This document shows, piece by piece, positions 1 to 41,667 of a stretch of 41,667 bases of DNA. Each line of letters starts with the position of its first letter. Within the stretch, counting starts at the first letter, position 1. A model generated the notes under the pieces. That model did no database searches, had not been told where the DNA came from, and worked only from the letters and a program-made list of their open reading frames with translations. The stretch comes from Spirosoma fluviale (GTDB lineage: Bacteria > Bacteroidota > Bacteroidia > Cytophagales > Spirosomataceae), in the NCBI GenBank assembly GCA_945906795.1, contig CAMDRO010000017.1:1-41667 (forward strand). The letters run 5' to 3'. A program made the position numbers and the translations under genes.

Positions 1-63
1 ACTTTTAAAGATCCATCTTTCTCCGATGTTGCGTGAAATATTTTCCGCCGATAAGTAATTCAT
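1..63 (-). CDS. ABC-F family ATPase, N-terminal 21 codons only (partial)
   Basis: Reading leftwards from an ATG at 61-63, an open frame runs off the window edge and encodes MNYLSAENISRNIGERWIFK plus one more residue. This matches the usual start of Bacteroidota ABC-F (Uup/EttA-like) soluble ATPases, in which 'NYLS.EN.S...GER.LF' begins the first nucleotide-binding domain. ABC-F proteins carry two ABC domains and act on ribosomes rather than in transport. No Walker A is visible because the gene is cut. It starts about 23 bases after the tatC stop on the same strand, so it is probably the third gene of a glyA-tatC operon. The family call rests on the short N-terminal pattern only. Confidence 0.72.
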   Translation of the reverse strand, partial: MNYLSAENISRNIGERWIFKS

Positions 64-86
64 ACGATTGTGTTAGTTGAATTCAA

Positions 87-959
87 TTAAGAATTCGATT
101 CAAGGGCTTCTTCCCTCATTTTTTTTCTTAGGACTCTTCCAGATACCCAAATACTGACTTCATACAATCCTAAGAGGGGAAAAGCCACAAGGAGTTGGGA
201 AATTACATCGGGCGAAGGGGTGATGATCGCAGCTACAATTAAGATCACAATCATCGCATGTTTCCTATATTCCCTCATGAAAGAAGGTGTTAGAATGCCT
301 ACTTGGGATAACACAAAAGCCACCATGGGTAGTTGGAATGTCAATCCGCACGCAAGCGTCAACATAGATAATAAGGAGATATAATCGTTAACGTCAAATT
401 GATTTTGAATCGTTGCATCCAATTTGAAATTGGCTAGAAAGTTGATCGCCATAGGAGCAACCACATAATAACCAAAAGAAACCCCGAGGAAAAATAAGGT
501 GGATACCCAGAAAACAGCTCCTTTCGCTGCTTTTAATTCTTTGTTTTTTAAGCCTGGCTTAATGAATCTCCAAAGCTCAAAAAATGCATAGGGGAAGGAA
601 AACAATAATCCAACAATGATCGATTGTGTTAATGCCATCATAAACTGACCCGAAACCTCTCTACTTTGCAGAATGAAGTCCGCTTTTTGCATACACAAAC
701 TGGCCCAACCCGTGATGTCGGCTAAATGGCAAAGCGCTAAATTGGTCGCAAAATCGACTTTTGTTGGCCCCATGATAATGTTGCCAAAAATCTCATTTCT
801 GAAAATCCATGCGGCAATGGTGAAAACCAAAATCGCAGTGATGGATCGCATGATGTGCCAACGTAACTCCTCTAAATGGTCTAGAAACGACATTTCAGTC
901 CCATCTTTCTCTTCTACGTCGTCATCAAAATCATTTTCCCAATCTTGGTCTGTGGCCAT
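87..959 (-). CDS. tatC: Sec-independent protein translocase TatC
   Basis: TatC is the multi-spanning receptor of the twin-arginine translocase and exports folded proteins across the inner membrane. The 290-residue product has the family signature FLDHLEELR at residues 25-33, just before the first membrane helix, followed by several hydrophobic helices and the conserved region around 'FELWRFIKPGL'. The N-terminus carries an acidic extension of about 22 residues (rich in D and E), and the loop between helices 1 and 2 is longer than in the E. coli protein (258 aa). The ATG lies 8 bases after the glyA stop, so the two are probably co-transcribed. No tatA or tatB is in the window. Confidence 0.95.
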   Translation of the reverse strand: MATDQDWENDFDDDVEEKDGTEMSFLDHLEELRWHIMRSITAILVFTIAAWIFRNEIFGNIIMGPTKVDFATNLALCHLADITGWASLCMQKADFILQSREVSGQFMMALTQSIIVGLLFSFPYAFFELWRFIKPGLKNKELKAAKGAVFWVSTLFFLGVSFGYYVVAPMAINFLANFKLDATIQNQFDVNDYISLLSMLTLACGLTFQLPMVAFVLSQVGILTPSFMREYRKHAMIVILIVAAIITPSPDVISQLLVAFPLLGLYEVSIWVSGRVLRKKMREEALESNS

Positions 960-967
960 ATGCTATT

Positions 968-2260
968 TTATAAATAAAGTGGGAATTGTTTAACCCACTC
1001 GTTAACGTCTCCTTTAATCTGTTTTAAAACAGATTCATTATCATGGTGCATGAGGGCTTTGTCGATCATGTCAACAATCTGGCTCATGTCATTTTCTTTT
1101 AAGCCACGTGTGGTCATTGCCGCTGTACCTACTCGCATTCCTGAAGTCACAAAGGGCGATTTATCATCAAAAGGAACCATGTTTTTATTAATGGTAATGT
1201 CCGCTTGGATTAAGGTATTCTCAGCTAATTTGCCACTTAAACCTTTGGGCCTTAAGTCAATCAGCATCAAATGATTGTCTGTTCCTCCTGAAATAATATC
1301 ATATCCTTTACTTAAAAAAGCTTTTGCCATCGCCTGGGCATTGGATTTAACTTGTTGGGCATATTGGCCAAATTCTGGTGTCAAAGCCTCCCCAAAAGCA
1401 ATCGCTTTCGCAGCAATCACATGCTCCAAAGGTCCTCCCTGTGTTCCAGGAAAAACAGCTCCATCGAGACAAGCCGACATCATTTTTAATTCGCCCTTCA
1501 ATGTTTTGAAGCCAAATGGATTCTCAAAATCATTGCCCATCATGATTAAACCACCACGAGGTCCACGTAACGTTTTATGCGTGGTAGTCGTTACAATATG
1601 ACAATGTTGCATCGGATCATTTAACAAACCCTTAGCGATTAAAGCGGATGGATGTGAAATGTCGGCTAATAAAATGGCTCCTATTTTGTCTGCAATAGCT
1701 CTTAAACGTGCATAATCCCAATCACGAGAATAGGCTGAAGCCCCACAAATTAATAACCTAGGATTTTCTTTCAAGGCTATTGCCTCTACCTTATCCCAAT
1801 CAATCAAACCAGTTTCTTTTTCAACGCCATAAAAAAACGCTTGAAAATATTTTCCTGAGAAGTTGACCGGTGAACCATGAGAAAGATGTCCCCCATGCGC
1901 CAAATCAAACCCTAATATCTTATCTCCTGGATTTAAAAACGATAGAAAAACCGCTGCATTGGCTTGCGCACCTGAGTGAGGTTGCACGTTAGCCCATGTA
2001 GCACCAAATAATTTTTTGGCACGTTCGATGGCAATTGTTTCCACGACATCGACTACCTCACATCCTCCGTAATACCTTTTTCCTGGTAAGCCTTCTGCAT
2101 ACTTATTCGTCAAAACACTTCCTTGAGCCTCCATTACTTGAGGGGAGGTGAAGTTTTCAGAAGCAATTAATTCGATACCGAATTCTTGCCTTTGTGCTTC
2201 TTGATTTATTAATGAAAAAATTTCAACGTCTCGCTGGGTGGGGAATGTGCTAGCAGCCAT
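968..2260 (-). CDS. glyA: Serine hydroxymethyltransferase
   Basis: This PLP enzyme interconverts serine and glycine while charging tetrahydrofolate with a one-carbon unit in the cytoplasm. The 430-residue protein is full length for the family. It shows the N-terminal 'LIASENFTS' motif (31-39), '[13 protein letters not shown]' (54-66) and the PLP-lysine motif '[14 protein letters not shown]', with the Schiff-base lysine at position 229, the same number as in E. coli GlyA. The ATG at 2258-2260 is the only sensible start. It is the first gene of the leftward glyA-tatC-ABC-F group and diverges from dsbD across a 174-base gap. Confidence 0.98.
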
Positions 2261-2381
2261 GTAATAAATGTAGATTGAATTTCGTTTTAAAGAGTTTAAA
2301 ATTACGAATTTTTAACGGAATAGAAAAACGATCATTCTCCATTTTTGAATAAATATCCCATGAGGTTCCACTATTTTTTGT

Positions 2382-2389
2382 TAATTTTG
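2382..2389 (+). promoter_or_regulatory. Possible -7 box of the dsbD promoter
   Basis: TAATTTTG fits the Bacteroidota -7 consensus TAnnTTTG and would place transcription start about 40 bases before the dsbD ATG. No convincing TTTG lies 17-23 bases upstream, so this is only a candidate. The rest of the 174-base glyA/dsbD gap is AT-rich with no hairpin or RNA motif that I recognise. Confidence 0.3.
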
Positions 2390-2434
2390 AATCTTTAAAA
2401 AAATAGGGAAGAAGCGATTTAAAAATTATAGAGA

Positions 2435-4408
2435 ATGAAACTGAAATTAATCATTTTGCTTTTCGTGGGTTTTGTTGGATTTACTGGCACGGCCCAAAAA
2501 ATCACTCCAGCAAAATGGTCATGGACTTTGGAGCCATTAAATCCTACGTTGGGCCAGAGCGCAGAAATTATATTTAAAGTTAAAATTGATAAAGGTTGGT
2601 ACTTATATTCATCCGATTTTGATAAAGAATTAGGGCCTGTGGTCACGACCATTAAAATTAAAGAGGGCCTTGGTGTATCTCTTGACGGACCCTTGCGTGC
2701 GATAAATCCACATTCAAAATTTGACAAAGAGATTTGGAATGGTACCTATACCTATTTCACCGAGGAGGCGGAATTTCGCCAAACAGTGAAAATAAGTTCA
2801 GACTCTTGGAAGATTGACGGATCGTATGATGCTCAAACTTGTTCGAATGAAAGTGGTTTGTGTGTGCCCATCAAAGGTCCATTTTTGATAAGTTCTAAAA
2901 TAGGTGCATCCTCTACGCCTGAGGATTCAAAAAAAAAAATCTCTAGTACAGCCTTAAATTTAGTTGAACCTGTAGAGGATCAGTCCTTATGGCAATTTTT
3001 CTGGGTGGCGATGGGGGCTGGTTTGTTGGCCTTGCTCACTCCCTGTGTGTATCCCCTCATTCCCATGACGGTTAGTTTTTTCACCAAACAGCAAGGGGGT
3101 AAAAAATTGGCTTTTCTATATGGATTCTTCATTGTCTTAATCTATGTCTTTTTTGGGACCATTTTAGCTTTTTTTGCCGGGGCTAGTTTTGCTAATTTTT
3201 TAAGTACACATTGGGTTCCGAACCTGTTGTTTTTTGCTATTTTTATTCTTTTTGGCATTTCTTTTTTAGGGGCATTCGAAATTGTTTTACCTTCTAGTTT
3301 GGTCAATAAAGTTGATGCAAAATCGGATAAAGGCGGATTATTAGGGGTGTTCTTCATGGCATTTACGCTGGTTTTAGTCTCATTTTCTTGCACGGGACCT
3401 TTGGCAGGATCTATTTTGATTGCCTCATCCCAAGGAGTATTTCTGAAGCCAATCATTGGGATGTTAGGATTTTCATTGGCCTTTGCCATTCCATTTACGA
3501 TGTTTGCTATTTTTCCTGGGTTTATACAAAAAATGCCTAAGTCGGGCAATTGGATGAACGAAGTAAAAGTGGTGTTGGGCTTTTTAGAAATTGCCTTAGC
3601 ATTCAAGTTTTTAAGTGTGGCGGACCAAGTGTATCATTGGCATTTACTAGACCGTGAAATCTTTTTAGCCATTTGGATTGCCATTTTCACCGCTTTAACC
3701 TTGTATTTATTTGGTAAAATTTCTTTGCCACATGATGGACCCTCTGGAAAATTATCGGTTCCAAGAGCGCTTTTTGCCACGGCTTTTCTTGCCTTCGTGA
3801 TTTATTTAACCCCAGGAATGTTTGGTGCTCCATTAAAGGGTTTGTCTGGTTGGTTGCCTCCGATGTCAAGTCAGGATTTTAAGGGCTCGTCGGTAGAGGC
3901 CAATAATAATCCTAACAGCTTGGATTCCAAAACTCGAGTTACCTATAGTGAGTTCCTGAAATTGCCATTGGGTCTGAATGGATTTTTTGATTTTGAGGAG
4001 GCTAAGGCTTATGCCCAACAAGTAGGAAAGCCTCTTTTTATAGACTTTACGGGACATGGTTGCGTCAACTGCAGGAAAATGGAGGAATACGTATGGTCTG
4101 ATCCTGCGGTATTGGCCATTCTTAAGAATGACTATGTCATTGTCGCTTTATACTGTGATGATAAAACGGAGCTTCCTGAAAATAAGTGGTACGTCTCTAA
4201 AGTCGACGGTCAAGATAAAAAGACTTTGGGCGATCAAAATTTAGATTTTCAAATCTCTCGGTTCAATTCCAATGCTCAACCTCATTATGTGCTTTTAGAT
4301 CCAAGAAAGGACGGTGCTCCTATGGTTAAGCCGGTCGCTTTTGACGCTGATATTAACCATTTTATTTCGTTCCTTAAAAAAGGAATTGACGTCTATAAAT
4401 CAAAGTAA
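2435..4408 (+). CDS. dsbD: Thiol:disulfide interchange protein DsbD
   Basis: DsbD carries electrons from cytoplasmic thioredoxin through the inner membrane to periplasmic thiol partners, including those of cytochrome c maturation. All three modules are present in 657 residues. After a signal peptide (about 1-20) comes an N-terminal DsbD-alpha/DsbC-like domain with cysteines C136 and C143. The CcdA-like membrane core follows from about residue 185, with the paired cysteines in 'LTPCVYPL' (C204) and 'SCTGPLAG' (C319). The C-terminal thioredoxin domain has 'GHGCVNCRKM' (C543 and C546). Every redox cysteine is present, so it should be functional. The next gene begins two bases after its stop. Confidence 0.96.
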   Translation: MKLKLIILLFVGFVGFTGTAQKITPAKWSWTLEPLNPTLGQSAEIIFKVKIDKGWYLYSSDFDKELGPVVTTIKIKEGLGVSLDGPLRAINPHSKFDKEIWNGTYTYFTEEAEFRQTVKISSDSWKIDGSYDAQTCSNESGLCVPIKGPFLISSKIGASSTPEDSKKKISSTALNLVEPVEDQSLWQFFWVAMGAGLLALLTPCVYPLIPMTVSFFTKQQGGKKLAFLYGFFIVLIYVFFGTILAFFAGASFANFLSTHWVPNLLFFAIFILFGISFLGAFEIVLPSSLVNKVDAKSDKGGLLGVFFMAFTLVLVSFSCTGPLAGSILIASSQGVFLKPIIGMLGFSLAFAIPFTMFAIFPGFIQKMPKSGNWMNEVKVVLGFLEIALAFKFLSVADQVYHWHLLDREIFLAIWIAIFTALTLYLFGKISLPHDGPSGKLSVPRALFATAFLAFVIYLTPGMFGAPLKGLSGWLPPMSSQDFKGSSVEANNNPNSLDSKTRVTYSEFLKLPLGLNGFFDFEEAKAYAQQVGKPLFIDFTGHGCVNCRKMEEYVWSDPAVLAILKNDYVIVALYCDDKTELPENKWYVSKVDGQDKKTLGDQNLDFQISRFNSNAQPHYVLLDPRKDGAPMVKPVAFDADINHFISFLKKGIDVYKSK

Positions 4409-4410
4409 AT

Positions 4411-4857
4411 ATGTCTTGGGGAGCTTATTCGGGAGTGATGATTGCCACAGGTTTGAAGTTTATCGCTGGACCTATTACCGGATTTGGTCTTGGATTAACT
4501 TGGTATGAAACCGTCATTTTTACTTGGCTTGGCGCGATGCTGACGATTTCATTAACCTTAAGCATGGGCAAACTATTGATTGAGTTTATCGGTCGATTCA
4601 GAAAGCAGAAACCCATTATATTTTCAAAGAGAGTTCGTTATGCCGTTCAGATTTGGCAAAAATTTGGCATCAAAGGTATTGCAGCCTTGACCCCTCTGAT
4701 ATTCACACCCATTGGTGGTAGTTTATTAGCCTTGTCTTTTAAGGTGCCATTGCCTCGCGTACTCTTTTTTATGGCAATATCCTCCTTTTTATGGGCCTTA
4801 TTTTATACGGGGGCAATCTATCAGTTGACCTTTATTCGCGAGTGGTTTGGGCAATAA
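4411..4857 (+). CDS. Conserved small integral membrane protein, function unknown
   Basis: This 148-residue protein has about four hydrophobic segments (near 5-25, 32-55, 85-105 and 112-135), a basic loop (about 62-78, 'RFRKQKP') and a proline/glycine-rich motif 'LTPLIFTPIGGSLLA' between helices. The layout recalls COG2426 'small multidrug export'-type proteins, but I cannot confirm that family. The ATG follows the dsbD stop by two bases, which points to translational coupling and a membrane role linked to DsbD or simply co-expressed with it. A strong terminator begins right at its stop codon. Confidence 0.8.
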   Translation: MSWGAYSGVMIATGLKFIAGPITGFGLGLTWYETVIFTWLGAMLTISLTLSMGKLLIEFIGRFRKQKPIIFSKRVRYAVQIWQKFGIKGIAALTPLIFTPIGGSLLALSFKVPLPRVLFFMAISSFLWALFYTGAIYQLTFIREWFGQ

Positions 4858-4858
4858 A

Positions 4859-4879
4859 AAAGCCGGATAAACCGGCTTT
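4859..4879. terminator. Bidirectional intrinsic terminator
   Basis: The 8-bp perfect stem AAAGCCGG / CCGGCTTT with a 5-base loop (ATAAA) is flanked by A-runs on the left and T-rich sequence on the right. It sits between the end of the dsbD transcript and the convergent small lipoprotein gene, so it can serve both strands. Confidence 0.85.
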
Positions 4880-4900
4880 AAAATATGTTAAAGGGAAAGA

Positions 4901-5149
4901 TTAATTTCCTTGGTTGATACTTTTTCCACTAAACATTTTCTCGCGAAGTGCATTTGCTTTTAACTCTAATTCCGGCTTAGCATCATATTTATTTTTTAAC
5001 TGAACCGCAGCGCTATCTGGATGAACCCCATACACATAAACTTCCCCAGCATTTAAATCTTTTTGCTTGATAGTATTGTTTTTTTGATAGTCACAAGCCG
5101 TTGCCATAAAGGCTAAAGCGATAATTGGAAGTAGTTTTTCTAATTTCAT
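4901..5149 (-). CDS. Small predicted lipoprotein, unknown function
   Basis: I start this 82-residue product at the ATG at 5147-5149, because it gives a clean lipoprotein signal: MKLEK, a hydrophobic core, then 'FMATAC' with the lipidated cysteine at residue 19. An upstream frame extension exists but would bury the signal peptide. The mature part is polar, with 'GEVYVYGVHPDSAAVQLKNK', and matches no domain I know. A -7 box lies about 27 bases upstream. It is separated from the M3 peptidase gene by 76 bases and probably has its own promoter. Confidence 0.75.
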   Translation of the reverse strand: MKLEKLLPIIALAFMATACDYQKNNTIKQKDLNAGEVYVYGVHPDSAAVQLKNKYDAKPELELKANALREKMFSGKSINQGN

Positions 5150-5175
5150 TCTCTTGTTAGGACAAATTGTTGGCA

Positions 5176-5183
5176 CAAAAATA
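5176..5183 (-). promoter_or_regulatory. Candidate -7 promoter box for the small lipoprotein
   Basis: On the minus strand the sequence reads TATTTTTG, an exact TAnnTTTG match, and a T-run lies 17 bases upstream in place of a clear TTTG. Transcription would start about 20 bases before the ATG. Confidence 0.45.
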
Positions 5184-5225
5184 AGGCCAAATTTTGTATT
5201 AAAAAAGTTTCGAAGCTTCTAAGCC

Positions 5226-6956
5226 CTAGCTTTCCTCTAAATTTTTGATTTTCTCTGATAAAAATGACATTAATTCGGCGATGTAGTCTTCGCTAAAATT
5301 AAATTCGATCCCAGCTTTTGCATAAATGGATTTGATGGGTTCTGTGTAACCTACTGATAATGCCTCTAAATAATTTGATAAAGCTAGCTTTGGGTTTTGG
5401 CAATAATTTCTCCAAACCGCCAATGCCCCTAATTGGGCTATCGCATATTCAATGTAATAAAAGGGCACTTCATACAAGTGTAATTGCTTTTGCCAAACAT
5501 GTGATTTTATTTCTTCCAGTCCGGTCCAATCAGTCATTTGATCCGCAAATCGGGCCAATATTTCATTCCATTTTTCTTCTCTTTGGGCTAAAGTATGTGC
5601 TGGATTTTCATAGATCCAATGTTGGAATGCATCGATCGTCGCCACCCAAGGTAAGGTTTCTAGAATATCTTCCAAGTGTTTGATTTTGGCTCGTTTTGCG
5701 TCTTCAGGATTTTCAAAGTAAATATCCCACTCGTCCATCGTGATTAATTCCATGCTCATGGAGGCAAGTTCCGCTACTTCTGAGGGAAAATTTCGGAAAG
5801 CGTTCAGTGAAAGTTCCTTGGTTAAAATGGAATGGACCGCATGTCCACCTTCATGTAATAAAGTGACCATGTCTCGCACTTGGCCCGCGGCGTTCATGAA
5901 AATAAATGGAAATCCAGTTTCTTCTAATGGGTAATTATATCCGCCCGGGTTTTTGCCTTTTCTTGAATCTAAATCAAAGCGATCTAGTTTCACCATTTCC
6001 CTCAGGCAATCACCTAAAAAAGGATCTAAATGATCAAATACCCGAATCGTTTTTTCCAATAACTCTTCCCCTGTTTTGAAGGGTTTTAATGGCTTGCGGC
6101 CTAGAGGGTCCACGGATTTATCCCAGGGCCTGAGAGAATCTACACCTAAAGTTTTTTTCCTTTTGGTGGCTAATTCATTTAATATAGGTTTGATTGTTTT
6201 TTCTACGGCTGCATGAAATTCAAAACAATCCGCTGGGGTATAGTCAAACCGGCCTAAGCTCGCAAAAGAAAAATCCCTAAAGTTTTCAAATCCGGCTTGT
6301 AAGGCCACTTGATTTCTTTTGCCTATTAAATCACTGTAAAGCGAATTTAATTCATCTTTGATACCAATTCTTTGGGCTGCAACTTTCCGGTAAACAGCTT
6401 CTCTTACCTCTCGATCGGTCGACTCTAAATAGGCGCTGGCTTGCTGGAGCGTTTTTTCCTCCCCGTCAATTTCCACCATGAGCGCACCGCTTAACGCACC
6501 ATGTTGGCTTTCTAAATTTTGTAATTCAGTAAACAGGGGGATGTTTTCTTCTCTAAAAATTTCGATGGATTTTTTTATGCTTCTCAACATAATCGAGAAT
6601 CCCTTCGTGTTTACTTGATCCGACAATCCGGAATCAATCACTTTTTTATTCCAAGCATCATCAAAGACAGAGGCATTGGGCATGATTTCATTGACAAATT
6701 GCTGATAGCCTTTTTGTAAATTTTCGCTTTGATTGTCGCAAGACATTTTGATATATCGCCAAGCAAAATTTTCTGATAGATAGCTTTCAAGCTCAGATCG
6801 GTTTTTGCAAAAATCCTCGAGTGAATGTAAATCAAAAATTTCTTGTGCACTTAATTGTTCAAAATAAGGCAAAACACTTTCCCATGTACTTAAAGAAAAG
6901 TTTTGAGGCAACAATGTTCGATTGATTATTTGTGGGTTGACCGTACGTTTTATCAT
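5226..6956 (-). CDS. M3 family oligoendopeptidase (PepF-like zinc metallopeptidase)
   Basis: This is a cytoplasmic zinc peptidase that cleaves short peptides. The 576-residue length suits the family. The zinc-binding HExxH motif is HEGGH at 368-372, and the downstream glutamate region 'FPSEVAELASMSMEL' (about 390-404) supplies the third ligand. The N-terminal half is helical, as expected for the domain that closes over the M3 active-site channel. There is no signal peptide. Its ATG lies 9 bases after the stop of the flavin reductase gene on the same strand, so it is probably the last gene of the 9531-to-5226 transcript. Confidence 0.93.
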   Translation of the reverse strand: MIKRTVNPQIINRTLLPQNFSLSTWESVLPYFEQLSAQEIFDLHSLEDFCKNRSELESYLSENFAWRYIKMSCDNQSENLQKGYQQFVNEIMPNASVFDDAWNKKVIDSGLSDQVNTKGFSIMLRSIKKSIEIFREENIPLFTELQNLESQHGALSGALMVEIDGEEKTLQQASAYLESTDREVREAVYRKVAAQRIGIKDELNSLYSDLIGKRNQVALQAGFENFRDFSFASLGRFDYTPADCFEFHAAVEKTIKPILNELATKRKKTLGVDSLRPWDKSVDPLGRKPLKPFKTGEELLEKTIRVFDHLDPFLGDCLREMVKLDRFDLDSRKGKNPGGYNYPLEETGFPFIFMNAAGQVRDMVTLLHEGGHAVHSILTKELSLNAFRNFPSEVAELASMSMELITMDEWDIYFENPEDAKRAKIKHLEDILETLPWVATIDAFQHWIYENPAHTLAQREEKWNEILARFADQMTDWTGLEEIKSHVWQKQLHLYEVPFYYIEYAIAQLGALAVWRNYCQNPKLALSNYLEALSVGYTEPIKSIYAKAGIEFNFSEDYIAELMSFLSEKIKNLEES

Positions 6957-6965
6957 TTGTTTTTT

Positions 6966-8024
6966 TTAATCTAAATTAATGACTACTCCTTCACTCATCG
7001 GATGGGCCACACAGGTTAATATATATCCTTTTTTAATTTCGTTATCTGTTAGCCCATCTTCTTCATCCATGATTACATTGCCACTGGTGCATAATCCCAT
7101 GCAGGCCGTACACATTCCCGCTTGGCAGGAATAGGGAATGTCGATGTCCGCTTCTAAGGCGGCTTCTAAAATAGTTTCACTTGGCAATACTGTCACGGTA
7201 TGAGATTTTCCCTCAAAAATTAAGGTTACTTCTTGGGCTTTTAAACTTCCATCTTCCTCTGCCTTTGCCGTTTCTTCGCTCGCATTTGATGAAAAGAATT
7301 CCTTCAAAATGTGCTTCATGGGAACATCAAACATAGCTAGCGATTTTTCTACCTCGCTCATCATTCCAGCCGGTCCACACATATAATAAAAGGCGGTGGG
7401 TATGTCAATGCCAAACTCTTGTTTTAAATAAAAAACCATGGATGCTTGGTTGATACGCCCCTTAAAACCAGGCCATGTGTGTGAAGGCTGGCTGATGACG
7501 TGTACCAATTTGAACCGGGAGGCATGTTGGGTTTCTAGCGATTCCAATGCTTTTTTAAAGATAATTTGTTGCTCATTTCTTGAGCCATAAATCAAATAAA
7601 CACGAGATTTAGGCTCCGAATGCAACACGGTTTTGATCATGGAGAATAGGGGAGTGATCCCAGATCCAGCGGCCACAAAAACATAAGTTTTGTTCGAGTC
7701 AACTTGCGGTTCAATCCAGAAATTGCCCATAGGCTCGATAACCTCTAGGCTGCCGCCTACTTTCACGTGGTCACATAAGTAGTTGGACACAAGGCCTCCT
7801 TCGATTCTTTTGACTGTAATCGCTGGTGAAGTGTTCGTTTTAGGGGATGAGGAAAGGGAATAACTTCTCCTGATTTTTTGCCCACCAATTTCCAGAATAA
7901 GGGTGAAAAACTGACCCGAAACGTAGGAGATGGTATTGTGTATAGGATGCCAAAAATGGATGGTTTTGGTGTCATCCGTTTCTTCGGTAATCTCCTTAAT
8001 CGTCAAATGTAATCTCTGATTCAT
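6966..8024 (-). CDS. Ferredoxin-NADP reductase-like flavoprotein with C-terminal 2Fe-2S domain (PaaE-like)
   Basis: The 352-residue protein joins an FAD-binding domain ('RRSYSLSSS', 52-60), an NAD(P)-binding domain ('AAGSGITPLFS', 118-128) and a plant-type 2Fe-2S ferredoxin domain with C300-x4-C305-x2-C308-x29-C338. This order is that of PaaE and related class IA oxygenase reductases, which pass electrons from NAD(P)H to an oxygenase or desaturase. No oxygenase partner is adjacent and no other paa genes are present, so the partner is unknown. I use the ATG at 8022-8024, one base after the stop of the GHL10 gene. The longer frame would overlap that gene and lacks family similarity. Confidence 0.92.
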   Translation of the reverse strand: MNQRLHLTIKEITEETDDTKTIHFWHPIHNTISYVSGQFFTLILEIGGQKIRRSYSLSSSPKTNTSPAITVKRIEGGLVSNYLCDHVKVGGSLEVIEPMGNFWIEPQVDSNKTYVFVAAGSGITPLFSMIKTVLHSEPKSRVYLIYGSRNEQQIIFKKALESLETQHASRFKLVHVISQPSHTWPGFKGRINQASMVFYLKQEFGIDIPTAFYYMCGPAGMMSEVEKSLAMFDVPMKHILKEFFSSNASEETAKAEEDGSLKAQEVTLIFEGKSHTVTVLPSETILEAALEADIDIPYSCQAGMCTACMGLCTSGNVIMDEEDGLTDNEIKKGYILTCVAHPMSEGVVINLD

Positions 8025-8025
8025 G

Positions 8026-9531
8026 TTATTCTTTTTTTGTCGGTATGAGCCATTGGATCGTTCCCGGCAGTGATTCATTATGTAATCGGTCTAGCGCCGT
8101 GACCGCAAATCCGTAGCCTGATCTAATCCAACTTTTATCTAAAATTAATTGATTCATTTTACCTTTGAAAATGATATTTTCCGAGTGGTCCAAGGGATCA
8201 AACTCGCCTTTTTTGATCCTATAAACGACGTAATAGGCCGTTGGATCTTGATCCTCACTGGGCTCGCCTGGTTTCCAGGCCAACAACCAATCGTCTCCTT
8301 TTTTCAGTAAACTTACTTGGTGCGGGGGTGTGGGAGCAATGCTATCTTTCCAGAGCATCGTGGGAATTAAGGCTACAGTCGAAAATTGATTTTGCCTTAA
8401 GGTATCTCGCCAACCTTTCACATTTCGGATGATTAAATTCGAACTAAAATAAATAGACCCCTGCACATTAGGTAAACTACGAGCGACCTTCAATTGTTTG
8501 CTTAATTCGCTAGGCCCCCAGGTATCAGATAAGTGATATGCCGCATGACCTACATAAATAGGCCGGCCATAATTATGTGCACTCCACCATTTAGCTAAGG
8601 GTTCAAAAGCCGCCACCGAATGAGTCGTTTCCCAGTATAATTGGGGTGCCAGATAATCCACCCAAGCCTCTTTTATCCATTTTTCCGTATCCGCAAATAG
8701 GTCGTCGTATGATTGCAAGCCTCTCCGAGTGGGAGATCCATCTAAAACAGATTCACTCTGATGTCGCCAAATTCCAAAAGGACTAATGCCAAATTTCACT
8801 TTGGGTTTAGTCGATTTAATGACCTCCGAAATATCTTTTATGAGGGTATTGGTATTCCTTCTTCGCCAATCTCCTAAACTTTCCTCGGGTAATTTATATT
8901 TTTCGAAGGTCTTATGATCATTAATTTCTTCCCCTTTCGTAGGGTATGGGTAGAAGTAATCGTCAAAATGAATCCCGTCTACATCGTACTCTTCAAGGAT
9001 ATTTTTGACCAAATTTACTAAATAAAGTCGGACTTCTGGAAGACCAAAATCAAGAATCAAAGTTCCATGGTATTTGATCACCCAATCAGGATGTTTTCGG
9101 ACTACATGATTGGCATCAAGAAGCGAATTTGTGGAAATACTTGCCCTATTTAAATTCAACCAAGCATGAAATTCAATTCCTCGGGCATGACTTTCTTCGA
9201 TCATGAAGGCTAAAGGATCATAGTAAGGGCTCGGTGGCTGACCTTGTAATCCTGATAAAAAAGTAGACCAAGGTTCTGGACTTTTTGCATACAGCGCGTC
9301 AGCGGCGGTCCTGATTTGAACAAAAACGGCATTGATTCCCGTTTTTTGATGGGAATTTAAAAGGTCGACAAACTCGTTTTGTTGCTTAATGCCATTGTAA
9401 TTTTTTGCACTGGGCCAATCGATATTGGAGACCGTAGCGACCCAAACCCCTCTTAATTCTCTTTTAGGCCCTACTGGGAAAAGAGTAAAGTGAAAAATAA
9501 TGATAAAAAGAAATGTGTAGATTAGCCTCAT
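8026..9531 (-). CDS. Secreted glycosyl-hydrolase-like protein, GHL10 (DUF187/YngK-like)
   Basis: The 501-residue product begins with a hydrophobic signal segment (about 1-20) and then 'RELRGVWVATVSNIDWPS', the hallmark start of the GHL10/COG1649 TIM-barrel family, with 'GIHFDDYFYPYP' and 'FGISPFGIWR' further along the barrel. The C-terminal part, from about residue 400, looks like a fibronectin-III-type domain ('HQVSLLKKGDDWLLAW'). Members are exported and are thought to act on envelope polysaccharide or peptidoglycan, but the substrate here is not evident. It is coupled to the downstream flavin reductase by a one-base gap. Confidence 0.88.
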   Translation of the reverse strand: MRLIYTFLFIIIFHFTLFPVGPKRELRGVWVATVSNIDWPSAKNYNGIKQQNEFVDLLNSHQKTGINAVFVQIRTAADALYAKSPEPWSTFLSGLQGQPPSPYYDPLAFMIEESHARGIEFHAWLNLNRASISTNSLLDANHVVRKHPDWVIKYHGTLILDFGLPEVRLYLVNLVKNILEEYDVDGIHFDDYFYPYPTKGEEINDHKTFEKYKLPEESLGDWRRRNTNTLIKDISEVIKSTKPKVKFGISPFGIWRHQSESVLDGSPTRRGLQSYDDLFADTEKWIKEAWVDYLAPQLYWETTHSVAAFEPLAKWWSAHNYGRPIYVGHAAYHLSDTWGPSELSKQLKVARSLPNVQGSIYFSSNLIIRNVKGWRDTLRQNQFSTVALIPTMLWKDSIAPTPPHQVSLLKKGDDWLLAWKPGEPSEDQDPTAYYVVYRIKKGEFDPLDHSENIIFKGKMNQLILDKSWIRSGYGFAVTALDRLHNESLPGTIQWLIPTKKE

Positions 9532-9572
9532 TCAAGGCGCAATTTACCTAATATGACCGAAAATTTAGAATT

Positions 9573-10277
9573 TTAAAGCGTATCAATGGAAAATAAATAA
9601 CCGACGCCCTTCAATGTTTTGATATAATATTCAGGAATTTTCTCCCTTAATTTACGAATATGCACATCTACTGTCCGCTCGACCACATAGACATCGGTCC
9701 CCCAAACTTTCTCCAATAACTCATCACGATTGAAAACTTTGTTGGGATTCCTCGCTAAAAACGAAAGCAATTCAAACTCCTTTTTAGGTAAAACCAAAAG
9801 TCGACCTTGAAAGCTAGCTGAATATTGAGTACGGTTAATAATTAAGTCGCCTATTTGTATAATTTCCTGTGCATTTTCTGCAGCTCCACCGCTTTCGCGA
9901 TGTAACATCGATTTAATCCGACTTACTAAGGCTCTTGGCTTAATGGGTTTTACCACATAATCAGTACCACCTGCCTCAAAAGCAGCTATTTCAGTATATT
10001 CTTCTCCGCGAGCCGTTAAAAATAAAAGGAGGGTCGATTTTAATTCAGGCATCAATTTCATTTGTCGAGCCGTTTCAATGCCATCTAAAATAGGCATCAT
10101 GACATCCAAAATGACTAAATTGGGCTTGAAGGTTTTCGCTATTTCCAGGGCTTGTTGTCCATTGGCCGCTTTAGCTAAAACATAGTTTTCTTTTGCTAAA
10201 TTGTATTCCAATAACTCCAGGATATTAGGATCATCGTCAACCAATAAGATTTTGGTATTTTGTTTTGCTTGACTCAT
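9573..10277 (-). CDS. OmpR/PhoB-family response regulator
   Basis: This is a two-component DNA-binding regulator of 234 residues. The receiver domain (about 8-122) has the acidic cluster D14-D16, the phospho-acceptor D58 in 'LVILDVMMP' and the conserved lysine in 'VVKPIKP'. The C-terminal winged helix (about 140-232) has 'LPKKEFELLSFLARNPNKVF' and 'ERTVDVHIRKLREKI', typical of PhoB. No histidine kinase lies beside it, so it is an orphan in this window. A near-consensus promoter lies just upstream. Confidence 0.95.
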   Translation of the reverse strand: MSQAKQNTKILLVDDDPNILELLEYNLAKENYVLAKAANGQQALEIAKTFKPNLVILDVMMPILDGIETARQMKLMPELKSTLLLFLTARGEEYTEIAAFEAGGTDYVVKPIKPRALVSRIKSMLHRESGGAAENAQEIIQIGDLIINRTQYSASFQGRLLVLPKKEFELLSFLARNPNKVFNRDELLEKVWGTDVYVVERTVDVHIRKLREKIPEYYIKTLKGVGYLFSIDTL

Positions 10278-10312
10278 GGATAGAACTGACAGCTTTTGAT
10301 GAAAATATGACG

Positions 10313-10340
10313 CAAATATAGAAAGCTATATGTTACCAAA
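10313..10340 (-). promoter_or_regulatory. Bacteroidota-type promoter of the response regulator gene
   Basis: On the minus strand TTTG (10337-10340) is followed after 16 bases by TATATTTG (10313-10320), an exact TAnnTTTG. The predicted start is near 10306, giving a 5' leader of about 28 bases. Confidence 0.6.
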
Positions 10341-10383
10341 TTGTTAATTTTTATCGACATTTATACTATTAAATCAATAATTT

Positions 10384-11454
10384 ATGTTTAAAGATTCACC
10401 TTATTCTGTCCGATTAGCCTCCGTTTTAATTTCCATTTACTTGGTGATGCTGGGCTTGTATTATTTACAGAATTTGTTGATTCTAATTGCATTTGCACTC
10501 ATACTCGCCATGGTTCTTCTTCCACTTTGTCGGGGTCTTGAGAACAAAGGCTTCCCCAGATCCATGGCGATCTCCATTTGCCTCCTTTTTTCTGTGGCGA
10601 TTATTGTGGGTTTAATTTCATTATTAGCCTTTCAAATCATCGAATTTTCAAATGATTGGCCCATGTTTATTAAAAAGGCAGAAAAATGGATTTCTGGTTT
10701 GCAAACTTTTCTTTCAAGAAACTTAAATATTTCAAGGAAAAAACAAATGCTAGAACTTAGTAATCAAACCATTGGATTATTGAAAAATTCAGGAAGTATT
10801 TTGACGGCTACTTTTTCAACGATCGTCCATTCGCTTACAATTCTAATTTTGATTCCCATCTTCATGTTTTTTATGCTGTTTTACCGAAGCTTCTTTTTTA
10901 CTTTTTTGGCGATGGTTTTCCCAACAACAGAAAAGGAAACTTTGGGTGGCATCATGGGTAAAACAGGTTCGGTTGTTCAGGGATATTTAGTGGGATTGCT
11001 TTTTGTCATGTTTACGGTGGCAGGAGCTAATAGTATAGGTTTTTGGTGGATAGGCGTAGATTATCCTATTTTCTTTGGAATCACGACGGGCTTATTGCTT
11101 TTGATTCCTTATATCGGAATTTGGATTGGGGCAAGTTTACCCATTATTTTATCTTTAGCCACCTTAAGTCCTTCGCATGCCTTAGCGATTGTCGCATGGA
11201 TTGCCGCGGTCCAATTTATTGAGGCTAATTTTATTACTCCTTTGGTCATCGGTTCCAAAGTCAGTATTAATCCCCTAGTGGCTATGTTGGCCCTTTTGGG
11301 AGGAGAAATGCTTTGGGGTATCCCTGGATTGATTTTAGCTTTGCCTTTTACCGCCATCATCAAAGTGATTTTTGATCATGTGCCCACCTTGCAGCCTTAT
11401 GGTTTTATTTTAGGGGAAGCTCCCAAACGCATTAAAGAGATAAAAGCTCCTTAA
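10384..11454 (+). CDS. AI-2E/PerM family transporter
   Basis: The 356-residue membrane protein has the family pattern of two N-terminal helices ('IAFALILAMVLLPLC'), a soluble helical section (about 85-140), a hydrophobic block around 145-185, and a C-terminal set of helices with 'LVGLLFVMFTV' and 'GIPGLILALPFTAI'. Members include possible autoinducer-2 exporters and sodium/proton antiporters, so the substrate cannot be read from the sequence. It stands alone on the plus strand. Its 3' end overlaps the convergent LytTR regulator gene by 23 bases. Confidence 0.92.
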   Translation: MFKDSPYSVRLASVLISIYLVMLGLYYLQNLLILIAFALILAMVLLPLCRGLENKGFPRSMAISICLLFSVAIIVGLISLLAFQIIEFSNDWPMFIKKAEKWISGLQTFLSRNLNISRKKQMLELSNQTIGLLKNSGSILTATFSTIVHSLTILILIPIFMFFMLFYRSFFFTFLAMVFPTTEKETLGGIMGKTGSVVQGYLVGLLFVMFTVAGANSIGFWWIGVDYPIFFGITTGLLLLIPYIGIWIGASLPIILSLATLSPSHALAIVAWIAAVQFIEANFITPLVIGSKVSINPLVAMLALLGGEMLWGIPGLILALPFTAIIKVIFDHVPTLQPYGFILGEAPKRIKEIKAP

Positions 11455-12175
11455 ATCGGATGGATTGTCGGCGAGAAATTTCTATTTTTTCCCCTTTGCC
11501 CACCAAGGTAACCTGCAATCCACCAGAGAACCAAGGTTCAATTTTTTCAATGTAATTTAAGTTGATGATGTGCTTACGATTCGCCCTAAAAAACACCTTG
11601 GGATCAAGTCGGTCTTCCAGGGCATTTAATGATTTAAGGACTAAAGGTTTTTGATCGTCAAAAAATAAGCGCACATAATTGCCCATCGATTCACAAAGTC
11701 GGACACGGTCAAGGCGAACAAACCAACATTTTTCACCGTCTTTGACAAATATCTGATCATGGGCCCCTAACAGATGTTGGCTTCTTTCCTGGCCCTGGGC
11801 AGCTGTTTTATGCTGGGTCGTAAGGAATCTATTTTCTAATTTTTGAATGCTATCCGATAGCCGACTTAGTTCAATCGGCTTTAACACATAATCTAAGGCA
11901 TTTACCTCAAATGCCTTGAGAGCAAACTCGTCAAAAGCCGTCGTGAAAATAATTTCAGGTAAATATCCCTCCCATTCCTCCAACCACTCAAAACCTGTTT
12001 TGCCAGGCATTTGAATGTCCAAAAAAAGTACATCGGGTTTTAATTCTTCCACGAGTGGGCCGGCTTCTTCTGTATTGGAAGCTTCCGCGATAATTTCGAT
12101 GGTTGGAAAATTTTCCAACAATCTTTTCAGTTCGTTTCGGGCTAGACGTTCATCGTCGACAATAATTGCTTTCAT
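11432..12175 (-). CDS. LytTR-type response regulator
   Basis: The 247-residue regulator has a receiver domain (about 1-120; acidic pair D7-D8, phospho-acceptor D53 in 'VLFLDIQMPG', lysine in 'YVLKPIE') and a C-terminal LytTR DNA-binding domain (about 145-245) with 'IFVKDGEKCWFVRLDRV' and 'FFRANRKHIINLNYI'. It starts 11 bases after the histidine kinase stop, so the two form a cognate LytS/LytR-type pair. Such pairs in this phylum control varied targets, and none is indicated here. Confidence 0.95.
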   Translation of the reverse strand: MKAIIVDDERLARNELKRLLENFPTIEIIAEASNTEEAGPLVEELKPDVLFLDIQMPGKTGFEWLEEWEGYLPEIIFTTAFDEFALKAFEVNALDYVLKPIELSRLSDSIQKLENRFLTTQHKTAAQGQERSQHLLGAHDQIFVKDGEKCWFVRLDRVRLCESMGNYVRLFFDDQKPLVLKSLNALEDRLDPKVFFRANRKHIINLNYIEKIEPWFSGGLQVTLVGKGEKIEISRRQSIRFKELLSL

Positions 12176-12186
12176 GGTTGGCGTAT

Positions 12187-13230
12187 TTAATTTTCAAGAT
12201 AGGGTAAATTCACTTCGGCAATCACCTGATTTTTGTCCAAAGGTCGGAGGCTAATTTGAGCGGTTTCTCCAAACAATATTTGTAAACGGTTTTTTGAATT
12301 AATGAGTCCAAGGCCCTGTTCTTTGGACAAAATGGGGCTCTTAAAATGTCCAGGATTGATGACTTGTATAGTTAAAATTCCGTCTTTGTTTTTTGCGTCA
12401 ATCGTGATGGTTCCTCCCGTAATTTTTTTAGAAATACCATGCTTAATTGCATTCTCAACAAGAGTTTGCAGGAGCATAGGGGGAATTTGCGCTTTATCAC
12501 AATTTTTGTCGGCTGTGATTTCCCAAGCTAATCGGTCTTCATACCTGATTTTTTCTAAGGATAAATAATCGGTTACCGTATCTAATTCTTCCGAAAGAGA
12601 TATCGTTTTTTTACGCTCAGTCAGTAAGGAACTTCGTAGTAATTTTGACAATTGATTGATGCCTTTTTTTGCTTTTTGAGGATCCTCCGTAATGAGCGCT
12701 CTGACACTATTGAGTGCATTAAATACGAAATGAGGATTCATTTGTGCCCTTAATACTTTACTTTCTGTTGCTAAAATGGTTCTTTCTAATTGGTCGTTTT
12801 CCCTTTCCATCTCTAATTTTTTATTGGAATATTGAAAAAAGAAATAAATCAATTGCCAGATGGCAACGGGTTTGGCAAAATTTAAAAAAATCTGCAATAC
12901 GATAAATGGACTTAATGTAACGGCATAATTTTCAGATAGAAAAATATAATCCAATGGAATATTTAGGGCGACAAGACAAGCAGACATCAAGATGAGTGCG
13001 ACTAAATTTACTTGAATTAGGGTGAGTAGAGGGAGGTCATGCCAACGGTAGGCATGCGAAATTTTCCGATACACATGAGTCAGAAATATGGCTAATGCAA
13101 TATTAACAAGCGATGAAAAAATCCATTCCCATTTCCATCCATATTGATTGGTGTATAATAATGCTTCGTTTAACGCCCAAATGAACCATCCAGATAATTG
13201 AAATTTCCAATACAAATGGGTTTGGTTCAT
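12187..13230 (-). CDS. LytS/YehU-like sensor histidine kinase
   Basis: The 347-residue protein has four predicted membrane helices (about 12-30, 36-53, 68-92 and 107-133), a short coiled linker (about 135-160, rich in E/R/K) and the His_kinase domain with phospho-acceptor H167 in 'RAQMNPHFVFNALNSVRALI'. An ATPase region follows with 'PPMLLQTLVENAIKHG' and 'GLGLINSKNRL'. There is no large extracellular domain, so the signal is probably sensed in or at the membrane. It lies between the phosphatase gene (11-base gap) and its regulator. Confidence 0.95.
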   Translation of the reverse strand: MNQTHLYWKFQLSGWFIWALNEALLYTNQYGWKWEWIFSSLVNIALAIFLTHVYRKISHAYRWHDLPLLTLIQVNLVALILMSACLVALNIPLDYIFLSENYAVTLSPFIVLQIFLNFAKPVAIWQLIYFFFQYSNKKLEMERENDQLERTILATESKVLRAQMNPHFVFNALNSVRALITEDPQKAKKGINQLSKLLRSSLLTERKKTISLSEELDTVTDYLSLEKIRYEDRLAWEITADKNCDKAQIPPMLLQTLVENAIKHGISKKITGGTITIDAKNKDGILTIQVINPGHFKSPILSKEQGLGLINSKNRLQILFGETAQISLRPLDKNQVIAEVNLPYLEN

Positions 13231-13241
13231 GCCTAGAAAAC

Positions 13242-13883
13242 TTAGATAGAATCTGGTAAAGTTTGTAAATGATCCGCTTGATTTGCTTTTAAGGAAATAA
13301 AAATTCCTTTTTCATAATCATATTGCAGGTGGTATAAGCATAAATTTTGATGGGCAAAATGGTCCATATTTTGCAGGGGCTGATTAAAAAGATGCGTTAG
13401 TAATACGCGCAGTGCTCTTCCGTGCATGGCAATTAAGATGGATTTTTCTTCCCTTCTAGAAATAATCAGGTCAACCACTGGCTTTTGTCTTTCTAATACG
13501 TCGATCGGACTTTCGCCTTCTTCAGAAGGAATATGCACGTCTCCCTTTCTCCAAGTCCGGACTAAGTTTCTATAGTAAGCATCGTCCTCATTTGAGGGTG
13601 TTCTGCCTTCGCGAATTCCCCAAGAAATTTCATTTAAACCTTCATGCTGTTCCCACGGGAGTCCTTTGTCGATGAAGCCTTTAACTGACTGATGTGTTCG
13701 GCGTAATGCGGAGGTATAAATTTTATCAAGTGCTAGGTGCTGATAATGTTCAAAAAATGCTTTTGCCTGCTTATTTCCTAACTCGTTTAAATCCGCGTCA
13801 ATTCCACTTCCTTGAACGACCCGCATTCTATTATAATCGGTTTCACCATGACGAATAAGGTAAATGTCTTTTAAAGCGTGCAT
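13242..13883 (-). CDS. Histidine phosphatase family protein (phosphoglycerate mutase-like)
   Basis: The 213-residue protein opens with the catalytic RHG motif in 'IYLIRHGETDYNRMRVVQGS' (about 7-26) and has a second catalytic histidine in 'LIAMHGRALRVLL'. It belongs to the cofactor-dependent mutase/phosphatase superfamily. The size and 'GETDYN' context suit a small-molecule phosphatase of the GpmB/CobC group rather than glycolytic GpmA. It is the first gene of the leftward group with the LytS/LytTR pair and diverges from the thioesterase gene across 69 bases. The substrate is unknown. Confidence 0.9.
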   Translation of the reverse strand: MHALKDIYLIRHGETDYNRMRVVQGSGIDADLNELGNKQAKAFFEHYQHLALDKIYTSALRRTHQSVKGFIDKGLPWEQHEGLNEISWGIREGRTPSNEDDAYYRNLVRTWRKGDVHIPSEEGESPIDVLERQKPVVDLIISRREEKSILIAMHGRALRVLLTHLFNQPLQNMDHFAHQNLCLYHLQYDYEKGIFISLKANQADHLQTLPDSI

Positions 13884-13952
13884 ATAAATTGGGTCAAAAA
13901 GAGTTTAATTCGTTAAATTATTCCGAATTTTACGTGCAAAAATACGAATATT

Positions 13953-14372
13953 ATGTTTAATACATCCATCTCTTTAGACACACTTAATTCAATGGGCCAT
14001 GGTAACATGATCGATGTTTTAGGAATTGAGTTTATTGACGTGCAACCGGATTTCATCAAGGCAAAAATGCCAGTTGACTCTCGAACAAAACAGCCTTATG
14101 GATTGTTACACGGTGGGGCATCGGTTGTTTTAGCGGAGACTTTAGGGAGCATTGCTTCCTCACTAGCCGTAGCTGATCCAAGCTCCCAACGCGGTGTGGG
14201 TGTTGAAATAAATGCCAATCACATGAAATCAGTCAAAGAAGGATTTGTTATAGGTACCTGTACTGCCTTGAAAATAGGGAAAACATTGCATGTATATGAT
14301 ATCAAAATTCATGATGAATCAGGAGATTTGGTTTGTGTAAGCCGATTAACAGTAGCTATTTTGTCGTATTAA
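13953..14372 (+). CDS. menI: Hotdog-fold acyl-CoA thioesterase, probable DHNA-CoA hydrolase
   Basis: The 139-residue protein has the PaaI/YdiI hotdog signature 'GLLHGGASVVLAETLGS', with the HGG motif at 53-55 and the probable catalytic glutamate E62. The gene lies one base upstream of isochorismate synthase. From that context I infer that it releases 1,4-dihydroxy-2-naphthoate from its CoA ester in menaquinone synthesis. From sequence alone it could equally be a general phenylacetyl-CoA-type thioesterase, so the symbol is an inference from the neighbour. Confidence 0.8.
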   Translation: MFNTSISLDTLNSMGHGNMIDVLGIEFIDVQPDFIKAKMPVDSRTKQPYGLLHGGASVVLAETLGSIASSLAVADPSSQRGVGVEINANHMKSVKEGFVIGTCTALKIGKTLHVYDIKIHDESGDLVCVSRLTVAILSY

Positions 14373-14373
14373 A

Positions 14374-15513
14374 ATGCCTAATAATTCGAGTGTATATCGC
14401 CAAGACGCGGAATGGAATCACCTTTGGAAGGAAGCTCAGCAGCATGATGCGGCCATCGCTATTTGGCGCTTACCCAACTCGGATACACGTTCACTTTTAA
14501 TTGACACACAAGGAGGAAATTTAACAGATTCTCTTGACCTACCGACTTTTGAGCCAGGATTTATGGCGGCTCCCTTTGTAGGGAATCCCTATTATTTTAA
14601 GGCTGAGTATTTGTTTGTTTCAGACGTGCCAATCGTTCAGGTAACGGTTAAAGAGGTATTTCCCTTTAAGGCCGGATCCCCTGAAAAAGAAAATTTTCTA
14701 TATTGGGTGAACGCCAGTATTCAAGAAATCAAAGCAGGGAATTTTCAAAAAGTGGTACTTTCTAGGACAGATGAGGAGGCTTTGGAGGCTAATTATTCGA
14801 CCTTACATTTTTTCGAATCACTTTGTCAGGTATATCCTCAAGCCTTTGTTTCTGCTTTTTATATACCATCGCTTCAGCAAACTTGGATTTGTGCCACCCC
14901 TGAAGTTTTAGTTTCACTCAATCGTGAAGGAATATTTAAAACGATTTCTTTGGCTGGCACACAATCAGTCCTCACGAAAGACGGTCAGATGATTAATCCT
15001 CAAGATGCCCGTTGGTCACAAAAGGAGATCGAAGAGCAGGCTTTTGTGAGTCGGTATATTATTGAATGTTTTAAGAAAATCAGGTTGCGTGAATATATTG
15101 AAAATGGGCCCAAAACGATTCAAGCCGGCAATTTATTGCATCTGAAAACAGAATATATCGTGGATACCCAGGCGCTTAATTTCTCCCAATTGCCTGGGAT
15201 TATGCTGTCTTTGTTGCACCCAACATCGGCGGTTTGTGGGACTCCTAAAGAAGCGGCAATTGATTGGATTAAACAGGCAGAAACGTATAATCGTGAGTTT
15301 TATAGTGGTTATTTGGGCCCTGTGAATTTGAATGATGAGATTTATTTATATGTCAATTTAAGGACGGTTAAAATTACGAAAGATACAAATGGGTATTTAG
15401 CTACCTATTATGCAGGTTGTGGAATTACGGAAGACTCGGATCCAGAAAAAGAATGGGAAGAAACGGAAATGAAGTGTCAGACGCTCCAACGAATTTTATC
15501 GATTAATCAATAG
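14374..15513 (+). CDS. menF: Isochorismate synthase / chorismate-binding enzyme
   Basis: This enzyme converts chorismate to isochorismate, the first step towards menaquinone. The 379-residue protein has an N-terminal variable part and the C-terminal chorismate-binding fold with 'FQKVVLSRT', 'TWICATPEVLVSL', 'FKTISLAGTQ' and 'HPTSAVCGTPKEAA', ending with 'ETEMKCQTLQRIL'. The lysine of 'FQKVVLSR' and 'TSAVCGTP' favour isochorismate synthase over anthranilate or ADC synthase, and the thioesterase next door agrees. No menD or other men gene follows; the next gene is convergent, 10 bases away. Confidence 0.9.
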   Translation: MPNNSSVYRQDAEWNHLWKEAQQHDAAIAIWRLPNSDTRSLLIDTQGGNLTDSLDLPTFEPGFMAAPFVGNPYYFKAEYLFVSDVPIVQVTVKEVFPFKAGSPEKENFLYWVNASIQEIKAGNFQKVVLSRTDEEALEANYSTLHFFESLCQVYPQAFVSAFYIPSLQQTWICATPEVLVSLNREGIFKTISLAGTQSVLTKDGQMINPQDARWSQKEIEEQAFVSRYIIECFKKIRLREYIENGPKTIQAGNLLHLKTEYIVDTQALNFSQLPGIMLSLLHPTSAVCGTPKEAAIDWIKQAETYNREFYSGYLGPVNLNDEIYLYVNLRTVKITKDTNGYLATYYAGCGITEDSDPEKEWEETEMKCQTLQRILSINQ

Positions 15514-15523
15514 ACCCGAGCTA

Positions 15524-16816
15524 TTATTTTGTTACGGGTTTTCCTGAAATGATGACTTTAACGGTATCTATGCGGGCATCAGTGACTGTCATGATTTGAA
15601 ACTGAAAGGCTGTTAACGTAATGACTTCATTTACATCAGGGATATCTTCGTATAGATGGATTAACATACCGCCAAGCGTCTCGTAATCACCCTCAGGAAG
15701 ATTCCAGTTATATTTTTCATTTAAATAATCAATTTCGTGGCGTCCAGAAAGGATAAATGTATGGTCATCCAAACGTTTTTCAATCCAGTCTTCGGTATCA
15801 TCAAACTCATCTTGAATTTCTCCAAAAATTTGTTCCATGACATCCTCCATACTGACAAGACCGGAGGTACTCCCAAATTCATCGACCACGATAGCTAATG
15901 ATTTTCTTTCTTTTGAAAATTTTAACATTAAATCATTGGCAGACATGGCCTCGGGAACAATAGGAATGGAAGTAAGAATACTTTGAACATCTTTTGGTTT
16001 TTTAAATAAAGCCAACGAGTGACAATATCCAACCACTTCTTCTAAGGTTTCTTTATAAACTAAAACCTTTGAATGGCCACTTTCAATAAATACTTTTTTG
16101 AGGCCCTCGATACCTTCGTCAATTTCAATGGCCGTAATTTCAGTTCGTGGAATCATGCAATCTCGCACCTTGACTTGCTTAAACTCCAAGGCATTGTGAA
16201 AAATTTTAGTATCGACCTCATTTTCTTCCTCGGTGGATATCTTCCGATTTAAGTTTTGCAAATAATGGTTTAAGTCGGTTAATCCAAAGGCAGGTTTTTC
16301 TTCTGAATAGCTTAATCGTAATACCCGAGTGATAAACCACTTGGATAGTCCTACGGTCAGCCAGACTAAAGGAAACATCAGGGTATTAATGATCCAAATA
16401 GGAATGGCTAAAAATTCTAATATCGCATCTGGATTAATTAAAAAGATACTTTTAGGGGGGAATTCTGAGGTAGTTAGAATGATAATGGTGGCAATGATGG
16501 ACGCAAATAGTCTGGCCAAAATTTCACTCGTCAATAATGGAAAATTACTTAAAATGAGGGGATGCAAGAACTCCTCCATAAAAATGCCATAAGCCACTAA
16601 GGAAAGGGTGTTACCGATCAACATGGTTCCAATAAATTGGGATGGACTTTGATTGAAATTAGCAATGATCTTGGCACTTAGGATGTTTTGCTTTGCCTTA
16701 AGTTCAAAATAAAGTTTGTTGGACGAGACAAAAGCCATTTCCACCCCAGAAAAAAATGCTGAAAAAACCATGGCTATGATGATTCCCAGGTATTGAGGCG
16801 TGTGTATGTCGGCCAT
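15524..16816 (-). CDS. CNNM/CBS/CorC-domain membrane protein (hemolysin C family)
   Basis: The 430-residue protein (ATG at 16814-16816; a TTG nine bases earlier is possible) has an N-terminal CNNM/DUF21 membrane domain with 'FSAFFSGVEMAFVSS' and three further hydrophobic segments. A pair of CBS domains follows (about 205-325, 'CMIPRTEITAIEIDEG', 'VDEFGSTSGLVSMEDVMEQI'), then a CorC/HlyC domain at the C-terminus ('GDYETLGGMLIHL'). Members are linked to magnesium/cobalt efflux, and one paralogue, GldE, to gliding. The 'SGVEMAFVSS' start resembles the general paralogue more than GldE ('SGAEVALFS'). It is the last gene of the ccm transcript. Confidence 0.9.
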   Translation of the reverse strand: MADIHTPQYLGIIIAMVFSAFFSGVEMAFVSSNKLYFELKAKQNILSAKIIANFNQSPSQFIGTMLIGNTLSLVAYGIFMEEFLHPLILSNFPLLTSEILARLFASIIATIIILTTSEFPPKSIFLINPDAILEFLAIPIWIINTLMFPLVWLTVGLSKWFITRVLRLSYSEEKPAFGLTDLNHYLQNLNRKISTEEENEVDTKIFHNALEFKQVKVRDCMIPRTEITAIEIDEGIEGLKKVFIESGHSKVLVYKETLEEVVGYCHSLALFKKPKDVQSILTSIPIVPEAMSANDLMLKFSKERKSLAIVVDEFGSTSGLVSMEDVMEQIFGEIQDEFDDTEDWIEKRLDDHTFILSGRHEIDYLNEKYNWNLPEGDYETLGGMLIHLYEDIPDVNEVITLTAFQFQIMTVTDARIDTVKVIISGKPVTK

Positions 16817-16826
16817 AGAATCCAAT

Positions 16827-17054
16827 TTATTTCTTTTTTGGTTTTTGTGAGTCTTCTTTCTTCAATCGTTCATTTTTTGAATACTGATAGTAGAATAGGC
16901 AGGCGACACTATACATGAGCCAACCGTAATGGTAAAATATTTCAGACCAGAAATGACCTTGAATATCTTTGGGTACTTGAGAATTTAGATCGATGATCCA
17001 AATAATAAAAAATCCAATCCCGGCCGCTAAACTTAAAATTTCTTTTCTACCCAT
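16827..17054 (-). CDS. Small two-helix membrane protein at the end of the ccm genes
   Basis: The 75-residue product starts at an ATG one base after the ccmF stop; an in-frame TTG nine bases further upstream would overlap ccmF. It has two hydrophobic segments (about 5-23 and 39-57) and a lysine-rich tail ('ERLKKEDSQKPKKK'). It has no CxxC motif, so it is not a CcmH or CcmG substitute by any visible sign. Tight coupling to ccmF suggests a part in haem or cytochrome c handling, but I do not recognise the family. Confidence 0.72.
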   Translation of the reverse strand: MGRKEILSLAAGIGFFIIWIIDLNSQVPKDIQGHFWSEIFYHYGWLMYSVACLFYYQYSKNERLKKEDSQKPKKK

Positions 17055-17055
17055 A

Positions 17056-19605
17056 TTAGGCAATCATTTTTTCTGTCCTCCTAAATGTAGAGACAAATAA
17101 GCCAATAAAAATCAAAATAGATCCTACCCAAACTAAATTTATATAAGGCTTTTCTAATGCTTTAATGATAATTAAATCTTGTTGGGTTGTATTATAAGAA
17201 AAACTAAATTGTTGGGTTTGAGGGTTTATCGCGGTAAACTTAATTTTTATCCCCGTTTCCTCACTTTCAAATGCGGGCATAGCCACCATCCGATCTTTGA
17301 TGATGAAGGTAGGTGTTAGTTGGAACTGCTGAAAATTCTTTCCCAACACATTAAAATTAGCCCGAACGGCTGCATCATTTGGACCCAGCACGACATTTTC
17401 TACTTCGGTGACACGGGTGACATCCATCAAAATCGCCACAAAATCATTTAAGAATAGGGTATCTCCGATAGACACCGTCGCATCGACGGTTTGACTCCAT
17501 TGCTTTTCGGACCCGGCATCTGCGGCTAGGCGTGGATCTAAAGAAACATAGGTATAAATATCGTGATCCCATGCATGTTTGACATCTGGAGAAATGGCAG
17601 TTCCCATTTTGGGATTCATTTGCCAACGAGGAAACAGGGAGACGCTTTTCCCTTCTGCGTTTTTAAATTCCAATTCGTAATAATTATTTTCGGGTTCCAC
17701 GGTCAAGGTGTCTCCTTTTTTAGCGATGGATTTCCCTTCTTTTTCAATATTTTTCAAAGCAACTGCATGAAAATCACCTTCAATGATGTCAAAATCTTTG
17801 CGGTTAAAATACCCAGGCTTTCCTCTTAATTCTATTTTTCTACCCTTGTAGGTAACTAAATAATCCTGCATTTGCGCTCCTTGTCCTAGCCAAAGTGGTA
17901 AATTCTCCTTGTTTTCTTTATTGTCATCTTTCGTGAATTGCTCTACCTTATTAGAGATAGCAAAGCCAGATCGATTGAGCGAAACAACTTTGGAATAACC
18001 AGACGAAAACAAAACACCAATCAGCATAATCGCCAGACCTACATGGGAAAGCGCGCCTCCGGCAATGGAGAATTTTTGCTTGGTTAAAAACCACAATATT
18101 TGGCCATTCGCCATGAGTGAAAAAAGTCCGCTCCATAATAAAGCGATATATGGAATTTCATATACCTTTTCGAAATTAACGACTAAAACCGTTAGTAAAA
18201 CAGAAGTCAAAAGCGAAGAGTAGAGCGGCTTAAATGAAGTGGATTGTTTTAATTTCCCCCACCAAACATATTGGCCAATCCCACTTAAAAGTGCCACGGC
18301 CATAAATATCCAAATTTGAATTTTGCTGTAATGGGCAACTTGATCAGCAGGTAAAGCCATATTTGAAACCATACCAAAGGCTTCCGCAATTTTATTGTAT
18401 ACAGGAATGGACGTCGTAAAAATGAGTTGGAATGCCGACAAAGTCAACACAGAAGCTCCGACAAAAATCCAAAACTCCTTGTTGTAAATACCAATCTCCT
18501 TTTCATCCTTGGGTAAACTTTTCCAACGATAGGCCGCTAAAATAATGGCGCCTATTAAAAACGTAAACATGTAAATCAGGAGTTGGCCCGAAAGGCCTAA
18601 ATCTGTAAAAGAGTGAACGGACGCATTTCCTAGCACCCCAGACCGATTTAAAAAAGTAGAATAAAGTACCAAAATAAAGGTCGAAATGACTAAAATAATG
18701 GAAGTTTTCAGGGCTGCACTTGAATTCCGATGGGCAATCATGGTGTGAATGGCGCCAATTAAAACGAGCCAAGGAACGAAAGAGGCATTTTCCACCGGAT
18801 CCCAATTCCAATATCCTCCAAAATTTAAAGTCTCATAAGCCCAATAGGCACCCATGGTGATTCCAATTCCTAAAATGGCTGCTGAAAATGCAGCCCAAGG
18901 TAGAGCGGGTTTTATCCATTCGGTCAACTTATTTTTCCATAAACCTGCTATCAAATAAGCAAAAGGAACGAGTGTCAGTGCAAATCCTAAAAAGAGGGTA
19001 GGAGGATGTATCACCATCCAATAATTCTGCAATAATGGATTTAGGCCACGGCCATCTTTTGGAATGAAATTAGGCTGTAAACTCCAGACGGGTAAGTCGG
19101 GCTGCGCCTCTCTCAGCAAAAGAAAGGGGGACGATCCGATTTTTAAATCGATCCATGGAATAATGACACCTAAAATCATGGAGGTTAAAAAGGTTTGCAC
19201 TAAGGCAAAAACGGTCATCACGGGCGATTCCCATTTGGGATTTTTGATCATTAAAATCACCCCTAAAACGGCTTGCCAGAATATCCAAAGTAAAAACGAG
19301 CCTTCTTGGCCTTCCCAATAGCATGAAATCATGAACATGGTGGGCAGTGCTAAAGAGGAATGAGTGAACGCGTAGTGGTATTCAAAATAGTGATTGTGAA
19401 TAATGACAAAAAGGCTTGTAGCCACGCCAATCACTAACAGTAAATGAATAATAAATAAGGTTCTAGCCGTTTTTTTCCAATCATTTTTGGCAAGTTCATC
19501 GGATGCTTGAGTCGCCTTAAAATAAGAAAATGTGGCTAATGCGGCCGTTACAAATGACGCAATGACCATTAAATGACCCGTAGTGCCAATATTTTCGTGT
19601 ATCAT
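17056..19605 (-). CDS. ccmF: Cytochrome c maturation haem lyase subunit CcmF
   Basis: CcmF is the multi-spanning protein of the haem-apocytochrome ligation step on the periplasmic face. The 849-residue protein has 'YWEGQEGSFLLW' (about 96-107), conserved histidines ('HPPTLFLGF', 200-208) and the tryptophan-rich WWD haem-handling motif 'GGYWNWDPVENASFVPWL' (about 263-280). The long C-terminal periplasmic part (about 560-815) precedes a last helix at the very end. It begins two bases after the ccmE stop. It is longer than E. coli CcmF (647 aa), mainly through this C-terminal region. Confidence 0.94.
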   Translation of the reverse strand: MIHENIGTTGHLMVIASFVTAALATFSYFKATQASDELAKNDWKKTARTLFIIHLLLVIGVATSLFVIIHNHYFEYHYAFTHSSLALPTMFMISCYWEGQEGSFLLWIFWQAVLGVILMIKNPKWESPVMTVFALVQTFLTSMILGVIIPWIDLKIGSSPFLLLREAQPDLPVWSLQPNFIPKDGRGLNPLLQNYWMVIHPPTLFLGFALTLVPFAYLIAGLWKNKLTEWIKPALPWAAFSAAILGIGITMGAYWAYETLNFGGYWNWDPVENASFVPWLVLIGAIHTMIAHRNSSAALKTSIILVISTFILVLYSTFLNRSGVLGNASVHSFTDLGLSGQLLIYMFTFLIGAIILAAYRWKSLPKDEKEIGIYNKEFWIFVGASVLTLSAFQLIFTTSIPVYNKIAEAFGMVSNMALPADQVAHYSKIQIWIFMAVALLSGIGQYVWWGKLKQSTSFKPLYSSLLTSVLLTVLVVNFEKVYEIPYIALLWSGLFSLMANGQILWFLTKQKFSIAGGALSHVGLAIMLIGVLFSSGYSKVVSLNRSGFAISNKVEQFTKDDNKENKENLPLWLGQGAQMQDYLVTYKGRKIELRGKPGYFNRKDFDIIEGDFHAVALKNIEKEGKSIAKKGDTLTVEPENNYYELEFKNAEGKSVSLFPRWQMNPKMGTAISPDVKHAWDHDIYTYVSLDPRLAADAGSEKQWSQTVDATVSIGDTLFLNDFVAILMDVTRVTEVENVVLGPNDAAVRANFNVLGKNFQQFQLTPTFIIKDRMVAMPAFESEETGIKIKFTAINPQTQQFSFSYNTTQQDLIIIKALEKPYINLVWVGSILIFIGLFVSTFRRTEKMIA

Positions 19606-19607
19606 AT

Positions 19608-20051
19608 TTATTTTTTCGCTTCTAATGAAGCACTTGAATCTACAGAAATTTTACCCTCTTGATATTTGGATGGGCATTTTAAAAGAATTTTGTCGCAGTA
19701 AAAGATCTTGTCTGCTTTCATGCTTCCGACTAAAACAATTTTTTCGGATTTTTCAAAATCCTGAGGTTTTGGGGCGGCATAAATGACTTGGTTTTCCCGG
19801 CCTAGGCTATCTGACACCGTAAACTCTAGTCGGTTTGCATCCAAGGCAGGATTAAATACCATCCCTATAATCTTTCCTTGAGCGTCTTTTTTAAGTTTTC
19901 CTACCACGTGGACTTTTTGGGATGGGTCAGATTTCGAAATTTTTTCGGCTTCATCAAAGCCGACATAGGTACTCGCATCGCTCGTCGTAATTAAAATAAT
20001 ACCGATGGCAATGGCCACTAAAATCAAACCGATGATATGTGTTTTTTTCAT
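19608..20051 (-). CDS. ccmE: Cytochrome c maturation haem chaperone CcmE, variant CxxxY type
   Basis: CcmE carries haem covalently between CcmC and CcmF. The 147-residue protein has an N-terminal membrane anchor (about 5-22) and the OB-fold periplasmic domain ('VHVVGKLKKDAQGKII' ... 'KIVLVGSMKADKIFYCD'). Where E. coli has the haem-binding His-x-x-x-Tyr (H130...Y134), this protein reads 'LLKCPSKYQ', giving Cys126-x-x-x-Tyr130; the codon at 19674-19676 is TGC. Such CxxxY CcmE proteins are known from archaea and some bacteria that lack CcmH. There is one extra cysteine (C119). The gene abuts ccmD and ccmF with one- to two-base gaps. Confidence 0.92.
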   Translation of the reverse strand: MKKTHIIGLILVAIAIGIILITTSDASTYVGFDEAEKISKSDPSQKVHVVGKLKKDAQGKIIGMVFNPALDANRLEFTVSDSLGRENQVIYAAPKPQDFEKSEKIVLVGSMKADKIFYCDKILLKCPSKYQEGKISVDSSASLEAKK

Positions 20052-20052
20052 A

Positions 20053-20271
20053 TTAAACTTTCTTAGAAATCTCTTTTTCTAGTTGGGTAATTTTTTTGCC
20101 CAAATTGAAAAGATAGATAAATAGACCTACGAGTATCAACAAAACAACCGAAATAACCACGTAGATTTTTCCATCTGCACGGAATTGATCCGCCATTTCT
20201 ATGTCGGCTTGTTGGGCTATTCCACTAAAACTGCTAACTAAAAGAATCAATAAAGTGTTTAAAAATTTCAT
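20053..20271 (-). CDS. ccmD: CcmD-like small membrane protein
   Basis: The 72-residue protein has a signal-peptide-like N-terminus (cleavage likely near 'GIAQQ', about residue 19), a single membrane helix (about 35-55) and a basic, probably coiled tail ('LGKKITQLEKEISKKV'). CcmD links CcmC to holo-CcmE and helps its release. Position between ccmC and ccmE supports the call, as sequence conservation in this family is weak. The stop and the ccmE start are one base apart. Confidence 0.8.
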   Translation of the reverse strand: MKFLNTLLILLVSSFSGIAQQADIEMADQFRADGKIYVVISVVLLILVGLFIYLFNLGKKITQLEKEISKKV

Positions 20272-20273
20272 GT

Positions 20274-20948
20274 CTATTCGTTTTCTGATATTAAATATGC
20301 TAGTTTTTTAATTCGAATTCTAAGGTTTGTGATCCAATAGCCTAACATGGTCCAAGCTATAATTGCCGGGTAAAAGACCAACCGCATGTTGGAATCTAAA
20401 TCATATTTTGAAAATCCTGGATTTCCTCCATTTCCGGGATGCAGTGAATCGGTCATGCGCGGCAAAATCCATATCAAAATCATGAAAATAACAAAGGCAA
20501 AAATATTATAAACATTTGAGATTCTTGCTTTTTGCTGTTCATCGGGCATGGATGAACGAACTAAACCGTAGGCTAGATAAATCAATAGACCTATCGCAAC
20601 TGAATTTAATTTGGGATCGTTGGTCCACCAATCTCCCCAAGTGAATTTAGCCCAAAGACTACCTGTGACTAAACCTAAGGTGGCAAAAACCAAACCCGTT
20701 TCCACATAGGCATTGGAGATGATATCACTTTTAATATCCGATTTTCGAAGGTATTGAATCGAGTGGTACACAGATGTACCCAATAAAAAAATCATGGTAA
20801 ACCACATGGTTACGTGAAAATATAAATTTCTCACGGTTTCATTCAAAATCGCTTGTCGGGGCACCTTTCCCATAAAACCCGCCCAAATCGTGTAGGCCAA
20901 CAGTAGCATACAAGCTATTTTCCAATAATTCTTTTTTAATGTCTCCAT
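20274..20948 (-). CDS. ccmC: Cytochrome c maturation haem-handling protein CcmC
   Basis: CcmC loads haem onto CcmE. The 224-residue protein has six predicted helices and the WWD-type motif 'WGDWWTNDPKLNSV' (104-117), plus histidines flanking it (H45 in 'YFHVTMWF' and 'SLHPGNGG' in the later periplasmic loop) that suit axial haem ligation. Its ATG overlaps the ccmB end by 13 bases, and ccmD begins two bases after its stop. Confidence 0.94.
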   Translation of the reverse strand: METLKKNYWKIACMLLLAYTIWAGFMGKVPRQAILNETVRNLYFHVTMWFTMIFLLGTSVYHSIQYLRKSDIKSDIISNAYVETGLVFATLGLVTGSLWAKFTWGDWWTNDPKLNSVAIGLLIYLAYGLVRSSMPDEQQKARISNVYNIFAFVIFMILIWILPRMTDSLHPGNGGNPGFSKYDLDSNMRLVFYPAIIAWTMLGYWITNLRIRIKKLAYLISENE

Positions 20949-21604
20949 ATGTAGGGAAATAAAATTCCTGATAATACCATAACAATTACATCTAAAGAGG
21001 CTAAAGTAGCCATTTCATCCCAATTCTCCTGAATGGATATCCCATCCATCGCACTTTTTGAGAGTTTAAGTAAGAGCAATAAGAGCGGAATAATGATGGG
21101 AAAACTTAGGACCGACATCAATGTGGCCGAATTTTCGCCTTGAGCAGCTATTCCTGCGACCATCGTGAGTGTAGCTGAAAAACCAATCGACCCCAATAGC
21201 AAAGAGAGTAGATATAAAGGTAAATTCCCCACCGGATTGCCCATGACCCATGAATAAAATAATATACCCACAAACGAAATGCCGATCATCACAAGGGCAT
21301 TGTACACAATTTTTGAGTAAATGACCGCTTCTGGGCTAACGATCGAATAATAAAATATATTTCGCTGTTTTGATTCTTGCGTGAAACTTTTGCCGATGGC
21401 GTTGACGGCGATAAATAAGATAATTAGCCAAAACAAGGTATTCCAAGTAATGGGATTGATGGCTTGTTGCTTGGCCTTAAAAGATAAATAACAAACGAAT
21501 ATAGTCGAGGCTAAATACAAGAGTAATCCATGAATCGCGTATTTCTGACGCCATTCCATTTGGATTTCTTTTTTAACCAACATGCGTATTTCGTTTATTA
21601 GCAT
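20936..21604 (-). CDS. ccmB: Haem exporter membrane subunit CcmB
   Basis: CcmB is the permease of the CcmAB ABC complex that releases holo-CcmE from CcmC. The 222-residue protein starts with 'LVKKEIQMEWRQKYAIHG', typical of Bacteroidota CcmB, followed by six hydrophobic segments. An in-frame ATG at 21581-21583 is an alternative start seven codons in. It is the first gene of the operon; the ATPase subunit ccmA is not adjacent, and the upstream neighbour is the divergent feoA. Confidence 0.92.
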   Translation of the reverse strand: MLINEIRMLVKKEIQMEWRQKYAIHGLLLYLASTIFVCYLSFKAKQQAINPITWNTLFWLIILFIAVNAIGKSFTQESKQRNIFYYSIVSPEAVIYSKIVYNALVMIGISFVGILFYSWVMGNPVGNLPLYLLSLLLGSIGFSATLTMVAGIAAQGENSATLMSVLSFPIIIPLLLLLLKLSKSAMDGISIQENWDEMATLASLDVIVMVLSGILFPYIWRH

Positions 21605-21697
21605 AAATTAATCTAATCGGACCCGCAATTTACGACAGAAAATTTGCTTTAAGGAATATTATATAAGTATTTTACCCTGGGATTAATCGTAAATCTG

Positions 21698-21711
21698 TTG
21701 ATTTAAATCTT
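21698..21711. promoter_or_regulatory. Possible degenerate FNR/Crp-like site between ccmB and feoA
   Basis: TTGATTTAAATCTT keeps one full half site TTGAT and the core of the second (ATC), against the FNR pattern TTGAT-N4-ATCAA. It lies in the 218-base divergent gap, where oxygen control of cytochrome c assembly and ferrous iron uptake would make sense. The second half site is poor, so chance is a real explanation. Confidence 0.25.
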
Positions 21712-21748
21712 TCAGCTGTAAACATCAAATTAAATCTCTACTCGATCA

Positions 21749-21779
21749 TTTTTTAGCTCAGATATACTTAGTACATTTG
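21749..21779 (+). promoter_or_regulatory. Candidate feoAB promoter
   Basis: TACATTTG (21772-21779) is an exact TAnnTTTG -7 box. A T-run (21749-21754) lies 17 bases upstream where TTTG is expected. Transcription would begin about 37 bases before the feoA ATG. Confidence 0.45.
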
Positions 21780-21822
21780 TAGCTAATTTTGAATAATTCT
21801 AAATAGGAAAGCTTAGTTCTAT

Positions 21823-22047
21823 ATGCGTACAGTAGCAGATTTGGGTATTGGTGAACATGGGTTTATTTCAGGCTTTACGGATGAAAAACTTTCATTAAAA
21901 TTATTAGAAATGGGTTGCTTGCCAGGTACGGAAGTTATTTTAACGCATCATGCCCCATTCGGCGACCCTATTGCCATAAAAGTTTCAGGTTACACTTTAT
22001 CGATGCGAAGAGAAGAGGCGGCCACCATCCTAATTAATAACATATAA
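21823..22047 (+). CDS. feoA: Ferrous iron transport protein FeoA
   Basis: FeoA is a small SH3-like cytoplasmic partner of the FeoB iron channel. The 74-residue protein shows the family pattern 'ADLGIGEHGFISGF', 'KLLEMGCLPGTEV' and 'GDPIAIKVSGYTLSMRREEA'. The length is normal. The next gene, feoB, begins one base after its stop, giving the usual FeoA-FeoB operon. No metal-responsive riboswitch or Fur-type box was evident in the upstream gap. Confidence 0.95.
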   Translation: MRTVADLGIGEHGFISGFTDEKLSLKLLEMGCLPGTEVILTHHAPFGDPIAIKVSGYTLSMRREEAATILINNI

Positions 22048-22048
22048 A

Positions 22049-24175
22049 TTGGCTAAAATTCCTAAAATAGCACTGATTGGAAACCCGAATGCGGGGAAGT
22101 CGTCTTTGTTCAATACATTGACTGGCCTTCGTCAAAAAACCGGAAATTTCCCTGGTGTGACCATGGATAAATTGACTGGAATATGGCAATTAGGTCCCAA
22201 AAATGAAATCGAGGTTTTAGATTTACCGGGTATATATAGTATTTATCCAAAGTCCATCGACGAGGAATTAGTGATTAATATTTTGGGAAATCCGGCACAT
22301 CCTGATTATCCTGATATGGTCATTGTCGTGGCAGATGCATCTAACTTAAAGCGAAATTTATTGCTTTTTTCTCAAGTTCGTGACTTGGGAATTCCTACTG
22401 TTTTGGCTCTCAATATGATTGATGTAGCGGAAAATGAAGGATATGTGATCAACTCGATCAAGTTAGCTCGGGAACTCAGTGTTGAGGTGGCGGAGGTAAA
22501 TGCTAAAAAAGGGATTGGGGTTAATGGATTAAAATTAGCGGTTCAAAAAACCTTAAAAAATCGATTTGCATCCAATGATGGCTTGCCACTTCCGGTATCG
22601 GATGAGCTGATCGACGAAATTCAGGCGGCTTTTGGAGAGGTGGATCCTTACCGCAGTTTGCTTTGGCTGATGGAACATGATCGAATGAAAATGTTTACGA
22701 AAGATCAGTGTGCTGATTTGGATCGAATCATGGTCAAACATGATTTTGAACCTAAAAAATACAAATCGGCCGAAACTGTGAAACGCTATGAGTTTTTAAC
22801 GGAGGTGGTCGACCGTTGTGTGATTAATTTAAATAGGCAATGGGATGCCGTACCTGTGAAAACGTGGACTGACCGATTAGATAAATTATTTCTACATCCT
22901 GTAGGCGGATATTTGTTTTTTTTGGCGATTTTATTTGTCATGTTTCAAGCCGTTTTTACTTGGGCCACGTATCCCATGGATGCCATCGACGCGGGGGTAG
23001 CTTTTTTAAATGATTGGTTGAAAGGCATACTTCCCGAATCAACCTTCAGAGGATTATTAACCGATGGATTAATTGCAGGAATTGGAGGGGTGTTGATCTT
23101 TATTCCACAAATTGCTTTTTTGTTTTTCTTTATTTCTATGTTGGAGGAAACGGGATATATGTCACGCGTGATGTTCATTATGGATAAATTGATGCGCCGA
23201 TTTGGATTAAATGGGAAGTCGGTCGTACCCCTGCTCTCCAGTGTGGCCTGTGCGGTGCCTGCCATTATGAGTACTCGGTCGATCGGCTCAAGAAAAGATC
23301 GGTTGATTACTATTTTGGTGACGCCTTTGATGTCTTGTTCGGCCCGATTACCTATTTATACGGTGTTAATTGCCTTAGTGGTTCCTGAAAAAAATACCTT
23401 ATTTGGGTTGTTTAACCTGCAAGGCTTCGTATTATTCATCTTGTATATGTTGGGCTTTTTCATGGCTTTATTTTCCGCCTACATCATGAAATTGATTCTA
23501 AAAGCAAAGGAAAAGAGTTACTTCATCATGGAATTACCCACCTATAAAGCACCGAGATTTAAGCATGTGAGCTACACTATTTTGAATAATGTGAAGGTTT
23601 TTGTTTTTGAAGCGGGTAAAGTCATTGTTGCTATTTCGATTATATTATGGGTATTAGCCAGCTATGGACCAGGAAACAGCATGAAAGATGCTTCGGATCG
23701 AATTAAAATTCAAAACCCAAATTTATCAGGTGTTGAACTTAGTAATAAAATTGCCGGGGAAAAATTAGAAAATTCCTACGCGGGTCATTTTGGTAAGTTT
23801 ATCGAACCGGCTATCAGGCCTTTGGGCTATGATTGGAAAATAGGCATTGCGTTGATCACTTCATTTGCGGCCCGTGAGGTATTTGTAGGCACCATGTCGA
23901 CCATTTATAGCTTAGGGGGTGAGATTGACAATGAAAATGCGACGATCAAAAATAGAATGCGTGCCGAGATAAATCCCCAAACAGGAAAACCGATGTATGA
24001 TCTGGCTCTAGGGTTCTCACTGCTAATTTTCTATGCCTTTGCTATGCAATGCATGAGCACGTTGGCAACGACCTACCGTGAAACCAAATCATGGAAATAC
24101 CCTCTAATTCAATTTGGTTACATGACCGCATTAGCTTACATATCTGCTTTTTTGGTCTACCAAGCGCTCTCTTAA
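22049..24175 (+). CDS. feoB: Ferrous iron transporter FeoB (TTG start)
   Basis: FeoB takes up Fe(II) across the inner membrane. The 708-residue protein has the N-terminal GTPase domain with G1 'GNPNAGKSS' (11-19), G2 'PGVTMD', G3 'DLPGIYS' and G4 'NMID'. The membrane part carries the two Gate motifs around 'PLLSSVACAVPAIMSTR' and 'TPLMSCSARLPIYTVLI'. The start must be TTG at 22049, because the first in-frame ATG lies inside the GTPase domain and would remove G1. The 3' end overlaps the convergent thioesterase gene by four bases. Confidence 0.95.
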   Translation: MAKIPKIALIGNPNAGKSSLFNTLTGLRQKTGNFPGVTMDKLTGIWQLGPKNEIEVLDLPGIYSIYPKSIDEELVINILGNPAHPDYPDMVIVVADASNLKRNLLLFSQVRDLGIPTVLALNMIDVAENEGYVINSIKLARELSVEVAEVNAKKGIGVNGLKLAVQKTLKNRFASNDGLPLPVSDELIDEIQAAFGEVDPYRSLLWLMEHDRMKMFTKDQCADLDRIMVKHDFEPKKYKSAETVKRYEFLTEVVDRCVINLNRQWDAVPVKTWTDRLDKLFLHPVGGYLFFLAILFVMFQAVFTWATYPMDAIDAGVAFLNDWLKGILPESTFRGLLTDGLIAGIGGVLIFIPQIAFLFFFISMLEETGYMSRVMFIMDKLMRRFGLNGKSVVPLLSSVACAVPAIMSTRSIGSRKDRLITILVTPLMSCSARLPIYTVLIALVVPEKNTLFGLFNLQGFVLFILYMLGFFMALFSAYIMKLILKAKEKSYFIMELPTYKAPRFKHVSYTILNNVKVFVFEAGKVIVAISIILWVLASYGPGNSMKDASDRIKIQNPNLSGVELSNKIAGEKLENSYAGHFGKFIEPAIRPLGYDWKIGIALITSFAAREVFVGTMSTIYSLGGEIDNENATIKNRMRAEINPQTGKPMYDLALGFSLLIFYAFAMQCMSTLATTYRETKSWKYPLIQFGYMTALAYISAFLVYQALS

Positions 24176-24621
24176 ATTTTAATGGATATGGAAGTGGCTG
24201 CTAAATTGCTTGTGGCTTTGGCCAAAATTTTCCCTTTCTGATTGTACATTTTAGCTTCTACATTCGCGATTTTTTTACCCACTCGGTACACCTCTGACGT
24301 TACCGTAATTTTTTCACCTGCTTTAGCTCCATAGAGAAAGTCCACATGTAAATTGACGGTTACATATAAGTGATCTATTTCCACGGTGATGAGGCTCATG
24401 CCCATGATTTCATCCAACATCGTTGAAATAATTCCCCCGTGCAATACGCCAGCATGATTACATTGGTCGGATCTTACGTCAAATTCGGCTGTAATTGAGC
24501 CTAATTTGGCATGCTTCAAGGTGCCATCTAGCCACGCAGATACTGGGTTTGGATTTCCGTCAACAATCTTGCGATCTAAATTTTGATTCAAAAACTGAAG
24601 AACCGTTTCGTTTGGTTTCAT
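24172..24621 (-). CDS. PaaI-type hotdog thioesterase
   Basis: The 149-residue protein has 'AGVLHGGIISTMLDEIMGM' with HGG at 61-63 followed by the acidic catalytic region D70-E71, and 'KAGEKITVTSEVYRVGKKIA' as in PaaI/DUF4442-like thioesterases. I start at the ATG at 24619-24621; the longer frame reaches back into the DUF2147 gene and adds a non-homologous leader. It follows the DUF2147 gene by 28 bases on the same strand. The acyl-CoA substrate is unknown; it is distinct from the thioesterase at 13953. Confidence 0.88.
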   Translation of the reverse strand: MKPNETVLQFLNQNLDRKIVDGNPNPVSAWLDGTLKHAKLGSITAEFDVRSDQCNHAGVLHGGIISTMLDEIMGMSLITVEIDHLYVTVNLHVDFLYGAKAGEKITVTSEVYRVGKKIANVEAKMYNQKGKILAKATSNLAATSISIKI

Positions 24622-24649
24622 ATAATTTGTCAGGCGGAAAAATAATTTT

Positions 24650-25069
24650 TTACGAGCGGGTCCAAGTAGAGGTTCGGCCAAACATGGGTACTCCCACATA
24701 GCCTCTTATATCGAGAACTTTGTTATTTTCTTTAACCTTTAAAATACAATCGTAGGTTTTGCCTGATTTAGGGTCATAAATTTTGCCATCTTCCCAAGCG
24801 GATCCTGTGAACTTAAAATCTTGAAGAATAACGGTATTTACAATATCTCTTGAACGCAATTTTGGATCTGGATTATTAATATCTTTTTTACCTGGTGTTT
24901 TTGACCATGTAATTTTGCCATAAAATTTATCGCCTTGTTTGTAAATATTGATTTTTCCGTCTTTTTCTTGGGAAAGCCATTCACCTAAAATGACATCAGG
25001 ACTTGAACTTGCCAATGAATTAGCATGTAAAATAAGGGTGCTTAGCAATAATAAAAAGGTTGTTTTCAT
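24650..25069 (-). CDS. Secreted DUF2147 family protein
   Basis: Starting at the ATG at 25067-25069, the 139-residue product has a signal peptide (about 1-20, 'KTTFLLLLSTLILHANS') and a single DUF2147 beta-barrel-like domain: 'ILGEWLSQEKDGKINIYKQG', 'YGKITWSK', 'GKIYDPKSGKTYDC' and 'LDIRGYVGVPMFGRTSTW'. The family is periplasmic or surface located, of unknown function, and common in Bacteroidota and Proteobacteria. A TATATTTG box lies 23 bases upstream of the start. Confidence 0.9.
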   Translation of the reverse strand: MKTTFLLLLSTLILHANSLASSSPDVILGEWLSQEKDGKINIYKQGDKFYGKITWSKTPGKKDINNPDPKLRSRDIVNTVILQDFKFTGSAWEDGKIYDPKSGKTYDCILKVKENNKVLDIRGYVGVPMFGRTSTWTRS

Positions 25070-25091
25070 CGATAGAGAATTTTTGAATGTA

Positions 25092-25099
25092 CAAATATA
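25092..25099 (-). promoter_or_regulatory. -7 promoter box of the DUF2147 gene
   Basis: The minus strand reads TATATTTG, an exact TAnnTTTG. The -33 region is weak. It shares the divergent gap with the better comA promoter. Confidence 0.45.
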
Positions 25100-25144
25100 G
25101 GGTGAAATCATGATAAATTACTAAACTAACAGAATTCGAAAAGG

Positions 25145-25176
25145 TTTGCTGACCTCATTCGGAATGCTTATTTTTG
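25145..25176 (+). promoter_or_regulatory. Promoter of the phosphosulfolactate synthase gene
   Basis: TTTG (25145-25148), then 20 bases, then TATTTTTG (25169-25176) match the Bacteroidota -33/-7 consensus in both boxes and spacing. The predicted start is near 25183, leaving a leader of about 48 bases. Confidence 0.62.
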
Positions 25177-25230
25177 TATTAAAATTTGTTTTTAGATTTA
25201 CATGGAGAATGTCACAGCTAATATCACAAT

Positions 25231-25992
25231 ATGAATTATAATTTAGATCAAATTCCTGAGAGAATTGCAAAACCACGTCAAAAAGGCTTGACGATGGTCA
25301 TGGACAAAGGCTTGAGTTTAAGGCAAGTAGAAGATTTCATTGAGATGGGCGGTGCTCACACCGACCTTGTCAAACTAGGTTGGGCCACGTCTTATGTGAC
25401 ACCAAATTTGAAAGAAAAATTAGCCATCTATAAATCAGCAGGAATCCCCGTTTATTTTGGTGGCACCTTATTTGAAGCATTTTATATTCGGGGCCAAGTG
25501 GATGAATATCAGCGTGTGCTGGACCTATACGGGATGGAATATGCTGAAATTTCGGATGGTTCCGTGGATATGCCTTCAGATGTCAAATGTGAATTTATTC
25601 AGAAGCTAGCGAAACAAGTGATTGTTCTTTCTGAAGTAGGTTCTAAAGATGAAGCTAAAATCATTCCTCCCTACAAGTGGATCAAATTGATGAAAATGGA
25701 ATTGGAAGCCGGTTCGTGGAAGGTCATTGGCGAGGCTAGAGAAGGTGGAAATGTAGGTTTATTTCGCTCCTCGGGCGAAGTACGACAAGGATTAGTGGAG
25801 GAGATTTTGACTGAAATTCCGGAAGAAAAAATCATTTGGGAAGCACCTCAGAAATCCCAACAGGTTTGGTTTGTTAAGTTAATTGGCGCTAATGTCAATG
25901 TTGGAAACATAGCACCTAATGAAGTTATTTCGTTAGAAACCATTCGTTTAGGTTTACGAGGTGACACATTTGACGATTTTTTAACTAAATAA
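25231..25992 (+). CDS. comA: Phosphosulfolactate synthase (ComA-like)
   Basis: ComA adds sulfite to phosphoenolpyruvate to form (R)-phosphosulfolactate, first known from methanogen coenzyme M synthesis. The 253-residue TIM-barrel protein shows 'RQKGLTMVMDKGLSLRQVED', 'DLVKLGWATSYV', 'GIPVYFGGTLFEAFY', 'EISDGSVDMP', 'VIGEAREGGNVGLF' and 'IIWEAPQKSQQVWFVK', as in the family. This phylum does not make coenzyme M, so the product probably feeds another sulfonate, for example the cysteate-derived head group of sulfonolipids; that is inference. No comB or comC homologue is adjacent. Confidence 0.9.
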   Translation: MNYNLDQIPERIAKPRQKGLTMVMDKGLSLRQVEDFIEMGGAHTDLVKLGWATSYVTPNLKEKLAIYKSAGIPVYFGGTLFEAFYIRGQVDEYQRVLDLYGMEYAEISDGSVDMPSDVKCEFIQKLAKQVIVLSEVGSKDEAKIIPPYKWIKLMKMELEAGSWKVIGEAREGGNVGLFRSSGEVRQGLVEEILTEIPEEKIIWEAPQKSQQVWFVKLIGANVNVGNIAPNEVISLETIRLGLRGDTFDDFLTK

Positions 25993-26064
25993 ATTACATT
26001 TTTAGGGCCTACCCATTGAAAATAAAGGGTTTTTTGGCTTCATTTGTTTTTCAAAAATATACGC

Positions 26065-26700
26065 ATGCTTCAATCACTTTTGGATTTATTAAAAGATCCC
26101 TTGCAATTTCTTACTGAGTTTATTTCAGCCAACGGCTCTTTGACTTATGCACTTTTGTTTTTAATTGTTTTTGTGGAAACGGGTCTCGTGGTTATGCCAC
26201 TTCTTCCTGGAGATTCATTGCTATTTTCTGTGGGTTTATTGGGCTCAGCCTCGGGCCAACTAGATGTTTATTTCGTCATTCCCTTACTTATTTTAGCGGC
26301 ATTGTCTGGTGATCAGGTCAATTATTTTTTAGGAAGATATTTCAGTTCTTGGATTAGGGAAAGGGAGCAAATTTTGTTTTTAAAGCGTTCTCATGTGGAA
26401 CAAACAGAAACATTTTACGCTAAATATGGCGCAAAAACAGTTATTTTAGCTAGGTTTATTCCTATCGTTAGAACAGTGGCTCCATTTGTGGCCGGCGCCG
26501 GTCGTATGTCCTACCCCGTTTATTTACTTTATGGATTTTTAGGCGCATGCCTTTGGGTTAGTTCCATTACGATGGCGGGGTTTTATTTGGGAGATAATGC
26601 CTTTGTCAAGGAAAATTTCGAAAAGGTGGTCCTTGGGATTGTAGGGGTTTCCGTTTTGCCCATCTTGGTTGGATTGATCAAGCAACGCTTTTCTAAGTAG
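26065..26700 (+). CDS. DedA family membrane protein
   Basis: The 211-residue protein (ATG at 26065; an upstream TTG is possible) has the DedA/SNARE-associated core: 'FVETGLVVMPLLPGDSLLFS', 'AALSGDQVNYFLGRYF', 'YAKYGAKTVILARFIPIVRT' and 'FVAGAGRMSYPVYLLYGFLG'. The 'ARFIPIVRT' arginines and the membrane-embedded E/D residues are in place. DedA proteins include lipid scramblases such as those recycling undecaprenyl phosphate. It sits 72 bases after comA and 6 bases before aroE. Confidence 0.93.
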   Translation: MLQSLLDLLKDPLQFLTEFISANGSLTYALLFLIVFVETGLVVMPLLPGDSLLFSVGLLGSASGQLDVYFVIPLLILAALSGDQVNYFLGRYFSSWIREREQILFLKRSHVEQTETFYAKYGAKTVILARFIPIVRTVAPFVAGAGRMSYPVYLLYGFLGACLWVSSITMAGFYLGDNAFVKENFEKVVLGIVGVSVLPILVGLIKQRFSK

Positions 26701-26706
26701 AATTTT

Positions 26707-27465
26707 ATGGCAATCTCTTCTCTTTATGGACTAATTGGTTATCCTCTAGGGCACTCATTTTCCAAAAAGTATTTTACTGAAAAATTTCAATCGCTAGGAC
26801 TTGCCCATTCGCATGCGTATGAACAATTTCCTATTGAATCGATTGACGAATTTCCTGGCTTATTAGCTCAACATAAATTCACTTTAAAGGGTTTAAATGT
26901 TACGATTCCTTATAAGCAAGTAGTGATGCCCTTTTTAAATAAGATTGATCCTGCTGCCTTGAAAATTGGCGCCGTCAACACCATTAAAATTCTGCCCAAT
27001 GGACATATTATTGGGTATAATTCAGATTATTGGGGCTTTAAAAACACGCTCACTTCCTGGACTGCTTTGGCCTATTTTAAATCAAAAAAGGCGTTGGTTT
27101 TGGGTCAAGGTGGAGCGGCTAAAGCTATTATTGTTGCTTTGGAAGATCTAGGTATTTCTGTGGTTAAAGTTTCAAGAGTGGCGTCCGATGATGCTATTTC
27201 TTATGAAGAAATTCCGGGACTTATTTCTGAGATTGGATTAATTGTAAATTCTACTCCGTTGGGAATGTATCCCAATATAGACACAAGCCCTGCCTTGCCT
27301 TACAAGCTCATGAATGAACAACATTTTTTATATGATGTAGTTTATAATCCATTAGAAACATTATTTCTCAAAAAGGGAATTGCCTCTCGCGTAGGTGGCA
27401 CGCACACAGGCATCGACATGTTAATCGGCCAGGCCGATAAGGCTTGGGAGATATGGCAATCTTAA
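26707..27465 (+). CDS. aroE: Shikimate dehydrogenase
   Basis: AroE reduces 3-dehydroshikimate to shikimate with NADPH. The 252-residue protein has the substrate site 'GYPLGHSFSK' (11-20), 'GLNVTIPYK' with catalytic K70, and 'IGAVNTIKI'. The nucleotide-binding loop is 'LVLGQGGAAKA', and the C-terminal 'GTHTGIDMLIGQADKAWEIW' is typical. The length suits the short Bacteroidota form. The stop codon overlaps that of the convergent PRTase gene by four bases. Confidence 0.95.
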   Translation: MAISSLYGLIGYPLGHSFSKKYFTEKFQSLGLAHSHAYEQFPIESIDEFPGLLAQHKFTLKGLNVTIPYKQVVMPFLNKIDPAALKIGAVNTIKILPNGHIIGYNSDYWGFKNTLTSWTALAYFKSKKALVLGQGGAAKAIIVALEDLGISVVKVSRVASDDAISYEEIPGLISEIGLIVNSTPLGMYPNIDTSPALPYKLMNEQHFLYDVVYNPLETLFLKKGIASRVGGTHTGIDMLIGQADKAWEIWQS

Positions 27466-27965
27466 TGTAAATAAACGCCTCTTTTTTTAGCATCAGAAAT
27501 AATTACCTCCACGTGTTCGGATAGGGTAGTAGACAATTCATAGCCCTTGTAATCAGCTGAAATTGGAAATTTTCTGTAATTGCGGTCGACCAAAACTGCG
27601 ACTTGTATTTTTTTGACCGGAATACTTAAAAAAGGGGCTAAGGAATAAGAAAAAGTTCGACCTGTATTTAACACATCGTCCACGACCACGATCACTTTGT
27701 TTTCAAATAGTTCTAACGAACAGTCGAAACGTACAGGTTGATCATAAGGAATGTCTTTATTTAACTGAATTTCAACAGCCTTCGCTTGGAGCTTTGAGAT
27801 TTCTTGGATATGTTCACACAGCATTTTAGCTAAGGCAAAGCCCTCGCCTGTGACACCGGCAATAATAATTTCTTTTTCCTCAAAATTGTTTTCATAAATC
27901 TGAAACGAAATACGTCTGATTTTTTGAAGCAAAGAAGGACCGTCTAAGATTTGTTTTGCCGACAT
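27462..27965 (-). CDS. Phosphoribosyltransferase family protein (PyrR-like)
   Basis: The 167-residue protein has the PRPP-binding loop 'VIVVVDDVLNTGRTF' (91-105) and the type I PRTase layout, with 'IIIAGVTGEGFALAKML' as the earlier loop and 'VAVLVDRNYRKFPISADYKG' near the C-terminus. This last region is the PyrR-type 'LVDRGHRELPI' equivalent. It may be a uracil/hypoxanthine PRTase-like enzyme or a pyrimidine regulator; no pyr operon is adjacent. I use the ATG at 27963-27965, as the longer frame begins with TTG and adds an unrelated leader. It diverges from the gene at 28058. Confidence 0.88.
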   Translation of the reverse strand: MSAKQILDGPSLLQKIRRISFQIYENNFEEKEIIIAGVTGEGFALAKMLCEHIQEISKLQAKAVEIQLNKDIPYDQPVRFDCSLELFENKVIVVVDDVLNTGRTFSYSLAPFLSIPVKKIQVAVLVDRNYRKFPISADYKGYELSTTLSEHVEVIISDAKKRGVYLH

Positions 27966-28057
27966 AATTTGTTGTTGCACTAAAATAGCGCTTAAAATTA
28001 CCAAAATTATCCAAATTTCGTACCTTTACGCTTTATTTAGCAGTTAAATTATTTTAT

Positions 28058-28606
28058 ATGGCCAAAATGTATGGGGCGCAACAGCGCCAACAAATGCAAG
28101 CTCCTTCCAATCCATTAGCGATTAAAACGAAGAAATACGGGTTAGAAAAAAACAAATATATTGGACTTTGTATGCGTCAATTATTTGCCAATCAATGGAA
28201 ATGGTCGTTTGTTCCTTTGGTTTTAATTCTGGCTAATGTGGCTTTAAATCTTTCAGGCACCTATAAAAACTATTGGATTTATATATTTATTGCCATCGGT
28301 ACCATCGGGTATATCTTATTTTGGTTGATCCAATTTACAGGCATTACGCAACTAGCTCAGTATAAACAGCTTTTTGACAAGTATCGATATGAAATAGATT
28401 CTCGTCAAATTTTTATGAAAATTTCCGATAAGGAAGGGGGGATGTTGAAATGGGATATGATTTTGAAAGCATATAAAGATAAAAAATCCTATGTGCTTGA
28501 AATGGGGAAGTTTCAATTTATGTATTTGCCATTTTCAATCTTCAATAATGAAAATGACAAAAAATTGATGGATAAAATTCTTCGCGACAAGGGATACATT
28601 CAATAA
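28058..28606 (+). CDS. Membrane protein with YcxB-like C-terminal region, unknown function
   Basis: The 182-residue protein has a polar N-terminus rich in Q/A/K (about 1-40), two membrane helices (about 52-68 and 74-92), and a soluble C-terminal part of about 85 residues with 'YEIDSRQIFMKISDKEGGMLKWDMILKAYK' broken by 'YLPFSIFNNEND'. The latter recalls the YcxB-like PH-fold domain. I do not know its role. It is five bases ahead of ruvX and likely co-transcribed with it. Confidence 0.78.
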   Translation: MAKMYGAQQRQQMQAPSNPLAIKTKKYGLEKNKYIGLCMRQLFANQWKWSFVPLVLILANVALNLSGTYKNYWIYIFIAIGTIGYILFWLIQFTGITQLAQYKQLFDKYRYEIDSRQIFMKISDKEGGMLKWDMILKAYKDKKSYVLEMGKFQFMYLPFSIFNNENDKKLMDKILRDKGYIQ

Positions 28607-28611
28607 ACTTT

Positions 28612-29025
28612 ATGGGCAGAATCTTAGCCATTGATTTTGGTTTGAAGCGCACAGGTTTAGCGGTGACGGATTCCTTGAAAATTATTGCCAATGGCCTCGA
28701 AACGGTCCCAACGCATACATTAATCTCATTTTTAGAGGCTTATTTCCAGAAAGAAACCGTAGACGAAGTGGTCATCGGTATGCCCAAAAATTTAGATAAT
28801 TCAGATACTGACTCAACCGCCAGAGTGCGAATTTTTATTAAAAGCTTCAAAAAGAAATTTCCCGAAGTACCCCTGCATGAGCATGATGAAAGATTTACCT
28901 CAAAATTAGCTATGCAAGCTATGATCGCCGGGGGAATGTCTAAAAAGGATCGCCGAGAAAAAGGGAATGTTGACCGCGTATCCGCAACCATTATTTTGCA
29001 ATCTTTTATGGAAGCCATGCCATAG
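28612..29025 (+). CDS. ruvX: Putative pre-16S rRNA nuclease / Holliday junction resolvase-like RuvX (YqgF)
   Basis: The RNase H-fold protein of 137 residues has the family motifs 'RILAIDFGLKRTGLAVTD' (3-20, first catalytic Asp), 'VVIGMPKNLDNSDTDS', 'HEHDERFTSKLA' and the C-terminal 'VDRVSATIILQSF' (second acidic residue). It is involved in 16S rRNA 5' end maturation. The length is normal. It is placed 5 bases after the membrane-protein gene. Confidence 0.94.
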   Translation: MGRILAIDFGLKRTGLAVTDSLKIIANGLETVPTHTLISFLEAYFQKETVDEVVIGMPKNLDNSDTDSTARVRIFIKSFKKKFPEVPLHEHDERFTSKLAMQAMIAGGMSKKDRREKGNVDRVSATIILQSFMEAMP

Positions 29026-29033
29026 CTAGGCTT

Positions 29034-29861
29034 TTATTTGTTGACTACTTTGGCAAATCGATGGTAAAAGGGAGTCTTGCTAGTCGAACTTTTAGGCTTG
29101 AATTTTCCTGTTATAATCGGCATGTACATCACTCTCCGTCTAGATTTTTCACCAAAATTTGGGGATACTTCCACTCGATGCCATAACCGTCCATCGTGAA
29201 TAGTTAAATCACCTCGCTCTATTTCAAAAGCAGCTTCTCGAGGGTCTGAACGATGATCTATAAATTGTTTTTTACCAAAAAGCAGTTTCAAAACGCTTTG
29301 GTTTTGGGTTCCAGGCAACACCCTTAATCCACCATTAGATGAAGGACAATGATCTAAATGGATGCCTACATTAAGCATAGGTAATATTTTTTGACCCAAA
29401 AATAAATCACGGGGACTATCGGTATGCCAGCCCATTTGCGTGAATTTAGAATTTGGTTGATTTACATAGTGATTGAACACCAAGCCATCTTTTTCATCCT
29501 CTGAAATTCGACCTTCGTATGGGGCTAAAAATTCGGTTAATTGGCTTAATCGAGGATCCTTTAAAAATTCTTGTAACACACTACTATACTTATTTGTAAA
29601 GCACATGCGCTGAATCATGTCTTTGCCCTCAGGATCTTTCCCAAATTTTAATGGGATTCCATTGATTTTTTGAACTCCTTCTGTAAGCCATTTGGATTCA
29701 ATTTTAGCTAATTCATCGATAAAGGCCAAAGCCGTTTCTGAAGTAATAAAATTCTTAAATTGAATAACCCCATATTTTTTGAAATAATCTTTTTGCTCTT
29801 GAGTAATTTCTGACCCAAGGGTGAAAGTTTTGTATTCAAATTTTATAATTGGTTTTTTCAT
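29034..29861 (-). CDS. Phytanoyl-CoA dioxygenase (PhyH) family Fe(II)/2-oxoglutarate oxygenase
   Basis: The 275-residue protein contains the non-haem iron triad of the PhyH family: HxD in 'GWHTDSPRD' (H146, D148) and the distal histidine in 'HDGRLWHRVEVSP' (H228). An arginine for 2-oxoglutarate is available in 'GEKSRRRVMYMP'. The substrate is not evident; family members hydroxylate small molecules, lipids or amino acids. I start at the ATG at 29859-29861; the longer frame begins with a TTG. It diverges from the frameshifted outer-membrane gene over a 189-base gap holding an FNR/Crp-like palindrome. Confidence 0.9.
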   Translation of the reverse strand: MKKPIIKFEYKTFTLGSEITQEQKDYFKKYGVIQFKNFITSETALAFIDELAKIESKWLTEGVQKINGIPLKFGKDPEGKDMIQRMCFTNKYSSVLQEFLKDPRLSQLTEFLAPYEGRISEDEKDGLVFNHYVNQPNSKFTQMGWHTDSPRDLFLGQKILPMLNVGIHLDHCPSSNGGLRVLPGTQNQSVLKLLFGKKQFIDHRSDPREAAFEIERGDLTIHDGRLWHRVEVSPNFGEKSRRRVMYMPIITGKFKPKSSTSKTPFYHRFAKVVNK

Positions 29862-29973
29862 ATTTGATGAGCAATGGTTACTTGGCAATTTTATATCTAA
29901 AGGTAAAATTAAAGAATTATGAACTCGTAATTTATGTATTTGTGACCGAAAAATTTAAACAAAATTAAATTTT

Positions 29974-29987
29974 ATGATAAATATCAT
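29974..29987. promoter_or_regulatory. FNR/Crp-like palindromic operator
   Basis: ATGATAAATATCAT is a perfect inverted repeat (arms ATGATA/TATCAT around AA). It contains TGAT-N4-ATCA, the core of the Crp/FNR family site (FNR: TTGAT-N4-ATCAA). It lies about 113 bases from the PhyH start and 64 bases before the outer-membrane gene start. Confidence 0.45.
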
Positions 29988-30050
29988 CAATCCGATTCCT
30001 ATTTTAGGATTTAATTTCCGAAATTTACATGCAAATTTATATATAAGAAC

Positions 30051-30876
30051 TTGAAATATTTTATCTTGTTCATCTCAATAACTGCTTTTAGTCAATCCAT
30101 TCCGCGCAAAGGCAAATACTTTGTTTATTGGGGCTATAATCGATCAGCTTATCCGACGTCTGATATTTCTTTTAAAGGTCCCGGATATGATTTTCAAATA
30201 ATTATTAATCAACCCAACTGTCAACCTATTTCAGGACAAGACAGGGGCTTATTTTAACCCTTCACTCTTCTCCATTCCACAATTTAATTTGCATGCAGGA
30301 GTATTTATAAAAGATAATTTATCATTAAGTGTAGGTTGGGATCACATGAAATATGTGGTGGATGATTATCAGAATAGCCATATAACAGGAAATATTTTAG
30401 GCCAAGTGTCTAATCCAGGGATTGCGGTAAATCCTAGGTATGTGGGAAATTTTTCAAATGCGCCTGTAGTGATAAATCCGATTGATTTTATCGATTATGA
30501 GCATACCGATGGGTTTAATTATGCGGCTATTGAATTGGATCATTACACAAATTTGTGGCAAGCTAAAAAAAATCACATGCAATTAGAATGGATTAATGGA
30601 GTCGGCATCGGGGTGGTTGTCCCTCGTTCGGATGTTCGTTTATTCTCGGTAGGTCAAAACAATTTTTGGCATTTGGCCGGAGCAGGCGCGTCGATTAAAA
30701 CAGGTTTAAGATTAAATCTAACCAAGCAGTTATTTTTTGAAACGAGTTTGAAGGGGGGGTATACGGATTTGTGGGATGTTCATACGACAGGTCGTTCGGT
30801 CGATCAAGCCAGTCAGGCAATTTGGTTTGGAGAATGGTTTTGGGTGCTTGGATTTAATTTTGGTGGGGCAAAATAA
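30051..30876 (+). pseudogene. Outer-membrane beta-barrel-like protein gene broken by a frameshift
   Basis: Two frames together read as one protein of about 270 residues. The first (from TTG at 30051) gives a signal-like start and 'KGKYFVYWGYNRSAYPTSDI', then 'FKGPGYDFQ', and stops at 30255-30257. The second is open from about 30202 and continues as 'DKTGAYFNPSLFSIPQFNLH', 'FIKDNLSLSVGWDHMKYVVD' and on to 'WVLGFNFGGAK'. In Bacteroidota these motifs follow each other in one protein, so the frame changes between about 30195 and 30245. Only a TTG start gives the signal peptide, as the nearby ATG at 30029 stops after five codons; the 5' end may also be damaged. A sequencing error could explain the shift. 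Confidence 0.72.
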
Positions 30877-30912
30877 ATTTTTAGCTTAGACTAAAAATGT
30901 GTATGTTTGGAG

Positions 30913-31659
30913 ATGCGATTGATTTGGCTTCTTCATTTTACTTTGTTTAGTTTGACCGTTCGGGGCCAACAAACAGGTCGTATAGAAACGGATCGACCTG
31001 ATCAAACAGAATGCCCTTTCATTGTCAAAAAAGGGTATATTCAAGCTGAAATGGGTTTTAATCGGAATAGTTATGCGGATGGGCTCGAATATTTTTATCC
31101 TACTACCTTGCTTAAAATGGGTGTATGGAAAAATCTAGAACTTCGGTATGTGTCAATCGCCTCTTCTTCTGCAGGCATCTCAAGTTTTAAAACAGAGGCC
31201 ATTGGATTTAAATTGGCCATATTGGAAGGTAAAAATTGGATTCCTCGCACGTCCATGATCACCCACTTGCATTGGGATAATTTAAATCGTGATGAGAGTG
31301 AGCGAAATCCAACTAAACATTCCGTGGGTGATGCGGTATTCACTTTTCAAAATGATTTTGGCCGGGGATATGGGATTGGCTATAATTTTGGAGCGGAATT
31401 TCATACAAATGGAAGTATGGAAGGAATTTACCGGATTGCTCCCAACATGAACATAGGCCAAAACGGGTATGCCTATGTAGAGGTTTTTGGCCGAGTCCCT
31501 TTTTCTGTGAATGTAGATCATTGGGTGGATGGAGGTTTGGCCTATTACATCAATGACCATATTAAATTAGATGGCTCTATTGGAAAAAGTTTATCTAATC
31601 AATCAGATTGGTATGGAGCTTTAGGAATTTCCTTCCGTTTCAAAGTTTTTAATCCATAG
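30913..31659 (+). CDS. Outer-membrane transporter-like beta-barrel protein
   Basis: The 248-residue product has a signal peptide (about 1-19, ends 'LTVRGQ'), then 'IETDRPDQTECPFIVKKGYI', a start shared by the Bacteroidota proteins often labelled 'transporter' and placed with the MetA-pathway/phenol-degradation barrel family (PF13557). Alternating hydrophobic/polar strands continue to the C-terminal 'DWYGALGISFRFKVF', a typical last barrel strand. I start at the ATG at 30913 rather than the TTG six bases earlier. The substrate is unknown. It lies 36 bases after the broken outer-membrane gene. Confidence 0.82.
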   Translation: MRLIWLLHFTLFSLTVRGQQTGRIETDRPDQTECPFIVKKGYIQAEMGFNRNSYADGLEYFYPTTLLKMGVWKNLELRYVSIASSSAGISSFKTEAIGFKLAILEGKNWIPRTSMITHLHWDNLNRDESERNPTKHSVGDAVFTFQNDFGRGYGIGYNFGAEFHTNGSMEGIYRIAPNMNIGQNGYAYVEVFGRVPFSVNVDHWVDGGLAYYINDHIKLDGSIGKSLSNQSDWYGALGISFRFKVFNP

Positions 31660-31697
31660 CATATCTTCTCCCGTTACAAATTATGTAAATTGCGAGA

Positions 31698-33113
31698 ATG
31701 AAAAAATTCGGATCTGTTTTTCATATCGTTTTTCTGATGTTAACGCTGGTATTTTCGGCGATGGGTCAGACCACTATGAGCGTGACGACACAAATTGGCT
31801 CAAAGTCCATTCCCCAAGACGAAAATTTTATTCTGTCATTTACGTTGACCAGCGCTGAAAATGCTTCGGCAACATTGCCAAGCTATAAGTTCCCTGAGCT
31901 TTTGAATTTTAAGAAACAAGGCGTTAGTCGAGCAAAGGCATCTAAATCGATGAATGGCCAAATAGTCAACACTTATACATTTTCTCAATATTATCTGCCC
32001 GATAAGCCAGGTAATTTTGAAATTATTAATGAATGGATTGAAGTGGGCAATCAAACATTTAGGCTGGAGCCTTTTACGATTGTAGTCAACCCAGCGCTCG
32101 ACACGGAGGAATTTACCGAAGAGTTGCTGCCGAGCGAATTAATCCTTACCTCAAACGATCCACTTTTTGTCATTACCTCAAATACAGATAAGCCTTTCGT
32201 AGGCCAAGGATTCACCCTAAAAATGTCCTTTTTTGTGCCAGAAAGTAATACACAGGAATTCGAATTTGATCGGAATGACATTCAAATTCCAGCCTTAATT
32301 TCTAACATGAAACCTAAATTTTGTTGGGAAGAAAATTTTGGAATTACCACCGAGCAAATTCTTAAAGTGTCGATCAATAAAAAGAAATATACGGAATACC
32401 GCTTTTTTCAAGCCACTTATTTTGCCTTACAAAATCAAAAAATTCAGATACCTGCACTGAAATTTAGGGTCATTTCTATCAACAGAAAAGGATTAGAAGC
32501 CATTAAAAAACCCGTTTTTTTTACCTCAGCTCCTGTAGAAATTAAACTGAGGGATTTGCCGCATCACCCCTTAAGTGAAAAAGTTCCGGTTGGGAATTTC
32601 CAATTGAAAGAAAATATTTCATCTTCAAATTCCAAGACAGGGCAGTCCCTTCTATATACTGCTAGCTTAATAGGGGATGGCAATGGAGCTTTATGGAATT
32701 ATAAATCGCCAGAGTCTGATTATTTTATGAATTTTGTGCCAATTTCAGTTCAAACGACGGTGGCGCCTTCCCAAGAAAAAATGTTTGGCAATAAAACCGA
32801 TAAAATTCAAATTATTCTCAAACAACCAGGTAAATTTGCATTGAGTCATTATTTCAATTGGATTTACTTTAATGTGAAAACAGAGCAGTTTGACACATTA
32901 AGATCCAAAATAGTTTTAGACATAACAGGTAATTCATCTGATCATGTATTGAATACGGATCGCGCAGAGGATGAGGTTTATCGACGCATTGAAAACAAAA
33001 ACACCTTGGAGGTGTCTTGGGCCAGGTGGGTAAATTGGAGTCAATTAGTCAATTTAATATTGATATTTTTAGCGATTGTTATAGCTTTTCTTGTTTGGAA
33101 AAGGCCAAATTAA
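31698..33113 (+). CDS. BatD-like protein with C-terminal membrane anchor
   Basis: The 471-residue protein has a signal peptide (about 1-23, 'VFSAMGQ'), then 'VTTQIGSKSIPQDENFILSF', a typical start of BatD ('oxygen tolerance') proteins. Repeated beta-rich Ig-like sections follow, then a last hydrophobic helix (about 448-467) ending in 'VWKRPN'. BatD is thought to work with the BatA/BatB von Willebrand proteins, but neither is present here, so this is a stand-alone BatD-like paralogue. It is shorter than usual BatD (about 550-600 residues). It ends 6 bases before aroC. Confidence 0.8.
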   Translation: MKKFGSVFHIVFLMLTLVFSAMGQTTMSVTTQIGSKSIPQDENFILSFTLTSAENASATLPSYKFPELLNFKKQGVSRAKASKSMNGQIVNTYTFSQYYLPDKPGNFEIINEWIEVGNQTFRLEPFTIVVNPALDTEEFTEELLPSELILTSNDPLFVITSNTDKPFVGQGFTLKMSFFVPESNTQEFEFDRNDIQIPALISNMKPKFCWEENFGITTEQILKVSINKKKYTEYRFFQATYFALQNQKIQIPALKFRVISINRKGLEAIKKPVFFTSAPVEIKLRDLPHHPLSEKVPVGNFQLKENISSSNSKTGQSLLYTASLIGDGNGALWNYKSPESDYFMNFVPISVQTTVAPSQEKMFGNKTDKIQIILKQPGKFALSHYFNWIYFNVKTEQFDTLRSKIVLDITGNSSDHVLNTDRAEDEVYRRIENKNTLEVSWARWVNWSQLVNLILIFLAIVIAFLVWKRPN

Positions 33114-33119
33114 AAAGAT

Positions 33120-34208
33120 ATGAGTAGTATATACGGAAAATTATTTCAGATTAGTACATTCGGGGAATCCCATGGACCCGCTGTGGGTGTAGTCGTTCAA
33201 GGTTGTCCTTCAGGGATTAATTTTGACTTAGATTTTGTTCAATCAGAGTTAGATCGAAGAAAACCAGGTCAGTCGCGCATTACTACACAAAGAAAAGAAG
33301 CGGATTCAATCGAAGTTTTATCCGGTGTTTTTGAAGGAAAAACAACAGGTACCCCGATCGCCATGCTTGTGTGGAATGGCGATCAGCGGTCCAAAGATTA
33401 TACGCACATCGCAGACCAATTTAGGCCTTCGCATGCGGATTATACCTACTTTGCTAAATATGGCTTGAGGGATTATCGGGGCGGTGGACGTAGTTCAGCT
33501 CGGGAGACGGTCGCTCGTGTCGCTGCAGGGGCATTGGCCAAATTGGTCCTCACTCAGCTAGGTGTGAAAATTATGGCCTATGTATCCCAAGTAGGTAACA
33601 TGAAATTGGAGACGGCAGTCGAGCAGTTAGATTTATCCTTAAGCGAGTCTAATGCCGTTCGTTGTCCAGATCCCGTGTTAGCCGAAAAAATGTTTACCTA
33701 CATTGACGACATTAGGAAACAGGGGGATTCTGTCGGCGGTGTTATCTCTGCTTATATTACAGGATGTCCAGTGGGCTTAGGAGAGCCTGTTTTTGACAAA
33801 CTTCATGCGGAATTAGGCAAGGCGATGTTAAGCATTAATGCTGTAAAAGGATTTGAATATGGAAGTGGGTTTTCGGGAGTTGAGTTAAGAGGATCCCAAC
33901 ATAATGACGTCATTGAAAAACAGGCAGATGGTAGCTTAAGGACTCTGACCAATCACTCAGGAGGTATTCAAGGAGGAATTTCCAATGGCGAGCCTATTTA
34001 TTTTAGAGTCGCTTTCAAACCGGTCGCGACCATTATGCAAGATCAGGACAGTGTCAATGAAAAGGGAGATAAAATTACGGTTTCGGGCAAAGGGAGGCAT
34101 GACCCTTGTGTGGTGCCTCGCGCAGTTCCCATTGTAGAAGCGATGGCCGCCATCGTTTTATTGGATTTTTATTTAAGGAATCAAGTGATTCAGATGCCAC
34201 AAAAATGA
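33120..34208 (+). CDS. aroC: Chorismate synthase
   Basis: AroC eliminates phosphate from EPSP to give chorismate, using reduced FMN. The 362-residue protein shows '[20 protein letters not shown]' (about 11-30), the FMN-binding '[10 protein letters not shown]', '[20 protein letters not shown]' and the C-terminal '[20 protein letters not shown]'. All signature regions are intact. It shares an ATGA overlap with tadA, so the two are translationally coupled. AroC supplies chorismate to the isochorismate synthase found elsewhere in the window. Confidence 0.98.
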
Positions 34209-34645
34209 CCCTAAATGAAGACGCATATTACATGAGTTTAGCTTTAAAACAAGCTGAACGCGCCTTGGAGGAGGAAGAAATTCCAGTGGGCGCGGTAGTT
34301 GTATGCCAAGGAAAGATTGTGGCTAAAGCCTATAATCAGACAGAAATGTTGACCGACGTCACCGCGCACGCTGAAATGTTGGCCATCACGTCTGCTGCTC
34401 AAACGATTGGGGCCAAATATTTAAAAGATTGTACGCTTTATGTGACGCTAGAGCCATGTTTGATGTGCGCCGGTGCTATTTATTGGTCCCAGTTGGGCCG
34501 ACTGGTTTTCGGAGCATCGGAAGAAAAAAGAGGTTTTTTGAGCCAGGGAAGAGGTATCTTACACCCAAAAACGGAGGTGACTTCAGGAATTTTAGCGGAA
34601 GAATCAGCTCTTTTGTTACAGGAGTTTTTTTCTATGCGCCGTTAA
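34205..34645 (+). CDS. tadA: tRNA-specific adenosine deaminase TadA
   Basis: TadA converts A34 of certain tRNAs to inosine. The 146-residue protein has the deaminase zinc site HAE (H55, E57) in '[10 protein letters not shown]' and PCxxC (C85, C88) in '[14 protein letters not shown]', with the C-terminal '[18 protein letters not shown]'. I start at the ATG at 34205, which overlaps the aroC stop by four bases; the longer frame is only an aroC shadow. Confidence 0.95.
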
Positions 34646-34681
34646 AAAAAAGGAGTTTTAACATGGTAGGATTATCAATGA

Positions 34682-34710
34682 TTTGTAATTTTATATTTCA
34701 ATTATTTTTA
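34682..34710 (+). promoter_or_regulatory. Candidate sodA promoter
   Basis: TTTG (34682-34685), 17 bases, then TATTTTTA (34703-34710) match the Bacteroidota consensus except for the final A in place of G. The leader would be about 40 bases. Confidence 0.45.
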
Positions 34711-34755
34711 CCTAGGTAGAAATTTTTCTAACCTATAACATAAATAAATATTTAT

Positions 34756-35367
34756 ATGGCTTTTGAACTAGCACCCCTGCCTTTTGCAAACAATGCATTA
34801 GAGCCTAATTTTGACGCTTTGACGATGGAAATTCACCATGATCGCCATCATAATGCCTATGTCACAAATTTAAATGCAGCTGTGACAGGTACTCCATTAG
34901 AAGGAAAAACGTTGTTGGAATTGTTTTCATCCATATCGACCTTAGCGCCTGCCATCAGAAATAATGGCGGTGGACATTATAACCACGATTTGTTTTGGAA
35001 TATCTTATCTCCTACCGGCGGAGGCCTACCTGTAGGCACGCTTGGAAAAGCCATCGATGCTAAGTTTGGTTCATTCGATGCCTTTAAGGAGGAATTCAAA
35101 AAAGCATCCATCACTCGTTTTGGTTCTGGTTGGGCTTGGCTTATTGCTCAAAAAGACGGCTCTGTTGCTGTTTCTTCTACGCCAAACCAAGATAATCCTT
35201 TGATGGACGTGGCAGATGTAAAAGGATTTCCGGTCATTGGTTTAGATGTTTGGGAGCATGCCTATTATTTAAAGTTTCAAAACAAACGTCCAGATTATGT
35301 GGAGGCATTTTGGAATGTAGTAGATTGGAATAAGGCGGAAGCGCGTTATTTAGCCGCTCAGAAATAA
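34756..35367 (+). CDS. sodA: Superoxide dismutase, Mn-type (Fe/Mn family)
   Basis: The 203-residue enzyme dismutates superoxide. Metal ligands are visible: H27 in 'MEIHHDRHH', H77 in '[11 protein letters not shown]', and the Asp and His of 'DVWEHAYY'. 'NNGGGH' together with Gln in '[10 protein letters not shown]' matches the manganese-type pattern, whereas iron SODs have Gln in the first site; cambialistic use cannot be excluded. No signal peptide, so cytoplasmic. It is monocistronic, with its own promoter and a strong terminator. Confidence 0.95.
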
Positions 35368-35374
35368 ATTTTAG

Positions 35375-35405
35375 GGGAGAGAATTTAAATTCTCTCCCTT
35401 TTTTT
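35375..35405 (+). terminator. Intrinsic terminator after sodA
   Basis: GGGAGAGAATTT followed directly by its reverse complement AAATTCTCTCCC (35375-35398), then a run of seven Ts. The perfect 24-base palindrome folds into a stem with a small AT loop. Confidence 0.88.
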
Positions 35406-35455
35406 GATTTCAGTTTTGCATTATACCTTCCATTTCGTATTTTTGCATCCTAAAT

Positions 35456-35530
35456 GGCGGTTGTAGCTCAGTTGGTTAGAGTAGGCGTTTGTGGTGCGCT
35501 TGGTCGTGGGTTCGAGTCCCATCATCCGCC
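35456..35530 (+). tRNA. tRNA-His (anticodon GUG)
   Basis: A full cloverleaf can be drawn. G-1 at 35456 pairs with discriminator C at 35530, the mark of tRNA-His. The acceptor stem is GCGGTTG/CATCCGC, the D arm GCTC/GAGT, and the anticodon arm GGCGT-TTGTGGT-GCGCT with GTG. The T arm is GTGGG-TTCGAGT-CCCAT. CCA is not encoded. Position 5 (T) faces position 68 (T), a mismatch in the acceptor stem, and several stems contain G-U pairs (10-25, 27-43, 31-39, 49-65). Confidence 0.93.
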
Positions 35531-35547
35531 CCCTTTTAGAAAATGAG

Positions 35548-35576
35548 AGTCCCAGTAGCGATGCTGGGACTTTTTT
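35548..35576 (+). terminator. Intrinsic terminator after tRNA-His
   Basis: AGTCCCAG, an 8-base loop and CTGGGACT form a perfect 8-bp stem followed by a T-run (35571-35576). It ends the tRNA transcript 15 bases before cruF. Confidence 0.85.
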
Positions 35577-35591
35577 ATTAAACTTGTAGGT

Positions 35592-36227
35592 ATGAATCCG
35601 ATTTACCTAAGGCGTTTTTTAATGGTATTGTATGCAGCTGGATTAATAGGTATGCATATCCCAGCGACTCAAACGCTATTCATTTCGCTAGTTCCTTTAA
35701 ACCTATGGTTTACCGCATTTATCTGTGTTATTTATCATCCAAGGCCTTCACTTAGCACGTATCTAGTCTTATTTTTTATTGCGATAGCGGCTTGGTTAAT
35801 CGAGGTCCAAGGGGTGCGAACGGGTGTAATTTTTGGAAGCTACAGCTATGGAAATACACTCGGTTTAAAGTGGGCAGAGGTTCCAATTACCATCGGATTG
35901 AATTGGATTATTTTATTGATGGGCACAAATTCCGTGGTGGAAGAATGGAATGCAGGTGGGAAAATTGGGAAGGCAGCCTTGGGTGCGGGATTGATGACCG
36001 CATTAGATTTGTTGATTGAACCTGTGGCTGTTCATTTTGATTTTTGGCATTGGTCAAATATCCAAGTACCTTTTCAAAATTTTATAGCTTGGTGGATCCT
36101 GAGTTTTTTCTTTCATTATGTGTACCAATTAGGCCCATGGCCTTCAAAATCCAGGCTTTTTCGATTAATTGCTTTACTCCAATTTCTATTTTTCTTCGGA
36201 CATTGGCTGTTATTGCAATTTTTTTGA
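35592..36227 (+). CDS. cruF: Carotenoid biosynthesis membrane protein (CruF-like, PF04240)
   Basis: The 211-residue protein has about six to seven hydrophobic helices and motifs of the CruF/DUF422 family: 'WLIEVQGVRTGVIFGSYSYG', 'WAEVPITIGLNWIILL' and 'MTALDLLIEPVAVHFDFWHW'. CruF is a carotenoid hydratase that adds water at the 1' end of acyclic ends, as in myxol and 2'-hydroxyflexixanthin-type pigments. No other crt gene is adjacent. The next gene is a B12-binding MerR regulator, which suggests light control of pigment synthesis. The symbol is from the family signature. Confidence 0.85.
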   Translation: MNPIYLRRFLMVLYAAGLIGMHIPATQTLFISLVPLNLWFTAFICVIYHPRPSLSTYLVLFFIAIAAWLIEVQGVRTGVIFGSYSYGNTLGLKWAEVPITIGLNWIILLMGTNSVVEEWNAGGKIGKAALGAGLMTALDLLIEPVAVHFDFWHWSNIQVPFQNFIAWWILSFFFHYVYQLGPWPSKSRLFRLIALLQFLFFFGHWLLLQFF

Positions 36228-36284
36228 TTTAAAACAATTGATAAATAATTAAGTTAATCTTTAGTTGATACAGTAATATTTTTT

Positions 36285-37172
36285 ATGAAGAAGTACTATT
36301 CGATTAAAGATTTAGAGCATTTAAGTGGGATTAAGGCGCATACTTTGCGAATATGGGAACAACGGTACGGCATTTTAAATCCTTGTCGGACGGAAACCAA
36401 CATCCGATTTTATGGAGATAAGGAACTCAAGTTGGTCCTAAACATTGCGTTATTGCAAAGTAAGGGAGGATTTAAAATTTCTGAAATTGTCAAAATGTCG
36501 GACGATGATATTTTTAGTCATATCCTGGCCTTCTCTCAAAGCATTTCAGGTTTCCCCGAACATATTCAATCATTGACTTTGGCTATGTTGGATTTAGACG
36601 AATCGAGGTTCCAACTTTTAACCCATAATATCATAAAAAAGTATGGTTTTGAGAGTTACATGCTGAACATCATTCACCCATTTATGCGCCGCTTGGGAAC
36701 TCTTTGGCTTTCTGGTTCGGTAGGTCCGGCTCAAGAACACTTCATAAGCCATTTAATTCGCCAAAAAGTGATTGCGGCCATTGATGCCCAAGGTTTTAAT
36801 TTAAAGCCTCATTCAAAAAAGTTTTTGTTATATCTTCCTGAAGGGGAATTGCATGAAATTGGAATATTATTTGCCAACTACATCCTACGAGCACGCAAGC
36901 ATTCGGTTGTTTACTTAGGTCAATCCTTACCTTATGAGGAATTGTTGATCGCCTATGGTGTACACCAGCCAGATTATATTTTTTCTGTTTTTACCAGCGA
37001 ACCTAATTCAGGATTGATTGACAACTATTTAGAAAAGATGCATCTAGATCTGCCTAAAAGTAAAATTCTTTTGACAGGATATCAAGCGCTCCAACCCACA
37101 TGTCAGGTGCCTGCCAATATAAATTTATTGATGGATTTTCAGTCGTTAATCGATTTGGCCGATAACGCTTAG
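36285..37172 (+). CDS. MerR-family regulator with B12-binding domain (CarH-like)
   Basis: The 295-residue protein has an N-terminal MerR helix-turn-helix (about 4-72, 'LSGIKAHTLRIWEQRYGIL'), a helical B12-capping domain and a Rossmann-type cobalamin domain (about 178-290). The capping motif W-x9-EH is present (W141, E151, H152), as is the ExHxxG B12 motif (E188, H190, G193). These are the features by which CarH senses light through adenosylcobalamin. In Thermus CarH a histidine follows the capping Trp and becomes the second ligand after light; here it is Leu142. Direct copies of TTGATA at 36238 and 36265 lie upstream. Its stop overlaps that of the convergent ManC gene by four bases. Confidence 0.88.
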   Translation: MKKYYSIKDLEHLSGIKAHTLRIWEQRYGILNPCRTETNIRFYGDKELKLVLNIALLQSKGGFKISEIVKMSDDDIFSHILAFSQSISGFPEHIQSLTLAMLDLDESRFQLLTHNIIKKYGFESYMLNIIHPFMRRLGTLWLSGSVGPAQEHFISHLIRQKVIAAIDAQGFNLKPHSKKFLLYLPEGELHEIGILFANYILRARKHSVVYLGQSLPYEELLIAYGVHQPDYIFSVFTSEPNSGLIDNYLEKMHLDLPKSKILLTGYQALQPTCQVPANINLLMDFQSLIDLADNA

Positions 37173-38233
37173 CTGAATTCGATGCCCATTTTTGTGGCCT
37201 CCTCGACAAATAATTTGACCTGCTGCTCTTGCTCTTTGGGGCAAATCATTAAAGCATTCCCATGCTCGGCTACGATGTAATTTTTTAATCCATGCACCAC
37301 CACTAATTTATGATGTGGTGTTTTAATGATGCATTTCTCTGTGTCAAAAACAAGTACTTTGCCCTCGATCACATTTTGTTTTTCATCTTTTTCCTTGATC
37401 TCATAAAGTGATTTCCAGGTGCCTAAATCAGACCAACCAATATCTGCGAGGACAACTTTGACATTTTGCGCTTTTTCCATCATGCCATTATCAATGGAAA
37501 TACTTTTACACACTCCATATACTTTTCGGATAAAATCTTCTTCTTGGTCAGTATAATAGGCTTGGGTTCCCTCATCAAACTGTTCCGCCATGCGAGAAAG
37601 CTGTTTCTCTAATTCTTTTTTGAAAGTAGGAATGCTAAAAATGAATATGCCCGCATTCCATACATAATCGCCACTATCCAAAAACGCTTCAGCCAATTCA
37701 ATATTTGGTTTTTCTGTAAATGTTTTTACTACTTTGGCCGCTACTTCACTGGGTTGGTATTGAATATACCCATAACCGGTATCTGGCCGAGTAGGTACAA
37801 TGCCCAAGGTAACTAAATGCGAATCGGATGCGGCTTCCAACGCTTCTTTAATACGGGTCTTGAAGGCCTCTTCTTTCAGGATTACATGGTCAGCGGGAGC
37901 GACAATCAGTCTAGCTTTCGGATGTTTTTTGCCAATTTTATAGGCCGCATAGGCAATGCAAGGAGCGGTATTTTTTCGTTGTGGTTCTTTAAGAATTTGG
38001 TCAGCATCTAAATAAGGCAATTGCTCTTTGACTAAATCTGCAAATTCACTGCTGGTTACCACATAAATATTCTCTTTAGGAATGATTCCCTCAAAACGCT
38101 CAGCGGTTTGTTGGAGCATCGTTTTCCCCACCCCAAGAACATCATGAAATTGCTTAGGATTTGTACTTCTGCTGATGGGCCAAAATCGAGTTCCGATTCC
38201 ACCCGCCATGATAATTAAGAACGTGTTTTTCAT
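37169..38233 (-). CDS. manC: Mannose-1-phosphate guanylyltransferase
   Basis: The enzyme makes GDP-mannose from GTP and mannose 1-phosphate for surface glycans. The 354-residue protein has the nucleotidyltransferase signature 'AGGIGTRFWPISRSTNPKQF' (10-29), 'LKEPQRKNTAPCIAYAA', 'IVAPADHVIL' and 'FTEKPNIELAEAFLDSGDYV' with 'WNAGIFIF'. It is a stand-alone transferase without the C-terminal isomerase half of bifunctional enzymes. Its ATG lies one base after the stop of the DUF3089 gene, so the two are in one transcript. No glycosyltransferase is adjacent. Confidence 0.93.
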   Translation of the reverse strand: MKNTFLIIMAGGIGTRFWPISRSTNPKQFHDVLGVGKTMLQQTAERFEGIIPKENIYVVTSSEFADLVKEQLPYLDADQILKEPQRKNTAPCIAYAAYKIGKKHPKARLIVAPADHVILKEEAFKTRIKEALEAASDSHLVTLGIVPTRPDTGYGYIQYQPSEVAAKVVKTFTEKPNIELAEAFLDSGDYVWNAGIFIFSIPTFKKELEKQLSRMAEQFDEGTQAYYTDQEEDFIRKVYGVCKSISIDNGMMEKAQNVKVVLADIGWSDLGTWKSLYEIKEKDEKQNVIEGKVLVFDTEKCIIKTPHHKLVVVHGLKNYIVAEHGNALMICPKEQEQQVKLFVEEATKMGIEFS

Positions 38234-38234
38234 G

Positions 38235-39281
38235 TTAATGCTTTTGACTCATAAATGCATCCACTCGGGCTTTCGCATTTTCCCGGATAGGTGCGTAAAA
38301 AAGATTCATGTCGGCTTCATGCCAATTTTTTATATGGACAAACTTCCGACCAAAAACATATGGGGTATTGGTCCATAATACGCCTAAGTGATTCTGTGCG
38401 TCTGCAAAGTTTTTAACCCATTTAAACCCATAGGACACCCCACCAAGATTTAATTCTTTTGGAGCAAAATTATCGTCTAAAGTCCAGGTTAATGGATTTG
38501 TGGAGACTAGTTCAGTGGAAGTTTTGGGATGCCAATCGGGTAGATATCCTTGTAAAAAAGTGGTATATGCAATAAAGCAACCCGTTTGTGTCGGACTTTC
38601 GCAGGGTTTGATATTCGTAAATATGTTTTTTGGCGTAGCGATGCCGATGATGTAGGCGGAGACCAATTGTTTTTGAAGCTCTTTTCCATCAAAAAACTCT
38701 TGCATGAGCCTTGTCGCATGAATGGTTCCTTGGCTGTGTGAGGCAATAATAATGGGTCTTCCTTCATTATAATGGGATAGATAATATTGGAATGCTTTCT
38801 TAACGTCAGAATATGCAATATCTAAAGCAGCTGCTTTATCCTCTTTAAAGGAGGTGACAAATGCATGATAATGGGCTTGCCGATATCTAGGTGCATAGAT
38901 ACGACCGGCTGCGTTAAAAATCGTCGCTTGGTTTAATATAGTGGAGCTATCTACTTTAGCATTTAAATACGGATCATTAAAGGAAGCATTCCATTTAAAT
39001 TCATTTGTAGGCTCATAGGTTAAGATCGTAGGATGGATGAAAAAAACATCCGCCTTAGCTGAAGCTTGTTCATCATGAAATGGAGATCCTTTGGGAACTC
39101 GATCCGCCGCATCTTTTTTTGAAGGTAAGGCAGCCCAATTATTTGCATCTGCATAGTCTGATTCTGGAGGTACCTTTGAATCTTTCCAGCGAACTTGCAA
39201 GGTAACGGGCGTAATGGATTTGCAATTTTGTAAAATAAAGGCAAGGGGAATGAACAACAAACTCAGGAAAAAATTTCTCAT
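38235..39281 (-). CDS. DUF3089 family lipoprotein with alpha/beta-hydrolase fold
   Basis: The 348-residue protein begins with a lipoprotein-like signal (1-20, cysteine C20 in 'AFILQNCKS', a weak lipobox). The DUF3089 domain follows, with 'DVFFIHPTI', 'IFNAAGRIYAPRYRQAHYHA' and a nucleophile elbow 'IIASHSQGTIHATRL' (SHSQG) consistent with a serine hydrolase. 'NHLGVLWTNTPYVFG' is near the end. The substrate is unknown. It is coupled to manC by a one-base gap, which hints at an envelope or glycan setting, though this may be chance. Confidence 0.85.
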   Translation of the reverse strand: MRNFFLSLLFIPLAFILQNCKSITPVTLQVRWKDSKVPPESDYADANNWAALPSKKDAADRVPKGSPFHDEQASAKADVFFIHPTILTYEPTNEFKWNASFNDPYLNAKVDSSTILNQATIFNAAGRIYAPRYRQAHYHAFVTSFKEDKAAALDIAYSDVKKAFQYYLSHYNEGRPIIIASHSQGTIHATRLMQEFFDGKELQKQLVSAYIIGIATPKNIFTNIKPCESPTQTGCFIAYTTFLQGYLPDWHPKTSTELVSTNPLTWTLDDNFAPKELNLGGVSYGFKWVKNFADAQNHLGVLWTNTPYVFGRKFVHIKNWHEADMNLFYAPIRENAKARVDAFMSQKH

Positions 39282-39431
39282 TGGACTACATTAATGAACA
39301 AAGGTAAGAAGAAAAGAGGCCTTTTTATATATCAAAAAATAGATAGATGGCTTATAACTTTTATAAATTATGGTTTGAAATAAAAATATTTACTTAAAAA
39401 GTAGTAATTTTTCGAGATAAAAAGGAGGCAT

Positions 39432-39454
39432 TACATAAATCTTATGTAGCTTTG
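39432..39454 (+). promoter_or_regulatory. Palindromic operator overlapping the -7 box of the TonB receptor gene
   Basis: TACATAA (39432-39438), spacer ATC, TTATGTA (39442-39448) is a perfect 7-bp inverted repeat. Its right arm ends on the first two bases of TAGCTTTG (39447-39454), an exact TAnnTTTG -7 box. The start would be near 39461, about 45 bases before the ATG. The rest of the 224-base gap is AT-rich with nothing else that I recognise. Confidence 0.5.
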
Positions 39455-39505
39455 TTTTAAAAGTGTAACCTTATAATCAAAATAAGTCATTTAAAAATCT
39501 TCATT

Positions 39506-41667
39506 ATGAAAAGAATTATTACTCAAACCTTACCCATTCTCGCTTTCATTTTCTCTATGAGCTTTGCTGCTATGGCACAGACCCAAGTAGCTGGAAATGT
39601 TCGTGACGCTGCTTCAAAAGAAGCGCTTATTGGGGTTAGTATCTCTCTAAAAGGGAAAGTTATTGGTACTATTTCGGATGCAAAAGGTAATTATTCCTTA
39701 AGCACAAGGACACCGGTTCCTTTCACTTTATCTGTTTCTATGGTCGGATATGAAAGCCAAGAAATCGTTGTATCATCAGCAAAATCAAATTTAAACATCT
39801 CATTAAAAGAGCAAGCCACTTTAGGTCAAGAAGTCGTTGTTTCCGCTTCTAGAATACAAGAAAGCGTATTGCAATCTCCAGTGACCATTGAAAGAATGGA
39901 CATTCGTGCGATTAGAGAGGCGGCAGCGCCTTCTTTTTATGATGCATTAAGAAATTTAAAAGGCGTTGAAACCAGTACTCAATCTGTTTCTTTTTCATCC
40001 ATCAACATGCGTGGATTTAATAGCAATGGAAATACACGTGTGGTTCAATTAATTGATGGTATGGATAACCAAGCTCCAGGTTTGAATTTCTCGGTAGGTA
40101 ATATCGTGGGTATTTCGGAGTTGGACTTGGAAGGTTTAGAATTATTACCAGGTGCTGCATCTGCCTTATATGGTCCAAATGCATTAAATGGAATTATTTT
40201 GATGAATTCAAAGTCACCATTCTTGTACCAAGGCTTAAGTGCTCAGGTAAAAGTGGGTGCAATGAGTGCTTCAAATCGTACAGAAGCAACTACTCCTTAT
40301 AGTGATATTGCCATTCGTTATGCGAAGGCCATCAATAATAAATGGGCGTATAAAGTTAATTTTAATACAATGAGTGCAGAGGATTGGCAGGCTACTGACT
40401 ACCGTGATCAATCTTTATTAAATGGTACTAAATTAGGGCCCGGCAGTCGGATGGGAAATTTAGCCTATAATGGAGTTAGTATTTTTGGTGACGAGACCAA
40501 CGTTGAAATGTTGTCTTCTTTGACTCCTTTATTAGGTATTCCTACACATCCATTAACTGCTGGAATTAATCAAATTTCAAAAGCGACAGGTGGTTTATTA
40601 TCACCAACGGCTATTTTAGGATACATTGTACCGAAAGCTTCTATATCTCGTGAGGGATATAAGGAAAATGATTTAGCCTCTTATGCGAACCGTAACATGA
40701 AGTTTAATGCGGCTTTACATTATCGTTTTAATGATAATGTAGAATTGATTTTACAGGGTTCTTATGGTTCTGGTACAACAGTATATACGGGTGCCGATCG
40801 TTATTCTATTAAGAATTTTGGATTGGGTCAATATAAAGCAGAGTTAAAAGGGAGTAATTTCTTCTTACGCGCTTACACCACTCAAGAGAATTCAGGAGAT
40901 GCGTATGCGACAGGAACTTTGGGCCAATTAGTGAACGAGGCTGCAAAGCCTAGTACAGCTTGGTATCCTGATTATTTCGGGGCATTTGCAGGAGCGGCTC
41001 TACAGAATTTTGGTACTGTTTTACAGACAACGTTAGCGCAAACAGGAAATCCTACTGCTGCAATAGGCAATGCCATTGCTACTACCCAAGCTAATTTTGC
41101 TAATTATCATGCAGCGGCTCGTTTAACTGCTGATGGCGGAAGAAGATTAGTTCCAGGAACGGCAGCATTTAATGCAGCTGTAGAGGCTATCAAAAATAAA
41201 CCTCTTCCTATAGGTGCAAAATTCACAGATAAGTCAGCTCTTTATCACTACGAAGGAATGTATAACTTCACGGAGAAGCTAAATAAGAAATTAGAAATGA
41301 TTGTCGGGGCTAGCTATCAAATTTATGCCTTAAATTCAGAAGGAACTTTATTTGCTCTTAAGGCAGATGGTTCAGAACAATCAATCAATGAGTACGGTGG
41401 ATATATTCAAGTAGGTAAGAAAATGTTTGCAGATAAGTTTAAATTGACGGGTTCTATGCGTTATGATAAAAACGAAAATTTTGAAGGCCAATTTAGCCCA
41501 CGTCTATCAGGTGTTTTTACCCAAGGTCGCTCTAACTTCCGTGCTTCATATCAAACAGGTTTCCGTATTCCATCCACTCAAGATCAGTTTATTGATTTAA
41601 ATACTCCACAGGCTCGTTTGCTAGGAGGTCTTCCAGTAGTTCAAGATCGTTATAAGTTATCTGGTAA
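39506..41667 (+). CDS. TonB-dependent outer-membrane receptor (3' end beyond the window)
   Basis: The frame is open from the ATG at 39506 to the window end (720 codons). It shows a signal peptide (about 1-25, 'AAMAQ'), a carboxypeptidase-regulatory-like beta-sandwich (about 26-110, 'VAGNVRDAASKEALIGVSIS'), then a plug domain (about 118-235) with 'RIQESVLQSPVTIERMDI', 'SSINMRGFNSNGNTRVVQLI' and 'ELLPGAASALYGPNALNGII'. Barrel strands follow, including 'QFSPRLSGVFTQGRSNFRAS' and 'YQTGFRIPSTQDQF'. Such receptors import bulky substrates with TonB energy. No SusD-like partner can be seen because the sequence ends. The substrate is unknown. Confidence 0.93.
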   Translation, partial: MKRIITQTLPILAFIFSMSFAAMAQTQVAGNVRDAASKEALIGVSISLKGKVIGTISDAKGNYSLSTRTPVPFTLSVSMVGYESQEIVVSSAKSNLNISLKEQATLGQEVVVSASRIQESVLQSPVTIERMDIRAIREAAAPSFYDALRNLKGVETSTQSVSFSSINMRGFNSNGNTRVVQLIDGMDNQAPGLNFSVGNIVGISELDLEGLELLPGAASALYGPNALNGIILMNSKSPFLYQGLSAQVKVGAMSASNRTEATTPYSDIAIRYAKAINNKWAYKVNFNTMSAEDWQATDYRDQSLLNGTKLGPGSRMGNLAYNGVSIFGDETNVEMLSSLTPLLGIPTHPLTAGINQISKATGGLLSPTAILGYIVPKASISREGYKENDLASYANRNMKFNAALHYRFNDNVELILQGSYGSGTTVYTGADRYSIKNFGLGQYKAELKGSNFFLRAYTTQENSGDAYATGTLGQLVNEAAKPSTAWYPDYFGAFAGAALQNFGTVLQTTLAQTGNPTAAIGNAIATTQANFANYHAAARLTADGGRRLVPGTAAFNAAVEAIKNKPLPIGAKFTDKSALYHYEGMYNFTEKLNKKLEMIVGASYQIYALNSEGTLFALKADGSEQSINEYGGYIQVGKKMFADKFKLTGSMRYDKNENFEGQFSPRLSGVFTQGRSNFRASYQTGFRIPSTQDQFIDLNTPQARLLGGLPVVQDRYKLSG

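Follow-up and report, generated by a model that had tools for sequence, protein, structure and literature searches.

The classical haem chaperone CcmE carries the motif HxxxY. A ccmE gene that encodes cysteine in place of the haem-binding histidine therefore raises the question of whether it specifies a working protein, a remnant or an error, and whether it is peculiar to one genome or normal for its lineage. We addressed this question for Spirosoma fluviale (assembly GCA_945906795.1), using the 41,667-nucleotide stretch of contig CAMDRO010000017.1, hereafter the window, together with the draft genome, its relatives and the literature on cysteine-type systems.

A cysteine at the haem position of CcmE

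The ccmE reading frame (Table 1) is free of internal stop codons. Its product matches the Pfam CcmE family at 47.2 bits (cut-off 24.6) over residues 56-132, and a hydrophobic stretch at the N-terminus is probably a membrane anchor. The curated NCBIfam models for CcmE score far below their cut-offs, the best reaching 27.3 versus 126 bits. When solved structures were searched by sequence (E ≤ 1), the sole match was CcmE 1j6q, which at E = 0.21 is not significant by itself and which aligned over the same region.

The protein has two cysteines, at positions 119 and 126, the second of which opens the sequence CPSKY (residues 126-130). Pairwise alignment with CcmE of E. coli K-12 (from NC_000913) pairs Cys126 with His130 and Tyr130 with Tyr134, and the window protein departs from the classical HxxxY haem motif in having CxxxY at that position. 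A preliminary description of this locus had reported Cys126-x-x-x-Tyr130 with a TGC codon for the cysteine, and translation of the reading frame together with residue numbering bears this out. Its wording that tyrosine follows three residues later needs correction, as the tyrosine lies four residues after the cysteine, with three between. The presence of a cysteine-type CcmE in the window is confirmed. Across the alignment of distinct sequences from the order and phylum, each of these five residues (Cys, Pro, Ser, Lys, Tyr) shows 98-99% conservation, and CPSKY is therefore no chance motif.

Table 1. Positions of ccmE, its motif and neighbouring genes in the window
Feature	Coordinates	Strand	Description
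ccmE	19608..20051	minus	147 aa, Cys126-PSK-Tyr130; ORF translation, Pfam CcmE, E. coli alignment
CPSKY codons	19662..19676	minus	Cys126 = TGC 19674-19676; Tyr130 = 19662-19664
ccmB	20936..21604	minus	222 aa, first of run; Pfam CcmB 44.9 bits (cut-off 24.9)
ccmC	20274..20948	minus	224 aa; Pfam Cytochrom_C_asm; aligned by BLASTP with E. coli CcmC (25%, 139 columns)
ccmD	20053..20271	minus	72 aa, alternative family CcmD_alt; Pfam PF20077 78.5 bits; NCBIfam TIGR04391 25.4 bits (cut-off 24)
ccmF	17056..19605	minus	849 aa; Pfam; aligned by BLASTP with E. coli CcmF (28% identity, 578 columns)
DsbD-like gene	2435..4408	plus	657 aa; DsbD_TM 84.5 bits
FeoA-like gene	21823..22047	plus	named by sequence reading
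FeoB-like gene	22049..24175	plus	named by sequence reading
78-aa ORF	16827..17063	minus	unmatched in Pfam and NCBIfam (E ≤ 0.001)
GldE-like gene	15524..16825	minus	TIGR03520 188.8 bits (below cut-off 376)

The ccm gene run and its neighbours

Reading frames and Pfam matches in the window directly place ccmE as the fourth of five genes in a minus-strand run, ccmB-C-D-E-F. This run had been described as an intact operon; the five genes do lie in one run, but ccmA is missing from it. Alignment places His60 and His184 of E. coli CcmC opposite His45 and His170 of the window protein, and His173, 261, 303 and 491 of E. coli CcmF opposite His200, 287, 331 and 521. We take these histidines to be functional residues in both E. 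coli proteins.

The window also encodes the only DsbD_TM match of the genome, and this DsbD-like protein may be a source of reductant for apocytochrome thiols. A divergent FeoA-like and FeoB-like gene pair adjoins ccmB; among 18 loci from relatives, four (L092, L094, L096, L097) have a FeoB homologue close to ccmB. Directly after ccmF is a 78-aa reading frame, with a homologue at the same place in two of the 18 loci (L092, L097). The GldE-like gene stands after the ccm run, and has homologues at the same place in four (L092, L094, L095, L097).

Proposed haem handling by CcmE

The founding papers of the cysteine variant of cytochrome c maturation are reportedly Allen 2006 and Goddard 2010. In PMC3601427, the variant is named System I* and has a CcmE with cysteine for histidine; CPSKY occurs in 25 of the 36 bacterial genomes examined there, and tyrosine, rarely phenylalanine, stands at the fourth position after the cysteine. 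About one third of bacteria with a cysteine-type CcmE possess CcmH according to section 8 of the same paper, so lack of CcmH does not define the variant. This qualifies the earlier suggestion that the window belongs to a known CXXXY variant of System I from which CcmH is absent: the variant is indeed in print, and CcmH finds no match here, but its absence is not the distinguishing trait. The accessible part of PMC12285233 likewise gives the conserved residue as histidine or cysteine.

We consider it highly probable that the window CcmE serves as the haem chaperone in cytochrome c maturation by System I*, with haem loaded on Cys126 and handed to CcmF without CcmH. The covalent attachment, the successive transfers and the redox partners are inferred from homologues that have been studied, as follows. 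CcmC, CcmB and CcmD, perhaps with an unlinked CcmA-like ATPase, would load haem on Cys126 of the membrane-anchored CcmE; the link would probably be a thioether to a haem vinyl group, with Tyr130 near the iron. CcmE would then pass the haem to CcmF, which would join it to CXXCH apocytochromes without CcmH, while DsbD and TlpA-like thioredoxins probably hold the apocytochrome thiols reduced. In section 8 of PMC3601427, a Desulfovibrio operon placed in E. coli produced holocytochrome c without CcmH and CcmG.

Alternatively, Cys126 might act as an iron ligand alone, making CcmE a non-covalent haem chaperone. Such binding, through the cysteine of the same kind of motif, is described for D. vulgaris CcmE in the accessible text of PMC3884852. 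We regard this as unlikely for the window protein, given that a Desulfovibrio cysteine-type CcmE expressed in E. coli bound haem covalently (PMC3601427, section 8) and that the C120A change in M. acetivorans abolished the haem-stained CcmE band and left holo-cytochrome c undetectable (PMC9084895, available portions).

Cytochrome c maturation genes elsewhere in the genome

The genome is a draft of 2,626,047 bases in 100 contigs and is 94.67% complete. It contains a single CcmE match, and a second, histidine-type CcmE was accordingly rejected. No match to CcmH (PF03918) was found in the draft at E ≤ 0.001, a search in which E. coli and three other control genomes were positive; at this completeness and contig number, the absence of CcmH from this single genome is not certain. 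The preliminary description had reckoned with a second HxxxY CcmE or an intact CcmH as evidence against its reading, and the draft yielded neither.

It had also pointed to haem c proteins and CcmG as informative. Cytochrome_CBB3 gave 21 matches in the genome at E ≤ 0.001, 14 of them above the cut-off, and CXXCH lies near the match in 12 of the 12 loci fetched. The outcome for CcmG (TIGR00385) was less clear-cut, with five weak matches and none above the cut-off; one of these five thioredoxin-like proteins could act as CcmG. With one CcmE, no CcmH match and many CXXCH cytochromes, the window gene very probably supplies the functional CcmE of the genome.

These data also bear on the idea that the window CcmE is decaying or non-functional and that the cytochromes are made another way. 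Its weak scores against the curated NCBIfam models would suit such a view, yet we judge it very improbable: the operon is intact, CXXCH proteins are many, and CxxxY is kept in all 189 readable sequences considered below. The Cytochrom_C_asm family, moreover, has two matches in the genome, CcmF and CcmC, both of this operon, and no further member. A separate CcsA was rejected on the same count.

Distribution among relatives

The best named relatives of the window CcmE are Cytophagaceae metagenome-assembled genomes (MAGs) and Aquirufa rosea (best 80 of 579), so the original assignment of this DNA to a Bacteroidota-like genome was right. In its best segment, the A. rosea CcmE shows 87% identity. 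CPSKY is present in 80 of 80 named loci (profile search; best 80 of 579), a scan that used L[LM]KCPSKY as one of its two patterns and is therefore biased towards cysteine and no evidence for exclusivity. One contig with a CPSKY CcmE (L354) is titled as a 'Bifidobacterium breve' MAG and is probably a mislabelled bin.

Pfam surveys, which apply no selection for cysteine, found CcmE in 172 of 194 genomes of the window's order and in 264 of 392 of the phylum. The sequences read were among the matches listed, mostly the better-scoring ones, and leave out family f43 (47 positive genomes by our count). They were aligned in 208 rows, including one for the window and one for E. coli, and merging those identical over residues 80-130 left 191. 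One of these is E. coli (HDENY) and another (L155, from G082) stops short of the motif. The 189 distinct readable sequences, the window's included, come from 191 of the 421 genomes with a match (58 of 172 in the order and 133 of 249 in the rest of the phylum), and comprise 187 with CPSKY, two with CPSRY and none with HxxxY. Two CcmE matches each were seen in four genomes of the order (G100, G130, G172, G180) and two of the phylum (G254, G476); the lower-scoring copy, read in G100, G130 and G172 (L149, L150, L151), has CPSKY too.

Judged by these sequences, the cysteine-type CcmE appears general in the order and in the part of the phylum read, rather than peculiar to this genome, and CPSKY is probably the normal form among relatives. 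Cysteine-based haem transfer in this lineage, as originally proposed, is thereby supported in kind. That a histidine codon was turned into cysteine by a sequencing or assembly error, conceivable in a draft of 100 contigs, is already refuted by the relatives, where the motif is whole as CPSKY or, in two cases, CPSRY.

CcmH is scarce. PF03918 scored above the cut-off in 0 of 194 genomes of the order, with three weak matches that on sequence reading look like histidine-kinase ATPase domains, and a hidden CcmH in the order was rejected. Across the phylum it was above the cut-off in 5 of 392 genomes and matched at E ≤ 0.001 in 12 of 392. The five positive genomes (L132-L136), four of family f36 and one of f34, might carry it as part of a nitrite reductase maturation set.

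The search for ccmA

CcmA (TIGR01189) gave 36 matches in the genome, none above the cut-off. The candidate is a 205-aa protein on contig C4 (about 72987-73547), unlinked to the ccm run. It shares 31-34% identity with CcmA-like proteins of relatives (E 4e-28 to 4e-32) and scores 95-105 bits against four of them, versus 90-100 for the best other of the 12 ABC loci compared. Against E. coli CcmA it reaches 26.9 bits (E = 7e-4), the lowest of the 12. Its top-ranked NCBIfam model is one for ABC-F (99.9 bits), and the CcmA model takes fifth place with 72.9 bits (cut-off 131.6). The C4 protein may thus be considered a weak candidate for CcmA.

Among relatives, BLASTP against CcmA-like proteins placed a CcmA-like gene beside ccmB in 5 of 30 ccm loci, four of family f34 and one of f54 (L110 of f34 and L109 of f54 among them). 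The remaining 25 had no CcmA-like gene within the stretch examined, ccmB itself being unrecognised by BLASTP in some; in the window's own order the count was 0 of 11. Fifteen stretches surrounding CcmA-like genes in other members of the phylum (12 of f43 and single ones from f41, f27 and f29; contig ends cut two of the 15 short) yielded neither ccmE nor any further ccm gene. Together these data suggest, as a modest inference, that ccmA apart from the ccm run is common, above all in the window's order.

Significance of the cysteine-type CcmE in Bacteroidota

The window ccmE is a plain member of the System I* variant already in print and, as the variant is described and CPSKY is the probable normal form among relatives, the gene is ordinary. 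What is mildly new is the generality of cysteine-type CcmE in Bacteroidota. Section 8 of PMC3601427 names delta-Proteobacteria, Chloroflexi and Firmicutes for the variant and leaves Bacteroidota unnamed. A literature search lying mostly outside subscription journals found, among the matches listed, no description of a cysteine-type CcmE in Bacteroidetes or Bacteroidota, and found no biochemistry of any Bacteroidota CcmE.

We lean slightly towards the broader view that Bacteroidota with Ccm have the cysteine-type CcmE exclusively, almost always without CcmH and often with ccmA split from the operon. If this pattern is true, few groups would hold more of System I* than Bacteroidota, and CcmF would be their sole cytochrome c synthase. 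Cultured members of the phylum would then be well suited to studying the way in which a stable bond between haem and cysteine is cleaved for haem transfer, and what, if anything, stands in for CcmH.

Comparison with known systems

The window most resembles the System I* of Desulfovibrio and other bacteria, sharing the cysteine in place of the haem histidine, the CPSKY motif, a ccm run with ccmD and a genome in which CcmH finds no match. It differs in that ccmA is missing from the run, and its phylum is not one of the three named in section 8 of PMC3601427. The CcmABCEF system of M. acetivorans, as far as the accessible text of PMC9084895 describes it, is alike in its CXXXY CcmE (C120), in working without CcmH and in having ccm genes spread beyond one operon; that system has no CcmD and a split CcmF, whereas the window encodes CcmD_alt and a single-chain CcmF of 849 aa. 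With the classical System I of E. coli, ccmABCDEFGH, the window shares CcmC and CcmF homologous by BLASTP, CcmB and CcmE recognised by Pfam, and aligned histidines in CcmF and CcmC. It departs from that system in carrying Cys126 for His130, in lacking a match to CcmH, and in having neither a CcmG above the cut-off nor a linked ccmA.
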